From the NCBI GenBank assembly GCA_026002875.1, contig BPGE01000001.1, forward strand, positions 2,852,001 to 2,916,000: a DNA stretch of 64,000 nt. The letters run 5' to 3'. A program made the position numbers and the translations under genes. Shown here piece by piece: positions 1 through 64,000 of the stretch (its first letter is position 1; the number at the start of each line of letters is the position of its first letter). A model generated the notes under the pieces. That model made no database searches. It was not told where the DNA came from and worked only from the letters and a program-made list of their open reading frames with translations. The DNA is from Bryobacteraceae bacterium (GTDB lineage: Bacteria; Acidobacteriota; Terriglobia; Bryobacterales; Bryobacteraceae).

Positions 1-126
1 CGAAGGGTGCCCCTGCGACTCCACAACGGCGCGGAAGATGGTCTCGCGCTGGGGAGTCAGAGCCAGTCCGGCGGCGCGGCACCGCTGCCGGAACTCCCTG
101 ATCCTCTCCGCCACGCTGGCACGCAT
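1..126 (-). CDS. Fur-family metalloregulator, N-terminal fragment (runs off the left edge)
   Basis: An open minus-strand frame reaches base 1 with no stop, so only the first 42 codons are present. The product contains the string LALTPQRETIFRAV, the first winged-helix segment typical of Fur/PerR/Zur proteins, followed by HPS where family members have HPSA. Proteins of this family bind a metal cofactor and repress metal-uptake or peroxide-defence genes; which metal cannot be told without the C-terminal half. The ATG at 126 is chosen. An in-frame ATG at 138 would add four residues but lies inside the predicted Fur box. Neither start has a clear ribosome site. It lies downstream of the methyltransferase gene on the same strand, about 190 bp away. 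Confidence 0.75.
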   Translation of the reverse strand, partial: MRASVAERIREFRQRCRAAGLALTPQRETIFRAVVESQGHPS

Positions 127-129
127 CCG

Positions 130-142
130 GATAATCATTATC
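130..142. promoter_or_regulatory. Fur-type operator, perfect 6-1-6 inverted repeat
   Basis: GATAATCATTATC is a perfect 6-1-6 palindrome and matches the core of the classical Fur box. It sits just upstream of, or overlapping, the start of the Fur-family gene, which suggests autoregulation by blocking transcription or translation. PerR and Zur boxes share this architecture, so the metal specificity is open. Confidence 0.65.
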
Positions 143-325
143 GCACAAGAATTATTTTCCGGGCTCTCGCCCTGCGCTGCCGGGCGCACTGTTCCTCTGA
201 TGCGGGCTCCCGCGCCGCGGTTGCCGCCGCCCGGCTATGGCAGCAAGAGGCAGGGCCTATGGATGTTCCTGTCAACCCGGCATCGCGGGGACGCCGCCTG
301 GCAGGCTGTTCTGCCGCTGGAAAGG

Positions 326-1132
326 TCACCCGCGTCCGGCGCGCGCCAGAAAGACCGAGCGGCACCCGGCTGTGAACCCCGGATACCCGGGAAAGAACGG
401 CGCCGCATCCCAGCAGCGGACGGCCGAAAAACCGGCCTCCCGCAACGCCTGCCGGATCTCGTCCCGCGTCCAGCAGACCTCTTCCACCCGCTCGCGCAGC
501 CGGCGCCACAGGCGTCCTTCCCGCACGAACAGATCCACCTCGCTCCAGGCGCGCATCGCCGCGGGATCGTGTCCGTTGTGCATCGCCGCCACGACGCCCG
601 GCCGCTCGATCCAGAATTCGCCCGCCCAATACTGCTCGAAGCCCCGGCTGTGGTTCACGTCGAAGTAAAACAGCCCGCCCGGGCGGAGAGCGCGGCGCAC
701 GGCTCTGGCCGCTCGCAGCAGGTCCCGCCTCTCGGGCACATGGTTCAGCGCATCGCCCTCGCACAGGACCAGATCGACAGTCCGCGGCAGGGTGAAGGAA
801 CGCATGTCGGCGCGGATCACGCGGAGCCGCACCCCCTCGCGCCGCGCTTTCCGCCGGGCCAGACGGCACATCACCGGAGACAGATCCACCGCGAAGGTTT
901 CCAGTCCTCTCCGCGCCAGCTCGATGGCGGTCGATCCGGTTCCGCAGGCCAGATCGCAGGCTGATTCGAGCCCGTCCAGCAAGGGAAAGAGAATGTGGCG
1001 GCGCGCCGCTGCCAGCGGTTTGCGGAGCGGCTCGAGGATCTCGTCGAAATGCGTGGCGAGAGCCCTGTAGCCGGACGCCGGATGACGGGGTGGCACGCCA
1101 GGAGTATATCCCTGCCAACAAGTCCCGCGCAC
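326..1132 (-). CDS. Class I SAM-dependent methyltransferase
   Basis: The product (268 aa) has the glycine-rich SAM-binding motif DLACGTG at about residues 60-66, an acidic end to strand 2 (FAVDLS) and the post-motif ADMRSF, followed by VDLVLCEGDALNH. This is the Rossmann methyltransferase core (Methyltransf_11/25 type). The C-terminal part, with VEEVCWTRDEI and EAGFSAVRCW, resembles small-molecule methyltransferases that act on a soluble substrate. The substrate is not predictable. The GTG at 1132 gives the longest frame; a second GTG at 1099 with a weak AGGGA upstream is an alternative. Transcription is divergent from the metalloprotease, sharing a 208-bp intergenic region in which I see no convincing promoter. 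Confidence 0.8.
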   Translation of the reverse strand: MRGTCWQGYTPGVPPRHPASGYRALATHFDEILEPLRKPLAAARRHILFPLLDGLESACDLACGTGSTAIELARRGLETFAVDLSPVMCRLARRKARREGVRLRVIRADMRSFTLPRTVDLVLCEGDALNHVPERRDLLRAARAVRRALRPGGLFYFDVNHSRGFEQYWAGEFWIERPGVVAAMHNGHDPAAMRAWSEVDLFVREGRLWRRLRERVEEVCWTRDEIRQALREAGFSAVRCWDAAPFFPGYPGFTAGCRSVFLARAGRG

Positions 1133-1340
1133 TGGTTTTTCCCGCCTGCAGTCCTCGCCCGCCGTGGCGGCCAGGTACTCTTCCGCGTGCGGTACTGCAG
1201 CGCTTGCACTGATCCGGGACCGGGGAGAACTCCGGGTGAGAGCGGGAAACGCACCGAGCCACTATTCTTCCGGAGCGGCGTCTCCGATCGAATCGAGCGG
1301 GATGCCCGCGACAGGGCAGACGGAAGGGAGAGAAGCAACC

Positions 1341-3959
1341 ATGGAACTCCGGTTGGCGGGAAGAACTGCGTGGCTGGCGCTGGCAGCCGCAATCTGCGCG
1401 CTGTCGTGGGCGCAGAGCGGCAACGCTCCGCCGCAGACGAGGCGCGCCGCCCGCGAGGCCGGACTTCAGGAAAGAGCGCGGCGGCTGAACGCGGAAGTGT
1501 TATCGCTTCAGCGGACGATCCGGGAATCGGACGAGAACGGCCGCCGCGCATTGCAGCAGCGGGCTGCCGGACCGCTGCAGGCCCGCGCTCGGGCGCTTCG
1601 CGACCTCGCTCGCTCGAATCCCGCGGAAGCGCTGCGGTTCCTGCTTGACAGCCAGGCCCTCGACGCCTTGCGGACGGATTTTCCCGAGCTCGCCTCCGAG
1701 CTCGAGCAGCACGGCGAATGGGAAGGGCCCGTGGACACGCTCGTTCTCGACGGAGAGGACCTGGAAGACCACGAAGTAGTGCATCATCTCAGGCTGGACG
1801 GGGGAGAGGTTCTGGAAGTGCGGATGGCCGGCCCCGAGCCCGAAGGCATCGAGTGCGGCAGGCGGGCGCGCTTCCGCGGCGTGCGTATCGGTGAAGTCGT
1901 CGTGGCTGCCGAGGGGGAAGTGCTGGGCGCGCCGGACGCGAAAGCGGCGGCGGAAGGCCGCACCGCCGCCGCTGCCTGCGGCCCGAGGGGCCAGCAGAAC
2001 ATCGCTGTCCTTCTTGTGACGTTCCCGGGTGTCGCCGCACCCTCCGGCGTCACGCCGGCCTCGGTTCACACCATGCTGTTCGGCACGGCCGGCCGCAGCC
2101 TCCACGGCTACTGGAACGAGGCCTCTTACGGGCAGACGTCCGCGTCGGGAACCGTGCTGGGCTGGTACACGCTCGACCGCGTCTATACCTGCGACGAGTA
2201 TTACGCGATGCGCAGCGCCGCCATCGCGGCTGCCGACGCCGACATTGACTTCCGCAATTACAACCGGCTGTTCATCATCTTTCCGAATCCGGGCGGTTGT
2301 TCCTGGGCCGGCATCTCCAACGTCGGCTGCAGCTCGTTCACTTCTGCCGACGGAACCGTTCCGGCGTCGAGTACGTGGATGCTGGCGCAATACTTTACGG
2401 GCGTTGATAATGCGGTCAGACTGGCCGCGCACGAGGGCGGCCACGCCCTTGGCCTGATGCACGCCCGTTCAAGGCGCTTCACGGGCGAGCCCCTTGCCGC
2501 TCCCGGGACGGCGGGCACGATCAGCGAATACGGGGACATCCTCTCGGCAATGGGCTCCTGGAACCTCGGCCACTACAACGTGGAACAGAAGATCCGCCTC
2601 GGCTGGCTGTCTTCGGCCAACGTCCAGCAGGTGCAGTCGGCGGGAACCTATACATTGCGCCCGCTCGAAATGCCTGCCGGCGGCGTCCAGGCTCTGCAGG
2701 TGGCGCGCGGCGGGTCGAGTAACGCCTGGCTGTGGCTTGAATACCGCCAGCCGCTCGGCAGCTACGACACCACCCTCAATCCCCAGGTGTTTACCGGCGC
2801 CCTGATCCATTACAGGGACTCCTCCACCGGCAGCTATACCGACCTGCTCGACTTCACGCCGGCGACCACCAGCTTCGGCGACGCGGCGCTGGCAGCCGGA
2901 TCCACGTGGCAGGATCCGTATACGGGACTTTCGATCTCGCCCGCTTCGCCCTCGTCTTCGGGCCTGACCGTGAACATCTCGTACGCCTCGTCGCCCTGCG
3001 CGGAAGCGCCCCCGTCCCTGTCGCTTTCTCCGCCGAACCCGAGCGCCCAGCCCGGCGGCAGCGTTTCCTACACCCTGACGTTGAGAAACAACGACTCCTC
3101 CACATGCGGGTCGCGCGCCTTCAGCCTGTCCTCGACGCTGCCGCAGGGTTGGACGACCACGTTCTCCCAGTCATCCGTCACGCTGGCGCCGGGCCAGTCG
3201 GCCAACGTGACGATGACCAAGAGCGTGCCAGCCTCCGCCTCGCCAGCCACCTATCAGGTCAACGCCGTCGCGCAGTCGCAGTCTGCGTCTGTGACGGCCA
3301 CCGCCAGCCTGACCGTCGCTGCGGCGTGCAGCATGGCTGCGCCCACGCTTTCCCTGTCACCCTCGAACCCGAGCGCGCAACCCGGATCGAGCGTGACCTA
3401 CACGGTGTCGATCCGGAACAACGACCCATCGAGCTGCAGTGCGCGTTCGTTCAGCCTTTCTTCCACGCTGCCGCAGGGCTGGACGACGGCCTTCTCTTCG
3501 GCTTCCGTCACGCTGGCGCCCGGCCAGTCGATGAACTTGACGATGACCAAGACCGTGCCAGCCTCCGCTTCGCCATCCACCTATCAGGTGAACGCCGTGG
3601 CGCAGTCCCAGTCCGGCGCGGTTGCGGCGTCGGCTTCATTGACGGTGGTTGCACCGGCGCCGCTGTCGGTTTCTTTCAGCCAGCAGGCCGCAGCCTCAGC
3701 CGTCCGCACCTCCGTCAACCTCACGGTCCAGGTGCTCAGCGGCAGCAGCCCGGCCTCAGGCGCGACCGTCATGTTCACTCTCCGCAAGCCGGGCGGCGCG
3801 ACGGTGGTCTCCCCGCCCGTCCGGACGGACTCCAAAGGAATCGCCAGCTGGAGCTACCGCTTCCAGAACAAGGATCCAAAGGGCGTCTACACGGTGACAG
3901 CCACGGCGGCGTTCAACAACCAGACCGCCACGGCCACTTCTACGGTCACTCTGCAGTAG
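1341..3959 (+). CDS. Secreted M11 (gametolysin)-like zinc metalloprotease with tandem NEW3-type and Ig-like domains
   Basis: The ATG at 1341 follows a GGGAGAG ribosome site and opens a signal peptide (hydrophobic core to about residue 24, AQS cleavage region). Total length is 872 aa. An alpha-helical propeptide-like segment precedes the catalytic domain, which contains HEGGHALGLMH at residues 364-374, a perfect HExxHxxGxxH metzincin zinc site. A serine-rich surrounding (CSSFTSADG) and a later SAMGSWN segment may serve as the Met-turn region. From about residue 551 come two near-duplicate domains of about 110 aa (each with NPSAQPG and LPQGWTT), resembling NEW3/alpha-galactosidase-associated modules. 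An invasin-like Ig domain (TFTLRKPGG-type, about 770-872) ends the protein. It probably digests extracellular protein or glycoprotein. The family call is from motif and layout only. Confidence 0.75.
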   Translation: MELRLAGRTAWLALAAAICALSWAQSGNAPPQTRRAAREAGLQERARRLNAEVLSLQRTIRESDENGRRALQQRAAGPLQARARALRDLARSNPAEALRFLLDSQALDALRTDFPELASELEQHGEWEGPVDTLVLDGEDLEDHEVVHHLRLDGGEVLEVRMAGPEPEGIECGRRARFRGVRIGEVVVAAEGEVLGAPDAKAAAEGRTAAAACGPRGQQNIAVLLVTFPGVAAPSGVTPASVHTMLFGTAGRSLHGYWNEASYGQTSASGTVLGWYTLDRVYTCDEYYAMRSAAIAAADADIDFRNYNRLFIIFPNPGGCSWAGISNVGCSSFTSADGTVPASSTWMLAQYFTGVDNAVRLAAHEGGHALGLMHARSRRFTGEPLAAPGTAGTISEYGDILSAMGSWNLGHYNVEQKIRLGWLSSANVQQVQSAGTYTLRPLEMPAGGVQALQVARGGSSNAWLWLEYRQPLGSYDTTLNPQVFTGALIHYRDSSTGSYTDLLDFTPATTSFGDAALAAGSTWQDPYTGLSISPASPSSSGLTVNISYASSPCAEAPPSLSLSPPNPSAQPGGSVSYTLTLRNNDSSTCGSRAFSLSSTLPQGWTTTFSQSSVTLAPGQSANVTMTKSVPASASPATYQVNAVAQSQSASVTATASLTVAAACSMAAPTLSLSPSNPSAQPGSSVTYTVSIRNNDPSSCSARSFSLSSTLPQGWTTAFSSASVTLAPGQSMNLTMTKTVPASASPSTYQVNAVAQSQSGAVAASASLTVVAPAPLSVSFSQQAAASAVRTSVNLTVQVLSGSSPASGATVMFTLRKPGGATVVSPPVRTDSKGIASWSYRFQNKDPKGVYTVTATAAFNNQTATATSTVTLQ
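2994..3645 (+). repeat. Intragenic duplication of a ~330-bp NEW3-type domain
   Basis: Two consecutive segments (about 2994-3324 and 3325-3645) encode domains with nearly the same residues: both have LSLSP-NPSAQPG, RNND, FSLSSTLPQGWTT, SVTLAPGQS, MTK and TYQVNAVAQSQS. The high nucleotide similarity suggests a recent tandem duplication within the metalloprotease gene. Confidence 0.8.
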
Positions 3960-3965
3960 GCGTCA

Positions 3966-4007
3966 GCTCCGCTCGCGGGCCGGCGCTGCCGGCCCGAAGC
4001 GGAGGCG
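3966..4007 (+). terminator. Hairpin terminator after the metalloprotease gene
   Basis: Just after the stop codon, GGGCCGGC (3977-3984) pairs perfectly with GCCGGCCC (3988-3995) across a 3-nt loop. The outer flanks CTCCGCT and AGCGGAGG can extend the stem. There is no U-tract, so it may act as a Rho-assisted or mRNA 3'-end hairpin. Confidence 0.5.
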
Positions 4008-4179
4008 GCCTCATTGCCCTCTTGCGGAATACCGGAGCGGATGAATTCTCTCTGCTCTGAGGGTTCCGAGCCTCGAGCGAACCGGCCTCAGGCCGCGGGA
4101 GCAGGCGGTTCCCGGCCGTGGCCTGCCGCGCCCCCCAGCAGGTTTCCCGCCGCTCTTGGGCTGAGGCTGAATCCCAACT

Positions 4180-4400
4180 GTGTCTGCCTGCGCCTGAAGA
4201 GAGGTCCCTTCGCAGCCCAGCCCTGAAGGGCGATTTCCGGGGGAGCCCATGCCCCCGGAACATCAGCAGCCGCAGAAATCGCGAAAAGGGCTGGCCGTTT
4301 GAGAGCCGCGCACGAATGCCGTCTCGCGCTTCCCGCCCGGCAGGCGATGCTCGATGCAGCCTTCGCGGGCGCTTGCCGCCCAGCCGGGCGCGCAGCCGCA
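4180..4400 (+). repeat. Solitary copy of the ~120-bp dispersed repeat (opposite orientation to the 25-27 kb array)
   Basis: The core at about 4228-4283 carries GGCGATTTCCGGGGGAGC, then ATGCCCCCGG, then CATCAGCAGCCGCAGAAATC. This is the same order of blocks found on the minus strand of the 25-27 kb array: GCGATTTCC, GGGAGC, ATG, CCGGGACATCAGCAT, AAATC. Following sequence with GCGCGGC and CGTTT blocks matches the inter-core part of the 16-kb copies more weakly. The rest of the 3960-4481 gap shows no gene. Confidence 0.5.
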
Positions 4401-4481
4401 GCCCGCTGCCCCTGCGCCCGGTGGCGTGTTTTCCGGGCTCTCCATCTTCCTGCCGTGCTACAGTCAGAACAAGAGGCTCGC

Positions 4482-4985
4482 ATGTCCCAGCCCGCGGCCC
4501 GTGAAACTCTCCGACAGCGCGGCTTCCGGCTCACGCGCCAGCGCCAGATTCTGCTCGACCTGCTCGACAAAACGGGCGCCCATCTCGACGCGGAAACTCT
4601 CTACCGGCTGGCGCACGAAAAGGACCCCAAGCTCAATCGCGTCACCGTCTACCGCACCCTCAAGATGCTGAAGGAGGGCGGACTGGTCGACGAGCTGGAC
4701 CTGATGCACCACGCCGGCGACCAGCATTACTACGAAACCCGCCGCAAGCAGGAGCACGCCCACGTCGTCTGCCTGCGTTGCGGCAAGGTGGAAGAGTTCT
4801 TCGGAGAGCCTCTGCAGAAACTCCGCCGCCAGGTGGAAAAGACCTTCGGCTTCCAGATCCTCATCGCCCGCACCGAAATCGGCGGCTACTGCGCCCACTG
4901 TCAGGTGATCCGCGCCGAGGAGATGTCGGAAACAGCCCCCCGGGAGCCCCAGCCGCGGTCCCCGCGCCGGGCCAAAGGCGCCTGA
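4482..4985 (+). CDS. Fur-family transcriptional regulator (full length)
   Basis: The ATG at 4482 follows AAGAGG and gives 167 aa. The N-terminal winged helix contains RLTRQRQILLDLL and the recognition region LNRVTVYRTLKML. The C-terminal dimerisation domain carries the metal-ligand cluster HAHVVCLRCG (C97, C100) and a second CxxC at C137/C140 (GGYCAHC). This is the structural zinc site seen in PerR, Zur and many Fur proteins, and H92/H94 belong to the regulatory site. It is a metal- or peroxide-responsive repressor; the exact class is not decidable from sequence. The tail after residue 145 is Arg/Pro-rich and poorly conserved. It is followed 56 bp later by the small membrane protein and lolA-like genes, which may be co-transcribed. 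Confidence 0.85.
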   Translation: MSQPAARETLRQRGFRLTRQRQILLDLLDKTGAHLDAETLYRLAHEKDPKLNRVTVYRTLKMLKEGGLVDELDLMHHAGDQHYYETRRKQEHAHVVCLRCGKVEEFFGEPLQKLRRQVEKTFGFQILIARTEIGGYCAHCQVIRAEEMSETAPREPQPRSPRRAKGA

Positions 4986-5041
4986 ATCGCCCCGGCTCCG
5001 TCCGCATCCAACCGGGTGCCGCCCCTTCTGCGGGTGGTAGA

Positions 5042-5392
5042 ATGAAAGCGTTGGCGATGAAGAGTCTTCTCTTCTGGGAGTTTCCGCGCGCCAGTTGGCA
5101 GTACGACGTTGTCGTCGCGCTCATCCTCGCCTTCATCTTTCTGACCCCCAGAGGATTCTTCAAGGATCAGCCCCGCCCCGCCAGCATCGTGCAGATGCCC
5201 TCCGAGCCGGGCTTGACGGCTTTCTGGCTGGAAACCTCATTGCTCAGCTCTCTCCCCGAAGAGCAGCGCCCAGCCCATGCGGCCGAACTGCTGCGGAAAC
5301 GCCTCGGACGCCCCGTCCAGGTGGTGCGCGTCGAACAGATCCATGACGCCGAAGGCGAGATCCGCGGCTTTCTGGCGCTGTCCAAGCCATGA
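5042..5392 (+). CDS. Small single-span membrane protein upstream of LolA-like gene
   Basis: This 116-aa protein has one clear membrane segment (YDVVVALILAFIFLTPRG, about residues 20-40) after a short N-terminus, then a soluble tail with LRKRLGRPVQVVRVEQIHD. I recall similar small proteins beside lolA in acidobacteria, but no function is known to me. Two starts are possible: ATG at 5042 and ATG at 5057; neither has a strong ribosome site. The stop codon overlaps the ATG of the next gene by 4 nt, so the two are translationally coupled. That suggests a role in envelope or lipoprotein handling. Confidence 0.7.
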   Translation: MKALAMKSLLFWEFPRASWQYDVVVALILAFIFLTPRGFFKDQPRPASIVQMPSEPGLTAFWLETSLLSSLPEEQRPAHAAELLRKRLGRPVQVVRVEQIHDAEGEIRGFLALSKP

Positions 5393-6066
5393 ATCAGCTC
5401 CGTCTCACTCTCTGCCTGCTCGCCGCCTGTCTGGGCGGGAGCGCCTCCCCTCTGGATGACGCTCTGGCCCGCCTGGATCGCGCCGCCGCAGGCTTCCGCG
5501 GCATGACCGCCCAGATCCGCAAGATTTCATACACGGCTCTGGTGAAGGAAACCAGCGAGGAAAGCGGACGCATCGTCCTGTACCGCCCCAAACCGAAGGA
5601 TCTGCGCATGCTGGTCGAGTTCGATCAGCCTTCCCCGCGGGCAGTGGCCTTCCAGGGCAACAAGGTGCAGCTCTATTACCCGAAGCTGATGACGGTGCAG
5701 GAATACGATCTTGGCAAGCAGGGCGGACTGGTAGACCAGTTCCTGCTGCTCGGCTTCGGAACCCCGGTCAGCGATCTGCGCCGCGCATACTCGATCCGGC
5801 ACCTGGGCGAGGAAAAGATCAACGGAGTGACTGCCGACAGGCTGGAACTTACGCCGCTGTCGCAGGAGGCTGCGCAGCATGTGCGGAACGTCGAAATCTG
5901 GGTCTCCCAGACGGACGGCATGGTTGTCCAGCAGAAGGTGAACCAGCCTTCGCGCGATTATGTGCTGGTCTCTTATTCCAGCATCCAGGTCAACCCCGCG
6001 TTGACGCCGGCGCAGGTCCGGCTCAACCTTCCCAAAGGCGTGAAAAAAGAAACGCCGCAGAGATAG
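5389..6066 (+). CDS. LolA-like outer-membrane lipoprotein carrier protein
   Basis: The product (225 aa) starts with a signal peptide (LTLCLLAACLGGSAS) and continues with the LolA-type unclosed beta-barrel pattern: an early FRGMTAQIRKISYT segment, GRIVLYRPKPKDLRMLVEFDQP, KVQLYYPKLMTVQEYDL, and a late VEIWVSQTDGMVVQQK strand. Proteins of this fold carry lipoproteins or other lipids across the periplasm. Many acidobacterial versions are annotated simply as outer-membrane lipoprotein carrier family. Start and upstream stop overlap (ATGA), so it is coupled to the small membrane protein. The following membrane protein starts 6 bp later. Confidence 0.75.
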   Translation: MNQLRLTLCLLAACLGGSASPLDDALARLDRAAAGFRGMTAQIRKISYTALVKETSEESGRIVLYRPKPKDLRMLVEFDQPSPRAVAFQGNKVQLYYPKLMTVQEYDLGKQGGLVDQFLLLGFGTPVSDLRRAYSIRHLGEEKINGVTADRLELTPLSQEAAQHVRNVEIWVSQTDGMVVQQKVNQPSRDYVLVSYSSIQVNPALTPAQVRLNLPKGVKKETPQR

Positions 6067-6072
6067 CATCCG

Positions 6073-7179
6073 ATGCATCAGACCACCAGGACGGGCGGGC
6101 AACGGCTCGCCTTTCTCGACTGGACACGCGGCCTGGCAGCGCTCATCATGCTCCAGGGCCACGTCTTCCACAGTTTCGCCGCCAAAGAGCTCCGCAACGA
6201 CGGCCCCTACGTCCTGTCCCAGTTCATCGGCGGCATCACCCCCGCGGTGTTCCTGTTCCTCACCGGCGTCACGCTCGCGTTCCTGATGGATTCCGCCTCG
6301 CGCAAGGGGTTGTCGCCCTGGCAGCGCACGTGGTCCGCGGCGCGCCGCTCCGGCTACCTGCTCCTGCTCGCCTTCCTGTTCCGCTTCCAGATGTGGTCGT
6401 TCTCCCTCGGCAAGAGCCCGTGGACGGATCTGTTCAAGGTCGACATCCTGAACTGCATGGGCCTCGGCATCATCGCTCTCAGCCCGCTGGCCATCTTCTC
6501 GACGCGGGACCGCATCCGGTTCGGCGCCGTCACCGGCCTTTTCATCGCGGGCGCGGCGCCGGTGATCAGCGCCGCCGACTGGAGCTGGGTCCACCCCTTC
6601 GCCCGCGCCTGGTTCGTTCCGGATCACAACTTCTTCTCGTTCTTCCCCTGGGCGGCGTTCATCGCCTTCGGTCTCGCCGCCGGTTCCCTGCTCCGCATCG
6701 TCGAGCCCGGCGCCATGGGCCGCATGATGGAGTGGTGGGCGCTGTTCGGCCTTGCTCTGGTGACGGGCGCGCGCTACTTCGCCAACCTGCCCTATTCCAT
6801 CTACCCGAACTCCGATTTCTGGCTCAACAGCCCCGCCCTGATTCTGATCAAGACCGGCATCATCCTGCTCATCGCCTCCTTCGCCTATCTCTGGACCACC
6901 TACGTCAACACGGGCTGGAGCTTCCTGCGCCAGCTGGGCACCACTTCGCTGCTCGTGTATTGGGTGCATACCGAGCTGGTGTACGGCAACTGGTTCTGGC
7001 GCTGGAAGGAATCGCTGACTGTTCCGCAGACCGTGGCCGCCGCCGCCTTCATCATCCTGTTGATGCTGGGCCTCAGCATTGCGCGCACGGGCTGGAAGGG
7101 CGGCCCGAGCCTGCCTGTGCTGTTGCGCCAGAAGTGGAGCGGCTGGCGGGAGCAGCCCGTGCCGCAGGCGGGAGACTGA
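6073..7179 (+). CDS. DUF1624/heparan-alpha-glucosaminide N-acetyltransferase-like membrane protein
   Basis: A 368-aa polytopic membrane protein with about ten hydrophobic segments. The N-terminus has RLAFLDWTRGLAALIMLQGHVFHSF, the signature first helix with a buried His found in DUF1624/HGSNAT and acyltransferase-3-like proteins. It is followed by GGITPAVFLFLTGVTLAFL and GYLLLLAFLFRFQ. Relatives transfer acyl groups to extracytoplasmic sugars, but the substrate here is unknown. It lies 6 bp after lolA in the same direction, so it probably belongs to an envelope operon. Its stop codon abuts, with no gap, the stop codon of the convergent pentapeptide gene. Confidence 0.75.
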   Translation: MHQTTRTGGQRLAFLDWTRGLAALIMLQGHVFHSFAAKELRNDGPYVLSQFIGGITPAVFLFLTGVTLAFLMDSASRKGLSPWQRTWSAARRSGYLLLLAFLFRFQMWSFSLGKSPWTDLFKVDILNCMGLGIIALSPLAIFSTRDRIRFGAVTGLFIAGAAPVISAADWSWVHPFARAWFVPDHNFFSFFPWAAFIAFGLAAGSLLRIVEPGAMGRMMEWWALFGLALVTGARYFANLPYSIYPNSDFWLNSPALILIKTGIILLIASFAYLWTTYVNTGWSFLRQLGTTSLLVYWVHTELVYGNWFWRWKESLTVPQTVAAAAFIILLMLGLSIARTGWKGGPSLPVLLRQKWSGWREQPVPQAGD

Positions 7180-8139
7180 TCAGCGCCCCATCCGCATCGC
7201 CGGCCCGGGCGCGCCCGAAGGCAGAATCGTGGTGTGATCCGTGCGCGCCTGCAGCAGTTGCCTCAGCGTGAGCCCCAGCGCGCCCTGCAGGTTCGCCCCC
7301 CGGAAGTCCGCCCCGGCGCACGCGGCGTCCGTGAAACGTGCGCCCTCCAGCCGGCTCCCGGCAAACTGCACGCCGGCCAGTTTCGCGCCCCGGAAATCGC
7401 AGCCGGTCAGCTGGCAGCCATGGAACGCCGCACCCGTCAGATCGGCCCCGGGGAAGCGGGCCTGCTGCAGTCCGCATTTCTGAAACTGGCAGTGCTGCAG
7501 CAGCGCGTCGTTGAACCGCGCCTGCCCGGCATGGCAGCGCAGGAAGCGGCAGAAACGCAGCGCCGCGCGATAGAACAGGGCCCGCGCGAGATCCGTCTCC
7601 GCGAACAGGCACTCCAGCAGCGCCGCCTGGTGAAACGCCGCGTCCCGCAGCACCGCGCCTGAGAAATCGGCTCTTGCGACGCGGGCCTCCATCCACCGGC
7701 TCCCGGGCGCCCTGGCTTTCTCCAGGCGGCAGTTGCCGATCACGGCGCTGCAAAGGCTGGCTGACGCGAGGCAGGCGTCGTTCAGCTGCACGCCCTCCAT
7801 CTCCGCTCCGTCCAGAACCGCGCCTGCCAGATTCGCCAGCGGGAGTTCGCACTGGTCCCACTGGCTGCCCTCCAGCCCGGCGCCATGAAGATCGGCAGCC
7901 GGAAGGTCCATCCGCAGCAGAGCGGCGCGCGCCAGCCTGGCCCGCGGCGCCCGCAGCCCGTCGATCTTCATCCCCTTCAGCCGGAACGGCTCGCCCCCCG
8001 GCTCGCCATCCAGCCAGAGACGGTGACGAAGCTCGGCTTCGCGCCACGCCGCAGCCCCCTCGACGGCAGAAAGCGCAGCCGCCCGCCCGCCGGCGGGCAG
8101 GACAGCTGCAAGATCTGCGCTGGACCGATGCTGTTCCAC
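7180..8139 (-). CDS. Pentapeptide-repeat protein
   Basis: This 319-aa protein is built largely of A(D/N)LxX-type five-residue repeats from about residue 60 to 290, for example ADLHGAGLEG, ANLAGAVLDGAEMEG, ADFSGAVLRDAAF, ADLTGAAFHGCQLTGCDF, GADFRGANLQGA. Such repeats form a right-handed square beta-helix. Biological roles vary; DNA-mimic gyrase protection is known for some, but nothing here indicates it. The start is a GTG at 8139 with AAGGCGG upstream. It lies downstream of usp on the same strand and the original gap was only about 50 bp, so the two were probably one operon before the IS inserted between them. Confidence 0.9.
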   Translation of the reverse strand: MEQHRSSADLAAVLPAGGRAAALSAVEGAAAWREAELRHRLWLDGEPGGEPFRLKGMKIDGLRAPRARLARAALLRMDLPAADLHGAGLEGSQWDQCELPLANLAGAVLDGAEMEGVQLNDACLASASLCSAVIGNCRLEKARAPGSRWMEARVARADFSGAVLRDAAFHQAALLECLFAETDLARALFYRAALRFCRFLRCHAGQARFNDALLQHCQFQKCGLQQARFPGADLTGAAFHGCQLTGCDFRGAKLAGVQFAGSRLEGARFTDAACAGADFRGANLQGALGLTLRQLLQARTDHTTILPSGAPGPAMRMGR

Positions 8140-8187
8140 CTCCGCCTTATCGGCACCCCTCTGCGCCCTTTGAAAAAAGCCCGCTTC

Positions 8188-8206
8188 CTAGCAGGTCGCT
8201 GAAAAA
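8188..8206. repeat. Left IS terminal inverted repeat with CTAG target copy
   Basis: CTAG at 8188-8191 followed by CAGGTCGCTGAAAAA. The identical string in reverse complement ends at 9511. Confidence 0.95.
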
Positions 8207-9511
8207 CTCCGGAACAAGACACCTCGGAAATGTTTGATGCGTCTTTCCTAGTGTAGGGACGCCATGAGAGGAGAAGACCGTCAGCAGCAAGAGATGTTCC
8301 TGTACGCGAGCCTGGAGGATCTGGTGCCGGCCGATCACCCGCTGCGGCCGATCCGGGCGATGGTGGACGAGGCGCTGCAGAGGCTGGACGACACCTTCGA
8401 TGAGATTTACGGAGAAGTGGGGCGGCCGTCGATCGCGCCGGAGCGGCTGCTGCGGGCGCAGTTGCTGATGCTGCTGTACACAATCCGGAGCGAGAGGATG
8501 CTGGTCGAGCAGCTGCGCTACAACCTGCTGTTCCGGTGGTTCGTGGGTCTGGGGATGAGCGAGGAGGTCTGGCACGCGACGGTGTTCACGAAGAACCGGG
8601 ACCGGCTGCTGGAAGGGGACGTAGCGCGGCAGTTCTTTGGCGAGATCGTGCGGCAGGCGAAGCAGCAGGGGCTGATGTCGAGCGAGCATTTTTCGGTGGA
8701 CGGGACGATGGTGGAGGCGTGGGCGAGCCAGAAGAGCTTCCGGCCGAAACAGGAGAAGTCGGATGAGGACGAACCGAAACAGGGTGGGCGGAATCGGGAA
8801 GTGGACTTCCGGGGGCAGCAGCGGTCGAATGAGACGCACGAGTCGGTGACGGATCCGGAGGCGCGGCTGTGGCGGAAGAGTCAGACGGCGGAGGCGAAGC
8901 TGAGCTATCTGGGACACGTGCTGGGAGAGAACCGGCACGGGCTGATCGTGAACGTGCGGGTGACGAAAGCCTACGGGCGGGCGGAGCGGGAAGCGGCGGT
9001 GGAGATGGCGCGGGAGATTCCGGGAGGGACGAAGCGGGTGACGCTGGCCGGAGACAAGGGGTACGACACGCGGGAGTTTGTGGAGCAGATGAAGGATCTG
9101 AACGTGACGCCGCATGTGGCGCAGAACGTGAGCGGACGGCGCAGCGCGGTGGATGGGAGGACGACGCGGCATGAAGGCTACTGGATGAGCCAGAGGAGGC
9201 GGAAGCTGGTGGAGGAGTTCTTCGGATGGGCGAAGGTGGTGGCGGGGCTGAGGAAGGTGAAGCTGAGGGGGCGGGAGAAGGTGGGATGGCTGTTCACGCT
9301 GGCGGCAGCCGCATACAATCTGGTGAGGATGAGGAACCTGATGGCGGCGGCGACTGCCTGAGGAGCGCGGAAACAGCCTTCCGGCGGCCTTCCAATGGCC
9401 GCTGGAAGGCGAGTGGGCAGGGGGGCGATCCGTTCCCAGGGCTTCCTCTTGGGCGGAAATCGAAAAACAGAACAATTTTCGGCTCCGCGCGGGCGTTTTT
9501 TCAGCGACCTG
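8192..9511 (+). mobile_element. IS5-type insertion sequence, 1320 bp, complete
   Basis: Both ends carry the perfect 15-bp inverted repeat CAGGTCGCTGAAAAA (8192-8206 and complement at 9497-9511), and both are flanked by CTAG (8188-8191 and 9512-9515). A 4-bp YTAR target duplication is the hallmark of the IS5 group. One transposase gene fills the interior. The sharp ends and intact gene suggest a recent insertion. It separates usp from the pentapeptide gene and is oriented against them. Confidence 0.95.
8264..9361 (+). CDS. IS5-family transposase
   Basis: The product (365 aa) starts with the DUF772-type N-terminal helical domain (LEDLVPADHPLRPIRAMVD, GRPSIAPERLLRAQLLMLLY). It continues with the RNase H-like catalytic core: first Asp in EHFSVDGTMVEAWAS, second Asp in VTLAGDKGYDT, and Glu in RRKLVEEFFGWAK, near the IS5 YREK-like region. 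No frameshift or internal stop is seen, so it is likely functional. A Lys/Glu-rich linker (KQEKSDEDEPKQ) separates the first Asp from the rest of the core. The coding frame lies wholly inside the inverted repeats. Confidence 0.95.
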   Translation: MRGEDRQQQEMFLYASLEDLVPADHPLRPIRAMVDEALQRLDDTFDEIYGEVGRPSIAPERLLRAQLLMLLYTIRSERMLVEQLRYNLLFRWFVGLGMSEEVWHATVFTKNRDRLLEGDVARQFFGEIVRQAKQQGLMSSEHFSVDGTMVEAWASQKSFRPKQEKSDEDEPKQGGRNREVDFRGQQRSNETHESVTDPEARLWRKSQTAEAKLSYLGHVLGENRHGLIVNVRVTKAYGRAEREAAVEMAREIPGGTKRVTLAGDKGYDTREFVEQMKDLNVTPHVAQNVSGRRSAVDGRTTRHEGYWMSQRRRKLVEEFFGWAKVVAGLRKVKLRGREKVGWLFTLAAAAYNLVRMRNLMAAATA

Positions 9512-9515
9512 CTAG
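9497..9515. repeat. Right IS terminal inverted repeat with CTAG target copy
   Basis: TTTTTCAGCGACCTG at 9497-9511, then CTAG at 9512-9515. The CTAG supplies the TAG stop codon of the adjacent usp gene read on the minus strand. Confidence 0.95.
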
Positions 9516-10378
9516 ACGCTCACCACCGGACAGGCCGACTGGCGGATGATCGAATAGGCGTTCGCCCGCAGCCGCCCCAGAACCCCTGAAGCCGACCCGC
9601 GCCCGATCACCAGCAGATCCGCACCCCACTCCTTCGCCAGCCGGCACACCGTGTCGGGCACGTCTCCGCTGCCGATCCGCACCGGCGCCTCCCATCCGAG
9701 CCGCTTCATCAACCCGCTGATCTCTTCCAGAGCCGAGGCTTCCATCCGGCGCTGCCACTCCGGGTCCGCCGGCTCGCCGCCCGGCCCCTCCAGGCACGGC
9801 ATCACATGGATCAGAGCCATCTCCGCGCCCACCTCCTGGGCGAACCGCCGCGCCCACATCAGCGTCCGCTCCGACTGCGACCGCAGGTCCAGCCCCACCG
9901 CCACTTTGCCCAGCCGCACGTCCTCCACCCGCGCCGCTTCCATGTGCACCCCTGTCCACACAGGGCAGTCGGCGTCATGCAGCACCTTCGCCGTCACTGA
10001 GCCCAGAATGAACCGCCGGAACGTCCCGTAGCCGTGCGTCGGCATCACGATCAGGCTCACGCCGAGGTCGTGCGCCGTCTTCACGATCTTCGCCGCCGGA
10101 TCGCCCTCCACGATCAGCCGCTCCGCGCTTCCCGGAGGCAGCTCTTCGGCCAGAAATTCGTCCAGGTCTTTTTTCGCCTGCTCGGCGCGGCTCCGGAACA
10201 GCTCTTCCAGCACGCTGCCCCCCACCTCCATGGCGCCGAACTCGTAGTGCGGCGGCGGCAGCACGTGCAGCAGCGTGATCCGGCTCCCGAAGCGCTTCTG
10301 CAGCGCCTCTGCATAGCGGGCCGCGCATTCGCTTTTCTCGGAGAAATCGACCGGCGCAAGGATGTGGCTGAGCGGCAT
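9512..10378 (-). CDS. Universal stress protein with two tandem Usp domains
   Basis: The product (288 aa) consists of two UspA folds. Domain 1 (about 1-145) starts SHILAPVDFSEKSECAARYA and ends with the nucleotide-binding pattern PTHGYGTFRRFILGSVT. Domain 2 (about 155-288) has VAVGLDLRSQSERTLMWA and VIGRGSASGVLGRLRANA. The first domain keeps the GxxG-x9-G(S/T) ATP-binding signature; the second is more divergent. A strong AAGGAGGGAGG ribosome site precedes the ATG. It follows the NapC-like cytochrome gene by about 60 bp, so it may be co-transcribed with the respiratory genes. The last three coding bases and the stop coincide with the IS target site without changing the protein. Confidence 0.9.
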   Translation of the reverse strand: MPLSHILAPVDFSEKSECAARYAEALQKRFGSRITLLHVLPPPHYEFGAMEVGGSVLEELFRSRAEQAKKDLDEFLAEELPPGSAERLIVEGDPAAKIVKTAHDLGVSLIVMPTHGYGTFRRFILGSVTAKVLHDADCPVWTGVHMEAARVEDVRLGKVAVGLDLRSQSERTLMWARRFAQEVGAEMALIHVMPCLEGPGGEPADPEWQRRMEASALEEISGLMKRLGWEAPVRIGSGDVPDTVCRLAKEWGADLLVIGRGSASGVLGRLRANAYSIIRQSACPVVSV

Positions 10379-10437
10379 GCGGCCTCCCTCCTTCTCTTCT
10401 TTCTCACCCGGAAGAGCGTGTCAAGCGCCGCTCGCGC

Positions 10438-11856
10438 TTACTGGGCGGCCAGCCCCAGATCGGACAGAACCTTCGGATTCGTCTCTTCCTGCGCCAGCGT
10501 CTTGTGGCACGTGTCGCAGTCCTGCGTGATCGAGCGGCCCGCCGGCTTCGACTCCCGCCAGTCGTGGCACCGGAAACAGCCGTCGAAATCCACATGCCCG
10601 ATGTTGTTCACGTAGGCGCCCCACTTCACCCGCATTTCGGGAAACACGTTGCGGCTGAAGATCGAAAGCGCCCCTTTTGCGCTGCGCTCGACGTCCTGCT
10701 TCCGGGACGCGAAAACGGCCGGGTAATTCTTCTCGTAAAAAGCGAGAAATCTCTTCGGAATTTCCCGCTCGCTTTCGGCCGTCGTGGCGTACTCCTGCTG
10801 CACCGCCTCGAGCGCCGCCTTCTTCGCGAACGGAAGCGTCCGGTCGATCAGCCCCTCGTCGAGGGCGCGGTCCACCGCCTTGCCCGGCGTCTCGAAGCTG
10901 TGCGAGGGCCGGTTGTGGCAGTCGATGCAGTCCATCACCCGCACCGGCAGCGCTCCGGGACCGTCCCCTTGATGGCCTTCGCTCGTATAGACGAAGCGCT
11001 TGCCGTCCTTCCCCGTGTACTCCACCCACGGGATCTTCTGCCTCTCCCGGTCGGCGTGCGCGTAGCGGATCACGACGCCCGGCCCCATGTGCGCCCCGTG
11101 AATCCCCTCGTAGCCGTTGCCGCCGCCGATATGCATCAGCAGCACGCTCTGCGTCCGCGTCACTTTCTCGTCTTCTCCGTAATGGTTGATCACCCGGATG
11201 CGGTCGCCGCCGTATTTCTGCGGCCAGTGGCAGACCTCGCACGTCTCCCGCGCCGGGCGCAGATTCTCAATCGGAGTCGGAATCGGCCGCGGGTACAGGT
11301 TGAACGTCACCGAAATCACCTGCCAGGAGCCCGAGATCTTGCTTTTCACAAACCAGTTGGCTCCGGGTCCGATATGGCACTCCACGCAGGCCACTCGCGC
11401 ATGCGGCGAATGCTGGTAGGCCGTGAACTCGGGCTTCATCACGGTATGGCACGCCTGCCCGCAGAAGCTCACCGTTTCCATGTAGCTCACCGCCCCGTAC
11501 AGCAGGCTGGTTCCAATGATCAGGTTCGCCACCGTCGCCGCTCCGACAAACGCGAGCAGGCGGCGGAACTGCGGATTGTCGAGCTTCAGCGGCGGGAACA
11601 CCTCGGGGAGCTTGCCTTTCTTCTTCACGCGCCAGATGCCCAGCGGGATCAGCCCGAGCCCGGCGAAGAAGACCGCCGGCAGCGCCATGAACTGCAGGAT
11701 CCCGGCATAGGGATCCTGGGAGTGCGTCCGGAACGTCGCCGGCAGCAGCGCCACCCACAGAATGCCTCCCGTCGTCACCAGAACCACGCCAAGCAGGCTG
11801 ATCCAGTTGTTCGACAGGTAGACGACCGGGCTCAGCCATTCGCGGATCTTCTGCAC
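10438..11856 (-). CDS. NapC/NirT-type membrane-anchored multihaem cytochrome c
   Basis: The product (472 aa with GTG start at 11856) has three hydrophobic segments near the N-terminus (ISLLGVVLVTTGGILWVALL; LPAVFFAGLGLIPLGIW; FVGAATVANLIIGTSLLYG). A haem-binding periplasmic part then contains CGQACH, CVECH, CEVCH, CIDCH, CFRCH and CDTCH. Five are standard CxxCH; the first is CxxxCH. NapC-like proteins oxidise membrane quinol and pass electrons to periplasmic partners. The start 28 codons... upstream frame at 11904 would overlap the preceding gene by 29 nt, whereas 11856 gives a 19-nt spacing and the N-terminus VQKIREWLSPVVYLSNNW usual for this family. It sits directly after the cytochrome c/b fusion, its likely partner. 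Confidence 0.85.
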   Translation of the reverse strand: MQKIREWLSPVVYLSNNWISLLGVVLVTTGGILWVALLPATFRTHSQDPYAGILQFMALPAVFFAGLGLIPLGIWRVKKKGKLPEVFPPLKLDNPQFRRLLAFVGAATVANLIIGTSLLYGAVSYMETVSFCGQACHTVMKPEFTAYQHSPHARVACVECHIGPGANWFVKSKISGSWQVISVTFNLYPRPIPTPIENLRPARETCEVCHWPQKYGGDRIRVINHYGEDEKVTRTQSVLLMHIGGGNGYEGIHGAHMGPGVVIRYAHADRERQKIPWVEYTGKDGKRFVYTSEGHQGDGPGALPVRVMDCIDCHNRPSHSFETPGKAVDRALDEGLIDRTLPFAKKAALEAVQQEYATTAESEREIPKRFLAFYEKNYPAVFASRKQDVERSAKGALSIFSRNVFPEMRVKWGAYVNNIGHVDFDGCFRCHDWRESKPAGRSITQDCDTCHKTLAQEETNPKVLSDLGLAAQ

Positions 11857-11875
11857 TGCTCTCAGACCGCCTTTC

Positions 11876-13549
11876 TCAGTCGCCCAGCGCCGCCTCTTCC
11901 GCATCGACGTATTCGGCGCGCGGACTGTAGCCTTTCAGAAACGCCGTGTCCAGCGGATAAACCGCGGGGTCGAAAATCACCATGTAGAAGTGCCACACCA
12001 GGATGGACAGCGTCGCTAGCACGGCTTCATAGAAGTGGATCACACGGCTCACGTCGAGCACAACCTTCGGCATGACGCTGAGGCTCCAGTTGTGGAACCA
12101 CAGCAGCAGACCGGTGAGAGCCATGATGGCCGTGCCCCACACGACCGCCCAGTATTCCATCTTCTCGATGTAGCTGTGCGGCGAGCGGTGCGGGCGCTCC
12201 CTGCGCAGCCCGAGCCGCCAGAGCGTCCCTTCGACGAGCTCCCGCACGTCGTTCCTGCGCGGCAGCATCTCCTTCCAGTGCTCCCGCAGCTTTCGGTTCA
12301 CCACCAGCGTGATCACGTGCAGGATGGACGTGCCGATCAGCACCACGCCCGCGATCCGGTGCACCGTGCCGCGCACCGGCAGGCGGTCCTCCCACCTGAG
12401 AAACCACGACGCCCACCACGTGTCGGGATAATGCAGCGCGAAGCCCGTGTACACCAGCACGATGAAGCTGACCGCCAGCAACCCGTGCTGGATGCGCTCC
12501 ATCCTGTACATGCGTTCGTGGTGCGGCTCGACGCGCCTGAGGAGCTGCATGGGGACGTGCCTGCCGCGGAACCGCATGCTCCACAGCTTGCGGATGAAAT
12601 CGCCGGCGTGATGCAGCAGCATGAAGCCGATCGTGCCGGGAATCAGCATCGCGTAAAACCATTCGGCCCACCGCACCGGCGCAGGCGCCTGCGCGCCTTC
12701 CACCTCGTGGACGGGTCCAAGCGCGAACCGGCTTCCTGCGCCGGGATGGCAAGCGCCGCACGTCGCCGCCAGGTTCTTCGGGTGCGTCCGCGAAGCCGGG
12801 TCGGTGGACGGCAGGATGTCATGGAATCCGTGGCACGACGCGCAATCGGCCACGCTCTGCCGTCCGGAGCGCAGGGCGAGCCCGTGGAAACTCTGCTGGA
12901 ACGTGCTCAGCCGGTCGGCGGGAAGGCCGAAGCGCCGCGCCAGCTGCAGATCGCCGTGACAGTGGCCGCACGTATCAGGCACGCTGCCGGGGAAAACGGT
13001 AGAGTTGGGATCCTTGGCCTTCAGCACGCGATGGCCGCCGTGGCAGTCCGAGCACACGGGCGCGTCCCGCACGCCGGCTGCGACAGCCTTGCCGTGGACG
13101 CTCTTCGCGAAATCCTCGGCCGCCTTGGCGTGGCACATCCCGCACGTGTCGGGCACGCTGCGGTGAAACTCGATCGTCAGCGCGCGCTTCGCTTCATGAA
13201 CATCGCCGTGGCAGGTGGAGCACTCCGGAGCGCTGCCGTTGCCCTGCCGCATCTGCGCCGCGTGCTCGCTCTCCTCGTATTCCTGCACGACGCGCTCATG
13301 ACAGGTGGCGCACTGCGGCTTGGGCGCGTTCTCCGGATGCGGATACTCCTCGTGCTTCAGGTGGCAGCTGGAGCAGGCCACCGAAGCATGCGCCGATTCC
13401 TTGAGCTTCGCCTCCTGCTCGTGGCAATCGGCGCACACGCTGTTGGGCGCGGTCGGCGGCCTCACCTGCCTGCGGGGCGCCTGGCCCGCGGCCGCCACGG
13501 AGATCAACAGCAGGGAAAGGCAGATGCCCAGTCTCGTCGGAGTGTTCAT
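11876..13549 (-). CDS. Nine-haem cytochrome c fused to a cytochrome b561-like membrane domain
   Basis: The ATG at 13549 follows GGGAG and starts a signal peptide (LGICLSLLLISVAAAGQA). The periplasmic half (about residues 35-290) has nine CxxCH motifs: CADCH, CSSCH, CATCH, CSTCH, CGMCH, CSDCH, CGHCH, CASCH, CGACH. The C-terminal half (about 310-530) has four or five membrane helices with histidines in or near them (MLLHHAGDF, RIQHGLLAVSF, GTVHRIAG, TSILHVITL, RVIHFYEAVLA), as in di-haem b561/formate-dehydrogenase gamma subunits. Total 557 aa. It probably exchanges electrons between quinones and periplasmic acceptors. The NapC-like gene follows after 19 bp. A longer upstream frame has no ribosome site and lacks sense before the signal peptide. 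Confidence 0.85.
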   Translation of the reverse strand: MNTPTRLGICLSLLLISVAAAGQAPRRQVRPPTAPNSVCADCHEQEAKLKESAHASVACSSCHLKHEEYPHPENAPKPQCATCHERVVQEYEESEHAAQMRQGNGSAPECSTCHGDVHEAKRALTIEFHRSVPDTCGMCHAKAAEDFAKSVHGKAVAAGVRDAPVCSDCHGGHRVLKAKDPNSTVFPGSVPDTCGHCHGDLQLARRFGLPADRLSTFQQSFHGLALRSGRQSVADCASCHGFHDILPSTDPASRTHPKNLAATCGACHPGAGSRFALGPVHEVEGAQAPAPVRWAEWFYAMLIPGTIGFMLLHHAGDFIRKLWSMRFRGRHVPMQLLRRVEPHHERMYRMERIQHGLLAVSFIVLVYTGFALHYPDTWWASWFLRWEDRLPVRGTVHRIAGVVLIGTSILHVITLVVNRKLREHWKEMLPRRNDVRELVEGTLWRLGLRRERPHRSPHSYIEKMEYWAVVWGTAIMALTGLLLWFHNWSLSVMPKVVLDVSRVIHFYEAVLATLSILVWHFYMVIFDPAVYPLDTAFLKGYSPRAEYVDAEEAALGD

Positions 13550-13665
13550 GATGCTCCCATGCCAGGCGCGCCCGCCCCTCAACAGGCGCGCACCGGCCAG
13601 TTTTTCCTCGAATCTGCGCGGATCGCGCCGCGCACCCGCCCTCCGCTGCGGACCAGGGCCGCGTC

Positions 13666-13950
13666 TCAGCCCAGGCCGGCCCGCGAAGAGGCTTCCCACA
13701 GATACATGCCGTACAACACCGCCAGAATCAGACCCGTGATCGCCAGCACCACCGTGAGGGACTTGCCCCACTTGTCGATCATCTCCAGCTTTTTCGCCAC
13801 CGTCATCTGCTGCGTGATGACCGTGTCCGGTCCGGTGACGTGAAGCGTGTCGTCTTCCTGCGACGCCACGTGCCGCCGCCAGAACGCAAGGAAGATCACG
13901 ATCAGGGCCAGCACGCCCCAGGCGATCGCAAACGGTGTCAGGTTCGCCAT
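13666..13950 (-). CDS. Small two-span membrane protein in the cytochrome operon
   Basis: This 94-aa protein has two hydrophobic helices (FAIAWGVLALIVIFLAFW near the start and LTVVLAITGLILAVLYGMYL near the end), separated by a charged loop of about 40 residues with TVAKKLEMIDKWGKS. I do not recognise the family. The ATG at 13950, with GGAGG nine bases upstream, is preferred to an upstream TTG. The position ahead of two multihaem cytochromes suggests an accessory or assembly subunit, which is inference only. Confidence 0.7.
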   Translation of the reverse strand: MANLTPFAIAWGVLALIVIFLAFWRRHVASQEDDTLHVTGPDTVITQQMTVAKKLEMIDKWGKSLTVVLAITGLILAVLYGMYLWEASSRAGLG

Positions 13951-13995
13951 GATTTCCAACCTCCAGTCATCTCGGCGCGGGAGCGGCTCGGCGAG

Positions 13996-14358
13996 TTACG
14001 GCTGGCCGGAACCGGCGACCGGCTTCGGCTTCCTTGTACCGGAGCGGAGACACGTTGCCAGCACTGCCAGGACCACCGTGTTCAGCGGATCCTGCTCCGT
14101 CAGAACCGAGTGGACGCCAGCCTCCCAGGCTTCTTTCAGGTGCACGGCGTCGTTTCTCGTGATCAGCACGATCCGGTCGGCGTTTTCAATTGGCCGCGGC
14201 AGCCGCCGGAACGTCTCCTCGTCCAGCACTACCACGCACGCCGATTCCAGATCCGGCTTCTCCGGACGCAACACAGGGGTCTGTGTGCTCCTCTCCAGCA
14301 GCGAACACAGCGCCTCGGCCCTCGCCGCGTCGCTGAGGCTGACCTGGATCGATCCCAT
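13996..14358 (-). CDS. Receiver-like small protein, first gene of the cytochrome operon
   Basis: A 120-aa protein with alternating beta/alpha pattern: IQVSLSDAARAEALCSLLE, ACVVVLDEETFRRLP, ADRIVLITRNDAVHLKEAWEAGVHSVLTEQDPLNTVVLAVLATCL. The layout, with a VITR strand and a late AGVHSVL, recalls response-regulator receivers. There is no clear acidic pair near the start, so phosphorylation may be lost (pseudo-receiver). The GGAG upstream supports the ATG at 14358. It opens the leftward set and is transcribed away from the sigma-54 activator. Confidence 0.6.
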   Translation of the reverse strand: MGSIQVSLSDAARAEALCSLLERSTQTPVLRPEKPDLESACVVVLDEETFRRLPRPIENADRIVLITRNDAVHLKEAWEAGVHSVLTEQDPLNTVVLAVLATCLRSGTRKPKPVAGSGQP

Positions 14359-14506
14359 TGCCGTGCTCCGTGGGGGCGCCCGATCCGGCTGAACCGCGCC
14401 GGTTCAGCCCGGCCTCGTCACTGGCGCTTCCCGCGCATCTCTATTCCTTCTGGTCTCGCAGCGTCGGCTCGACTTCTCCATGCGCCGCGCTTCCGCCTCC
14501 TCTCCT

Positions 14507-14523
14507 TGCAATCGAGTATCCAA
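14507..14523 (-). promoter_or_regulatory. Candidate sigma-54 (-24/-12) promoter for the cytochrome operon
   Basis: On the minus strand the string TTGGATACTCGATTGCA has GG and GC separated by exactly 10 nt and matches the TTGG and TTGCA ends of the sigma-54 consensus. The CAC after GG is not conserved. The start point would lie near 14496, about 140 nt before the 14358 gene. The neighbouring divergent gene encodes a sigma-54 activator. Confidence 0.4.
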
Positions 14524-14696
14524 CCGCCGCCGGCGCCGTTCCCTGCAAGAAATCCTTGTATTTCCAGCACATCGACCCGGCCTTCCCGGCGCAAGGGCGC
14601 TTTTTTCTTCCGCTCTGTTTCCCGCTCGTGGGGCAATTAACCCAGTCTGCCCCCGAAACTCTCCCCGAAGGTCTACAATAGGGAGCGAAGGGCGAC

Positions 14697-16043
14697 ATGG
14701 CCAAGCTGAACGCCGCGTGGCAGACTCCGGACCTCCTCGCGCAGGTCTTTGACTCCGTCTCCGACGCCCTCGTCCTCTACGACCGCGATCACGTCATCCG
14801 CGGCGTCAACGCCGCCGCCGAACAGCTGCTCGGCATGACCGCCGACGACCTGATCGGCCGCGATTGCCGCCAGATGTTCCATTGCCAGGAATGCGAACCC
14901 GGCTGCGGCCTCCACGCCGGCCTCGTCCAGCTCAACGGCAGCAACGGCGCCGTGCGGCTTCACACCGCCAACGGCTTCGAGCGCCTGGTCGTTCTCAAGA
15001 CCACTCCCTTCCGCTCCGCCGACGGCTCGCTGGAAGGCTTCCTCGCCACCATCAAGGACGTCGGCGCGGAGGTCGAATCCCAGAAGCGCGAGATCATCGC
15101 CGAGAGCCCCGCCATGCGCGAGGTTCTGAACTTCGTCCGCCGCGTCGCCATCAGCGAAGCCTCCACCATCCTGCTGGAAGGCGAAAACGGCGTCGGCAAG
15201 GACCTCATCGCGAAAACGCTTCACTACCAGAGCCTCCGCGCTTCCGAGCCCTTCATCGCCATCAACTGCGCGGCGATCCCCGAAACGCTGCTCGAAAGCG
15301 AGCTGTTCGGCTACGAAAAAGGCGCCTTCACCGACGCCCGCGCCCAGAAGCGCGGCATCTTCGAGCTCGCCGACAAAGGCACCCTGTTCCTCGACGAAAT
15401 CGGCGAAATTCCGCTCATGCTCCAGGCCAAGCTTCTCCGCGTCCTCGAGGAGCAGAGCTTCCGCCGCCTCGGCGGCCTCCGCGACATCAATCTCGACCTG
15501 CGCGTCGTCGCCGCCACCAACAAGAACCTCCGCGAGGCCGTCAAAGAAGGCGCCTTCCGCCAGGATCTGTATTTCCGCCTCAACGTCATCCACATCACGA
15601 TCCCGCCCCTGCGCGAGCGGCCCGAGGACATCGCCGCCCTGGCCAACTTCTTCGTGCAGCACTACAACAAGAAATTCAAGCGCCAGATGGAAGGCATCTC
15701 GCCGGAAGCCATGCGCCTCCTGCTCGCCCACGACTGGCCCGGCAACGTCCGCGAGCTCCGCAACGCCATCGAGCGGGCGATGATCCTCGAAGACTCCAGC
15801 TTCATCACGCCCCAGAGCCTGCCCCGCTCCATCAGCCGCCTGGATGCCAGCGCCCCGCCGCAGCCCTCGGCCGCGCCTCTTCCCGTCCTGCCCGACTCGG
15901 GGCTCGGCCTCGAGGAGAACGAGCGCCGGCTCATCATCGCCGCCCTCGAGAAGACCGGCGGCAATCAGACCCAAGCCGCCAAACTCCTGCAGATCACCCG
16001 CGACACGCTGCGCTACAAGATGAAAAAGTTCCGGCTCCGCTAA
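14697..16043 (+). CDS. Sigma-54-dependent activator with Cys-rich PAS sensor
   Basis: The product (448 aa) has an N-terminal PAS domain (about 10-120, LVLYDRDHVIRGVNAAAEQLLG) that carries a Cys cluster CRQMFHCQECEPGCG. Next is an AAA+ domain (about 137-370) with Walker A GENGVGKD, the sigma-54 contact loop GAFTDA in place of the usual GAFTGA, Walker B TLFLDEIGEI and the WPGNVREL segment. A Fis-type helix-turn-helix (TQAAKLLQITRDTLRYK) ends the protein. It activates sigma-54 RNA polymerase at enhancer sites. The Cys-rich PAS hints at redox or metal sensing, and the divergent multihaem cytochromes are the obvious candidate targets. GAAGGG precedes the ATG. Confidence 0.9.
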   Translation: MAKLNAAWQTPDLLAQVFDSVSDALVLYDRDHVIRGVNAAAEQLLGMTADDLIGRDCRQMFHCQECEPGCGLHAGLVQLNGSNGAVRLHTANGFERLVVLKTTPFRSADGSLEGFLATIKDVGAEVESQKREIIAESPAMREVLNFVRRVAISEASTILLEGENGVGKDLIAKTLHYQSLRASEPFIAINCAAIPETLLESELFGYEKGAFTDARAQKRGIFELADKGTLFLDEIGEIPLMLQAKLLRVLEEQSFRRLGGLRDINLDLRVVAATNKNLREAVKEGAFRQDLYFRLNVIHITIPPLRERPEDIAALANFFVQHYNKKFKRQMEGISPEAMRLLLAHDWPGNVRELRNAIERAMILEDSSFITPQSLPRSISRLDASAPPQPSAAPLPVLPDSGLGLEENERRLIIAALEKTGGNQTQAAKLLQITRDTLRYKMKKFRLR

Positions 16044-16178
16044 TCAGAGGACAGGAACGCAATTCCCCTTTTTCTCCCGCCCGCCTGGGTTCAGTTTCCT
16101 TCAACGAAACCCGCCGGCCCCGCGCCGTGAACATCCCCGCCCTCGGCCATGAGGCGCCCAGGCTGACCACCCGCCTCC

Positions 16179-16194
16179 GGCGGCTGACGCCGCC
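16179..16194. repeat. Hairpin GGCGGC-TGAC-GCCGCC, copy 1
   Basis: A perfect 6-bp stem with TGAC loop. The same 16 bases recur at 16401-16416 with similar downstream flanks (CTCG or TTCG, then CGCGG), so it is a direct repeat of a palindromic unit. Confidence 0.7.
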
Positions 16195-16400
16195 CTCGTC
16201 CGCGGTGATGAGAAGCGCCCCGTGCTGCATGGAGAGCCGCGAGCAGAGCGGCCGCAGGCTGCGGGAACGGGCGATCCCATTCAGACCGCTTCGTCGTTGA
16301 CGGCTCCCTTGCAAGCGGTCCTTCAGGCTCGGGCACCGCCCGGGAACCGCTCCCTCGACAATCGCCCGCTGAGAGGAAGTGCGGGTAACTGCTCGTTTTC

Positions 16401-16416
16401 GGCGGCTGACGCCGCC
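16401..16416. repeat. Hairpin GGCGGC-TGAC-GCCGCC, copy 2
   Basis: Identical to the 16179-16194 hairpin, about 220 bp downstream within the same element. Confidence 0.7.
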
Positions 16417-16439
16417 TTCGCTCGCGGCTCTGAGGGCAC

Positions 16440-16620
16440 GGCCGTATTCATCCATGCTGATGGCCCCCAGGGGCATGGGGGTCTCCCTCTCGGGCGCTTC
16501 GCGCCTTTCGTTCACGGCGCAGCACCCGCCGCAAGATGCCGTGATTTTCTGCATGCTGATGTCGTGAAGGATCATGGGGGCTCGCTCCCGGTGGCTGGCA
16601 ACTCCTCGTTTGGCAGCACG
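16440..16620 (-). repeat. Two units of the dispersed repeat (minus-strand sense)
   Basis: Two cores lie 99 bp apart. On the minus strand they read ATG at 16575 (peptide start MILHDISMQK) and ATG at 16476 (MPLGAISMDE), each preceded by GGGAG-like bases and followed by variable sequence. The inter-core stretch with GGGCGCTTC, TTCGTTCACGGC and ACCCGCCGC matches the 25.94-26.05 kb unit closely. Confidence 0.65.
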
Positions 16621-16701
16621 GAACGCGCCGCCGCGGCAGGAAAAGGGGAATTGTGTCCCTGTCCCCATTTCCCGGGCGGGTGCGGCGGTAGAATCTGCAT
16701 C

Positions 16702-17538
16702 ATGCCGCCGACGAGACGAGATCTTTTCGCTGCTGCCGCGCTTCTTCCTTCTGCTGCGCCGAGGCCGGGATCGACGCTGTATGTACGCTTCGAGCACCAG
16801 GGGCGCATCCTGTACGGACGCATGGAAGGCAGCCGCGTACAGCCGCTGAGCGGGGAGCTGTTTTCGAATCCTCGCCCCGCAGGACGTGCGCTGCCTCTGG
16901 ATTCGGTCAAGCTCCTTTACCCGTGCACGCCGCCGAAGGTGCTGGCCGTCGGACGGAATTACCGCTCGCATCTGGGTTCCGCGCCTGCCCCGAAGCGGCC
17001 GGAGCTGTTCTACAAGCCGGTGTCCTGCCTCCAGCACCCCGGGGAGCCGATCGTGATTCCTCCCGATGCGAAAAACGTGCACTACGAGGGCGAACTGGTG
17101 ATCGTCATGGGACGGCGGTGCCGGCGCGCCTCGCGCGAGGAAGCGGCGGCGGCGATCTTCGGCTATACGTGCGGCAACGATGTCAGCGAGCGGGACTGGC
17201 AGGGCGGCGCGGACCGGGACATGCAGTGGTGGCGGGCGAAGGGGGCGGACACGTTCGGGCCCCTGGGGCCGGCCATCGCCACCGGGCTCGACCCGGGGGC
17301 CGGGCTGATGCTGGAGACGCGGCTGGATGGGAAGACGGTGCAAAAACAATCCACGGCGGATTTGCTTTTCGACTGCATCGAGTGCGTGCGGTTCGCCTCG
17401 CAGTATGTGACGCTCGAGCCCGGCGACGTGATCTACACGGGAACGCCGGGCGAGACGCGGGCGATGCAGGCGGGCAGCGTCGTGGAGGTGGAGATCGAGG
17501 GCATCGGAACGCTGCGGAATCCGGTGCGGGCGGGCTGA
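16702..17538 (+). CDS. Fumarylacetoacetate hydrolase (FAH)-family protein
   Basis: The product (278 aa) has the FAH fold signatures PPKVLAVGRNYRSHL, ELFYKPVSCL, the metal-binding HYEGELVIVMGR (E-x-E), GYTCGNDVSERDWQ and DTFGPLGPAI, ending with GDVIYTGTPGE. Such enzymes cleave C-C bonds or isomerise/hydrate beta-keto acids in aromatic or sugar-acid catabolism; the substrate is unclear. The N-terminus TRRDLFAAAALL looks like a twin-arginine signal, unusual for this normally cytoplasmic family. It could instead be just an N-terminal extension. It lies alone after the 620-bp element, 65 bp before recO. Confidence 0.85.
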   Translation: MPPTRRDLFAAAALLPSAAPRPGSTLYVRFEHQGRILYGRMEGSRVQPLSGELFSNPRPAGRALPLDSVKLLYPCTPPKVLAVGRNYRSHLGSAPAPKRPELFYKPVSCLQHPGEPIVIPPDAKNVHYEGELVIVMGRRCRRASREEAAAAIFGYTCGNDVSERDWQGGADRDMQWWRAKGADTFGPLGPAIATGLDPGAGLMLETRLDGKTVQKQSTADLLFDCIECVRFASQYVTLEPGDVIYTGTPGETRAMQAGSVVEVEIEGIGTLRNPVRAG

Positions 17539-17602
17539 CATTTCAATCCTGATTTGAGACGTCAGTGTGTGATAACCTGAAGTGGAAAAATGAGCGCCAG
17601 GG

Positions 17603-18256
17603 ATGCCGGCCCGCTCGAGTGAGGCCTACGTTCTCCGCACTTTCCCCTACAAAGAGGGGGACCTGATCGTCAGCTTCTTTACCCGCGATCAGGGCAAGCT
17701 GCGGGGGGCGGCCAAGCGGGCGCGCCGGATGAGAAGTCCCTTCGGGTCGGCACTGGAACGGTTGTCGCGGGTTCGCGTCGCGTATTACCAGCGCGAGAAC
17801 GCCGAACTGGTCCGGATCGACGGGGCCGAGCTGGTGGAAAGCCAGTTCGCTCTCGCCTCTTCATATGAAGCGGGCGTGGCGCTGGATTACATCGCGGAGG
17901 TATCCGAGCAGTTGCTGCCGCCGGCCGAGCCGAACGAACGGTTCTACCGCCTGTTGAACGCGGTTCTGGCCGATTTCCGGGCCGCCCGTGAAGACCGCCG
18001 GACAGCCGCGCTGTGGCGGGCCGTCACCTATTTCACTTTCTGGGCGGTGCGGCTGTCGGGATTTCTGCCGGAACTGAAGACCGGCGATGCGGACCGGCAA
18101 CTGGCGCGGGCGATGGCGGTGACGCCGGTGGAAGCCCTGGGCGATCTGGAGTGGACTCGCGCGACCGGACTGGAGCTCCGGCGCATGCTGCAGAGAGAAA
18201 TCGAGTCCCACATCGAGCGCAGGCTCGCGACCGTTCCCCTGTTGGAGGCGCTGTAA
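17603..18256 (+). CDS. recO: DNA repair protein RecO
   Basis: The product (217 aa) begins with the OB-fold signature [36 protein letters not shown], followed by [19 protein letters not shown] and the helical C-terminal part. RecO loads RecA onto SSB-coated DNA with RecR. The protein has no cysteine at all, so the zinc-binding Cys cluster of many RecO proteins is absent. The ATG at 17603 has only a weak CCAGGG upstream. The glyQ gene starts 7 bp after the stop, so the genes probably share a transcript. Confidence 0.9.
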
Positions 18257-18263
18257 CGACGGC

Positions 18264-19190
18264 ATGGATTCTTACCAGGAAACGATTTTCAGGCTGAAGC
18301 GGTTCTGGGCGAAGCACGGCTGTGTGATCCAGGAGCCGTATGACGTGGAAGTCGGCGCCGGGACCATGTGCCCGGAGACCTTCCTTCGCGTGCTGGGGCC
18401 GAAGCCGTACAACGTGGCCTATGTGCAGCCATCGCGGCGCCCGGCCGACGGCCGCTACGGGGAGAACCCGAACCGCCTGTACAAGCACTCGCAGCTGCAG
18501 GTGATCCTGAAGCCGGCCCCGGCCAACGTCATGGACCTGTATCTGGAGTCGCTCGAAGCGATCGGCATCCGGCTGGACCAGCACGACCTCAAGTTTGAAG
18601 AGGACAACTGGGAATCGCCGACGCTGGGCGCGTGGGGCATCGGGTGGCAGGTGATGCTGGACGGGCTGGAGATCACGCAGTTCACCTACTTCCAGCAGTG
18701 CGGCGGCGTGGATCTGGATCTCGTGCCCGCGGAGCTGACCTACGGACTGGAGCGGCTGGTCGCGTTCCTGCAGGACCGCAGGTCGGTGTTCGACATCGAA
18801 TGGGTGGAAGGGGTGAGCTACCGCGACGTGCGGTTCCTCGAAGAGCAGCAGTTCTCGGTCTACAACTTCGAAAAAGCCGACGTGCAGATGCTGTGGCAGC
18901 TGTTCGGACTGCACGAGGCCGAGGCGCAGCGGCTGATCGACGAATACAGGGGCCTGGACGCGGAGAGGGATTTCCGCGAAAAGAGCCGTTTCCCGCTGCT
19001 GGCAGCCTATGACCATGTGCTGAACTGCTCGCACACGTTCAACCTGCTGGACTCGCGCGGAGCGATCAGCGTAACCGAACGGGTGGCGGTGATCGGGCGC
19101 GTGCGGAAGCTGGCGGTGGGAGTGGCCGGCTGCTGGATTGACCAGCAGCGGCTGCTGGACGGCGCGGCGGCGCAGGAGGTGCAGGCATGA
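18264..19190 (+). CDS. glyQ: Glycyl-tRNA synthetase alpha subunit
   Basis: This 308-aa protein is the usual size of the bacterial alpha2beta2-type alpha subunit and carries the class II catalytic core: [59 protein letters not shown] and [11 protein letters not shown]. It binds glycine and ATP and forms glycyl-adenylate. Its stop overlaps the glyS ATG by 4 nt, giving coupled synthesis of the two subunits. Confidence 0.98.
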
Positions 19191-21259
19191 CGGAGCGTCT
19201 GCCCCTTCTGTTCGAAATCGGCGTGGAGGAGATCCCGCACTGGATGATCGCGCCGGCGCTGGGAGAGATGGAGAAACTGTTCCGGTCGCTGTGCGCGGAG
19301 AACCGGATCGAAACCGGACCGTTACGGCTGGACGCCACGCCCCGGCGGCTGGTTCTGCGGGCCGAAGGGCTGCCCGCGCGGCAGGACGACCGGGAAGAGC
19401 TGGTGATGGGGCCGCCGAAGGCCGCCGGCGAGGGAGCGGCGCAGGGATTCGCGCGGAAAAACGGCGTGACTCTGGCGGAATTGCGGGTGGAAACGACGCC
19501 AAAAGGCGAATATTTCGCCCTTTTGAAAAAAATGGAAGGCCGCCCGGTGATCGGCATTCTGGCCGAAATTCTGCCGGAACTGATCCGGAGAATTCCGTGG
19601 CCCAAGACGATGTACTGGACCGGCAAAGGCGGCCCGCTGTTTATCCGGCCGATGCGCTGGATTGCGGCGCTGTTCGGCGACCAGGTCGTGGAGTTCGAGT
19701 ATGCCGGCGTGCGTTCGGGCGCGCTGAGCTGCGGCCACCGGCGGCTGGGCGCAAAGGAGATCGTGTTCGATCACGCCACGTACGAGGAACGGCTTGAGAA
19801 GAACGGCGTCATCCTGAGCGCGGAGAAGCGGCGGCATCGGATCGAGGCGGGCGTGAAGAAGCTGCTGCGCGGCACGGGTCTCGAGTGGGTGCGGGACGAA
19901 GCGCTGCTCGGCGACATCGTCTACCTGACCGAGTATCCGACGCCGGTCCTGGGGCGCTTCGACGAGCGGTTTCTGGAGCTGCCGCGCGAGGTGCTGACCA
20001 CGGTGATGCGGCATCACCAGCGCTACTTCACGGTGCAGGACGGCGAGGGCAGGCTGGCGCCGCGGTTCATCGCCGTGATGAACATGAAGGCGGACCGCAA
20101 GGGCTACGTGGTGAAGGGAAACGAGCGGGTGCTCGAGGCTCGGTTCACGGATGCGCGCTTCTTCTGGGAGGTCGACCGGCAGCGGACGCTGGCCAGCCGC
20201 ATGGACGGGCTGGCGCAGGTGACGTTCCAGGCGAAGCTCGGCTCGTACCGGGACAAGACGCTCGGCATCGTGCTGACGGCGCGGAGGCTGGCCGGATGGC
20301 TCGGGCTGGACCTGGAGCTGGCCGAGCGGGCGGCGCGGCTGTGCAAGGTCGATCTGATGACCGAAATGGTCAAAGAGTTCCCCGAGCTGCAGGGCGTGAT
20401 GGGCGGGCTCTATGCGCGCGCCGACGGAGAGCCGGAAGAGGTGGCGCAGGCCATCTACGACCACTATCTGCCGCAGAGCATGGAAGATCCGATTCCGCGC
20501 ACCGTGTACGGACGGATCCTGTCGCTGGCCGACAAGCTGGACACGCTGGAAGGCTGCTTCGGCATCGGGCTGATCCCGAGCGGCTCGAAAGATCCGTTCG
20601 GGCTGCGGCGGGCGGCGCAGGGCGTGGTGAAAGTGCTGGTGGAGGGGCGTCTGCACGTGGATCTGAAGCGCGCGGTGGAAGAAGGCATGGCGGCGACCGC
20701 GCGGCTGTTTCCCGAATGCGGTCCCGCGCAGACGCAGGCGCTGTGGGAGTTCCTGCTGGATCGCATCCGCTACTACTTCCGCGAGGTGCGGGGTTTCGCC
20801 TACGACGAGGTGAATGCCGCGCTGGCCGGCGACTGGAAGACGCTGCCGGATCTGGAGGCGCGTCTGTACGCGCTGAAGCTGGTGCGGCAGACGGAGAACT
20901 TCGAGCCGCTGGCGGCCAGTTTCAAGCGGATCCGCAACATCCTGAGGCAGGCGGCGTGGGAGCGCGGCGATGTCCGGCCGGAGCGGCTGGAGGCGGCGGA
21001 AGAGAAGACCCTGTATGAGGAGGCGCAGCGGGTGCTGGGCGAAGTGGAGAAGCTGCGCGCCTCCGGGGATTACATCCGGATCCTGCAGGCGGTGGCCACG
21101 CTGCGGCCCGCCGTGGATGCGTTTTTCGACAAGGTGCTGGTGAACGCGCCTGATGAAGGGGTGCGCGCCAACCGGCTGGCCCTGCTGGGCCGGCTGCTGA
21201 ACGAGGTTTCTTCGATCGCCGATTTCTCGGAGATCGTGACGACGACAACGACCGAATGA
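19187..21259 (+). CDS. glyS: Glycyl-tRNA synthetase beta subunit
   Basis: The 690-aa product starts with [19 protein letters not shown] and contains the beta-subunit signature [15 protein letters not shown]-like region, [15 protein letters not shown], a HD-like region with [17 protein letters not shown] and a C-terminal anticodon-binding part ([19 protein letters not shown]). It recognises tRNA-Gly and is needed for aminoacylation. ATGA overlap with glyQ shows translational coupling. Length matches the family. Confidence 0.98.
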
Positions 21260-21308
21260 AGTTCAGGAACTCATCACAGAAGCTGATCCACCAGGAGAAC
21301 CAAGCGCT

Positions 21309-24062
21309 ATGAAAAAATACGTCTATTTCTTCGGCGGGGACCTGACCGAAGGCAATGGCAAGATGCGCGACGAGCTCGGCGGCAAGGGCGCAGGCCTCGC
21401 CGAGATGTGCCGCGCGGGCGTGCCCGTGCCAGGCGGGTTCACGATCACGACCGAGGTGTGCAACATCTTCTTCGACAACGACAAGAAGGTGCCTCCCGAG
21501 GTTGACGAGCAGATCTGGCAGGCGCTGGAGAAGCTCGAGAAATACATGGGCAAGAAGCTGGGCGACCCGGCGGACCCGCTGCTGGTGAGCGTGCGGTCGG
21601 GCGCGAAGTTCTCGATGCCCGGCATGATGAACACGATCCTGAACCTCGGCCTCAACGACCAGAGCGTCGAGGGGCTGGCGGCCAAGACCGGCAATCCGCG
21701 GTTCGCCTACGACTGCTACCGCCGCTTCATCCAGATGTTCGGCGAAGTCGCTTTCGGTGTCGAAATGGAGCACTTCGACCATGTCTGGGACGAGGCGAAG
21801 AGGAAGAAGGGCGTGAAGCTGGACACCGAGCTGGACGCCAACGATCTGAAGAAAATCGTCGCCGAATTCAAGAAGATTTTCCGGAAATACGCCAAGCGCG
21901 ATTTCCCGCAGGACCCGAAAGAGCAGCTCATGCTGGCGCGCAACGCCGTGTTCATGAGCTGGTGGTCGCCGAAGGCGTCCTACTACCGGAAGATGGAGAA
22001 GATCAGCGACCGGCTGGGGACGGCCTGCAACATCCAGGCGATGGTGTTCGGCAACATGGGCGACACCTCGTGCACGGGCGTGGGCTTCACGCGCGACCCC
22101 GGAACGGGCGAGAAGGTCTTCTACGGCGAGTTCCTCGTCAACGCGCAGGGCGAGGACGTCGTGGCCGGCATCCGCACCCCGCAGCCGATCAGCGAACTGA
22201 AGGCCTGGAACCCCGCCGTCTACGACCAGCTGCTTGAGATCACGAGCATGCTGGAGCGGCACTACAAGGACATGCAGGACTTCGAGTTCACCGTCCAGGA
22301 AGGCAAGCTGTGGATGCTGCAGACGCGCAACGGCAAGCGCACGGGCCCGGCGGCGGTGAAGATCGCGGTGGACATGGTCGAGGAAGGGCTGATCGACGAG
22401 AAGACCGCCGTGATGCGCGTGGCGCCGGCGCAGCTCGACCAGCTGCTGCATCCGGTCTTCGACCCGGCGTCGCTGAAGAAGCTGACCAAGCTGGCGCAGG
22501 GCATCGACGCATCGCCGGGCGCGGCGGTCGGCCGGCTCGCGTTTACGTCCGATGACGCGGTCACGATGTCGCAGAAGGGCCCGGTGATCCTGATCCGGAA
22601 AGAGACGACCCCGGACGACATCCACGGCATGGACGCGGCCAAGGGCATCCTGACCGCGGTGGGCGGCAAGAGCTCGCACGCAGCCGTGGTGGCGCGCGGC
22701 ATGGGCGTGCCCTGCGTGGTGGGCTGCGGCGCCATCCATATCAACGAGCGGGCCAAGAGCGCCGTTGTGGATGTGAACGGCAAGAAGGTGACCATCAAGG
22801 AAGGCGACTGGGTCTCCATCGACGGCACTACGGGCGCTGTTTACCAGGGCCAGGCGATGACCAAGGAGCCGGATCCGCACTCGCCGGTGTTCGCGAAGTT
22901 CATGGCGATGGCGGACAAGTTCCGCGGCAAGTTCGGCGTGCGGGCCAATGCCGACATTCCGCGCGATGCGAAGGCGGCGCGCGAATTCGGCGCCGAGGGC
23001 ATCGGGCTGTGCCGCACCGAGCATATGTTCTTCGCCGAGGACCGGCTGCCGCACGTGCAGGCCATGATCCTCGCCGATAACGAGAAAGACCGCCGCAAGG
23101 CTCTGGCCAGGCTGCTGCCGATGCAGCGGAAGGACTTCGCCGGACTGTTCGAGGTGATGGACGGCTATCCGGTGGTGATCCGCACGCTCGACCCGCCGCT
23201 GCACGAGTTCGTGCCGAAGCGCGAGGAGCTGATGGTCGACATCGCCAAGCTTCCGACTGCGGACGCCAAGACGAAGCGCGAGATGCTGGCGCGGTACAAG
23301 AACTTCGTGAAGGACGTCAAGAGCCTGAAGACGGAGCTGCCGAAGCTGCTGCACCGGGTGGAACAGCTGCATGAGTTCAACCCGATGCTCGGTCACCGCG
23401 GCTGCCGCCTGGGCATCACCTATCCGGAGATCACCGAGATGCAGGCGCGGGCGATCTTCGAGGCCGTGGTGCAGGTGGCGAAGAAGGGCAAGAAGGTCAT
23501 CCCCGAGGTCATGATCCCGCTGATCGGCAGCGTGGAAGAGCTGCAGCATCAGAAAGAGATCGTGAAGCGGGTGGCCGAAGAGGTGCTCGAGAAAGCCGGC
23601 ATGAAGAACCAGAAATACCTCATCGGCACGATGATCGAGATCCCGCGTGCCGCTCTCACCGCCGACAGGGTGGCGCAGGAAGCCGAATTCTTCAGCTTCG
23701 GCACCAACGACCTGACGCAGACCACGCTCGGCCTGTCCCGCGACGACTACACGAAGTTCTCGAAGGACTACGAAGAGAAGAAGATCTTCAAGGCCGATCC
23801 GTTTGCGGTCATCGACCGCGAGGGCGTCGGCAAGCTGATCCAGATGGCCGTCGAGCAGGGCCGCAAGACCCGTCCCGACCTCGAGGTCGGCATCTGCGGC
23901 GAGCACGGCGGCGAGCCGAGCTCGGTGGAGTTCTGCTACAACATCGGCATGGATTACGTCTCCTGCTCGCCCTACCGCGTCCCGATCGCGCGGCTGGCGG
24001 CAGCGCAGGCGGCGATCGCGAAGGAATCGGGCCTGGCGGGCGAAACCAGCCGCACGGCCTGA
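21309..24062 (+). CDS. ppdK: Pyruvate, phosphate dikinase
   Basis: The product (917 aa) interconverts ATP, phosphate and pyruvate with AMP, PPi and phosphoenolpyruvate. The N-terminal ATP-grasp part starts MKKYVYFFGGDL and has GGKGAGLAEM. The swivelling domain contains the phospho-acceptor His457 in GGKSSHAAVVARGMGVPC. The C-terminal PEP/pyruvate barrel has FGTNDLTQTTLGLSRDD and the catalytic Cys in GICGEHGGEPSSVEFC. AGGAG is about 11 nt before the ATG. It is 49 bp after glyS and probably ends the recO-glyQ-glyS-ppdK transcript at the strong terminator that follows. It may support gluconeogenesis or a PPi-linked glycolysis. Confidence 0.97.
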   Translation: MKKYVYFFGGDLTEGNGKMRDELGGKGAGLAEMCRAGVPVPGGFTITTEVCNIFFDNDKKVPPEVDEQIWQALEKLEKYMGKKLGDPADPLLVSVRSGAKFSMPGMMNTILNLGLNDQSVEGLAAKTGNPRFAYDCYRRFIQMFGEVAFGVEMEHFDHVWDEAKRKKGVKLDTELDANDLKKIVAEFKKIFRKYAKRDFPQDPKEQLMLARNAVFMSWWSPKASYYRKMEKISDRLGTACNIQAMVFGNMGDTSCTGVGFTRDPGTGEKVFYGEFLVNAQGEDVVAGIRTPQPISELKAWNPAVYDQLLEITSMLERHYKDMQDFEFTVQEGKLWMLQTRNGKRTGPAAVKIAVDMVEEGLIDEKTAVMRVAPAQLDQLLHPVFDPASLKKLTKLAQGIDASPGAAVGRLAFTSDDAVTMSQKGPVILIRKETTPDDIHGMDAAKGILTAVGGKSSHAAVVARGMGVPCVVGCGAIHINERAKSAVVDVNGKKVTIKEGDWVSIDGTTGAVYQGQAMTKEPDPHSPVFAKFMAMADKFRGKFGVRANADIPRDAKAAREFGAEGIGLCRTEHMFFAEDRLPHVQAMILADNEKDRRKALARLLPMQRKDFAGLFEVMDGYPVVIRTLDPPLHEFVPKREELMVDIAKLPTADAKTKREMLARYKNFVKDVKSLKTELPKLLHRVEQLHEFNPMLGHRGCRLGITYPEITEMQARAIFEAVVQVAKKGKKVIPEVMIPLIGSVEELQHQKEIVKRVAEEVLEKAGMKNQKYLIGTMIEIPRAALTADRVAQEAEFFSFGTNDLTQTTLGLSRDDYTKFSKDYEEKKIFKADPFAVIDREGVGKLIQMAVEQGRKTRPDLEVGICGEHGGEPSSVEFCYNIGMDYVSCSPYRVPIARLAAAQAAIAKESGLAGETSRTA

Positions 24063-24087
24063 CGCCTGCGTTCCCGGTTGTCACAAA

Positions 24088-24123
24088 GGCTGCGGCTCCC
24101 CGGCGGGGGCCGCGGCCTTTTTT
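24088..24123 (+). terminator. Rho-independent terminator after ppdK
   Basis: GGCTGCGGCTCCC (24088-24100) pairs along 13 bp with GGGGGCCGCGGCC (24105-24117), allowing two G-U pairs, across a CGGC loop. It is followed directly by a run of six T. Confidence 0.9.
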
Positions 24124-24597
24124 CGCGCGCCGGCGCACAGTCCCCCCAGCGGAGGAAGCGTCCGCCTTGTTCCGGCAGGGATTGCGGCAGGCGGAGGCTC
24201 CTTGCCGGACGGCCTGTTGGCCAGGATGCTGCGGGTAACGGGGCAGGGGCCGATCCCCGCCCTCCATGTCACGAACTTCGTCGGCACCGTTCCGGCATGA
24301 GTAGCCAGGCGTGGATTCGCGGAGCGTGCGCCGGCCGATTCCCGGACCGGGGAGCGATCTGCAGGAGAGCGCTTTCCGGACGGCTGAAGCCAGCCATGGG
24401 GACGGGCTGGTCGAGAGGTGGAACCGGCTTGGGGCGGCTGCCGGCCGCTCGATGAGGGGCTTGCGGGCGCAGGGCGAATGGCGCCGAGGCCACGGCTGGA
24501 ACGGGATGGAACGGCTGACGCGCGGTCTGGAGCTGGCCGCGGCGGCGCCAAATGTCCTTTCTGCGGGATCATCATGGGAATCGGAAGGATCAGCGCG
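24124..24597. other. 474-bp stretch with no recognisable gene
   Basis: Between the ppdK terminator and the next gene I see no coding sequence with a ribosome site or a known motif. Frames present here change content abruptly and read as GC shadows. The promoter of the membrane protein gene presumably lies at the right end. Confidence 0.5.
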
Positions 24598-25149
24598 ATG
24601 CAGTTGCCAGAGATGGGGCGAACGGTCTTGCGCGTCGCGACTGGAGCGCTGGCAGCCCTGATGGTGCCGCTGGCGGCCTCGCAGGTGGTGGAGGGGTGGA
24701 ACTGGCCTCCGGAAGCATTCCTGCGGGTGTATGTGCTGTTCTTCCTGACGGGAATGGTGTTTGCCCTGGTGTCGAGGCGGATGGGCGTCTGGCATTACAA
24801 GGCGGGCGTCGGGGTGGCGCTCGCGGCGGGGTTCGCCCTGGGATGGTCCAACATGGTGCACGTCGCCGGTACTGGAAACCTGGCGAACCTCTGGTACTAC
24901 AGCGTGCTTGCCGTGGGCGCTGGCGGGGCGTTGCTGTCGCGCCTGAAGGCTCGGGGTCTGTCCAGGACGCTGTTCGTGATGGCTGCCCTGCTGGCGCTGA
25001 TTTCCGTGCTCGTTCCTTCCGGTGCCCCGCCCGATATGGCGCGGAGGATGGCCATCGGGCATGGCGTCAATGCGGGGCTCTTCATTGCGGCAGGCTTCCT
25101 GTTCCGCCGCGCAGCATTGGCGGAGCCGAAGCAGGGCCTGAGCCGGTGA
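24598..25149 (+). CDS. Conserved membrane protein of unknown function (about five helices)
   Basis: The ATG at 24598 has GGAAGGA eight bases upstream; an in-frame ATG at 24574 is less well placed. The 183-aa product has hydrophobic helices at about residues 8-28, 38-58 (VYVLFFLTGMVFALVSRRMG), 66-84 (GVGVALAAGFALGWSNM), 97-115, 122-140 and 155-172. The pattern GMVFALVSRRMGVWHYKAGVGVALAAGF followed by NLANLWYYSVLAVGAGGAL resembles small membrane proteins seen in many soil bacteria with no known function. It stands alone between the ppdK terminator and the repeat array. Confidence 0.75.
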   Translation: MQLPEMGRTVLRVATGALAALMVPLAASQVVEGWNWPPEAFLRVYVLFFLTGMVFALVSRRMGVWHYKAGVGVALAAGFALGWSNMVHVAGTGNLANLWYYSVLAVGAGGALLSRLKARGLSRTLFVMAALLALISVLVPSGAPPDMARRMAIGHGVNAGLFIAAGFLFRRAALAEPKQGLSR

Positions 25150-25154
25150 AACGG

Positions 25155-26240
25155 CTGTCCTGCCCTGGCGGATGCCGCTTCCTCGAAAACCACCCGCTCA
25201 GCGAAGACCGGGCTGGAGACCGCTCGCTCCAGCAGCCTGTGGCCGCTTCGCAAGCGGCTCAAAACCCGCTGTAAACCCGCCGAGATCTTCATTCGTGCTG
25301 ACGTCCCGGCGGGTCATGGGAGCTTCCTCGAAAATCGCCAGCCAAAGTTGAGCCCAGGAATCAGCTTTCGCCATTTCTGCAGGAACATCGCAGACGAACA
25401 GATCGCCGAAAAACCGGTTGCACCCTGACAAGGCGCCACTCAGACATTGATGATTTGCATTCCATGCTGCGCAAACAGGCTTTCTTCACCGGGCCGCGAG
25501 GCGCCCCCCTCGGCGATTTCCATGGATTCTGATGTCTCGCGGGATCATGCAGACTGCCTTAACCATGACGGCCAACATTTTGAACAAAAGCTCTTTGTCT
25601 GTTTCAGCCACAAATCGGAATACAAGGCGCCTCTTCGCTCCTTTTCACTCTGACGTCCCGCGGGGCATCGGAGCTCTGTCGCAGATTGTCCGCCGGGCTT
25701 TGAACCCTGCACATGACCCTTCCCCCGAAAATCGCCCGCCCGAATATGGAAAACCAGCTTCACTGGCTGTTTCGGCGAAAAGCCGCAAGACGGCGCACTG
25801 CGGCCGGTGATGTTGATTGACACTGATGTCCCCCAGGGTCCTGGCGGCTCCCCCGCCGATCATCCGCCCACATTGAGAAAACAGGCCTCTTTTTCTATCG
25901 AAATCAAAAAACTTGGCACCGAGGCGATTCGACCGCAATTTCCATTGATGCTGGCGTCCCGGAGGGACATGGCGGTTCGCTTTCGGGCGCTTCAGGCACT
26001 TCATTCGCGGCACGAAACCCGCCGCCCGGTGCCGCGATTTCCATCTGTTCTGGCGTCCCGCCGGATTGTGGAAGTTCTCTCGGAAATCGCCCGTCAGGAG
26101 ATCGGAAGGACGCCCCTCTTGCCGTTTGTATGAAAAACCGAAACACCGGGCACGACCCCGGGCGTTTTTCATCGATGCTGATGTCCCGGAGAGTCATGGG
26201 CCTCCCTGCGGATGCTGCATGGATGAGGCCGTCTGTGCGG
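25155..26240 (-). repeat. Tandem array of degenerate ~100-130-bp repeat units (left block, about eight or nine units)
   Basis: Read on the minus strand each unit holds GGCGATTTYCGAGGGAGC, a CCATGACC-type start, then CGGGACATCAGCATYGATG and AAAAT, followed by 50-80 variable bases rich in CGGTTTTTC-like blocks. ATG (or equivalent) positions: 25317 (MTRRDVSTNE), 25548 (MIPRDIRIHG), 25668, 25842 (AGG instead of ATG; then TLGDISVNQ), 25970 (MSLRDASING), about 26068 (ATG lost) and 26197 (MTLRDISIDE). Partial units lie at about 25155-25200 and about 25448. Spacing is mostly 98-130 bp. The repeats are too diverged and irregular to be CRISPR. There is no other gene in this 1.2-kb stretch. Confidence 0.7.
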
Positions 26241-26242
26241 TC
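26206..26242 (+). repeat. 37-bp direct repeat, copy 1
   Basis: CTGCGGATGCTGCATGGATG and following bases recur at 26283-26319 with a single mismatch. The copies are 77 bp apart, at the junction between the repeat array and flgJ. Confidence 0.85.
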
Positions 26243-26282
26243 TGCCGGAGCGGCCGCCTGAGCCTGAACCGGCTCCGGAGAA

Positions 26283-26319
26283 CTGCGGATGCTGCATGGA
26301 TGAGGCCGTCTGCGCGGTC
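26283..26319 (+). repeat. 37-bp direct repeat, copy 2
   Basis: Second copy of the 26206-26242 sequence (36 of 37 bases identical), ending 22 bp before the flgJ stop. Confidence 0.85.
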
Positions 26320-26341
26320 CTGAGGCCGTTTCCGTCTCCGC

Positions 26342-26734
26342 TCAGCCGGACCGGCCTTGGGCCGCGGCGACGGAGTCTGGCTGGTTTTCCCCGGAGACCT
26401 TGCCCGTCCGGGAGGTTTGGTCGGCCAGCGACTGCTCGACCAGACGGGCCAGTCCGAGCCCTCCCTGGGCTGCCAGCGCCGTGGCCAGGCACTGCTCGGC
26501 CATCTCCATCAGGCTGAAGGCCGCATCCTGCTCTTCACCGCCAAGCCAGCCGCCGCCGCTGGCCTCTCGCATGGAGCGGAGCATCTGGGCGACAAGCAGG
26601 GCCTCGAATTCGACGGCCGCAGCACGGATGCCTTCAGGCGTCGATCTCCGGTCTGCGGAGAGCCCTGCCTCAGTCCATTCAAACGGCAACGTGGGCGATG
26701 CCGCGCTTATGGAGAGTGAGTTTGAGATTTCCAT
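26342..26734 (-). CDS. flgJ: FlgJ-like rod-binding protein, no muramidase domain
   Basis: The product (130 aa) contains the rod-binding (FlgJ N-terminal) core AAVEFEALLVAQMLRSMREAS, then a turn with SLMEMAEQCLATALAAQGGLGLARLVEQSL. This matches the first half of enterobacterial FlgJ, which helps assemble the flagellar rod in the periplasm. The peptidoglycan hydrolase half is missing, as in many non-enteric bacteria. The ATG at 26734, preceded by GGAAAGAC, lies in the ATGGAAATC block of a repeat unit. The gene is separated from flgI by 430 bp of repeats, an unusual gap for these neighbouring genes. Confidence 0.8.
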   Translation of the reverse strand: MEISNSLSISAASPTLPFEWTEAGLSADRRSTPEGIRAAAVEFEALLVAQMLRSMREASGGGWLGGEEQDAAFSLMEMAEQCLATALAAQGGLGLARLVEQSLADQTSRTGKVSGENQPDSVAAAQGRSG

Positions 26735-27152
26735 TCCGTCTTTCCGCTACAGCGCCGCCGGGACGGTGCTGGACACAGCTTCTACGCAAATCGCCTCCCG
26801 GGATATGAAGGAGGGCCGCTGTCCCTGTTTGTTCAAGAACCGAAAGCCCTGTATCGTCTTTGGTGATTTTCCCGGATTCTGGCATCCCCCACCATGATGG
26901 GGACTCTTTCGCAAATCGCGCGCCAATCGATGAAGAAACGCCTTTATTCTTTGGACGAAAAGCCACAACACGAGGCGCCGCCCACACCGGTCTTTCTCCC
27001 TGCGCATGTCCAGCAGGGTCATCGGAGCTCCTTCGCAGATCGCTCGCCGACGCATGGACAACAGGTCGCGCCCTCTCTGCTGGCTCGAAAAAGCGGCAAA
27101 CCAGCCGTCGTTCGCGGCCGTTGTCCCTGATGCTGATTTCCAGCGGGGTCAT
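26679..27152 (-). CDS. Open frame spanning the repeats between flgI and flgJ (possible translated linker)
   Basis: An uninterrupted 157-codon minus-strand frame starts at an ATG 8 nt after the flgI stop (MTPLEISIRD) and ends inside flgJ, 56 nt past its start. It runs through three repeat units and so contains recurring blocks such as SDLRRSS and GDLRRSC. No known domain is seen. It may be a real protein, a frame kept open so that translation continues across the gap, or chance. It has no good ribosome site beyond the repeat's own GGAG-like bases. Confidence 0.3.
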   Translation of the reverse strand: MTPLEISIRDNGRERRLVCRFFEPAERARPVVHASASDLRRSSDDPAGHAQGERPVWAAPRVVAFRPKNKGVSSSIGARFAKESPSWWGMPESGKITKDDTGLSVLEQTGTAALLHIPGGDLRRSCVQHRPGGAVAERRNGNLKLTLHKRGIAHVAV

Positions 27153-27162
27153 GGCGGCTGAC
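26735..27162 (-). repeat. Tandem repeat units between flgI and flgJ (right block, about four units)
   Basis: Minus-strand ATGs at 27152 (MTPLEISIRD), 27022 (MTLLDMRREK) and 26895 (MVGDARIREN), with a degenerate core near 26770, keep a 125-130-bp period. Blocks match the left array: GCGNATTTGCG, GGAGC, ATGACCC, CAGCAT, GAAAA. The first unit begins at the flgI stop codon and the last merges into the flgJ start. Confidence 0.7.
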
Positions 27163-28284
27163 TCAGATGACCTCGATCGCCGCATCCAGCGCTCCCGCGG
27201 CCTTCAGATTCTGCAGGATGGCGATGATGTCCCGCGCGGTGGCGCCGATGGCTGTGAGCGCGCGCGCCAGGTCGTCCACGGTGGCCTCCGGCCGGAGCTG
27301 GATGTGTTTGGCCTGTTCTTCACGGACGCCCACCTGGACTTCGGGAGCGACCGTGGTCTGCCCTGCCGACAACGGCGCTGGCTGGCTGACGTCAAACGTG
27401 GTGCGGATCTCGATGCTCAGAGCGCCGTGCAGAATCGCGACAGGGCGAATGCGGATGTCCCGGCCGGCTGTGATGGTTCCCGTGCGTTCGTTGATGACGA
27501 TCTTCTGCACCGCGTCGGTTTCGAGCGTCAGCGACTCGATGGCGGCCATGAACTCGATGGGCCGTCCGGCGAAGTCCGGGGGGATGGCAACCTCCACGAG
27601 CGCTGCATTCTCGCAGCGGGCCGCGCCGGTGAAACGCCGGTTGATGGTTTCGGCCAGCCGGGAGGCGGTCGTGAAATCGGCCTGCCGGAGCTGCAGCCGG
27701 AGACGGTCGCCCGGCACCGCCGATGGGGGGGCGCGTTCGACAATGGCGCCGCCCGGTACCCGGCCTGTCGTCGGGTGGTTAAGCGTGGCCGTGTTGCCTG
27801 CCCCGCCCCGGGCGACGAAGCCGGCGGTCAGCACTGGCCCCTGGGCCACGGCGTACACGTCGCCGGAGGACGCCTTGAGGGGCGTCAGAAGAAGCAGCCC
27901 TCCCTGCAGGTTGGTGGCGTCGCCGACAGCCGCCACGATCACATCCAGCCGCGTGCCGGGCTGCGCGAAGGGCGGCAGATTGGCCGTCACCAGCACAGCG
28001 GCTGTGTTGCGGACGAGCATCGCCTGGGGCGGCACCTGCACGCCCATGCGGTCCAGCAGGTTCGCCAGCGTCTGGGCCGAAAAGAACGTCTGCCTCTTGT
28101 CCCCCGTGCCGTTGAGCCCGACAACCAGCCCATAGCCGATCAGCTGGTTGTCCCGCACGCCCTCGAGCGAGGCGATTTCTTTGACGCGGACCGCCGCCTG
28201 CGCGGGCGGAAGCAGGAGAAGCATCAGGGCGAGCAGCGCGCCCGCGAGCCTGGCGGCGGTCATCTGCGCCTGCGGGCGGTGCAT
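27163..28284 (-). CDS. flgI: Flagellar P-ring protein FlgI
   Basis: The product (373 aa from ATG 28284, with GAGAG upstream) has a signal peptide (LAGALLALMLLLLPPAQA) and the FlgI signatures VRVKEIASLEGVRDNQLIGYGLVVGLNGTGDK, FFSAQTLANLLDRMGV and ELDVIVAAVGDATNLQGG-like, with GGPVLTAGF and a C-terminal DDLARALTAIGATARDIIAILQNLKAAGAL. It polymerises into the P ring in the peptidoglycan layer. An in-frame upstream extension to ATG 28359 or 28383 would add an Arg-rich stretch before the signal peptide and is judged unlikely to be in the mature protein. It lies 108 bp after flgH. Confidence 0.95.
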   Translation of the reverse strand: MHRPQAQMTAARLAGALLALMLLLLPPAQAAVRVKEIASLEGVRDNQLIGYGLVVGLNGTGDKRQTFFSAQTLANLLDRMGVQVPPQAMLVRNTAAVLVTANLPPFAQPGTRLDVIVAAVGDATNLQGGLLLLTPLKASSGDVYAVAQGPVLTAGFVARGGAGNTATLNHPTTGRVPGGAIVERAPPSAVPGDRLRLQLRQADFTTASRLAETINRRFTGAARCENAALVEVAIPPDFAGRPIEFMAAIESLTLETDAVQKIVINERTGTITAGRDIRIRPVAILHGALSIEIRTTFDVSQPAPLSAGQTTVAPEVQVGVREEQAKHIQLRPEATVDDLARALTAIGATARDIIAILQNLKAAGALDAAIEVI

Positions 28285-28392
28285 GGGGCTCTCTTTCGTC
28301 GCGGATCGGGCCGGGCGGCGGATCCGCCGGTCCGTCGGGCATCGATCGCTCTTCTTCATCGCGGCTTCAGCTCCAGTCAGCATCGCTGCAAC

Positions 28393-29181
28393 TCAGAACG
28401 GCAACAGGCCCGTGAGCAGCCTGTAGAGGAAATTCGGGCGGCGGATGGCGTCCTGCACGACGCCTTTTCCTTCCACGCGGACTTCCAGATCCGCCAGGCG
28501 GTCGCTGGAGACGCGGTTGCCCGGGCTCAGATCGTTCCACCGCACCAGCCCCCGGACGGTGATCCGCTGGCGCTCGGAATTGATCCAGACTTCTTTCGTT
28601 CCCTCCACAACCAGGTCGCCGCCCGGCAGCACATGCGTCACCCGGGCGGAGAGCGTGGTCTCCAGCACGGACTCGCGCGAGGTTTCACCCTGACCGTCAA
28701 GCTGGCTTTTGCTGCCGAGATTCGCCATCTGGCCCAGCGGACCCGCGGCCCGCACCGGGCCGGCGAGGGAGACGATGCCCCCGTTGGCCTGAGCTTTGCG
28801 GTTCGCCGTCGTGGCCCCGCGCGACAGAGCGCTGGCCCGGTCGGCCACGACAATGGTGACGATGTCGTGCACCCGCGCAGCCCGCTGGTCGCGGGCCAGG
28901 TCGGACAGGCGGCCGCCGGTCTCGTAAAGCGAACCGGGCGAGCCGGCAGCAGGCAGGCGGCCCGCCGTCTCGATTTCAGAGATCAGGGCATCCAGCGGGG
29001 ACTGGCGTGTCCCTCGGGGCCGGCCTTTTTCTCCGCCGTCGGCGCCCGCCGCGCCGGGAAGGGTCAGAAGGGCGGCCAGGGCCGCAGGAGCGAGCAGGAG
29101 GCGGGGGACCTGCGGACAGGCCGCGATTGCGCGAGCCAGGATGCCTCGAACGATGTCACAAACCGGTGGTGTCTTCTTCAT
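28393..29181 (-). CDS. flgH: Flagellar L-ring protein FlgH
   Basis: The product (262 aa) has the FlgH core: SLYETGGRLSDLARDQRAARVHDIVTIVV, a DRASAL segment, VTHVLPGGDLVVEGTKEVWINSERQRITVRGLVRWNDLSPGNRVSSDRLADLEVRVEGKGVV in pieces typical of the family. It forms the outer-membrane L ring. The hydrophobic leader (LLLAPAALAALLTLPGAAGA) has no lipobox cysteine, although FlgH is usually a lipoprotein. AAAGG precedes the ATG, and the start overlaps the flgA stop by 4 nt. Confidence 0.93.
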   Translation of the reverse strand: MKKTPPVCDIVRGILARAIAACPQVPRLLLAPAALAALLTLPGAAGADGGEKGRPRGTRQSPLDALISEIETAGRLPAAGSPGSLYETGGRLSDLARDQRAARVHDIVTIVVADRASALSRGATTANRKAQANGGIVSLAGPVRAAGPLGQMANLGSKSQLDGQGETSRESVLETTLSARVTHVLPGGDLVVEGTKEVWINSERQRITVRGLVRWNDLSPGNRVSSDRLADLEVRVEGKGVVQDAIRRPNFLYRLLTGLLPF

Positions 29182-30044
29182 GGCAGCTGCCTTTCTGCAA
29201 TGGCCAGGCCGTGATCTGCGAGACGGGCGCGCAGCCGCTTGCCGTTGAGAGGGCTCTTGACCAGAACCATGTCGCCCAGCCTTCCGGATGTCAGCGCCTC
29301 GACTTCAACCGCGATCCGGGCGGCGCCGGCGCCGGAGATCAGTGTGAGAACCTGGCCCGCACGGACCGCCTGCGGAGGAATCAGATCCGCCTGTTTCAGA
29401 GGCTCGCCAGCAGCGATCCGCCGCCGTGACTTCGAGCCTGCGGGTCGAAAGTCTTCCGGCAGAGGGCTTTTGAAGGGCACCGCCACGTCGCGCACCTCCG
29501 CGGCCCAGTCCCCGGGCGCGAGCTCGGCGCCGGGCTCGATGTCGCGCGCGGCGACGAGGATCTGACGGCGCAGGCGGATGCGGACCTGAACGGCGAAGGG
29601 GACGGAACGCCCTCCCGCTTCGGGAATCCACCGTCCCCGCCACACATACAGGCCCGGCTCAGGAGTATGCCGCAGGCCGGAGATGGCAAACTGGGGCCTG
29701 CCCGGGGGCACGATGGTCTGGGGGCTTCTGATCACTTGCAGTTCTGCGTCTTCCGGCAGAACAGCCTGCATTGCCAGGCGGATCTGGTCTTCGCGGATCG
29801 CATGTCCGTTCCGAACGACGCAAACGAAGGACGGGAGATCCGAACTGGGGACCCCGGCCCCGATGGCGCGCTCGAAGTCTCTTCTTGTCAGCCGCCGCTC
29901 GACCCCCGGCAGCGGCGCGAAGCCCAGAAATGTCTCGGGAGCGGCGGCGGCAAGCGCGGGCAGGGACGGCGCGAGATCCCGCGCAAGGATCCGGTCGCTG
30001 GGCACGGCCAGACAGCTCTGAAGCAGGAGAATGGCTTTCCACAT
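29178..30044 (-). CDS. flgA: Flagellar P-ring assembly chaperone FlgA (SAF domain)
   Basis: The product (288 aa) starts with a short hydrophobic leader and ends with an SAF domain: ILVAARDIEPGAELAPGDWAAE, a turn with RRRIAAGEPLKQADLIPPQAVRAGQVLTLI and SGRLGDMVLVKSPLNGKRLRARL. This C-terminal half is diagnostic of FlgA, which chaperones FlgI during P-ring formation. The N-terminal 110 residues are poorly conserved. It starts 10 bp after flgG and overlaps flgH by 4 nt. Confidence 0.9.
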   Translation of the reverse strand: MWKAILLLQSCLAVPSDRILARDLAPSLPALAAAAPETFLGFAPLPGVERRLTRRDFERAIGAGVPSSDLPSFVCVVRNGHAIREDQIRLAMQAVLPEDAELQVIRSPQTIVPPGRPQFAISGLRHTPEPGLYVWRGRWIPEAGGRSVPFAVQVRIRLRRQILVAARDIEPGAELAPGDWAAEVRDVAVPFKSPLPEDFRPAGSKSRRRIAAGEPLKQADLIPPQAVRAGQVLTLISGAGAARIAVEVEALTSGRLGDMVLVKSPLNGKRLRARLADHGLAIAERQLP

Positions 30045-30054
30045 GGCTGCCCGC

Positions 30055-30846
30055 CTAACGGGTCATGTTGTTCACCTGCTGGTACATTTCATCGGCCGCC
30101 CGAACCACTTTGCTGTTGGCCTCATACGCCCTCTGGCTCATGATGAGATTCACGAACTCCTCGACGACGCTGACGTTGGACTGCTCGACATAACCTTGCA
30201 GAAGCGTGCCGAGTCCTTCCTGCCCGCCGGGATTGCCAACCGTGGGCTCGCCGCTGGCGTCCGTCGGCAGATACAGATTGCGGCCGATGCTGTTCAGGCC
30301 GGCGGGATTTGCGAAGTTGGCCAGCTGAATCTGGCCCGCCAGCTGCGCAGCCGCCTGTCCTGGCAGCGTGTAGCTGACCGTCCCGTCCGCCCCGATCGTG
30401 ATGCTCTGGGCCTCGGGCGGAATGGTGATCTGCGGCTCCAGCGCGTCGCCCAGGGCGGTGACGAGATTGCCGTCCCTGTCCAGGTGGAACTGGCCCGCGC
30501 GCGTGTAGGCGATCTCGCCGGTCGGACGGCGCACCTGGAAGAACCCCCGTCCTTCAATGACGAGGTCAAGCGGATTGCCAGTGGAGGAGAAGCTGCCTTG
30601 CGCGAAAGAGATGCTGTTAGAGACGACCCGCGTCCCCAGGCCGAGCTGCAGGCCGCTGGGCACAACCGTCTGCGCGCCGGCAGCAGCGCCGGGCTGGAGA
30701 ACTGTTTGATAGAGCAGATCCTGAAACTGGGCCCGGCGCGCCTTGAAACCCACCGTGCCGGCGTTGGCCAGATTGTGGGCGATGTTGTCGACGTTCGTCT
30801 GCTGGGCATCCATGCCGCTGGCAGCGCTGTACAGGGCTCGAATCAT
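30055..30846 (-). CDS. flgG: Flagellar distal rod protein FlgG
   Basis: The product (263 aa) has the rod/hook N-terminal signature MIRALYSAASGMDAQQTNVD followed by NIAHNLANAGTVGFKARRAQFQDLLYQ, a central GRGFFQVRRPTGEIAYTRAGQFHLD, and the C-terminal VEEFVNLIMSQRAYEANSKVV helix that packs with it. It builds the distal rod. Length is normal. AAAGGA precedes the ATG, and the flgF gene is 43 bp upstream. Confidence 0.97.
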   Translation of the reverse strand: MIRALYSAASGMDAQQTNVDNIAHNLANAGTVGFKARRAQFQDLLYQTVLQPGAAAGAQTVVPSGLQLGLGTRVVSNSISFAQGSFSSTGNPLDLVIEGRGFFQVRRPTGEIAYTRAGQFHLDRDGNLVTALGDALEPQITIPPEAQSITIGADGTVSYTLPGQAAAQLAGQIQLANFANPAGLNSIGRNLYLPTDASGEPTVGNPGGQEGLGTLLQGYVEQSNVSVVEEFVNLIMSQRAYEANSKVVRAADEMYQQVNNMTR

Positions 30847-30889
30847 GGCTTCACGTTCCTTTCATGACTGGTTCTTTCGCGCATCCGGT

Positions 30890-31639
30890 TCACGGGTTCA
30901 CCCGCGCGACTTCCTCCGCCGAGCGGCGCCCCATCTCGCCGCCGATCTGGATCGCCTTCTGCAGGGCCTCGAACTGCCGAAGAACCTGAATCAGGCGCAC
31001 CCCCGAGCCGGCCGGGGAGACATTCGACGATTCCACTTTCCCCTGGTGCACCACGGCGTCGGCCGGCTTCAGAGCCGGTAGCGACGACTTGTCCAGCACG
31101 AAGTACAGGCCTTCGCGGCGGAGCGTCTGGTCGAGATCGGCGCCGACCAGACGAAGCCGGCCCAGAGGAGCGCCGTCCTGCCAGACCTGGCCGTCTTTGT
31201 CGACCTCCACCGGGCGGGCCGGATTGGCGCGGATGCGGCGAGGCTCGACTGTGATGTATTCATATCCCTCGGGACTGACAAGCCGGCCGTCCTGAGCGAC
31301 GCGGATCCTTCCCGCGCGCGTGAGAAGCGCTCCTTCGGCCGAGTCGAGCAGAAAGTAGCCCTCGCCGGACAGCGCGAGGTCCGCAGGGTTGCGGGTCTCG
31401 ACAAGAACGCCCTGACGGGGATCGGTCCTGTGGCGCTCCAGAACGGGCGCGGAGATCTGTTCATAACCGGTACCGGAAAGGCCAGCTTCCCGGCTCTCTT
31501 CTCCCAGGTACAGCGAGTAGACTTCCCAGTCGGCCTTGAAACCCGGCGTGGCTGCGTTGGCGAGGTTGTTTGCCAGCAGATCCAGCGCCTCGAGCCGGGC
31601 TCTCAGGCCTGCAGCCGCCGTCGAAGTGAGCGCATCCAT
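30890..31639 (-). CDS. flgF: Flagellar proximal rod protein FlgF
   Basis: The product (249 aa from ATG 31639) starts MDALTSTAAAGLRARLEALD with LLANNLANAATPGFKADW, the rod-protein signature. The middle has SGEGYFLLDSAEGALLTRAGRIRVAQDG, and the end IQVLRQFEALQKAIQIGGEM is the C-terminal helix. It is a proximal rod subunit. The start codon has no ribosome site. A sigma-54-type promoter immediately upstream would leave a 5-nt leader. It is the first gene of the leftward operon. Confidence 0.9.
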   Translation of the reverse strand: MDALTSTAAAGLRARLEALDLLANNLANAATPGFKADWEVYSLYLGEESREAGLSGTGYEQISAPVLERHRTDPRQGVLVETRNPADLALSGEGYFLLDSAEGALLTRAGRIRVAQDGRLVSPEGYEYITVEPRRIRANPARPVEVDKDGQVWQDGAPLGRLRLVGADLDQTLRREGLYFVLDKSSLPALKPADAVVHQGKVESSNVSPAGSGVRLIQVLRQFEALQKAIQIGGEMGRRSAEEVARVNP

Positions 31640-31654
31640 GCCGAACCGCGTCCA

Positions 31655-31671
31655 TGCAATCTGCAGGCCAG
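31655..31671 (-). promoter_or_regulatory. Candidate sigma-54 promoter for the flgF-flgG-flgA-flgH-flgI operon
   Basis: The minus strand reads CTGGCCTGCAGATTGCA: TGGC and TTGCA with exactly 10 nt between GG and GC. The start point, 12 nt after the -12 C, would be about 31644, five bases before the flgF ATG. Confidence 0.5.
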
Positions 31672-31824
31672 ACCCGGAAGGCGCGGGATTTTCAGATCTT
31701 CCCTCCGGCCGAGAACCAAAATGGAACAGACAGCCTCCTCCAGCGTGTTCCATTGCCGAACCCGGCCAAGGGCACGGAAGCAGGGAGATCCCGGATCGTC
31801 TTGCAAAAACGCGGCTTGAGCAAA

Positions 31825-31841
31825 TGGCACACGTCCTGCTT
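31825..31841 (+). promoter_or_regulatory. Candidate sigma-54 promoter for the fliK-flgD-flgE operon
   Basis: TGGCACACGTCCTGCT has the complete -24 element TGGCAC, N5, then CTGC (one mismatch to TTGC), with GG and GC 10 nt apart. The start point would be about 31851, two bases before the fliK GTG. Confidence 0.5.
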
Positions 31842-31852
31842 ACCGATGGGGC

Positions 31853-33520
31853 GTGACGCCGTTGCCGATGCTCGCCGCAACCCCGGATGCAGCCGTTCTG
31901 TTCGAACTGGACGGGCAGGCGCCGGCTGCCACAGGGAGCGGGGAGCTCGGACAGAGGACAGCCGGGCGGGAAGCCTGGGAAGCGGTCTGGCAGGGAGCAG
32001 GGTTGCTGGAAACGGACGGAACCCTTGGTGACAACGTCGGTCCGGTGACAGTGAAGCCACTGCTTGAGGCGGATGAAGAGGAGAGGTCGCGGCGGGCGCT
32101 CCTGGCAGCGCTGGTCCCGGCGGTTTCTTCCACCCTCGAACCTCCGTCCGCAGAGCTGAACCTGGCACTGGAACCGGAACAGTCGGGGTTTCTTGTCCAC
32201 CCTGAGACGATCGCGGAGTCAATGCGGAACCCCGGCATCGGCGGCAGGAGTCTGGAATCGCCTGAAACTCCGGCGAATAGTGTGAATCCCCGAGAGGCGG
32301 CAGCGCCGGCTTTCGAACAACAGGAGCCGGAACTGCCGGGAACTCTGCACCGAGATTCCGGCGGACAGCAGCTTGGTCCGTCCGGACCGGCAACGAAATC
32401 ATCCCGGGACGTCATTGCATCGGACGCTCCGGTATTGAAGGAAGGCGGAAGTGAACCCGCCGCGGGGCGGCCTGCCGAACTTGTGGCCGATGTGGTTCTC
32501 GAACCGGACGCTGGATTCCGCCCGGTTCGGGACTCGCAGGCTCCATCCCCTGCGGATGCCAGCATCGGGCGCGGGACCCCCGAGATTCAAGGCTCTCAAG
32601 TGCCCCCGGCACCGAATCACGAGGCGGTCCGGATGTCCTCCGAACCTGCTGCCGCGGGCTGGCGTGGCGATCTGCACCGGGGCAGGACTCCGACGAGTCC
32701 GTATGGGGCGCCGGCAGAGAAGCGGAGCAGCGTGGCGCTTCAAAATGAAGGAATCGAATTGGCGACGCTCCCGGACGGGGCGGAGGGGCCGGAGAAGACG
32801 TCAGACTTGCATCAGGCGCAGAGAGAACCCTCGTCGCAGGTCTCTTCTGTGAATCACAACGAGGGGGGCCGGACGCCGGAGCTGCCGGCGCAGACCCCAT
32901 CTGACGATGCTGGACCCGGCTCCCCGATGGGCGCATCCTTCCCGGCGGCTCCATCCCGCGAGGCTGGACTTGGCCATTCGTCCGCCGAAAGCAGGGGCAA
33001 GACGGAGATCCGGACGGAGGCGGGCAATGAGGCGGTGGCTGGCGCCGAGCCCGAGCCCCCGGCCGGGCGGCTTCAGAACCAGCTGGATCTGCAGCTCGAC
33101 GGCCGCGCCGGCGAACGCGTGCGCATCCGGCTTGCCGAAGCCCCGGGCGGCGTGCGCCTGCGCGTGGCCAGCAACGACACCCGGCTGGCCGAAACCCTGC
33201 GCGCAGAGTGGCGCTCGCTGGAAGCAGCGCTGCGCGAAGCGGGCTGGCAGATGCAGCCGAATGAATCCGGCATGACCGATGCCGCGCGGGACGGCTGGCG
33301 TTGGATGCAGAGTCAGACCGCAGCGAAGTGGGCCGCCGAGGGCGGGGCGGGCAACCGCACGGTCGAGCCATCGAACGCCCTGGATCGCGGTTGGGGATCG
33401 CCCGAGGATTCCAGTCCGCGCCAGCACCGGCAGGACCGGCAGGACCGGGAAAGCGGTGCGCGCGAAGAACTCGCTGATCTGAGCGCCATACGGCGGCTTG
33501 GAAGAAAGAGACAGTCATGA
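31853..33520 (+). CDS. fliK: Flagellar hook-length control protein FliK-like
   Basis: The frame encodes 555 aa. About the first 400 residues are a low-complexity Pro/Ser/Glu/Ala-rich molecular-ruler-like region. Residues about 405-480 (LDLQLDGRAGERVRIRLAEA, GVRLRVASNDTRLAETLRAEWRSLEAALREAGW in pieces) resemble the FliK C-terminal globular domain that switches export specificity. Identity rests on that domain and on position before flgD. The GTG at 31853 has GATGGGGC just before it; the in-frame ATG at 31868 is possible. Stop overlaps the flgD ATG by 4 nt. Confidence 0.7.
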   Translation: MTPLPMLAATPDAAVLFELDGQAPAATGSGELGQRTAGREAWEAVWQGAGLLETDGTLGDNVGPVTVKPLLEADEEERSRRALLAALVPAVSSTLEPPSAELNLALEPEQSGFLVHPETIAESMRNPGIGGRSLESPETPANSVNPREAAAPAFEQQEPELPGTLHRDSGGQQLGPSGPATKSSRDVIASDAPVLKEGGSEPAAGRPAELVADVVLEPDAGFRPVRDSQAPSPADASIGRGTPEIQGSQVPPAPNHEAVRMSSEPAAAGWRGDLHRGRTPTSPYGAPAEKRSSVALQNEGIELATLPDGAEGPEKTSDLHQAQREPSSQVSSVNHNEGGRTPELPAQTPSDDAGPGSPMGASFPAAPSREAGLGHSSAESRGKTEIRTEAGNEAVAGAEPEPPAGRLQNQLDLQLDGRAGERVRIRLAEAPGGVRLRVASNDTRLAETLRAEWRSLEAALREAGWQMQPNESGMTDAARDGWRWMQSQTAAKWAAEGGAGNRTVEPSNALDRGWGSPEDSSPRQHRQDRQDRESGAREELADLSAIRRLGRKRQS

Positions 33521-33813
33521 ATGCAGTCCAGTCATCGCAGGGATGGCCCCTCGCGCCGGGGGCTCCGGAGGCGGCTCAGCCTCAAGCCGCGAAAGGTATT
33601 CAGGACCGGATGGCCAGCAAAGAGATGTTCCTGCAGCTGCTGGTCGCCCAGATCCGGAACCAGAATCCGCTGAATCCGGCCAATGGCACGGAATTCGTCG
33701 CCCAGCTGGCCCAGTTCAGCCAGCTGGAGGCGACGCTCGAGATGCGCAGGGACATCGCGCAGATCCGTACGGCGCTCGAACAGGCTGCGCCCGGCGGTCA
33801 AGGGCAGCCCTGA
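33517..33813 (+). CDS. flgD: Flagellar hook-capping protein FlgD, short form
   Basis: The product (98 aa) has the conserved N-terminal FlgD signature: QDRMASKEMFLQLLVAQIRNQNPLNPANGTEFVAQLAQFSQLEATLEM in segments (KEMFLQLLVAQIRNQNPLNP is diagnostic). The usual FlgD is about 220 aa with Ig/tudor-like C-terminal domains; these are absent. The hook cap function needs the N-terminal region for assembly, so this short version may still act as a scaffold. Coupled to fliK (ATGA); flgE follows after 39 bp with AGGAG ahead of it. Confidence 0.85.
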   Translation: MNAVQSSQGWPLAPGAPEAAQPQAAKGIQDRMASKEMFLQLLVAQIRNQNPLNPANGTEFVAQLAQFSQLEATLEMRRDIAQIRTALEQAAPGGQGQP

Positions 33814-33852
33814 CAGGGCGGAAGGTTCAGACAAACGACAGGAGAAAGATTC

Positions 33853-35103
33853 ATGTTCACTTCCTTTTCGACAGCTCTCAGCGCACTGGGAGCGCATACG
33901 ACGGCGGTGGATGTCGTCGGAAACAATCTGGCCAATCTGAATACGCCGGGGTACAAATCGAGCGTGGTTGTGTTCAGCGACCTGGTCACCCAGTCGCTCG
34001 GGGCCGGGCTGGGCGAGACGCAGGTCGGCTTCGGCGTGGCGCGCCCGGTGACGATCCGCCAGTTTTCGCAGGGGGCGATCCAGGCGAGCTCGGGGCCGCT
34101 CGATGTGGCGATCCAGGGCGACGGATTCCTCGTGGTCAAAGACCCGATCACCAGTGCAACGCTCTACACGCGGGGCGGCAACCTGCAGGTGAACAAGATG
34201 GGACAGCTGGTCACGGCGACGGGGTTCCGCCTGCAAGGGTGGAATGAAACCAACGGCGTTCTGGACACGACGCAGCCTGTGACCGATGTCATCGTCCCCG
34301 TGGGCTCCCTGCGGGCGCCGTCGCCGACGCGCAACGTCTCCTTCGACCTGAATCTGGATGCATCCGCGACTGCGGGTCCGCCGCCGACGACGTTTTCGAC
34401 TTCCATCGAGGTCTTCGATTCGCTCGGCGGCTCGCACACGATCTCCGTCCGGTTTGAGAAGACGGCCAACCCGGGCGAGTGGACCTACTCGCTGATCTTC
34501 CCGGATTCCGACCTTCTCTCGCCGCCGTTCACGCCTGTCACGGGAACTTTGCAATTCGATGCGCAGGGGCGGTTGACTTCTCCGACGGCCACGGATCCGA
34601 TGCCGCAGATGACCGTGACCGGCCTGGCCAACGGGGCGGCCGATCTGGAAATCACCTGGCAGCTGTTTAACGGGTCGGCGCCGAGGCTGACCCAGTACTC
34701 GCAGCCGTCAGCGGTCGCGGCCAACTCCCAGGACGGCCACCCGGCCGCTCAGCTGATCCGGGTGGGCATCGGAGATGGCGGACGCGTGCTGGCGCAGTAT
34801 TCCAACGGAGAGCAGGTGGCCGTCGGGCAACTCGCCATGGCGAGCGTCAGAAATCCGGAGTCGATGATCGCCGTCGGCAACAGCAATTTCCAGCTGAGCG
34901 CCCGGTCGGCGCTGCCTGCCATCGGTCTTCCGGGCACTGGCGGGCGCGGGCAGATTATCGGGGGCGCCGTCGAGTTTTCGACTGTGGACATCGCCCGCGA
35001 ATTCACCAACCTGATCGTGCTGCAGAGGGGCTACCAGGCGAACGCCCGCGTCGTCACAGCCGTCGACGAGATCAGCCAGGAGACGATCAACCTCAAGCGG
35101 TAG
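33853..35103 (+). CDS. flgE: Flagellar hook protein FlgE
   Basis: The product (416 aa) begins MFTSFSTALSALGAHTTAVD with VVGNNLANLNTPGYKSSVVVF, typical of hook and rod proteins, and ends with VDIAREFTNLIVLQRGYQANARVV. A central GDGFLVVKDP and LYTRGGNLQVNKMGQLV match FlgE. The inserted domain has VSFDLNLDASATAGPPPTTF, as in FlgE hook outer domains. Subunits form the extracellular hook. AGGAG precedes the ATG. Confidence 0.96.
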   Translation: MFTSFSTALSALGAHTTAVDVVGNNLANLNTPGYKSSVVVFSDLVTQSLGAGLGETQVGFGVARPVTIRQFSQGAIQASSGPLDVAIQGDGFLVVKDPITSATLYTRGGNLQVNKMGQLVTATGFRLQGWNETNGVLDTTQPVTDVIVPVGSLRAPSPTRNVSFDLNLDASATAGPPPTTFSTSIEVFDSLGGSHTISVRFEKTANPGEWTYSLIFPDSDLLSPPFTPVTGTLQFDAQGRLTSPTATDPMPQMTVTGLANGAADLEITWQLFNGSAPRLTQYSQPSAVAANSQDGHPAAQLIRVGIGDGGRVLAQYSNGEQVAVGQLAMASVRNPESMIAVGNSNFQLSARSALPAIGLPGTGGRGQIIGGAVEFSTVDIAREFTNLIVLQRGYQANARVVTAVDEISQETINLKR

Positions 35104-35123
35104 GCGCGTGACGGGAGGATGCG

Positions 35124-35372
35124 GTGAAAGTAGCGGAAGCGATCGCCCCTTTGGCCGATGTCCCCGTGGATTTCGAAGTCCGGCTGGATGAGCGGGTGAT
35201 GAGCCTGCGGGAGATCCTGCATCTTGAGTGCGGCCACGTCATCCGGCTGAACCGGTCAGCGGGAGAAAACATCGACATCCTGGCCAGCGGGGCGCTGATC
35301 GGCTCGGGCGAGGTGGTCGTGATCGAGGACACGATCGGCGTGCGGATCACCGACTTTCGCGAGGAGCGTTGA
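35124..35372 (+). CDS. fliN: Flagellar switch protein FliN (short)
   Basis: The product (82 aa) is a single SpoA (FliN C-terminal) domain: DVPVDFEVRLDERVMSLREI, HVIRLNRSAGENIDILASGALIGSGEVVVIEDTIGVRITD in pieces. It forms part of the C ring and binds CheY-P or export components. GGGAGG precedes the GTG start. A second, longer FliN/FliY lies at 43.5 kb, so this organism has two SpoA proteins in one block. Confidence 0.9.
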   Translation: MKVAEAIAPLADVPVDFEVRLDERVMSLREILHLECGHVIRLNRSAGENIDILASGALIGSGEVVVIEDTIGVRITDFREER

Positions 35373-35373
35373 G

Positions 35374-35670
35374 ATGGACTGGACGGCACCAGCATTCGTG
35401 GCGGCAATTCTCGGCCTGGCGGCTGTGGTTCTCTGCATGGCAGCCCGCCGTCCGGGCGGGCTCGTCTTCGGCCGCGCCCGGGCAAGCGGTCCCGCGGAGC
35501 TTGTGCAGAGGTTGCCGCTGACTCCGCAGCACAGCCTCCATCTCATCCGGGTCGAGGGCGAGACGCTGGTCGTGCTGACCTATCCGGGCGGCGCTGCCGT
35601 CTCGCGGGGCAGGCCGTTCTCCGAATGGATGGGGGAATTGACCGCCCGAGACCGGGAGTTACCCCGATGA
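35374..35670 (+). CDS. fliO: Flagellar biosynthetic protein FliO
   Basis: The product (98 aa) has one N-terminal membrane segment (FVAAILGLAAVVLCMAA) and a small soluble domain with ELVQRLPLTPQHSLHLIRVEGETLVVLTYPGG, the FliO pattern of a short strand after LTPQ. FliO stabilises FliP assembly in the export gate. It begins 2 bp after fliN and overlaps fliP by 4 nt. Confidence 0.85.
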   Translation: MDWTAPAFVAAILGLAAVVLCMAARRPGGLVFGRARASGPAELVQRLPLTPQHSLHLIRVEGETLVVLTYPGGAAVSRGRPFSEWMGELTARDRELPR

Positions 35671-36398
35671 AGCGCTACCGCCTCCTCCTGTTCTTCATCC
35701 TGATTGCAGTGCAGGCTGCCGCCGCTCCGGCTGGTTCGTCTACCGGACGAGGGCCCGCCGGACCGGCGGAGGCCATGAGCGCTCCGCTGCAGATCGTTCT
35801 GCTGCTCACAGGCCTGACGCTGCTGCCCGCGGTCCTCGTTTCGCTGACGCCGTTCCTGCGCATCAGCCTCGTGCTGCATTTCCTCCGGCAGGCGCTCGGG
35901 ACCCAGACGGCGCCTTCGAACCAGGTGCTCGCGGGCCTCGCCCTGTTCCTGTCGCTGCTCTTTGTCCAGCCCGTCGCGCAGAGCGCGTACGAGCAGGGCT
36001 GGAAGCCCTTTGAGGCGGGGCAGCTCGACAGCCGCCAGGCATGGGAGCAGGGGACGCGCCCGGTGAAAGATTTCCTGCTGCGGTTCACCCGGGAGAAAGA
36101 CCTCGCGCTGATGGTGGAGATCACGAAATCGCCTGCACCAGCCAGCCCCAGGGATCTGGAACTGACAGTCGTGGCCCCCGCCTACATCCTCTCGGAGCTG
36201 CGGCGCGGATTCCAGATCGGCGCCGTCCTGTTCCTGCCTTTTCTGGTCATCGACCTTGTCGTGGCCTCGCTGACGCTTTCGATCGGCATGGTTCAGCTGC
36301 CGCCGGTCATGATCTCGGCGCCGTTGAAGATCCTGCTGTTTGTCCTGGCCGATGGCTGGAACCTGCTGGTCGGCTCGCTGATGAGGAGTTTCGGATGA
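35667..36398 (+). CDS. fliP: Flagellar export gate protein FliP
   Basis: The product (243 aa) has a cleavable leader (LLLFFILIAVQAAAA), then the FliP helices: PLQIVLLLTGLTLLPAVLVSLTPFLRISLVLHFLRQALGTQ in segments, NQVLAGLALFLSLLFVQPV, and VAPAYILSELRRGFQIGAVLFLPFLVIDLVVASLTLSIGM near the end. It is the main subunit of the export gate. Start overlaps the fliO stop by 4 nt. Confidence 0.96.
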   Translation: MKRYRLLLFFILIAVQAAAAPAGSSTGRGPAGPAEAMSAPLQIVLLLTGLTLLPAVLVSLTPFLRISLVLHFLRQALGTQTAPSNQVLAGLALFLSLLFVQPVAQSAYEQGWKPFEAGQLDSRQAWEQGTRPVKDFLLRFTREKDLALMVEITKSPAPASPRDLELTVVAPAYILSELRRGFQIGAVLFLPFLVIDLVVASLTLSIGMVQLPPVMISAPLKILLFVLADGWNLLVGSLMRSFG

Positions 36399-36676
36399 AC
36401 CGGCGGGTTGCAGGCGGCCTGCGTGATTTCCGGCGGGCAATGGAGGCGGCTCCCGCGGCCTTGGGCGCGGACTCCGGCACATCCGGGGTTGGACTCAGAG
36501 CGGGGGCTGCCGGTCTGCAGTGCGCGAGCTCCGGCTCGTGGATCTTCGTGGCTCAGCCCTGCGAGTCAGCCTCAGTGCACAACGGCTGCGCGGGTTCGAA
36601 TCAGGATCGGGCCGGCCGGTGGAACCGCGGTGCGGTCGTGCGGCCGCGGCCGGGCGAACGAGGGAGGAAAGCATGA
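36395..36676 (+). CDS. Small linker frame between fliP and fliQ, both ends overlapping
   Basis: An open frame of 93 codons starts at the ATG in the fliP stop (ATGA overlap) and ends with a TGA overlapping the fliQ ATG (ATGA). The product is rich in Arg, Gly, Ala and Ser (MNRRVAGGLRDFRRAM at the start; GAVVRPRPGERGRKA at the end) and has no recognisable domain or membrane segment. It could be a genuine small protein or a frame kept open so that ribosomes cross the 275-bp gap. The ribosome site GAGGGAGGAA for fliQ lies inside its end. Confidence 0.4.
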   Translation: MNRRVAGGLRDFRRAMEAAPAALGADSGTSGVGLRAGAAGLQCASSGSWIFVAQPCESASVHNGCAGSNQDRAGRWNRGAVVRPRPGERGRKA

Positions 36677-36942
36677 ATGCAGCTGCCGTCGCGGACCTGT
36701 TGCGCCAGACCCTGATGGCCGCCTTCTGGCTCGCGCTGCCCCTGCTGGCCATCGGGTTTCTGGCGGGCATTGTCATCAGCCTCATCCAGATCGTGACCAG
36801 CTTCCAGGATCCCGCCTTCGGCGGCGCTCTGCGTCTGGCCGCCTTTCTGGCAGGCTTGCTGCTCGCCCTGCCGTGGATGATTGCGCGGATGGTGGACTTC
36901 ACGATTCTCCTGTTCCGGGATCTGAGCCGTTATGTGGGGTGA
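36673..36942 (+). CDS. fliQ: Flagellar export gate protein FliQ
   Basis: The product (89 aa) has the two FliQ membrane helices: LALPLLAIGFLAGIVISLIQIVTSFQDPAFG and LAAFLAGLLLALPWMIARMVDF in segments, with the usual polar SFQDP between them. Strong GAGGGAGGAAAG ribosome site at 36660-36671. The fliR gene begins 11 nt before its stop. Confidence 0.95.
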   Translation: MNAAAVADLLRQTLMAAFWLALPLLAIGFLAGIVISLIQIVTSFQDPAFGGALRLAAFLAGLLLALPWMIARMVDFTILLFRDLSRYVG

Positions 36943-37699
36943 AGCTGCGGTTGCGGGCGTGGCACCGTTCGGATTTCTGCTCGTGCTGACGCGCGTGGCG
37001 GGGCTCTTCGTGGCCGTGCCGCTGCCGGGCGCGTGGGCGGTGGCGGCTCCTGCGCGGGCGTTGTTTGCGCTGGCCCTGGCGCTCAGCCTGGCGCCGCTCT
37101 GGCCGCGCGTTGTCCCGCGCGGCATCGGCGAACTGGCGCTCTGGCTTGGAACCGAGGCGGCGTTCGGCCTGGGGGTCGGCCTGGTGCTGGGATTCGCCGC
37201 CGAGACTCTGCTGTTCGCGGCGCAGTCGATGGCCCTGCAGGCCGGCTTCTCGTACGCCTCGATGATCGACCCCGGCAGCCAGGCCAACAGCAGCGTGCTT
37301 CAACTGCTGGCCCAGTTGACGGTCAACCTGCTGTTCTTCGCAGCCGGCCTGGACCACGCCGCGCTGCGCGCGATCGCCCGGAGCCTGGAGACTTTTCCGC
37401 CCGGATCGCAGTGGAACGGACCGGCATGGCTGGAGGCGATTCAGGCGGGAGGGACGGCGATGATGGATCTCGGCCTGAGGCTCGCATTGCCCGTCGCCGG
37501 CCTGCTGCTGCTGGCCGACCTGACTCTCGCGTTGGCATCGAGACTCCAGGCGCAGCTCCAGCTCCTCTCGATGGCCTTCCCGCTGAAGATGCTGCTCGCG
37601 CTGGTCTCGCTGGCCGCGCTGGCGCCAGTCGTCGTCTGGGCGCACCGGGCCGGAGTCCGCGTGGCGTTGGCCAGCCTGCGAGCGTTGGGTCTGGGGTGA
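36932..37699 (+). CDS. fliR: Flagellar export gate protein FliR
   Basis: The product (255 aa) has the FliR layout: FLLVLTRVAGLFVAVPLPGA, a long series of membrane helices with GLGVGLVLGFAAETLLFAAQSMALQAGFSYASMIDP, LLAQLTVNLLFFAAGLDH, and a C-terminal ALASRLQAQLQLLSMAFPLKMLLALVSL in segments. It forms the export gate with FliP and FliQ. It overlaps fliQ by 11 nt and flhB begins 4 bp after its stop. Confidence 0.95.
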   Translation: MWGEAAVAGVAPFGFLLVLTRVAGLFVAVPLPGAWAVAAPARALFALALALSLAPLWPRVVPRGIGELALWLGTEAAFGLGVGLVLGFAAETLLFAAQSMALQAGFSYASMIDPGSQANSSVLQLLAQLTVNLLFFAAGLDHAALRAIARSLETFPPGSQWNGPAWLEAIQAGGTAMMDLGLRLALPVAGLLLLADLTLALASRLQAQLQLLSMAFPLKMLLALVSLAALAPVVVWAHRAGVRVALASLRALGLG

Positions 37700-37702
37700 C
37701 GC

Positions 37703-38770
37703 ATGGCAGACAAGGGTCAGCGGACAGAGCCGCCTACGCCACAACGCATCCGCAAGGCGCGTCAGGACGGACGGTTTCCCGCCAGCCGGGAGATGGTGTT
37801 CGCGATCCAGTTTCTGGCCTGGGCCATCCTGCTGAATCTTGCGGGCGCATGGCTGCCGCCGGCGCTGAAGACGTTTCGGGGCCTGTTGGCGGGAGCTTTC
37901 CGCCAGAGCGATGAATTGGATGTGGCAGGCCTGCTGTCTCGAAGCCCGCTGGCGGCGGAGACGGGCGTCTTCTTCGCGACGGGAGCGGCGGTCGCCGCAC
38001 TGGGGCTGCTGACCCACCTCCTCATCACAGGGTTCGGATTCGCAGCTTCGAAGGCGGCCCCTGATTTCAACCGGCTGAATCCGGCACGAACGCTGGGCGA
38101 GCTGCCGCGGAGAAACCTCGACAGCCTGGTGCTGGCCGTGCTGACCCTTCCGCTGCTGCTGGCCATGTTGTGGTGGGTCGTGGCGAGCCGCTGGACGGAA
38201 TTCGAGCGGCTCCCTCTGCTGCCGCTCGAAAGAGGCGCCGCCGCAGTGGGCAACGCGGCAGGGAGCCTCCTGTGGAAAGGCGCCTTTCTGCTGCTCGCCT
38301 GGGGCGCCATCGACCTGGTGCGGCAGCGGAGACGCTACCTGAAGGACCTTCGGATGACGCGCCAGGAAGTCCGGGAAGAGCACCGCCAGAACGAGGGCAG
38401 CCCGGAAGTGAAGATGCGCATCCGGAGGCTGCGGCGGGAACTGCTGCGGCGGCGGATGATGTCGGAGGTCCCCAAAGCGACGGCGGTCATCGTCAACCCG
38501 ACGCACTACGCCGTGGCGCTCCGTTACGACCAGAAGACGATGCCGGCGCCGGCTGTCGTGGCCAAGGGCAAAAACTATCTGGCGCTGCGCATTCGCGAGA
38601 AAGCGGCCGAACACCGCGTCCCGATCGTGGAGAACCCGCCGCTTGCGCGGGCCCTGTACCAGCAGGTGGAGGTCGGCCAGGAGATCCCGGTCAGCCTGTA
38701 CCGGGCGGTGGCGGAGGTGCTCGCCTATGTCTACCGCATGATGCAGGGCGGCCCGGGCTCAGCGAGGTGA
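37703..38770 (+). CDS. flhB: Flagellar export switch protein FlhB
   Basis: The product (355 aa) has four membrane helices in the first 210 residues and a cytoplasmic domain with the autocleavage motif NPTH at residues 265-268 (VIVNPTHYAVALRYD). The helix before it contains MTRQEVREEHRQNEGSPEVK, as in FlhB. Cleavage after Asn265 switches export from rod/hook to filament. N-terminal KGQRTEPPTPQRIRKARQDG is also characteristic. The stop is followed by the linker frame, not directly by flhA. Confidence 0.97.
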   Translation: MADKGQRTEPPTPQRIRKARQDGRFPASREMVFAIQFLAWAILLNLAGAWLPPALKTFRGLLAGAFRQSDELDVAGLLSRSPLAAETGVFFATGAAVAALGLLTHLLITGFGFAASKAAPDFNRLNPARTLGELPRRNLDSLVLAVLTLPLLLAMLWWVVASRWTEFERLPLLPLERGAAAVGNAAGSLLWKGAFLLLAWGAIDLVRQRRRYLKDLRMTRQEVREEHRQNEGSPEVKMRIRRLRRELLRRRMMSEVPKATAVIVNPTHYAVALRYDQKTMPAPAVVAKGKNYLALRIREKAAEHRVPIVENPPLARALYQQVEVGQEIPVSLYRAVAEVLAYVYRMMQGGPGSAR

Positions 38771-38773
38771 GGA

Positions 38774-39013
38774 ATGCAGAGGCAGAATTGGCATGAACGC
38801 GCAGGGGCAGCCGGCTCCAGGGCGGTGAGGCGCGGGCAGGTCTCGCCGGCGGCGGCTGCAGCCGCGGCTGGCTGGCGCGAGACCTCAAACAGAGGGAACC
38901 TGCAGGAGAACCAGGGCCTTCGGGCGGCTTGTTCATCAACTGCTGGTGAGCCCGCGGATCCTGCCGGCCTCTGCCAATTTCGATCCGCGCACCCGAGGGG
39001 GGATCGGCCATGA
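38774..39013 (+). CDS. Small linker frame between flhB and flhA, overlapping the flhA start
   Basis: A 79-codon frame begins 4 nt after the flhB stop with GAGGTGAGGA just ahead of its ATG, and ends with TGA overlapping the flhA ATG by 4 nt. The product is rich in Arg, Ala, Gly and Asn/Gln (MQRQNWHERAGAAGSRAVRR at the start) with an AAAAAAA run. It has no recognised domain. It resembles the other linker frames in composition and in exact coupling to the downstream gene. Confidence 0.4.
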   Translation: MQRQNWHERAGAAGSRAVRRGQVSPAAAAAAAGWRETSNRGNLQENQGLRAACSSTAGEPADPAGLCQFRSAHPRGDRP

Positions 39014-41163
39014 CCGCACCGGTGGCGCCGCCTGTTTCCAATGGCTTTTCCGCCGAGACGGAGCCGCGCCGCAGGCCGGCGGACGGAGGCCGCGGCCCGG
39101 CGGTTGCGGGACGGTCCGGCCGCTGGACTCTGCCCGCCTCGCCGGCGGCCGCCGTGCCGGTCGGGGTGCTGGGCATTCTGCTGGCGATGGTCGTGCCGCT
39201 GCCTCCCTGGCTGCTGGACATCCTGATCAGCGCCAACATCGCCCTCTCGACCGTCGTGCTGCTGGTCTCGATCTACATCCGGAGGCCAGCCGACTTCAGC
39301 GTCTTCCCCACGACGCTGCTGCTGATGACGCTGTTCCGCCTGGCGCTCAACGTCTCCTCATCGCGCCTGATTCTTCTTGAGGGGAGCCGGGGCACGGCTG
39401 CCGCGGGCCAGGTCATCGAGTCTTTCGGGCAATTCGTGGTGGGCGGCAATTTCGTCGTCGGCTTTGTCGTGTTCCTCGTGCTGATCGCGATCCAGTACGT
39501 CGTCATCAACCACGGCGCGGTCCGCATCAGCGAGGTGACGGCCCGCTTCACGCTGGATGCGCTGCCCGGCAAGCAGATGTCGATCGACGCCGATCTGAAC
39601 GCCGGGCTGATCAATGAAAGCGAGGCGAAGGCGCGGCGCAAGGCGCTGGCCGCCGAGGCCGAGTTCTACGGCGCGATGGACGGCGCCACGCGCTTCACGC
39701 AACGCGACGCCATCGCCAGCCTCCTGATCACGGCCATCAACATCCTGGCCGGGTTCCTCATCGGCGTGCTGCAGCACGGCATGGAGATCGGGCGGGCCCT
39801 GACGACCTATACGGTGCTGACGATCGGAGACGGCCTGGTCACGGTCATCCCTGCGCTGATGATCTCCATCTCCGGCGGCCTGATCGTGACCCGGGCCAGC
39901 TCGGACCGGGATATGGCCGAGGAGTTCCAGCGCCAGGTGTTCAGCGCCTGGCAGCCGTTGCTGCTCTCCTCCGGCGCGCTGCTGCTGATGGCCGCCGTGC
40001 CGGGCCTGCCGAAGGTGCCGTTCCTGATTCTGGCGGCCGGCCTGGGAGCCGCGGGGCAGCGGCTGAGGAACAGGAGGCGGGCGGCTGAAGCTTCAGCACA
40101 GAGGCCGCCGGCCGCTCCGGCGCGGGAGAACCTGGAGTCGCTGATGCGCGTCGAACCGCTGGCCGTCGAGGTCGGCCTCGGGCTGGTCAAGCTGGTGGAG
40201 GGCGCCGAACATTCTCCTCTTCTGAGACGGATCGGGGGCATCCGGCGGCAGCTGGCGATGGAGCTGGGCTATCTGTTGCCTGCCGTGCGGGTCACCGACA
40301 ACCTCTCGCTCCAGGTGCGCGAGTATGTCGTCCTGCTGAAAGGCGCCGAGGTGGGCCGGTACGAGCTGCCGCTCGGCTGCGAGCTGGCCATTCCGCCGGC
40401 CGGAGGCTCCTGCCCGGCGCCGGGATCGGCGACAAGGGAGCCGGCGTTCGGTCTCGAGGCGGTCTGGATTCCCGCCGAACAGGCCGAGGCGGCGCGGGCG
40501 GCCGGCTGCACCGTTGTCGATCCGGTCAGTGTTCTGGGAACCCACCTGTCGGAGCTGATCCGCCGCCATTGCCATGAGATCTTTTCCCGCCAGGATGCGA
40601 AGAAGTTCCTGGACCGGGTGGCCGAGGAGCAGCCGAAGCTGGTGGAGGATCTGGTGCCGAAGCTCCTGCCGCTTCCAGCCGTTCAGAAGGTTCTGCAGAA
40701 CCTGCTCAGGGAGCGGGTCTCGATCCGGGATGGCGCGACGATTCTGGAGGCGCTGGGCGAGGCGGCGCTGGTGACGCGGAATCCCGTGCTGCTCACCGAA
40801 TACGTCCGGCAGGCGATGCGCCGGTCGCTCGTGCGGCCATTGCTGGACCGCAGCGGGCAACTGGCGGTGTATCTGCTGGACACGGCCCTCGAGAGAGCCG
40901 TGGAAGAGGCGGTGCAGCACGGAGAACACACCTCTCACGTCAACCTGCATCCTCAGCGGGTTTCCGAGCTGCTGGCGGCGGCGAGCCAGGCTTCGCCCGC
41001 CGGAGGCGGAAGCTGGACGCTGCTGACCTCGAGCGGCGCGCGCTACTTCGTGCGGCAGATCCTCGAGGCGAACTTCCCTCAGGTGACAGTTCTCAGCCAT
41101 GGGGAAGTTCCGCCGGGGCTGCGGGTGGTCTCTCTGGGCGTGCTGAAGGGGGGGGCGGCATGA
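39010..41163 (+). CDS. flhA: Flagellar export component FlhA
   Basis: The product (717 aa) has about eight membrane helices after a 40-residue polar N-terminus (LGILLAMVVPLPPWLLDILISANIAL at the first), the conserved LALNVSSSRLILLEGS and FVVGGNFVVGFVVFLVLIAIQYVV segments, the FHIPEP-like region RFTLDALPGKQMSIDADLNAGLI, and the long cytoplasmic domain that docks substrates (from about residue 350). It drives export with the proton gradient. The C-terminal domain includes RYFVRQILEANFPQVTVLSH. A GAGGGGGGA ribosome site precedes the ATG. Confidence 0.97.
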   Translation: MTAPVAPPVSNGFSAETEPRRRPADGGRGPAVAGRSGRWTLPASPAAAVPVGVLGILLAMVVPLPPWLLDILISANIALSTVVLLVSIYIRRPADFSVFPTTLLLMTLFRLALNVSSSRLILLEGSRGTAAAGQVIESFGQFVVGGNFVVGFVVFLVLIAIQYVVINHGAVRISEVTARFTLDALPGKQMSIDADLNAGLINESEAKARRKALAAEAEFYGAMDGATRFTQRDAIASLLITAINILAGFLIGVLQHGMEIGRALTTYTVLTIGDGLVTVIPALMISISGGLIVTRASSDRDMAEEFQRQVFSAWQPLLLSSGALLLMAAVPGLPKVPFLILAAGLGAAGQRLRNRRRAAEASAQRPPAAPARENLESLMRVEPLAVEVGLGLVKLVEGAEHSPLLRRIGGIRRQLAMELGYLLPAVRVTDNLSLQVREYVVLLKGAEVGRYELPLGCELAIPPAGGSCPAPGSATREPAFGLEAVWIPAEQAEAARAAGCTVVDPVSVLGTHLSELIRRHCHEIFSRQDAKKFLDRVAEEQPKLVEDLVPKLLPLPAVQKVLQNLLRERVSIRDGATILEALGEAALVTRNPVLLTEYVRQAMRRSLVRPLLDRSGQLAVYLLDTALERAVEEAVQHGEHTSHVNLHPQRVSELLAAASQASPAGGGSWTLLTSSGARYFVRQILEANFPQVTVLSHGEVPPGLRVVSLGVLKGGAA

Positions 41164-41291
41164 GGCAGGGCAGCGGAGCCCGCAACCGGACGGACCAACG
41201 CGCGCAGCAGCGCTTCGAATCCTTCCGTTTCAGGCGAGACAGAGACGGCGCCGGCCCCACTATCTCAGAAGGAGGACGACACCTGAGGTGA
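41160..41291 (+). CDS. Small linker frame between flhA and flhF, both ends overlapping
   Basis: A 43-codon frame starts in the flhA stop (ATGA) and ends with TGA overlapping the flhF GTG start (GTGA). The product is Arg/Gln-rich (MRQGSGARNRTDQRAQQRF at the start). No domain. The bases GAAGGAGGACGA near its end may serve as the flhF ribosome site. Confidence 0.4.
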   Translation: MRQGSGARNRTDQRAQQRFESFRFRRDRDGAGPTISEGGRHLR

Positions 41292-42421
41292 TCCGCCGGA
41301 AAGCTTACTTCGCACGAAGCCTGGAGGCCGCTCTGGCGGCAGCGCGGCGGGAGCTTGGCCCGGATGCGCTGCTGGTGGAGGCAGGTCCGGCAGGACAGGA
41401 CAACGGCGCCGGAACCTACCGAGTGGTCTGCGAAGGACCGGCCGAGACCGCTCCGGGTCAGGCTCCGGGGGAAGGCGTCCAGGCGGCGGCCTGCGCCGCA
41501 GCTCCGGCGGACGGACTTCAGGCGCGGATGGCGAGGCTTGAGAGAACGCTGGAAATGGTGGTCGGCGCGGTGGCCGGCCTGGACCCTGAACCGGGAATCG
41601 CGGCCCTGCAGGCCGAGCTGGCCGCCCACGATTTTCCCGCGAGCTGGATCGGAACCCTGCTGCGCGCCGCGAGGAACCGGCTGCAGGCGGCCGGGCGGAC
41701 GGACAGAGAGGATGCCGAGAGAGTCTTGCGGGAGGCCGTAGCCGGGGAGCTGTCGGCGAGAATCACATTCCAGCCCGATCTGCTGACGGCGAAGCCGGCC
41801 GTCCTGGTCCTGGCCGGTCCGCCGGGAGCCGGCAAGACGTCGATGCTCGTGAAGATCGCCATGCAGGCCGGACTCGCGAAGCGGCGCCCGGCGGCAATCG
41901 TGTCCACCGACTGTCACCGCGTCGCGGCCGCCGAGCAGCTGCGCACGCTGGCAGCGATTCTGGGATTGCCTTTCAGTCTGGCGGAGACCCCGGCGGCGCT
42001 GCGGCAGGCCGTCGCCGAGCACTCGTCCCGGGACATGGTGCTGGTTGATACACCCGGCTTCGGCAGGAAAGAGAACGAGTGGGCCGGGGAATGGGCCGGC
42101 CTTCTGAGAGCAGTTCCGGGGAGACAGACTCTGTTGGTTCTGCCCGCCTGCTGGCGGACCCGGGATCTGCTGGCGGCGGTGACCTGGTGGGGGATGTTCG
42201 AGCCATCGGCGCTGGCTTTCACGCGCCTGGACGAGACGGAAACCATCGGAGGGTGGGCGGCCACGGCGATGGAATCGGGGCTTCCCGTGGCGTATTTCAG
42301 CACGGGACAGGGAATTCCCGAGGATCTGGAACCAGCCGGTGCCGGGCGCCTGAGATCGGCCCTGGGCCTGCCGGAGCCGGGCCGTGCCGCGGCGGGCAAA
42401 GCAGCGGGAGGGAAGCCATGA
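41288..42421 (+). CDS. flhF: SRP-like GTPase FlhF
   Basis: The product (377 aa) has the N-terminal ARSLEAALAAARRELGPDALLV typical of FlhF, a variable linker, a helical N domain and an NG GTPase domain with Walker A GPPGAGKT at residues 177-184, a DTPGFGR motif and TRLDETETIGG (G5/TKLD equivalent). It sets the position and number of flagella. It starts with GTG overlapping the linker frame, and its stop overlaps the next linker frame. FlhG, its usual partner encoded next, is not found. Confidence 0.93.
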   Translation: MIRRKAYFARSLEAALAAARRELGPDALLVEAGPAGQDNGAGTYRVVCEGPAETAPGQAPGEGVQAAACAAAPADGLQARMARLERTLEMVVGAVAGLDPEPGIAALQAELAAHDFPASWIGTLLRAARNRLQAAGRTDREDAERVLREAVAGELSARITFQPDLLTAKPAVLVLAGPPGAGKTSMLVKIAMQAGLAKRRPAAIVSTDCHRVAAAEQLRTLAAILGLPFSLAETPAALRQAVAEHSSRDMVLVDTPGFGRKENEWAGEWAGLLRAVPGRQTLLVLPACWRTRDLLAAVTWWGMFEPSALAFTRLDETETIGGWAATAMESGLPVAYFSTGQGIPEDLEPAGAGRLRSALGLPEPGRAAAGKAAGGKP

Positions 42422-42618
42422 AGCGCGGATGGAGGACAGCGGCGGGCAGGCTGGCCGGAGCTGTCTGGAACCGGGAGGAATCAGGCAGGCTGGCGATCGG
42501 CTTTTGGGCCGCCGTCCGGCCGGCCGGGCGGAAGGGGGGCGGAGCAGCCCGCGTTTCGCATGCAGCGGACGGCCCGCAGCCACGCTGCGGTCGGACCCTC
42601 TCGAGGAGCGGATCATGA
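42418..42618 (+). CDS. Small linker frame between flhF and fliA, both ends overlapping
   Basis: A 66-codon frame starts in the flhF stop (ATGA) and ends with TGA overlapping the fliA ATG (ATGA). The product is Arg/Gly/Ala-rich (MKRGWRTAAGRLAGAVWNRE at the start). It occupies the place where flhG is commonly found but has no P-loop or deviant Walker motif. Confidence 0.4.
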   Translation: MKRGWRTAAGRLAGAVWNREESGRLAIGFWAAVRPAGRKGGGAARVSHAADGPQPRCGRTLSRSGS

Positions 42619-43373
42619 ACCCTTATCAGAGCAGCGCTACATTGACCACCGAAGAACGGGAGCGCCTGATCCTCGAGCACCTCCCGCAGGTCCGGCTCAT
42701 CGCGCGCCGGATTCACGAGCGGCTGCCGGAGAGCGTGCAGCTGGAGGATCTGGTGTCCACGGGGATTCTCGGTCTGATCGCCGCCATCGACCGCTACCGG
42801 CCTGACCAGAACGTCAAACTGAAAACCTACGCCGAGTACAAGATCCGCGGCGCCATTCTCGACAGCCTGCGGGGTCTGGACTGGGCGCCGCGCCAGCAGC
42901 GGCGCCGGAGCCGGATGATCGAGCAGGCCGTAGCGGTTCTCGAACAGAAGCTGAAACGGGCGCCGTCGGAGGAGGAAATCGCCGCCGAGCTCGGCGTTTC
43001 GCTCGAAGAGTATCAGGAATGGCTGTCGGACTCGCAGGGGCTTCACCTCGGAAGCCTGGACTCCGGCGCGGGCGAGGACGGCAACCGCGACCTGCTGCGG
43101 TTCGTGGCTGACGACGAATCGGAGTGGCCCTCGCAGGTGCTCGAGCGGAAGGAGTTGCATCGGCTGCTGAAGACCGCCATCTCCCGGATGCCGTACATCG
43201 AAAGGACGGTGCTCGGTCTGTACTACCAGGAGGAACTGACGCTGCGCGAGATCGCGAAAATCGTCAAGCTGCACGAGTCGCGCGTCTCGCAGCTCAAGAC
43301 GCAGGCCATTATCCGGCTGCGCGCCTTCCTGCGCAAACGCTGGCCGACGGACCGGCCAGGGGGCGCGCCGTGA
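42615..43373 (+). CDS. fliA: Flagellar sigma factor sigma-28 (FliA)
   Basis: The product (252 aa from ATG 42615, GAGGAG upstream) has region 2 (HLPQVRLIARRIHERLPESVQLEDLVSTGILGL in segments; KLKTYAEYKIRGAILDSLRGLD), region 3 (SEEEIAAELGVSLEEYQEW) and region 4 (LTLREIAKIVKLHESRVSQLKTQA). This is the FliA/WhiG class, which directs late flagellar genes such as flagellin; those are not in this window. The FlgM anti-sigma factor is not seen. Confidence 0.95.
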   Translation: MNPYQSSATLTTEERERLILEHLPQVRLIARRIHERLPESVQLEDLVSTGILGLIAAIDRYRPDQNVKLKTYAEYKIRGAILDSLRGLDWAPRQQRRRSRMIEQAVAVLEQKLKRAPSEEEIAAELGVSLEEYQEWLSDSQGLHLGSLDSGAGEDGNRDLLRFVADDESEWPSQVLERKELHRLLKTAISRMPYIERTVLGLYYQEELTLREIAKIVKLHESRVSQLKTQAIIRLRAFLRKRWPTDRPGGAP

Positions 43374-43468
43374 GTGCGATCCGGACCGGCCGGAGGAGGG
43401 GGAATGGCCTCGACGCTGAGGCCGGGCTGCGGCCCGTCTTCCGGGAAGGCGGGGCGAGAGCGATTTAA
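43370..43468 (+). CDS. Small linker frame after fliA
   Basis: A 32-codon frame starts with GTG in the fliA stop (GTGA overlap) and ends 24 nt before the next gene. Product Arg/Gly-rich (MSAIRTGRRRGNGLDAEAG). It keeps translation through most of the gap but is coupled only at its upstream end. Confidence 0.3.
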   Translation: MSAIRTGRRRGNGLDAEAGLRPVFREGGARAI

Positions 43469-43492
43469 GAAGACGGAGCCGGGAGGAAGACG

Positions 43493-44293
43493 ATGAAGAT
43501 CGCAGATTGGCTGGCGCAGGAGTGGGCGAGGCAGATCGGCCCCGCGCTGAGTTCGATGACCGGCGATGCCGTGCAGGCGGAAGTGTCCGGTGAGCCGGAG
43601 AGCCGTCCCGCGGGCGGCGCGCTCCATCTGGTCCGGCGGCTGCAGGAAGCGCCCGGGGCGGTGCTGCGGATCGCCGTCGCCCGGGATCTCTGGCAGGCGG
43701 CCGGACAGGCGGTGCTGCGCGGCGCCGATCTTCCGGCCGGGGAAGAAGAAGATGTCCGATCCGCGTTTCTGGAGGTCGTGCAGCAGTCGCTGGGGCAGTT
43801 GGCCGCCGCGCTGGGCCGGCGCCTGGGCCGCGAAGTCAATTGGGAGGAAGCGGACGCCGGGGCCGCGCCTGAGGAAAGCGGGGACTGGGCCGAGGTTGTC
43901 GTGACGGCGGGGGAGGACGTCTGGGGCAAGGCGTGGGTCTCCGCCACTCCGGAATTCATCCAGGACAGCGGCAGGGGGGATGCCGCCACAGAAAGAGCTC
44001 AGACGGAACCCGAGGAGACGCCCCAACGGCGGCGTCCCATGCTGGATCTGCTCATGGAGGTCGAACTGCCCGTGGGGGTGACGTTCGGCCGCACGCAGCT
44101 TCGATTGAAAGACGCCATCAAGCTGACCAGCGGCAGCATTGTGGAGCTGAACCGGAGCATCATCGAGCCGGTGGAGGTGATCGTCAACAACTGCGTCATC
44201 GCCCGCGGCGAGGTGGTCGTGGTGGAGGGCAATTACGGCGTCCGGATTCAGGAGATCGTGAGCCGCGAGGAGCGGCTGCGGACGCTGTTCTGA
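43493..44293 (+). CDS. FliN/FliY-type switch protein with long N-terminal region
   Basis: The product (266 aa) ends with a SpoA domain (LLMEVELPVGVTFGRTQLRLKDAIKL; GSIVELNRSIIEPVEVIVNNCVIARGEVVVVEGNYGVRI in segments). The N-terminal 150 residues include a helical segment with DVRSAFLEVVQQSLGQLAAALG, vaguely like CheC/FliY modules. It is probably a C-ring component, and may substitute in part for FliM, which is not present here. GGGAGGAA precedes the ATG. It is the last gene of the rightward flagellar set. Confidence 0.85.
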   Translation: MKIADWLAQEWARQIGPALSSMTGDAVQAEVSGEPESRPAGGALHLVRRLQEAPGAVLRIAVARDLWQAAGQAVLRGADLPAGEEEDVRSAFLEVVQQSLGQLAAALGRRLGREVNWEEADAGAAPEESGDWAEVVVTAGEDVWGKAWVSATPEFIQDSGRGDAATERAQTEPEETPQRRRPMLDLLMEVELPVGVTFGRTQLRLKDAIKLTSGSIVELNRSIIEPVEVIVNNCVIARGEVVVVEGNYGVRIQEIVSREERLRTLF

Positions 44294-44693
44294 CGCCCAG
44301 GCGCGCAGGGACGGATGGCGTGAGCGGGCTGGCCGGAGAACCCGCGGCAAAGCCCTGCCGGCGGAGCCCCTGCTGGCGGCGGCTCGGACCATCTGCTTCC
44401 GCGGTCACGGCCGCACGGGACCGGCAGGCGCGGGGCTCGGAACTGATAAATGGCTCCCGTGATCTGCGTCACGCATCGGGCGGCAGACCCCGGATTCACG
44501 GCATCCAGAACGCGAAGGAATCAAAATGGGAGGCGCTGATCAGCCTCTCGTATGGATCCTTCGCCGCGCTCCCGGTCCGGCCGGAATGGAGGCATTCTGA
44601 AGCGGGAAAAGTGCGAGAATTGAGACCGTCATTCACGAAAATCCAGCCATGAATTCCGCGGCCGCATCCGAGCGGAGAACGATGGTTGCCGCC
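44294..44693. other. 400-bp gap between convergent genes, nothing recognised
   Basis: The region lies between the ends of two convergent genes. It has no frame with a ribosome site or motif. GTGATCTGCGTCAC at 44459-44472 is a CRP/FNR-like inverted repeat but has no gene placed to use it. No clear terminator hairpin with a T run is seen. Confidence 0.5.
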
Positions 44694-45746
44694 TCAGTTG
44701 CCCCGCCCGCCGGAGCCGGCCCGGACGCCGCCAGCGCCGCCGACGCTGCCCCCGGCCGCGCCTCCCCCCCGGCTGCCGACGCTGCCTTCACCCGCTGCGG
44801 GTCCCGCTGGCGCAGAGGCCGACACCGGCGCAGACGGAGTGTAGGAAGGCGCCGCGCTGCGGACCGGAATCGAGCCCGCGAACGAGGGCGACCGCGGCTC
44901 AAAACCGCTGAAGGACGGCGCAGGGCGCGGCGGGAAATACACCTGATACACCGTGCCCGGCGTGTAGTAGGAATACCCGAACGGACTGATGACCGTGTCG
45001 CTCCACGGAACATAGGTGGCGAAGCCAAACAGCGGATTCCAGTACCACGTGCCACCCCGGAACGCGCTGGCCCCAAGCAGCGATCCGGCCTGCCGCGCCG
45101 CCGATACATTCGCCATGGCGATGTAGCCCGAGCGCCGCTTCGACCAGCGGTACAGCGAGTCGGTCTCTTTCTCCGGATCGAACCGCCTGACGGCCCACTG
45201 TCCGCCCTCGAGCTGCAGCGCCCTGCCCTGCCTGAGCTGTTGGGTCCAGCCCTGGCCCCTCGCTTCCGCCTGTCCGCGGAAGACCCGGATCCGCGGCGGC
45301 GCCGCATCGAAACGGTACAGCCCGGCCTTCTCCAGTTCGGCCTCGGCCTCGCCCAGCCTCACGATCACCGAGTTGTCGGGCAGCAGCTCGACGACGTCGA
45401 TCAACGCGCCCCCTTCCAGCAGCTCGACCTTCACCGAGGACAGCCGGTTCGAATGGAGCTGAATGGCGCTGGACTCGCCCATGCGCAGAAACGCCCCCGG
45501 CGTCAGCAGCACTTCGGCGCGGCCCTCCTCCGTGCGGAGAATCTGGCCCTCTTTCATGGACAGGATCTCATTCGGCTTCGGCTCGACGCGCTGAGGCGCG
45601 CCGCTGCGCCCGTCGGAGAAGAACACGTCGCCTTCGGCGACATTGATCATGCCGGCGCGGGCGGAGATGGCGTTTTGCGCGAACGCCGCACCCGAAAGCA
45701 GCAACCCGGCGGCGCCGGCGATCCAGAACTTCCATCCAGGTCTCAT
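44694..45746 (-). CDS. FecR-domain protein with Gly/Ser/Pro-rich tail
   Basis: The product (350 aa from ATG 45746, AAGGA upstream) has a signal peptide (FWIAGAAGLLLSGAAFAQ), then a FecR-like beta-rich domain (VAEGDVFFSDGRSGAPQRVEPKP, ILRTEEGRAEVLLTPGAFLRMGESSAIQL in pieces) up to about residue 200. The C-terminal 100 residues are rich in Ser, Ala, Pro and Gly with YYTPGTVYQVYFPPRP. FecR domains bind peptidoglycan or form beta-strand scaffolds in the periplasm and are common in acidobacteria. Function unknown. It is the last gene of the leftward kinase/regulator set. Confidence 0.75.
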   Translation of the reverse strand: MRPGWKFWIAGAAGLLLSGAAFAQNAISARAGMINVAEGDVFFSDGRSGAPQRVEPKPNEILSMKEGQILRTEEGRAEVLLTPGAFLRMGESSAIQLHSNRLSSVKVELLEGGALIDVVELLPDNSVIVRLGEAEAELEKAGLYRFDAAPPRIRVFRGQAEARGQGWTQQLRQGRALQLEGGQWAVRRFDPEKETDSLYRWSKRRSGYIAMANVSAARQAGSLLGASAFRGGTWYWNPLFGFATYVPWSDTVISPFGYSYYTPGTVYQVYFPPRPAPSFSGFEPRSPSFAGSIPVRSAAPSYTPSAPVSASAPAGPAAGEGSVGSRGGGAAGGSVGGAGGVRAGSGGRGN

Positions 45747-45841
45747 GAGGCAGTCCTTTCCGTCACGCTGCACAATCCGGCCGCCCGGTTGGACGGCGCC
45801 GGCCGGGCCGGCGTTGCAGGGAAATCGGCCGCGGGGTCCAA

Positions 45842-46129
45842 TCAGGCGATCCGCTCGAAGGTGGAGATGCGCGCCTCGCCCCCGGCCAGCTCCGGCAGCA
45901 ACGCGGACAGCCGTTCCAGATGCGGCGTGGCCAGGTGCCGGTCCAGCGCCTCGCGCGAGGTCCAGTTCTCGTAGAACAGGAAATGACCGGGGCTGTCAGT
46001 CGATACGTGAAGGTCGTACTGGAGGCAGCCCTCCTCGGCGCGGGTCGGCTCGACCAGGCGCAACAGCTCTTCGCGGAGGCGCTGCTCGCAGCCGGGTTTG
46101 GCGATGATTTCGGCGACAACGGTCAGCAT
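45842..46129 (-). CDS. ABM-family monooxygenase (YgiN-like)
   Basis: The product (95 aa) is a dimeric ferredoxin-like ABM domain: LTVVAEIIAKPGCEQRLREELLRLVEPTRAEEGCLQYDLH (as separate strands and helices), DSPGHFLFYENWTSREALDRHLATPHL. Members act as quinol monooxygenases or in antibiotic biosynthesis. Strong GGGAGA ribosome site. It lies 22 bp after the regulator gene. Confidence 0.85.
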   Translation of the reverse strand: MLTVVAEIIAKPGCEQRLREELLRLVEPTRAEEGCLQYDLHVSTDSPGHFLFYENWTSREALDRHLATPHLERLSALLPELAGGEARISTFERIA

Positions 46130-46151
46130 GGGGATCTCCCTTCGATTCCGG

Positions 46152-47612
46152 TCAGGACGACCGCTTGCGGATCGGGATGCCGAGCCGCTTGATCTTCTGG
46201 TTCAGAGTGGACAGCGGAATCCGCAGCAGCGCGGCGGCCTCCGTCTGCGAGTAGTTGGTCTCTTCCAGCGCCTCGATGATGGTGCGCGCTTCGAAATCAG
46301 CCACTTTCTCAAACAGCGAGGCGTCCGGCGGCAGCGCGCCGGCGCGTTCGGCCGTGCGCACTCCGGTCGATTGCAGCAGCTGCTCGGGCAGCACGCTCAC
46401 CGGCACCACCTCGCTGGTGGCCAGCACGACGGCGCGCTCGACGGCGTTTTCGAGCTCCCGCACATTGCCCGGCCAGTGGTAATCCATCAGCAGGTGCATC
46501 GCTTCGGGCTCGAACCGGAGCGTCGAACGGCCCTCGGCATCGAGAAACTTGTTGTTCTCGCGGCAGTAGACCTGGAAAAAATGATCCACCAGCAGCGGAA
46601 TGTCTTCGCGGCGCTCGCGCAGCGGCGGCAGGTGGATGTTGATGACATTCAGCCGGTAGTAAAGGTCCTGGCGGAACCGGCCTTCTTCGACGAGCCGCGC
46701 GAGGTCCGCGTTGGTCGCGGCAAGAATGCGCACGTCGACACGGATGGTCTCGGCCGAGCCGACAGGCATGAACTCGCGCTCCTGAATCACGCGCAGAAGC
46801 TTCACCTGCATGTCGGGCGTCAGCGTTCCGATCTCGTCGAAGAAGATCGTTCCGTGATTCGCGGTTTCGAAATAGCCGCGCCGGTTGGCCACCGCGCCGG
46901 TGAAGGCGCCCTTGACGTGGCCGAAGAGCGTGGATTCGAGCAGGTCGGGCGGCAGCGAGCCCGAGTTGACGCCCACGAACGGCTTGTCGGCGCGCGGCGA
47001 GTTGGCGTGAATCGCCTTGGCGATCAGCTCCTTGCCCGTGCCCGTCTCGCCCGTGATCAGAATGTTGCTCTTCGACGGCGCCACCTGCGCCACCAGGTCG
47101 AGCACGCGCAGCATGCGCTCGCTCTTGCCGACGATGTTCGGGAACGCATAGCGCTGCTTCAGCGCGCGCCGCAGCTCGCGGTTTTCGCGCTCCAGCCGCG
47201 TCCGCGCGATCTGGCGGTCGATTTCGATCAGGAGCTTCTCGTTGTCCCAGGGCTTGGAGAAGTAATCGTTGGCGCCTGATTTCAGCGCCTCGACGGCCAC
47301 TTCCACCGAGCCGTAGGCCGTGATGAGAAACACGGGCGTCTCGCGGTCGCGTTTGCGGATTTCGTCCAGAACCTCGAAGCCGGAGCGGTCCGGCATCATG
47401 AGGTCGAGCAGGACGAGGTCGAAGACGCCGGACTCGAAGCGGCGCAGCCCCTCGGCCGCGTTTTCGGCCGCAGCCACCGAGTAGCCTTCGCCCTCGAGCA
47501 GGATCTGGAGCGACTCCCGGATGTCGGCTTCGTCGTCGACGACCAGAATGCGGCCGCGCGGGGAGGGCGCCGCGGCGCCGGGCGCGAGGATTTCCTGTTC
47601 AGGCAGAGGCAT
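46152..47612 (-). CDS. NtrC-type sigma-54 response regulator
   Basis: The product (486 aa) has a receiver domain (about 20-135) with acidic pair DD26-27 and phospho-acceptor Asp70 in LVLLDLMMPDRSG, an AAA+ domain with Walker A GETGTGKE, an intact GAFTGA loop and Walker B FFDEIGTL, WPGNVREL, and a C-terminal Fis helix-turn-helix (TEAAALLRIPLSTLNQKI). It is the partner of the upstream kinase (the genes overlap by 14 nt). Targets unknown; the flagellar sigma-54 promoters are one option. Confidence 0.95.
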   Translation of the reverse strand: MPLPEQEILAPGAAAPSPRGRILVVDDEADIRESLQILLEGEGYSVAAAENAAEGLRRFESGVFDLVLLDLMMPDRSGFEVLDEIRKRDRETPVFLITAYGSVEVAVEALKSGANDYFSKPWDNEKLLIEIDRQIARTRLERENRELRRALKQRYAFPNIVGKSERMLRVLDLVAQVAPSKSNILITGETGTGKELIAKAIHANSPRADKPFVGVNSGSLPPDLLESTLFGHVKGAFTGAVANRRGYFETANHGTIFFDEIGTLTPDMQVKLLRVIQEREFMPVGSAETIRVDVRILAATNADLARLVEEGRFRQDLYYRLNVINIHLPPLRERREDIPLLVDHFFQVYCRENNKFLDAEGRSTLRFEPEAMHLLMDYHWPGNVRELENAVERAVVLATSEVVPVSVLPEQLLQSTGVRTAERAGALPPDASLFEKVADFEARTIIEALEETNYSQTEAAALLRIPLSTLNQKIKRLGIPIRKRSS

Positions 47613-50532
47613 CCGCAGTCTTCCGGTTCACGGCGGGGAATTCGAGCCGGAACACCGCGCCGCCGGAAGGCAGCGACCCGGCTTCGATCAGGCCGCCATG
47701 CTCTTCCACAATGCCATAACTGACGCTCAGGCCGAGACCCGTGCCCTTCCGCGCCCCCTTGGTCGTGAAAAACGGATCGAAGATCCGCGGAAGGTGCTCG
47801 GGCGGAATGCCGGGCCCCGTGTCGCGCACCTCCACGCGCACCGTCGCGCCGTCGGAGGCCGTGCGCAGCACCAGGCGCCGCGGCGCTCCCGGAGGCAGGT
47901 CCGCCATCGCGTCGCGGGCGTTCAGCAGCAGGTTCAGGAACACCTGCTGCAGCTTGCCCGTGTTGCCGCGGATCGGCGGCGCGTCCGGCGCCAGCTCGTA
48001 GACGACTTCGATGCCGTTCTTTTCCAGCTGATGCTCGAGCAGGGAGACCGTGTCGCGGATCACGCGGTTCAGGTCCAGCGGCTCGAACTCGGTGCCGGAA
48101 GTGCGCGAGAAATTCAGCAGCGAGTTGACGATCTCGGAGGCGCGGAACGTCTGCCGCGCAATCTTGTCCAGCAGGCGCGTCTTCTGCTCGTCTCCCATCA
48201 GCTGCTTGGCCAGCATCTGCGCGTAGGTCGAGATGACGGCCAGCGGCGTGTTCACTTCATGCGCGACGCCCGCCGCCAGCAGGCCGATCGAGCTCAGCTT
48301 GTCGGCCTGAATGAGCCGCCGCTCCAGTTCTTCGCGCTCCGTGACGTCGTCGAAGATGATCAGCCGTCCGATCCTCTGGCCGTCCCTGGTCACCAGCGGG
48401 GCGATGGCCAGGTTCACAATGGCGTCGCGCGGCTCCGCCTGCCCGCCGCCATCGCCGTTGCCTCCGGAACCGGACCTCTGCAGCGACGAGCGCCGCAGCG
48501 CGATCTTGTACAGCTGATGCACCTCGGTCTCCGCGCGCAGGGCGTCGAAATGCACGGCCAGCTCGGGCGGGAACAGCTCGCCGAGACGGCGCCCGAGCGC
48601 AGCCGAGCGAGGCACTCCGGTCAGCCGTTCCAGCTGCGAATTCCAGCTTTCCACGCGGTCTTCGAGATCGGCGGCGAGGATGCCGACGTTGATCGACTCG
48701 ACGATGTTCTCGCTGAACTCTTTCAGCCGCTCGTACTGCTCCACTTTGTCCGCCAGCGAGCGGTACAGCCGCGCGTTTTCGACCGCCATGGCGATGTAGC
48801 CGGACAGCGAGATCAGCAGGTCGATGTCCTCCGACGTGAGGAAGTCGCCCTTGGTCGTGCGGCTGACGCCCAGCCACGCCAGCGTGCGCCCGCGGAAACG
48901 GCAGGGAAGGTAGTAGGTGAGATCCAGCAGCGCCAGCGTCTCGCGCACCGGCGGAGGCAGCCGGCGCGAAACGATGTCGAGCGCATGCTGCGTGCGTTCA
49001 AAAAACAGGTAGGGCTCCTGCGGCGATTCGGGCAGGAAGGACAGATCGAGCGGCTCCTTCTGCAGGTGCAGCAGCGCGCCGTCGCGGTCCAGGGCCGAGT
49101 GCAGGCGGAAACCGCCGTCTTCCTTCGACAGAAAGAACGCCACATGGTCCACCGACAGCGTCGACAGCAGCCTCTCGCCCACGCTGCGCAGCGTCCGGTC
49201 GAGATCCATTTCGGAGGTCAGCTCGCGGGCGAAGCTCAGCAGCGTGCGGCGGTGATCGAAACGGTCCTTGTAAAAGACATGGCGGTCGAGCTGCTCCTGA
49301 ATCCAGTGCCGCAGCGGCTCGAACACCAGCGCCGCGATCAGCACCAGCAGCATCACCGCCGTGGGGCTGAGCTCCTCGCGCCGCCCCAGCGCGTAGACGA
49401 GCAGCGAAACGATACCCAGCACCGCCAGCGTCGCCAGCAGGTACACATAACCCTGCTGGAAGATGATGTCGACGTCCATCAGGCGGTAGCGCAGGATGGC
49501 GTACGCCCACGCCAGGGGCAGGAAGGCCAGGAACAGCACGCTCAGCCGCATCGTCTCCGTCGGCACGAGCCCGGCAGCGAAGGGCGCGGCGTAGAACAGC
49601 GTGAACGGAACCATGCCCGCCAGCGCGCCGTTGCGCAGCCATTTCAGCTGCTGCCGCTGAATCGGATCCTCCGCCCGGCGGAAGTTCCAGTGCAACAGCG
49701 CCGCTCCGGCCAGGTAGCAGGCCGAGTACAGCCCCAGCCAGATGCGGTCCAGCAGCCAGGACAGCTCCACCAGAGGCACGGCGCTGCGCACCACGCCGGC
49801 GGCGAAGCCCAGCTGCAGCACGATCAGCGAGACGGCAGGCAGATAGATCGACACGACGTGGCGCAGCGGGAACGCCCGGCGGCCTTCCGGAAAGGTGAGG
49901 CAGAAATGCAGGAACAGGGCCGGCGCCAGCAGCCCGGCGACAACATTGGCGGCGTAAACGGCCGTGTCAAAGGCGTTCAGCTTGCCCGTGTAGTGGAAAC
50001 TGTGGAGAATGAAGCTGGCCAGGCACAGCAGATAGAAGTGCAGCGCCTTGGGCGCGCGGTTGCGGCGGAAGAAGACAAACAGGCCGATGATCAGGTACGC
50101 CGCCCCAACCGCATACTGCGCGTAGAGAGCGCGGTCGCGGTTGGCGTCGGCCACGATCACCTTGGCCGAGATCTCCACGCCGCCCCGCTCCAGCGTGTAG
50201 CCCGCCTTGCCCCAGACTCCCGTGCGGAACAGAAGCTGGACCACGTCGGTCGCCTGGCGCACTTCCACCGCGGGGGCGTTCTCAATCGGCGCGATCCTCA
50301 GCAGCACGTCCCCGGGCCGGATTCCCGCCCTGTCCGCGGGTCCGCCCGGCCGGACATAAACCGCCACCACGCGCGATCCCCCGCCCTGCGCGGAGTCCAT
50401 CCACGTCGCGCCGTCTTCAGGCAGGTGGTAGCGCCGCTGCTGCTGGTAGTTGATGCCGGCGCAGATGATCGCCGTCAGCGTCAGCACCACGAGCAACGCG
50501 CCAAGGAACTGGCTTTTCAGTCCCTGTTCCAC
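47599..50532 (-). CDS. Sensor histidine kinase with PDZ, multi-span membrane, GAF and PAS domains
   Basis: The product (977 aa from GTG 50532, GGAG upstream; an alternative GTG lies at 50544) has a first membrane helix ([20 protein letters not shown]), a PDZ-like domain (about 45-125: [21 protein letters not shown]) probably outside the membrane, then about seven or eight helices (to about 370). A GAF domain (about 400-560), a PAS domain (about 590-700) and a histidine-kinase core follow: H-box with His758 in [12 protein letters not shown], and HATPase motifs [19 protein letters not shown] and [10 protein letters not shown]-like. PDZ on a kinase can sense peptides or unfolded proteins; the ligand is unknown. 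It is coupled to the NtrC-type regulator. Confidence 0.9.
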
Positions 50533-50723
50533 CTCACACTCCACAGGCGGCCGGCTTGGGAAGACACTCTACCCGGCTGTCTGAATGCAAGTCGAGTGCC
50601 ATCTTTGAAGACCGCCTGCTATTCCCAGCCTACACCCGAACCGTGTGAATGCAAAGGGAAAATCCACCACCGGGGGCGCGCGCTGAAATATTGAAAATCA
50701 GAATCGCCGTTTCAAAATCCGGA

Positions 50724-50738
50724 CCCGCCCGTGGCGGG
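50724..50738 (-). terminator. Hairpin terminator after the ATP-grasp-like gene
   Basis: CCCGCC (50724-50729) pairs with GGCGGG (50733-50738) across a CGT loop, just after the leftward gene's stop. In the minus direction the stem is followed by CCGGATTTTG, a short T run. Confidence 0.5.
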
Positions 50739-50743
50739 ACGAC

Positions 50744-52096
50744 TCACTTCGACTCGAGAATCAGGGCAGGCGCCATGCCGGCGGCGGAGGAGAACCCGCC
50801 TCCCGGAGGCGAAAGCCGCGCCGAAAAGCCGTGAACCTTGCCCAGGAAGAAGTGCGGCGAAACATCGGCGATCATGTCTCGGTAGGTCAGCTCCCCGAAA
50901 TAGTCCAGCGGGAACGGCGCCGCCGGCGACTCCACCCGCTCCTGCACGACGTAAGGGAAGCGCAGCGCCGTGCGCAGGGCGCGCTCCCAGGCGGCATCGT
51001 CGACGCGGGCGCCGTCGGTGGCATGCAGTTCGCTCGTGTCTTCATTCGGGCGCAGCACAAGGCGCGTCCGGTTCTTCAGAATGAAGTCCACCAGATCCAC
51101 CGTTTCCCCGTGCCACGTGGTCTTGCCCTGCACGACCACGCGCGTCTCCGGAATCGTGCTGCGGATCGCCTTGCGCTCGTCGGCGGGGAACGAGGCGGTC
51201 AGGCTCTCGTCGGTCAACAGCGCCAGCAGAGCCCGCTTGCGCAGAACCTCGGCCCGGAAGCTGTTCACCAGGCAGACCTTGCGCTGCTGGCAGGCCTTCA
51301 CCAGCGGATGCGACAGGTCGTACCGCATCAGCAGATCCTGCGCTTTCAGCCCGCGCAGCACCAGATCGATCCGCCGGCCGCCCCGCCTCAGCACGCCGCC
51401 AGAAAACTCGAGTTCATCCGGGATAACGCGGCTGGCCTCCAGCCCCTGCGCCCGCAGGAACTCTTCCAGCAACGCATCCTCGCGCGACTCGCCCGCCCCC
51501 AGGGGCCCCGGAAAGTCCAGAATGGCCACCGACGGCTTGCCCGTGCCTCCAAATTCCTTCCACGCCTTCAACAGACTCGTCACCAGCGGCTTGGCGCCCG
51601 GCGGCCGCGAGACCTTGTACCGCTTCCGGAACAGCTTCATCGGCGCCGATTCCAGAAACACATCGGCCAGCACGTCGCTCGCCACGGCGCCCCGGGGCAG
51701 GTCCGCGCGCGGCGACGACAGATGAAGATGTCCGTTCGACACCACCGCTTCCAGGACGGAGGCCACTGCGGGAGTCGAGTATCCCGGGTCGAGCGAGACC
51801 AGCATCCGCTCCCCCGGCAGAAGAGCGAGCCTGGACATCACGCCCGGGTCGGACAGGGCCAGCTGGTTCACCCGCTGAATGGCCCGCGCCAGCGCTTCCG
51901 CGTTCGCAGCCAGGCTTTCATACTGACGGCGCGTCAGAAAATGGGGCCGCAGCACCGGCGAGACGCCGCCGCCGCTGCCCTCCAGACCGCGCTGGCGCAT
52001 CTGCTCGCGGACTTCCTCTTTCCACGGCGACCCGGCGGCGTTCAGCTCTTCCAGAATCCGGTGATAGCGGGCGATCGCCTCGCTCAGCAGTGTCAT
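50744..52096 (-). CDS. Possible circularly permuted ATP-grasp-like protein of unknown function
   Basis: The product (450 aa) has the feature pair DLVLRGLKAQDLLMRYDLSHPLVKACQQRKVCLVNSF in pieces and RTRLVLRPNEDTSELHATDG, which resemble glutathionylspermidine-synthase/circularly permuted ATP-grasp proteins that I recall in acidobacteria. No firm catalytic motif was located. A helical N-terminus precedes it. It starts with an ATG at 52096 in an AT-richer region. It is not clearly part of an operon; the sensor kinase gene lies 211 bp downstream. Confidence 0.5.
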   Translation of the reverse strand: MTLLSEAIARYHRILEELNAAGSPWKEEVREQMRQRGLEGSGGGVSPVLRPHFLTRRQYESLAANAEALARAIQRVNQLALSDPGVMSRLALLPGERMLVSLDPGYSTPAVASVLEAVVSNGHLHLSSPRADLPRGAVASDVLADVFLESAPMKLFRKRYKVSRPPGAKPLVTSLLKAWKEFGGTGKPSVAILDFPGPLGAGESREDALLEEFLRAQGLEASRVIPDELEFSGGVLRRGGRRIDLVLRGLKAQDLLMRYDLSHPLVKACQQRKVCLVNSFRAEVLRKRALLALLTDESLTASFPADERKAIRSTIPETRVVVQGKTTWHGETVDLVDFILKNRTRLVLRPNEDTSELHATDGARVDDAAWERALRTALRFPYVVQERVESPAAPFPLDYFGELTYRDMIADVSPHFFLGKVHGFSARLSPPGGGFSSAAGMAPALILESK

Positions 52097-52585
52097 GGCC
52101 CTCGTTTCATTTTCAGTATCTCACAGCCGGGGCTGCCTGCCAACAGTACTACAGGATTAGTTACACAAATTGGAAACCAAAAATCTTTGATCCACTGAGA
52201 CTTATGACTTTTTGTATTTAGGCGCGCACGATCAGCTCTCCTTCTGTCATTTCAGTCCCTTTCTCAGTCCCGCTTCTGCTGCCCGCAACAGGGCAGCCGC
52301 CTGACTCCCTGTGCGGACGCAGGAGGGATCAGCGCTCTTAACACGATGAATCCAAAAGGGCGAACTGTCAGCCGGGACGGCTATCCCGTGACGATTTTTG
52401 TTCGGCAAGTACCTTCACGAGTCGAGCATGATTGGGCTAAAATGTGGGAAACAGGGTATCCGCCCGGACCCGGACTCCTAGCAGTTCCGGGACATCCGCC
52501 AGCGGCTCTGCCCCGGCTGGGGGGAATCTCCTCCGCCCCCCAGCCACTCCGCCTTCATCTTCAGGGCTGATCCCCCGCGGAAGGA
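52097..52585. other. 489-bp gap; AT-richer upstream region of the ATP-grasp-like gene plus a hairpin
   Basis: Bases 52140-52215 are locally AT-rich and may contain the leftward promoter. No gene is convincingly present; a 74-codon frame at 52346-52570 has no ribosome site at a workable distance. The right end holds the hairpin listed separately. Confidence 0.5.
52515..52545 (-). terminator. Hairpin downstream of the gamma-glutamyltransferase gene
   Basis: GGCTGGGGGG (52515-52524) pairs perfectly with CCCCCCAGCC (52536-52545) over an 11-nt loop, 40 bp after the leftward stop codon. There is no T run, so Rho-independent action is uncertain. Confidence 0.5.
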
Positions 52586-54328
52586 TTACTTGATCGGTTG
52601 CATGGGCGGCATCTCCAGCACCGCGGCGCCGTCCACTCTCGGATCCGTGCCTGCCATCTGCACCTTCCGCCCGCTCTCGAACACCACCGCGCTGCCGAAC
52701 CCGAACACGCTTGAATAGGGCGCCGCGGGCTGCACGAGATGTCCGCGCCGTTGCAGCTCGGTCCGGATGTTTTCCGGAATCCGGCTTTCGATCTGCACGT
52801 CGCAGCCGTCGAATGTCGTCTTCGTGAAGCGCGGCGCCTCGAGCGCCTGCTGTACGTTCATGCCGAAGTCAACAATGTTTGAAACAAACTGCGCATGCGC
52901 CTGGCTCTGGTTCCACCCGCCCATGATGCCGAAGCCGATCACCGTGTCGCCTTTCTTCATCAGGGCGGGAATGATCGTGTGCAGCGGGCGCTTGCGTCCG
53001 GCGAGCGAGTTCGGCTTGCCGGGCTCGATGTCGAAGCTTGCGCCGCGGTTGTGGAACGTGAACCCGGCGCCGGGCGCCACCAGCCCGGTCCCATAGCCGC
53101 CGTAATTGGACTGGATCAGGCTCACGATGTTTCCGTCCCGGTCGACCACGGAAAGGTAGATCGTGTCGCTTCCCTTGGCAGCCAGCGATTCCTTCAGCTC
53201 GCTCGGCAGCACGCGGCAGGAGGCTTTCCGCATGTCGATGAGCTTCGCCCGTTCCGCGGCCAGCTCTTTGGACAGCATCTGCTTCACCGGAACCGGCGTG
53301 AACCGCGGATCGCCCACGTAGCGCTCCATGTCGGCGTAGGCGAGCTTCTTGGCTTCAATCATCACGTGGAGCGCGGCGGCCGAATTTTGCCCATACTCGC
53401 CCAGCGGGAAGCGTTCCATGATGTTCAACATGGCCAGCGCCGCCACGCCTTGCCCGTTGGGCGGCAGCTCGTACACGGTCCAGCCGCGGTACTCGGTCGA
53501 GATCGGCTCCACCCACTCCGGCACGAATTCGGCGAAATCCTCCACCGTATGCGCGCCGCCCTGCTCGCGGAGAAAACGCACCATGCGCTCGGCGAGCTCG
53601 CCCTTGTAGAATCCGTCGCGCCCCTGCGCGGCGATGCGGCGCAGCGTCGCCGCCAGAGCCGGGTTGCGGAACAGGTCGCCCGGCTGCGGCCGCTCGCCCG
53701 CCGCCAGATAGGTCTCCCTGAACCCCGGCTGCTGCAGATACCGCCGCTGCACCAGCGACCGCGCGCTCACCGCCGGCAGCGCAAAGCCGTTTTCGGCGAA
53801 CTGGATGGCCGGAGCAAGAATCTCGGAAAATGTTTTCGTGCCGAACCGCTCCCGCAGCGCGTGCCATCCGGCCACGCAGCCGGGCACGGTCACCGTGTGC
53901 ACGCTCAGATCCTCGAACTTCTTCGTGCGCTCGTTGATCTTGACCTTCTGGCTGCGCACCCAGTCGAGCGTCAGCGCAGCCGGCGCCCAGCCGCTCGAAT
54001 TCAGTCCGTAGACCCTGCCTGTCTTCGCCTCGTAGACGATGGCGAACAGGTCGCCGCCGATTCCGTTGACGAACGGCTGCACGAGTCCGGTCATCGCATT
54101 GGCCGCGATGGCCGCATCCACGGCGTTGCCGCCCTGCTCGAGAATTTTCGCCGCTGCCTGCGACGCGAGGTAGTTCGATGCAGCCACGATGCCGTGTTTG
54201 GAGACGATCAGCGGCCGCGCCTGCTCGTACTGCGGCGGCGGCGCCACCTGCCGCGCCGTTGGGTCGGTCTCCTGCCAGGCCATCAGCGGAATCAACGGGA
54301 ATCCCAGAAGCACGAAAGCGGACCGCAT
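52586..54328 (-). CDS. Gamma-glutamyltransferase-family Ntn hydrolase
   Basis: The product (580 aa from ATG 54328) has the signal-like start SAFVLLGFPLIPLMAW, the large-subunit segment GIVAASNYLASQAAAKILEQGGNAVDAAIAA, and the autoprocessing site with the nucleophile Thr389 in KGSDTIYLSVVDRDGNIVS. The small subunit has GGYGTGLVAPGAGF and IPALMKKGDTVIGFGIMGG. The enzyme cleaves gamma-glutamyl or related bonds of glutathione-like compounds, usually periplasmic. It is the last gene of the aminotransferase/aminoacylase set. No strong ribosome site is seen. Confidence 0.9.
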   Translation of the reverse strand: MRSAFVLLGFPLIPLMAWQETDPTARQVAPPPQYEQARPLIVSKHGIVAASNYLASQAAAKILEQGGNAVDAAIAANAMTGLVQPFVNGIGGDLFAIVYEAKTGRVYGLNSSGWAPAALTLDWVRSQKVKINERTKKFEDLSVHTVTVPGCVAGWHALRERFGTKTFSEILAPAIQFAENGFALPAVSARSLVQRRYLQQPGFRETYLAAGERPQPGDLFRNPALAATLRRIAAQGRDGFYKGELAERMVRFLREQGGAHTVEDFAEFVPEWVEPISTEYRGWTVYELPPNGQGVAALAMLNIMERFPLGEYGQNSAAALHVMIEAKKLAYADMERYVGDPRFTPVPVKQMLSKELAAERAKLIDMRKASCRVLPSELKESLAAKGSDTIYLSVVDRDGNIVSLIQSNYGGYGTGLVAPGAGFTFHNRGASFDIEPGKPNSLAGRKRPLHTIIPALMKKGDTVIGFGIMGGWNQSQAHAQFVSNIVDFGMNVQQALEAPRFTKTTFDGCDVQIESRIPENIRTELQRRGHLVQPAAPYSSVFGFGSAVVFESGRKVQMAGTDPRVDGAAVLEMPPMQPIK

Positions 54329-54384
54329 GAGTAGCAGTCTGCCACAGCTGGCGCCAGGCGGGAAAAGCGGCGCCGCAGACCCGC

Positions 54385-55899
54385 TCAGCCCGCCCCGCCC
54401 CTCCACGTCAGTCGCCCGCCGCGGAAGACATAACGGATCCCGGAGGGCGGCTGTTCGGGCCTTTCATAGGTGGCCGGGCTGTCTGTAGTCTCGGGATCGA
54501 AGACCGTGACGTCGGCCTCAGCGCCCCGGGCCAGCACGCCGCGCCGCTCCATGCCGAACCGTTCGGCCGGCGCCTGCGTGATCCTGTGCACGGCTTCTTC
54601 CAGACTCATCCACCTGCGGCGCCGCACGATGGCGCCGAGCAGAAAGGGGAACGTGCCGTACAGCCGCGGATGCGGCTTGCCCCGCACATAGAAGCCGTCG
54701 CTGCCCACCAGGGCGAGAGGATGCGTGATTGTGCGCCGCAGATTCTCCTCGCACTGGTTTTGCGTGACGATGATCACCTGCCCGCCCTCGGCGAAGATCA
54801 GATCCAGCATGACGCTGACCGGGTCTTCAGCCCGCTCTTCAGCCAGTTCCGCCAGACTGCGCCCCACGGCGCGGCGGCCCTGTTCGGTGACAGCGGCGGA
54901 CACGACAATGTCGCTCCAGCGCCATTCGATCGACTGCCGCACGGCGGCGGCGATCTTTTTTCTCTCCGCCGCGTCCCGCAGCCGCGCCATCAGCCCCTGC
55001 AGCCCGCCATCCAGAGCCCATTGCGGCAGCGCCTGCGTGATCACGGTGCTGCCCGCCGTGTAGGGGTAGCAGTCGAAAGCGATGTCGATCCCTTCCGCGC
55101 GCGCTCTTTCCATGCGCTCCATCAGGCGGTCCTGCAGATGCCAGTTTCGCGAGCCCGCGATCTGCAGGTGCGAGATCTGCAGGCGGCATCCGGTGCGGCG
55201 CGCCAGTTCGATCTGTTCTTCGAGCGCCTCCACGACGCGCGAGAAATAGTCGCGCATGTGCGTGGCGTGGATCTTGCCCCGGCGCGCCACGATGCGGCAC
55301 AGCCGCTCCAGCTCCTCGAACGGAGCGCTCGATCCGGGCGCGTACATCAGCCCCGTGGAGAGGCCCGCCGCACCCGCCGCCAGGGCGTCGTCCAGCAGCC
55401 CCTCCAGCCGGTCCATCTCGCCTGCCGTGAGCGCCCCCTGCCGGTGCCCTGCCGCGGCCACGCGCAGACTGCCATGCCCGGCGAGCGAAACCACATGCGC
55501 GCTGCCCCGGCGCGCCGCCTCTTCGAGATACTCCTGCGCGCTCCGCCAGCCCCACGCGCCCTCGCCGCCCAGAATGCCGCCCGCGAACTCTCTGAGCCCG
55601 GCGCCGTCGCCCTCCATCGGATAAGGGGAGAACCCGCAATTGCCCACCACTTCCGCAGTGACCCCTTGCGCGAGTTTCTCCCGCCGCCCTTCCAGCACCT
55701 GAAGATCCCCGTGCGAATGCGCATCGATGAACCCCGGCGCCACGGCCAGGCCGCGGCAGTCGATCTCGCGCGCTTCGGCGGCTTCGACAAACCGCTCCAC
55801 GGCTTCGATGCGGTCTCCCCGGATCGCCACGTCGCCCAGAAACGCAGGCCTGCCCGTGCCATCGATGATCCGGCCCTGCCTGAGAACGGTCAGCTCCAC
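54385..55899 (-). CDS. N-acyl-D-amino-acid deacylase-like amidohydrolase
   Basis: The product (504 aa) starts with the amidohydrolase beta-sandwich (RQGRIIDGTGRPAFLGDVAI) and the HSHGD motif in PGFIDAHSHGDLQVLEG. The metal site continues with NCGFSPYP, HATHMRDYFSRVVEA and HLQIAGSRNWHLQDRL. The C-terminal part has VGSDGFYVRGKPHPRLYGTFP, typical of D-aminoacylases. It removes N-acyl groups from D-amino acids, or acts on a related compound. AAGGAG precedes the GTG start. The gap to ggt is 56 bp and to the aminotransferase gene 48 bp. Confidence 0.88.
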   Translation of the reverse strand: MELTVLRQGRIIDGTGRPAFLGDVAIRGDRIEAVERFVEAAEAREIDCRGLAVAPGFIDAHSHGDLQVLEGRREKLAQGVTAEVVGNCGFSPYPMEGDGAGLREFAGGILGGEGAWGWRSAQEYLEEAARRGSAHVVSLAGHGSLRVAAAGHRQGALTAGEMDRLEGLLDDALAAGAAGLSTGLMYAPGSSAPFEELERLCRIVARRGKIHATHMRDYFSRVVEALEEQIELARRTGCRLQISHLQIAGSRNWHLQDRLMERMERARAEGIDIAFDCYPYTAGSTVITQALPQWALDGGLQGLMARLRDAAERKKIAAAVRQSIEWRWSDIVVSAAVTEQGRRAVGRSLAELAEERAEDPVSVMLDLIFAEGGQVIIVTQNQCEENLRRTITHPLALVGSDGFYVRGKPHPRLYGTFPFLLGAIVRRRRWMSLEEAVHRITQAPAERFGMERRGVLARGAEADVTVFDPETTDSPATYERPEQPPSGIRYVFRGGRLTWRGGAG

Positions 55900-55947
55900 G
55901 CCCCAAGCTCCTTCCGTTCCGGGCGGGCGGCGCGGCCAAGCCGTTTG

Positions 55948-57312
55948 TCACGCTGCCGCCCGTTCCGCTGCCGCCAGCGTCTGCTCGATGTGCTCCGGCC
56001 CATGCGCAGTGGAAAGATACCACCGTCCGTCCGGCAGCACCAGCACGCCTTCATCGAGCAGCGCCAGCGCGAAATCGCTGGACAGGCCCTCGTCCGCCTC
56101 CAGCAGCTCGCGATAGTTGCGCGGAGCCCGGTTCATGAAGAGCAGTTGGAAAACAGGCCCCTCGCCGCAGGTGACGACGGAGTGTCCGGCGTCCCGGAGG
56201 ATGCGCTCCAGCCCCTTCCGCAGCCGGTTTCCGAGCTGATGCATCTTCCGGTAGACCGCCCCGCCATCGGCCGCCAGCTCCTCGAGCGATGCCTTCGCCG
56301 CCGCCAGCGACAGCGGATTGCCATTCAGCGAACCCGCGTGGATCACCTCGCCCCGCGCGATCAGCTCCATGCACTCCGCCCTGCCTGCCAACACGCTGAG
56401 CGGAGTCCCGGCACCCACCGCCTTGGCGTATGTCGCCAGATCCGGAATCACTCCGTAGAAACCCTGCGCTCCATGCAGGTCCAGCCGGAATCCTGTGATC
56501 ACCTCGTCGAAGATCAGCAGCGCCCCCTCGCGCAGGCTGATTTCGCGGAGAAACTCGAGAAAGCCCTCCTCGGGAGGAATGCAGCCGCTGTTGCACAGCA
56601 TCGGCTCGCACACCACCGCCGAAATCTGGCCCGCGTGCCTGTCGAACGCCGCGCGCACGCTCTCCTCGTCGTTCCACTGCGCTACCACCGCCTGCTCGGG
56701 AGGCAGCTGCCCCTTGCCCGCGCCCACTGGCTTGCCGGCGCTGCGTTCAATCTCCTCCAGCGTCGGATGGTAGCTGGCCAGAACCGTGTCGTGCCAGCCG
56801 TGATAATGGCCCTCGAATTTCACGAAAAGCCGCCGCCCCGTCGCCGCCCGCGCCACCCGCAGGGCCAGCTGCACGATCTCCGTCCCGCTGTTAGAGTACA
56901 CCACGAGGTCCGAGCACGGAATCAGTTCGTTCAGCCGCCGCGAGACCTCGATTTCCAGGTCGTGCTGGGCCCCGAACGTCAGTCCCCGCCGCGCCTGCTC
57001 GCGGATCGCCGCCGCCACCCGCGGCGGGGCGTTTCCCAGAATGTTCGGCCCCCATCCCAGCGCGTAATCGAGATAGGCGTTGCCGTCGACATCGTTCAGC
57101 CACGCACCGCTCCCGCTGCGGAAGAACAGGGGATAGGGACGGGCTTTCCGCCGCACGTGGCTGGAAACTCCTCCTGCCATCACCTTGCAGGACTCTCTGT
57201 ACCTCTCGAGCGACCCCCGGGTTTTTGCCCGCAGGCTCGCCTCCCGCTCCCGGGCGCGGAACGCCCCGGGCGTGGTAGCGGCCGGCGGTTCGGATGAAAC
57301 TTGGTTTATCAA
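55948..57312 (-). CDS. Class III (GSAM-like) aminotransferase
   Basis: The product (454 aa) has the class III PLP fold: VMAGGVSSHVRR, YSNSGTEIVQLALRVAR, KFEGHYHGWHDTVLAS, FDEVITGFR and the PLP lysine in YAKAVGAGTPL. It resembles glutamate-1-semialdehyde mutase/aminotransferases, but the context (aminoacylase, gamma-glutamyltransferase) suggests a catabolic transaminase. Start is a TTG at 57312 with GAGAG upstream. The IclR operator overlaps this translation start region, suggesting repression. First gene of a leftward set of three. Confidence 0.88.
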   Translation of the reverse strand: MINQVSSEPPAATTPGAFRAREREASLRAKTRGSLERYRESCKVMAGGVSSHVRRKARPYPLFFRSGSGAWLNDVDGNAYLDYALGWGPNILGNAPPRVAAAIREQARRGLTFGAQHDLEIEVSRRLNELIPCSDLVVYSNSGTEIVQLALRVARAATGRRLFVKFEGHYHGWHDTVLASYHPTLEEIERSAGKPVGAGKGQLPPEQAVVAQWNDEESVRAAFDRHAGQISAVVCEPMLCNSGCIPPEEGFLEFLREISLREGALLIFDEVITGFRLDLHGAQGFYGVIPDLATYAKAVGAGTPLSVLAGRAECMELIARGEVIHAGSLNGNPLSLAAAKASLEELAADGGAVYRKMHQLGNRLRKGLERILRDAGHSVVTCGEGPVFQLLFMNRAPRNYRELLEADEGLSSDFALALLDEGVLVLPDGRWYLSTAHGPEHIEQTLAAAERAAA

Positions 57313-57328
57313 ATGAAACTCTCGTTTC
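57296..57328. promoter_or_regulatory. IclR-type operator in the divergent promoter region
   Basis: GAAAC at 57315-57319 and GTTTC at 57324-57328 form a perfect inverted repeat with 4-nt spacing. A second, imperfect pair GAAAC-TTG-GTTTA begins at 57296. KdgR/IclR-type operators share this GAAAC-N4-GTTTC plan. It lies just upstream of the aminotransferase start and 270 bp from the divergent iclR-family gene, so that regulator is the likely binder. Confidence 0.5.
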
Positions 57329-57605
57329 TTGAAATGACTGCCCCATTCTCCGCCACCTTCGCCGCGCTGTCAAGCCTAGCGCCGCAAATCCGGCGGGGAA
57401 AGCCTGAAGCCGCTGCGTGGGCGCCATCGCTCTCCGTGGTTCAAGATCTTCCGGATCATTCCCGCGCGCGGCATGCCTGGCGTGCCGAAGCGGGTTCGGA
57501 CACCCCCCGGCAGCAGCTCATCGCCCCCTGCAGCCGCTGCCGTGACGTCCCGCGCCCGCCGATGTGCCATGATGGGAATGATCGTTTCGCCCGAGGTTGA
57601 CTGCC

Positions 57606-58448
57606 ATGCGGAAGACCAGGCGCTCCCCGGCGGGCGCCGGAGCGCGGGAAAAATACATGGTTCCAGTGGTGCGCAGCACCTTCCGGATTCTGGAAGAGCT
57701 GGCCCGCTCAGGTCCCATGGGCCTCAACGAAGTGACCCAGAGGACGGGCGTCTCCAAGTCGACGGTTTTCCGGATCCTCACGACCCTGAATGCACTGGGC
57801 TATGTCATCCGGGATCCGGACCGGAATTACTGCAACAGCCCGGCGCTGCGCAGCCTGATTCCCGAGGAGGCGCTTGTGGCCGTGCTGAGGATGCTGGCGT
57901 TGCCGCAGATGCTGGATCTGCGCGACCGCTTCGGCGAGACTGTGAATCTGGGGCGGCTCCACCACGACCGCGTGACCTATCTCGAGGTCGTACCGAGCGA
58001 ATTCGCCCTCCGCCTGCACGAGAGACCCGGGGAAAGCGTCTCCGTCCACGCCAGCGCCCTCGGCAAGGCCATTCTTGCCTTCATGCCCAGGGAGTTCGCC
58101 GAGAGCCTCCTCACTTCGCGGAAGCTCGAGATGTTCACCCGGCACACGATCACGGATCCGGCGAAGCTGCTTGAGGAACTCGACGAAGTCCGCCGCCAGG
58201 GCTTCGCCTTCGACCGCGGCGAGTCCTCCCCTCTGGCCACCTGCGTCGCCGCGCCGATTCTCGGCTCGGACGGAGTCTCCATCGCCGCCCTCAGCATCTC
58301 CGGCCCTACGTCGCGCTTCAACCCGGAGAACTCTTCGCCTGTCATCGACAGTCTGATCCTGGCCGCCAGCGCCATTTCCCGGCAAATCCAGCAATCAGCG
58401 GGAGCCGCGGAGCCGCACGGCGCCGGATCCGCAACCAGAGCGCGTTGA
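57606..58448 (+). CDS. IclR-family transcriptional regulator
   Basis: The product (280 aa) has the N-terminal winged helix (VVRSTFRILEELARSGPMGLNEVTQRTGVSKSTVFRILTTL in segments) and the C-terminal effector-binding domain with HASALGKAILAFMP, RQGFAFDRGESSPLATCVAAPI and IAALSISGPTSRF. IclR proteins act as repressors or activators of catabolic operons in response to small acids. The ATG at 57606 is preferred to a TTG at 57597. It is divergent from the aminotransferase set, and the operator between them fits autoregulation. Confidence 0.93.
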   Translation: MRKTRRSPAGAGAREKYMVPVVRSTFRILEELARSGPMGLNEVTQRTGVSKSTVFRILTTLNALGYVIRDPDRNYCNSPALRSLIPEEALVAVLRMLALPQMLDLRDRFGETVNLGRLHHDRVTYLEVVPSEFALRLHERPGESVSVHASALGKAILAFMPREFAESLLTSRKLEMFTRHTITDPAKLLEELDEVRRQGFAFDRGESSPLATCVAAPILGSDGVSIAALSISGPTSRFNPENSSPVIDSLILAASAISRQIQQSAGAAEPHGAGSATRAR

Positions 58449-58460
58449 CGGAACGCGCTC
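58438..58460 (+). terminator. Hairpin at the end of the IclR gene
   Basis: GAGCGCGTT (58438-58446) pairs perfectly with AACGCGCTC (58452-58460) over a GACGG loop that includes the iclR stop. There is no T run. Confidence 0.5.
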
Positions 58461-58483
58461 AGCCGGAGCCGCTCAGCCGCCCT

Positions 58484-58511
58484 GCCCGCCGGATTTCTTT
58501 CATCGGCGGGC
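58484..58511. terminator. Hairpin between convergent iclR and dehydrogenase genes
   Basis: GCCCGCCG (58484-58491) pairs perfectly with CGGCGGGC (58504-58511) over a 12-nt loop. It overlaps the stop codon of the leftward gene and could serve both strands. Confidence 0.45.
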
Positions 58512-59501
58512 CGCCCTGTCGCCGCAATCGGAAGGATATTTCATCGCCAGCCGCCGGATCTCGTAATTGAATTTCGTGAAGAGCCGCTCCCAGCGCTTCG
58601 CCTGTTCCGGCGTGTAGCGGTAAAATCCGCGGCCGTTTCCGATGCCCGTGCCCCCGGATTCCATCAGCTTCCGCATGAGCGGAGGCACCTCCGGGCTCGA
58701 GCAGAGCTCCGGCAGCAGATCCTCCATCACTTTGCCGTACAGCGGCGCTCCCATCAGATCCATGTAACGGAAAGGGCCGGCGAAGGGCATCCACCAGCCG
58801 ACGTCATTGCGCAGGGACCGGTCGACATCCTCGATGGTGCAGACGCCGGAATCCACCAGGTAACAGGCCTCCCGGAACATGGCGTAGGAAACCCGGTTCG
58901 TGATGAATCCGCGGATGTCCTTCTTCAGCAAAGACGGCTCCTTGCCCCAGCATTCAGCGAGCGAACGGACAATTTCTCCGTATCTCCTGCGTGTTTTCGC
59001 CCCCAGGACGATCTCCATGAACCGCGTGATATGCGCCGGCTCGTCCCAGTGAATGCCGACGAAGCGCTCCGGATGCAGCGCGCCCTCCTGCAGCAGCGAC
59101 ACCGGAATTGCGGACGTATTGCTGCCGATGATCGCCGTTCGTGAAACGGCTTCTTCTATCAGACGGTACGTCTGTTTCTTGATTTCCGGATCTTCGACGA
59201 TCGATTCGATGACGATCCGGCAGTTTTTCAGGCCCCTGAAATCCTCGGTCAGAGTCAGGTTCCTGATCAGCTGATTCGGATCCTTTTTGAGGAGCCCCTC
59301 CCGCTTCATCTCCCGCAGCCGGGCCAGAATCTGCCGCCGCGCGCCGCTGTGCCGCTCAAGGCTCCGGGAGACGCCGGTGACCGTGTGCCCCGCCGAAAGC
59401 AGGCAGGCGATGATGCTGCGCCCCATTAACCCGAGGCCGATGACGCCCGCCGGATAGTCTTCCGGACGGACGGCCTGTTTCCGGCTTTTCCCGCGTGCCA
59501 T
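58500..59501 (-). CDS. 3-hydroxyacyl-CoA dehydrogenase-family protein
   Basis: The product (333 aa) has the NAD-binding GLGLMG at residues 22-27, an ILARLREMK linker, CRIVIESIVEDPEIKKQ and the 3HCDH C-terminal domain with GSNTSAIPVSLL, GIHWDEPAHITRFMEIV and FITNRVSYAMFREACYLVDSG. It oxidises 3-hydroxyacyl-CoA, or acts on related hydroxy acids such as L-carnitine/3-hydroxybutyryl-CoA. The specific substrate is unknown. Direction is leftward, convergent with the IclR gene; the radical SAM gene lies 160 bp upstream. Confidence 0.88.
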   Translation of the reverse strand: MARGKSRKQAVRPEDYPAGVIGLGLMGRSIIACLLSAGHTVTGVSRSLERHSGARRQILARLREMKREGLLKKDPNQLIRNLTLTEDFRGLKNCRIVIESIVEDPEIKKQTYRLIEEAVSRTAIIGSNTSAIPVSLLQEGALHPERFVGIHWDEPAHITRFMEIVLGAKTRRRYGEIVRSLAECWGKEPSLLKKDIRGFITNRVSYAMFREACYLVDSGVCTIEDVDRSLRNDVGWWMPFAGPFRYMDLMGAPLYGKVMEDLLPELCSSPEVPPLMRKLMESGGTGIGNGRGFYRYTPEQAKRWERLFTKFNYEIRRLAMKYPSDCGDRAARR

Positions 59502-59664
59502 GCGCTGCCTCCTCCTGCTCCTCCCCTGCGCCGGGTTGGCGCCGCGCGCAGCGGCGGATCCGCAGGCCGGATCATACCACCCGCGCGTACGGGTGTCACC
59601 GGAGGCAGCACGGGTTCAAGCAGAGGCGCCCTTGCGGCTGCCGCGGCCCTCAGCAGGCCGCAGG

Positions 59665-60732
59665 TCACCCGCGGGCGGGCGCAGCGGAGCAGGAACCGCC
59701 TCGCCATTCCCGGATCTGGCAGAGCGTTTCCAGTGCGGCTTCCCTCAGCCGGAACACGGCGCGCTGCTCCGGGGCGGCTGCCGGAGCGTCGAACAGCCCG
59801 AGTTGGCCCCAGGCGGCCTCCCGTGCGGGCCCGCGGCCGGGAAAATCCATGGCCTGCCGGATGCGCGCCACCCGCAGCTCCAGCGCCTCCCGCAGCGCGG
59901 CGTCCACGCGCGAGCCGCGGGCATACAGGCGGCTGTAGCGCTCCGCCAGCCGCGGAAACTCCCGCCGCAGCGCCTCGAAAAAAACGCTCCTCGCCGGTTC
60001 GCGCAGAAAAAGCATTTGCGCCCCGAAATGTTTCGCCCCAGCCTCCCGCGCCGCCCGCGCCAGATGCTCGAGCTCCCCCGGACCGTCGTTGATCCCGGGC
60101 ATCACCGGGCTCGCAAAAACCGCCGTTTCGATCCCCGCCGCGGACAGCGTCCGCAGCGCCCGCAGCCGCAGATCCGGCGTCGGCGCCCCCGGCTCCAGCC
60201 GCCGCGCCAGGCTGGCGTCCAGCGTCGTCATCGTGAAGTTCACGCGCAGTTCGTTGCGCTCCGCCAGCCGCGCAAGCAGCGCGGCGTCCCGCGCCGCCAG
60301 GTCGGACTTCGTCGTCACCGCCACGCGCAGCCCCGCCTGCCGCGCCAGAACCTCCAGCACCGCCCGCGCGACGCCGAACCGCCGCTCCGCCGGCTGGTAA
60401 GGATCGGTCGCCGTGCCGATGGCGATCCACTCGCCGGCGCGGACGGCGCGCAGTTCCCGTTCAAACAGATCCTTCCGGAATTGTTTGACGAAGATGAGCC
60501 GCTCGAACGCGCGCCCGTCCATTTCCAGATACTCGTGCGTGTAGCGCGCGTAGCAGTAGTGGCAGCCCAGCTCGCAGCCGCGGTAGGGGTTGACCGTCCA
60601 GTGGAACGGCATCAGCGAGCCCGCCTCGCAGCGGTTCAGCATGCGCTCCGCGGGCAGCAGGCGGTACTCGGCTTGCCGTTTCCCGAGCAGGACTGGCGCG
60701 CGTTGCGCTTTCAGGGCCAGCGCGGTGCTCAT
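59665..60732 (-). CDS. SplB/PA0069-type radical SAM protein
   Basis: The product (355 aa) has the radical SAM cluster CELGCHYC at residues 53-60 (CxxxCxxC), with NPYRGCELGCHYCYAR, preceded by LNRCEAGSLMPFHWTVNPY. It continues with IAIGTATDPYQPAERRFGV and VNFTMTTLD. This matches the spore photoproduct lyase-like radical SAM subfamily that is widespread in non-sporulating bacteria, with unknown substrate. It is divergent from the GH116-like gene with a 63-bp gap. Confidence 0.88.
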   Translation of the reverse strand: MSTALALKAQRAPVLLGKRQAEYRLLPAERMLNRCEAGSLMPFHWTVNPYRGCELGCHYCYARYTHEYLEMDGRAFERLIFVKQFRKDLFERELRAVRAGEWIAIGTATDPYQPAERRFGVARAVLEVLARQAGLRVAVTTKSDLAARDAALLARLAERNELRVNFTMTTLDASLARRLEPGAPTPDLRLRALRTLSAAGIETAVFASPVMPGINDGPGELEHLARAAREAGAKHFGAQMLFLREPARSVFFEALRREFPRLAERYSRLYARGSRVDAALREALELRVARIRQAMDFPGRGPAREAAWGQLGLFDAPAAAPEQRAVFRLREAALETLCQIREWRGGSCSAAPARG

Positions 60733-60795
60733 GCCTCATCTTCGCTTTTTATTCGCCCTTTGTCAAGGGGCGGGTTCAGTGGTAGATTCCGAGGC

Positions 60796-63387
60796 ATGCC
60801 TACCGACCGGCGCACGTTTCTCAAGACCACCGCCGCCCTGCCCGCTGCGGGCGCCGTGCAGGCGCAGCCGCAGGCGCCGCGGCTTTCCATCGAATGGCCG
60901 CGCGTGTTCCGCGGACCTGCGCTGGCCACCATCGCCATGCCTCTGGGCGGCGTGGCGGCGGGCTCGATCTCGCTCGGCGGCCGCGGGCAGCTGCGCGACT
61001 GGGAGATCTTCAACCGTCCTGACAAAGGCAATCAGCCCGCCTTTGCGTTCGCTTCGATCCGCGCGGAAACGCCCGGCCGGCGGCCCGTGGCGCGGATCGC
61101 CGAGGCGCGCATCCTCCCGCCGTTTGAAGGCGCGACGGGGCTCGGCTCGAACAACGTCCCCGGCATGCCGCGGCTCGCTTCGGCCGTGTTTACGTCGTCC
61201 TATCCAATGGCGCGGATCGATTTCGAGGACCGCCGGCTGCCCGTGCGGCTATCGCTCGAGGCATTCACGCCCATCTTCCCGCTGGATGCGGACTCAAGCG
61301 GCCTGCCTGCGGCGCTGCTGCGCTACATCGTCCGCAACCCCGGCCCTGCGGCAGCGAAGGTGAGCCTGTGCTTCTCGATCGACAATCCGTTCCGCTCCGC
61401 GCCGGACACGGGCGCCGCAAGGCCCGCCGGGGATGCGCGCCGCAACGAGCCGCGCCGCGACGATCTGCTCGCAGGCCTCGTGATGACCAATCCCGGTCTT
61501 GATGCCGCCGGTCCCGTGGCTGGCGAATTCGTCCTGGCGGCGCTTGATCCCGCCGCCTGCACGGTGTGGCGCGGCTGGCCGCGTTCCCGCTGGTTCAACA
61601 GCCCGATGCTGTTCTGGGACGCGTTCAGGGAGGATGCAAAACTCGGCCCGGAACCGCAGGAGCCTGGAACGGTGGGCGTCGTCCACCTGATGCGGGAGAT
61701 CCCTGCCGGAGGCGAGGCGCGCTTCGAGTTCGTGCTCGCCTGGCGCTGCCCCAACCGCACGCCCGCGCACTGCGGCTGGCGGGCTTCCCAGGGCAACGAG
61801 AACACCATCGTCGGCAACTGGTACGCCACCCGGTTCGCGGGCGCCTGGGACGCCGCGCGCCATTTGGCCGCGAATCTGAAAGAACTCGAGCAGCGCACCC
61901 GCGCTTTCACCGGGGCCATGAAATCCTGCACGTTGCCGGGCTGCGTCAAGGACGCCGCCATGAGCAATCTCTCCACGCTCGCCACGCAGGTCGTCTTCCG
62001 CACCGCCGACGGCGAATTCCACGGCTTCGAAGGCGCCAACGACAAAAGCGGCTGCTGTTACGGCTCCTGCACCCACGTCTGGAACTACGAATCCACGACC
62101 AACCATCTCTTCCCCTCCCTCGCCCGCAGCCTCCGCAACGCGTCATTCGGACACATGATGGACGAGCGCGGCGGCATTCATTTCCGCGAGATTCTCCCGA
62201 AAGGGACGGGGCGTTTCGGGCTCGCTGCTGCCGATGGCCAGATGGGCCAGGTGATGAAAGCGTGGCTTGATTTCCGCCTTTCCGGAGACCGGAAATGGCT
62301 GGCCGGCATCTGGCCGTCGGTGAAAAAAGCGGTGGAATTCTGCTGGATTCCTGGAGGCTGGGACGCTGACCGCGACGGCGTGATGGAAGGCGCCCAGCAC
62401 AACACCTACGACATCGAGTTCTACGGACCGAATCCCCAGTGCGGCATCTACTACCTCGGCGGCTTGCGCGCCGCCGCCGAACTGGCCCGCGCCGCAGGCG
62501 ATGCGGCCTTCGCCGAAACCTGCATGGATCTCTTCCGGCGCGGTTCGGCGTGGATCGATGCAAATCTCTTCAACGGCGAATATTACATCCAGAAAGTCCG
62601 CGGCATTCCCAGGAAACAGATCGCTGAAACTCTGGTCTCCACCATGGGCTCGGACGACACCGAGAAGCCGGATTACCAGCTCGGAGAAGGCTGCCTGGCC
62701 GATCAGCTCATTGGTCAATATCAGGCTGATTTATGCCGGATGGGGCCGCTGCTCAAAGAGGAAAACATCCGCCGCGCCCTGGTTTCCATCTACCGCTACA
62801 ACCGCCGGACGTCCATGGACGATCACGAGAACATGCAGCGCACCTACGCGCTGAACGACGAGTCTGGCCTGCTGATCTGCGACTACGGCAAGGCGCCCCG
62901 GCCGCGCATTCCCTTCCCTTATTTCGCCGAGGCCTGGACCGGCATCGAATACCCCGCCGCCGCCCAGATGATCGGCATGGGCATGGTGGAAGAAGGGCTC
63001 GCCATCCTCGAAGCCGTCCGGCTCCGGCACGACGGCGTCCGTCGCAATCCCTTCGACGAGCCGGAGTGCGGCCACCACTATGCGCGGGCTCTCTCCGCCT
63101 GGAGCGCCGTCGTGCTGTGCTGCGGCTTTTTTTACAACGCAGGGGACCAGTCCCTGGAAATCGCGCCTGCGCTCAGGACGCGCCCCTTCCGCGGCTTCTG
63201 GAGCACCGCTTCCGGATGGGGCGTGTTTGAGCTGGCGCGCGCCGCCCGCAGAGGTGCGCCGCCTGTCCTGCGGATTGAGGCCATGGAGGGCAGGCTGGAG
63301 TTTGCCTCGCTGAAAGTCGAGGGACAGACGATCGGACTGTCTGCGCCTGTGCAGGTCTCCCCGGACCGGCCATGGCGGCTTGGATAG
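60796..63387 (+). CDS. Tat-exported GH116-like (GBA2-type) glycoside hydrolase
   Basis: The product (863 aa from ATG 60796) starts with a twin-arginine signal (DRRTFLKTTAALPAAGAVQA). The N-terminal part has the GH116-type GIPLGGVAAGSISLGGRGQLRDWEIFNRPDKGNQPAFAF pattern, in pieces. The C-terminal catalytic (alpha/alpha)6 domain has CTHVWNYESTTNHLFPSL and a WDADRDGVMEGAQHNTYDIEFYGPN segment, in pieces, with the acid residues expected near the TYD motif, and the end FFYNAGDQSLEIAPAL. Family members hydrolyse beta-glucosides, including glucosylceramide. Export via Tat suggests a periplasmic or extracellular glycan substrate. The exact catalytic residues should be confirmed by alignment. Confidence 0.82.
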   Translation: MPTDRRTFLKTTAALPAAGAVQAQPQAPRLSIEWPRVFRGPALATIAMPLGGVAAGSISLGGRGQLRDWEIFNRPDKGNQPAFAFASIRAETPGRRPVARIAEARILPPFEGATGLGSNNVPGMPRLASAVFTSSYPMARIDFEDRRLPVRLSLEAFTPIFPLDADSSGLPAALLRYIVRNPGPAAAKVSLCFSIDNPFRSAPDTGAARPAGDARRNEPRRDDLLAGLVMTNPGLDAAGPVAGEFVLAALDPAACTVWRGWPRSRWFNSPMLFWDAFREDAKLGPEPQEPGTVGVVHLMREIPAGGEARFEFVLAWRCPNRTPAHCGWRASQGNENTIVGNWYATRFAGAWDAARHLAANLKELEQRTRAFTGAMKSCTLPGCVKDAAMSNLSTLATQVVFRTADGEFHGFEGANDKSGCCYGSCTHVWNYESTTNHLFPSLARSLRNASFGHMMDERGGIHFREILPKGTGRFGLAAADGQMGQVMKAWLDFRLSGDRKWLAGIWPSVKKAVEFCWIPGGWDADRDGVMEGAQHNTYDIEFYGPNPQCGIYYLGGLRAAAELARAAGDAAFAETCMDLFRRGSAWIDANLFNGEYYIQKVRGIPRKQIAETLVSTMGSDDTEKPDYQLGEGCLADQLIGQYQADLCRMGPLLKEENIRRALVSIYRYNRRTSMDDHENMQRTYALNDESGLLICDYGKAPRPRIPFPYFAEAWTGIEYPAAAQMIGMGMVEEGLAILEAVRLRHDGVRRNPFDEPECGHHYARALSAWSAVVLCCGFFYNAGDQSLEIAPALRTRPFRGFWSTASGWGVFELARAARRGAPPVLRIEAMEGRLEFASLKVEGQTIGLSAPVQVSPDRPWRLG

Positions 63388-63502
63388 CGCCGCCCGGAGC
63401 CGCCGGCCTCCGCGCGCCGGCGCCTGAGCCAGAAGTGCGCTGGAATCCGGTTACCTGAGAAAGCTGGATTCTCTGCAGATTCAACGATCGGGGATGAACC
63501 GC

Positions 63503-64000
63503 ATGAATACACTCAGGACGGCCAGTGCGCCCTCTCGCCTCTTCACCCTTTCCATCCTGCTCTGCCTGCCCTCTGCCGTCCAGGCGCAGAGGCAGGCGTC
63601 GTCGGCGCACGTGAACCTCTACTTCGCCCAGATCGCCGACGGCCAGTTCAGCGGCGGCCGCTGGCAGACCGCGCTGACCCTCGTCAACACGAACGACACA
63701 GCCGCATCGGCTGAGCTCCGCCTGTTCGGTTCCGACGGAGGCCCGCTGACGGTCGATTTCGGCTCCGGCCAGGCGTCGCGATTCACCCTGACCGTTCCCG
63801 CAAAGAGCTCGCTTTCGATCGCCAGCCGCCCCACCACGCTGCCCGTCCGCTCCGGCTGGGCGCGCGTGTATTCCGACGCGCCCCTGGTGGGGAGCGCCTC
63901 TTTCCGGCTGTGGCTCGGCTCGCAAGCCGCGCAGGAGGTGACCGCTCCGCCTGTCCTGCCCGTGATCGATTACGTCTCCTACGCCAACCGGGAACTCGGC
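63503..64000 (+). CDS. Secreted protein, N-terminal fragment (runs off the right edge)
   Basis: The ATG at 63503 has GGGGAT upstream; an in-frame ATG at 63494 would add three residues. The signal peptide (LFTLSILLCLPSAVQA) is followed by a beta-rich segment: HVNLYFAQIADGQFSGGRWQ, TALTLVNTNDTAASAELRLF and VDFGSGQASRF. No stop occurs before the window end. I recall this kind of module at the ends of secreted acidobacterial proteins; the function is not known. Confidence 0.7.
   Translation, partial: MNTLRTASAPSRLFTLSILLCLPSAVQAQRQASSAHVNLYFAQIADGQFSGGRWQTALTLVNTNDTAASAELRLFGSDGGPLTVDFGSGQASRFTLTVPAKSSLSIASRPTTLPVRSGWARVYSDAPLVGSASFRLWLGSQAAQEVTAPPVLPVIDYVSYANRELG

Follow-up and report, generated by a model that had tools for sequence, protein, structure and literature searches.

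Probable old copies of a palindromic mobile DNA repeat form an array with REP hairpins in a Bryobacteraceae genome

IS200/IS605 elements insert 3' of a short fixed foot, make no target duplication and carry a subterminal hairpin near the left end. The foot-directed insertion that we propose below for a repeat family in a Bryobacteraceae genome would be alike in this respect, but the units of this family encode no transposase.

Three further systems invite comparison. For class-3 TnpA_Y1, the sections of PMC6006769 drawn on here give about 600 REP structures in Solibacter usitatus and state that further experimental analyses of these enzymes are required. The REP hairpins in or beside many of our units resemble those by the Y----Q HUH genes of the same genome, and because motifs, CnGA foot and phylum fit class 3 as those sections present it, the REP part of the system is of a known kind. 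The shell formed by the head and tail of each unit is not one of these class-3 REPs: it is a separate sequence with the foot (R)AGC in place of CnGA, and it exists also around interiors with no recognised REP. The enterobacterial repeats ERIC/RU-1 (127 bp), RU-2 and RU-3, as presented in PMC2759123, are like our units in size, intergenic position, MITE-like character and fortuitous open frames; the units differ in forming arrays and adjoining REPs, and the likeness is one of description, not sequence. The TIR/REP double structures and TIRtrons of tyrosine transposases, as described in PMC3733652, are alike in that REP-like units are joined to unrelated stem-loops and amplified, and the Acidobacteria are one TIRYT group there; in our units we noticed neither a GTAG nor a CGTC tag, and the shell ends were not seen to enclose a transposase.

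The units are short, occur as many dispersed copies and lie mainly between genes, the features by which bacterial MITEs are recognised. No earlier description of the head/tail family was found among literature titles, a search that subscription papers mostly lay beyond; by those titles the family is new, but it is of a well-known kind. In our view the array probably consists of old copies of a mobile DNA repeat that is palindromic, non-autonomous and of MITE/REP-like character.

The array beside flgI and the anatomy of its units

The window, the whole stretch of DNA analysed, covers 64,000 nucleotides (2852001-2916000) of a 4,863,736-base single-contig genome, labelled G000; the genus mates are labelled G001 to G004. 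Ten related units lie on its minus strand from 27156 to 25177. Their first head bases stand at 27152, 27022, 26895, 26197, 26069, 25970, 25842, 25668, 25548 and 25317, with head spacings, in that order, of 130, 127, 698, 128, 99, 128, 174, 120 and 231; flgJ lies inside the 698 gap. Units a to c are found between flgI (Pfam FlgI, E=5.7e-126) and a FlgJ-like rod-binding gene (PF10135, E=0.0039, below cut-off), and the other seven lie behind flgJ, faced by a convergent predicted gene that ends at 25149. The preliminary description of this DNA had reported extra copies away from the array, and these are confirmed: two at 16.35-16.58 kb (minus strand) and one near 4.2 kb (plus strand, 4.0-4.29 kb). 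The units of the window are as follows.

27027..27156, minus strand: unit a, type-2 interior; head 27152, tail 27044-27027; starts 6 nt past the flgI stop codon
26903..27026, minus strand: unit b, type 2; head 27022, tail 26920-26903
26778..26902, minus strand: unit c, type 2, head decayed; tail 26795-26778
26074..26201, minus strand: unit d, type 2; head 26197 (MTLRDISIDE), tail 26091-26074
25975..26073, minus strand: unit e, REP-like interior; head 26069 without ATG; abuts the tail of unit d
25847..25974, minus strand: unit f, type 2; head 25970; abuts the REP 3' foot of unit e
25719..25846, minus strand: unit g, type 2; head 25842 without ATG; tail 25736-25719
25553..25690, minus strand: unit h, type 2, head lacking one base; right end uncertain
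25690-25673, minus strand: weak tail-like remnant preceding unit h; 6 mismatches
25322..25552, minus strand: unit i, interior long or composite; head 25548, clear tail 25339-25322
25177..25321, minus strand: unit j, type 1, REP-like interior 25260-25218; head 25317, tail 25194-25177
16349..16579, minus strand: two tandem units upstream of an FAA-hydrolase gene; heads 16575 and 16476
Second unit of the 16349..16579 pair, minus strand: REP interior; tail 16366-16349, then GGTT
4003..4286, plus strand: decayed unit, interior filled with repeats; tail 4229-4246, then a second decayed head; outer limits approximate

Better-kept copies read, in order, a foot ending AGC, CCCC, the palindrome ATGaCCCtgcGGGaCAT, CAGCATGGAT, GAAAATCGC(C), the interior and the tail GGYGATTTTCGAGGGAGC. 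In complete copies the head (CCCC-ATGaCCCtgcGGGaCAT-...-GAAAATCGC) is fixed, the interior varies, and the tail is fixed and complementary to the head. A check for terminal repeats found the 6-nt outer end arms GCCCCC and GGGAGC, which pair with one G.T step on the minus strand (or C.A), plus complementary arms of 8-10 nt, GAAAATCGCC in the head and GGCGATTTTC in the tail; covariation between head and tail was absent. Within the head, ATGaCCCtgcGGGaCAT is a second palindrome, and its ATG/CAT arms hold the apparent start codon. Left and right feet both end in AGC and often differ (CAAGC vs GGAGC), so that no target duplication is evident. The type-1 interior (G000) contains the REP hairpin GCCGCGAACGAAGGCGGCGTCAGCCGCCGAAAGTGAGCGGT; the type-2 interior (G000) occurs in seven window units (a, b, c, d, f, g and h) and at least four elsewhere; nine copies of the type-3 interior (G004) were aligned. 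Interiors are unrelated between types, types 2 and 3 are without a recognised REP, and longer interiors contain other repeats.

On the plus strand the type-2 consensus takes the expected fold (end stem, head hairpin and inner stem), and on the minus strand it forms the end stem and the inner stem. The type-1 consensus folds as expected on the minus strand alone; that of type 3 has the expected shape on neither strand. Compensatory change between head and tail was not above that of tail-shuffled controls in 47 copies (paired cells 0.776 vs 0.778 shuffled). In an RNAalifold run on 12 units, only 2 of 23 pairs had changed on both sides and the covariation term (+0.35) was unfavourable; single copies mostly folded no better than shuffles (z +0.79 to -2.45 in 14 folds of seven copies, both strands). 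With the covariation tests and most single-copy fold tests negative, the argument for structure comes from the complementarity of the consensus; missing covariation is the outcome expected of unselected decay after insertion. A structured RNA was considered and rejected: no Rfam covariance model matched the repeat, covariation was lacking and single-copy folds were weak.

The conserved ATG and the question of coding

The preliminary description had seen an initiation segment conserved more than the rest of the unit, and from this had suggested small genes, decayed small genes, or a mobile unit with a selected initiation-like core. All seven peptides that it quoted are recovered as reading-frame starts in the array. 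It had also counted at least ten minus-strand copies that mostly keep the ATG; ten related units do exist, but the homologous ATG is present in only seven. At 26895 the alignment places ATC in the homologous position and the ATG of the first reading one codon downstream, and the ATG is replaced by ACA in the unit at 26069 and by AGG in that at 25842. The unit at 25668 has the ATG and has lost one base, with a stop after 7 codons.

For a wider view, 142 HMM matches (E <= 0.01) in the fetched stretches gave 94 heads with at least 28 of 36 head letters aligned; 60 of these, distinct and ungapped, were used in the codon test, and for the pairing test given above 47 that have a tail were taken. The fetched stretches cover only part of the matches of the sequence model described below (at least 129), and the counts from that model are neither full nor pure shell. 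Over the 60 heads the three ATG columns are kept at 87, 80 and 87 %, where all 36 columns average about 81 %, and the far end of the unit is likewise conserved; initiation is therefore not favoured over the rest. Of the 60 heads, 36 have an intact ATG and 40 an intact CAT, the other arm of the palindrome. The first, second and third codon positions vary equally, with mean identities of 0.81, 0.80 and 0.82.

A bias toward synonymous change, the check that the preliminary description had recommended, was looked for and is absent. Synonymous changes in the 60 heads number 73, against 70.9 +/- 7.0 when the same changes are dealt randomly; in the ATG frame of 11 whole type-2 units they number 115 against 117.2 +/- 8.9, and the other two frames of these units also match expectation. 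The ORFs that start at the eight ATGs of the array run for 157, 91, 20, 97, 36, 7, 20 and 39 codons, in frames that differ by unit. Where the T of the ATG is lost, C is the commonest base opposite A (7 of 46 copies), which makes a G.T pair on the other strand; this fits a hairpin arm, and ordinary transition bias could also explain it.

A family of small genes, or of decayed small genes, with the conserved N-terminus MTLRDIS could draw on the ATG of those 36 heads and on five open frames of 91-193 codons among ten ATG-bearing window units, but it is made highly improbable by synonymous changes that equal expectation in heads and whole type-2 units alike, by frames and downstream peptides that vary from unit to unit, and by interiors that are unrelated between types. 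The synonymous counts, the differing frames and an ATG kept in 36 heads where CAT is kept in 40 tell in the same way against a selected initiation core. As judged from the sequences, a DNA hairpin, one arm of which would hold the conserved ATG, appears to explain it better than a protein start does. The pattern first described is real and non-random; the cause given for the conserved ATG is, we think, wrong.

Distribution, junctions and the neighbouring HUH genes

A 60-nt consensus, typed by eye and used as a BLAST query, matched 24 places in G000 (4.86 Mb); over 41 genomes it matched in three of five genus members (24, 9 and 5 places) and nowhere in two genus mates and 36 other relatives. A head pattern of 23 nt, with up to three mismatches and the reversed pattern as control, was searched for in 200 family genomes. 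It occurs at 20, 11 and 2 places in the three BLAST-positive genus members and at none in the other two, and the reversed control gave 0 in every genome. Among the other 195 family genomes two have a single match each, neither with the head flank; one of them has no tail, and the other sits where its contig stops, which would put any tail out of reach. The tail pattern (GGYGATTTTCGAGGGAGC, up to two mismatches) was found at 38 places against 0 for its reversed control. A sequence model built from 12 complete units, with up to 150 candidates per genome scored, matched the five genus members at least 129, at least 60, at least 22, 1 and 1 times, REP-only matches included, many of them in G000; the two mates negative by BLAST and pattern are those with one weak match each. 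A wider contig scan gave three matches in the uncultured Bryobacteraceae MAG CAKZUE01, taken to be G004, and one in Geodermatophilus that is probably chance; a search of plasmid and viral collections gave no match.

The head/tail family is thus genome-wide and, as far as searched, confined to one Bryobacteraceae genus. Absence of genome-wide copies and of a bias toward synonymous change were among the conditions under which the preliminary description would have leaned to simple tandem duplication; the bias is indeed absent, but dispersed copies were found. Its suggestion of a mobile unit gains support from this dispersal, from the intergenic sites and the variable interior, and from presence in three of five members of one genus with absence from the other relatives searched. 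At 3334727-3335165 of G000, an array of near-identical 145-bp copies is plainly a tandem duplication, so that tandem duplication also occurs.

Genes were predicted with a home-made codon-usage script trained on ORFs with a strong GC3-GC2 difference, and the flgI frame came out correct. In the predicted stretches, which had been chosen around repeat copies, 0 of 94 heads fell inside genes, against a mean of 63.7 for random positions in the same stretches (range 51-76, 500 draws). An earlier prediction, trained on shadow ORFs and discarded, had put 9 of the 94 heads in genes against 58 at random. The 86 heads with genes on both sides lie between convergent (32), divergent (13) and co-directional (41) pairs. 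From the flgI stop to the flgJ start there are 428 nt in G000, where units a to c are found, and 250, 117, 184 and 174 nt in G001, G002, G003 and G004, where no unit was detected in this gap; G002 has a unit behind flgJ (E=1.3e-5).

Some heads directly adjoin another repeat. By a junction rule (tail or REP foot abutting the head) that was drawn up after the sequences had been inspected, 16 of 77 heads in G000 abut another tail, 9 abut a REP 3' foot and 52 abut neither; in G004 a REP foot (GGCCGGAGCAAGC-like) adjoins 8 of 11 heads and is lacking at the other 3; the five heads of G002 and the one of G003 abut neither. The same rule applied to 5100 random AGC sites found 14 tails and 114 REP feet. 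Abutment to the tails or REP 3' feet of other copies is far above chance. At one locus, L016, REP-B forms the left flank as far as CCAAGC, and the right flank carries on with GGTTCAAAACACC, close to GGTTCAAACACAACC, the usual sequence behind REP-B; joined, the flanks give REP-B plus its usual downstream bases, GGTTCAAA.CAC. This reads as a clean insertion and is the sole clean empty-site reading found. An HMM test of joined flanks did not separate joined from filled sites, with four REP bases beyond the junction and the upstream flank one base short.

G000 encodes two related HUH proteins, 51 % identical, in genes at 800887-801378 and 2182133-2182663, with the motifs THAHV and YVADRQ in one and THVHV and YVIEEQ in the other. 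Family models match the two weakly and below cut-offs (NCBIfam REP_Tyr_transpos, E=4.5e-4 and 0.013; transpos_IS200, E=0.16 and 2.9e-4; Pfam Y1_Tnp, E=0.11 and 0.0021). Each gene has its own REP variant, REP-A or REP-B, on both sides, the flanking arrangement of a Y----Q HUH gene, which the shell does not share. In G004 there is one orthologue (76 %); REP-B copies lie downstream of it, and its upstream side is cut by the contig end. No class-3-like HUH gene was found in G001, G002 or G003; repeat copies are present in G002 although the enzyme was not found there. By inspection, the REPs beside the HUH genes have feet of CAGA, CGGA or CCGA (some CAGT) before GCCGCG, and the REP within type-1 units mostly has CTGT.

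An autonomous copy was not found around the HUH gene at 800887-801378, nor in the 260 nt upstream of 12 tails, which held other repeats, heads or chance matches. Among 88 head-bearing matches in the fetched stretches, 40 have a tail within 300 nt and 42 have none in the stretch; between the remaining six heads and their nearest tails, 478-2342 nt away, no HUH-like frame was found.

Possible origins and movement of the array

From the observed anatomy, distribution and junction statistics we infer movement, an enzyme and a single-strand route. In the mechanism that we propose, the palindromes would fold in single-stranded DNA and be read there by a transposase. Insertion would take place 3' of an (A/G)AGC foot, which REP ends may supply (..GAGCGAGC^GGTC) and which the element's own tail (..GAGGGAGC) would recreate. 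With the foot restored by the tail, later copies could land behind earlier ones, and arrays could therefore grow without tandem duplication. The enzyme would act in trans. REPs of the same kinds flank the genes of the best candidate, a class-3-like HUH TnpA_Y1 (RAYT-like). Inserted copies would then decay as unselected DNA. Several results tell against this reading: the lack of covariation, the weak single-copy folds and the type-3 consensus fold, the narrow searches that yielded no autonomous parent, the shell's lack of a CnGA foot, the copies in G002 where the enzyme was not found, the 52 of 77 heads in G000 and all 6 in G002 and G003 that adjoin neither tail nor REP foot, the joined-flank test, and the tandem duplication at 3334727-3335165.

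Other origins can be weighed against the same observations. A single element may have inserted near flgJ, multiplied by replication slippage or unequal crossing-over and then diverged into a satellite. Several spacings of 99-130 bp would suit such a history, as would the near-identical 145-bp tandem copies in the same genome, but type-2 units of the window are on average only 53 % identical among themselves and 57 % identical to dispersed copies, which are 68 % identical to each other. To judge from sequence identity, units that descended independently and long ago from one source would show this pattern and a young tandem duplication would not, though age blurs it and old divergence weakens the comparison. 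The array is also shared by type-2 units and units with a REP-like interior (e and j), and we regard a satellite as unlikely.

We see a similarly small chance that the units derive as MITEs from an ordinary DDE transposon, one bounded by short terminal inverted repeats, that they have no relation to HUH enzymes, and that they lie near REPs because both occupy the intergenic space. The end arms GCCCCC and GGGAGC do resemble short terminal repeats, and the shell is without a CnGA foot; such an element would hardly explain why 8 of 11 heads in G004 join at a REP foot, and the often differing feet (CAAGC vs GGAGC) leave no target duplication evident. Structured DNA or RNA that serves the host, such as stabilisers of mRNA 3' ends, terminators or gyrase-type sites, could be under selection with mobility secondary. 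The total absence of the 94 heads from predicted genes is in keeping with this, as is the excess of convergent (32) over divergent (13) pairs among the 86 gene pairs. Selection of this kind is rather improbable, as covariation is missing, single copies fold weakly, Rfam gives no match, and the repeat is missing from two genus mates (by BLAST and pattern, with one weak model match each) and from the rest of the sampled family.

Within the preferred reading of old copies of a non-autonomous mobile repeat, it is tempting to speculate about a more specific arrangement, which we put forward as a tentative possibility. The shell may be modular, with fixed ends that form single-strand hairpins and interchangeable interiors, REP among them; it may be moved in trans by a class-3 HUH enzyme and inserted into the 3' foot of REPs and behind its own target-restoring tail, so that arrays would seed themselves without tandem duplication.

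In summary, the results clear away the tempting false lead of a micro-gene family and illustrate how a palindromic repeat can pass for a conserved ribosome site, ATG and peptide. Two class-3-like HUH genes, their REP variants and a second, REP-hugging element offer a concrete system in which class-3 enzymes can be tested. Moreover, if arrays truly grow behind a regenerated foot, this would be a simple route to satellite-like arrays without slippage.

Transposase genes and Y1 matches

Three class-3-like HUH (RAYT-like) transposase genes, two in the genome holding the window (G000) and one in a genus mate (G004), have their own REP variants alongside and score under the family-model cut-offs. 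Two further Y1 transposase matches in G000 lie above the Pfam cut-off.

G000:C1:800887-801378, minus strand, class-3-like HUH gene
G000:C1:2182133-2182663, plus strand, class-3-like HUH gene
G004:C69:164-667, class-3-like HUH gene
G000:C1:3427295-3427624, Y1 match
G000:C1:2167817-2168026, Y1 match

A short motif scan showed no clear unit adjoining either Y1 match. The second match does have a unit some 2 kb away, and is a distant relative of the class-3-like proteins (28-34 %).

REP arrays and hairpins elsewhere

Two other arrays in G000, in neither of which a head was recognised, are a tandem array of REP-A, REP-B and other hairpins (C1:4666846-4668009, period about 273 bp) and a BIME-like array of alternating inverted REPs (C1:3490057-3490534, period 136 bp). 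A GGGTTTCCCCTCGCGCTTGCGCGAGGGCTGCATCCCAACCGTGCC-like hairpin repeat, also common, lies 3' of heads at several loci (e.g. L011, L042, L062, L069).

Repeats behind flgJ

Directly behind flgJ, at window 26206-26319, a 37-nt sequence separate from the array unit occurs twice, 77 bp apart and 97 % identical. The genus mate G002 also carries a unit behind its flgJ (L123:1185-1231), at approximately the position of the window array, which may reflect either shared ancestry or repeated insertion.
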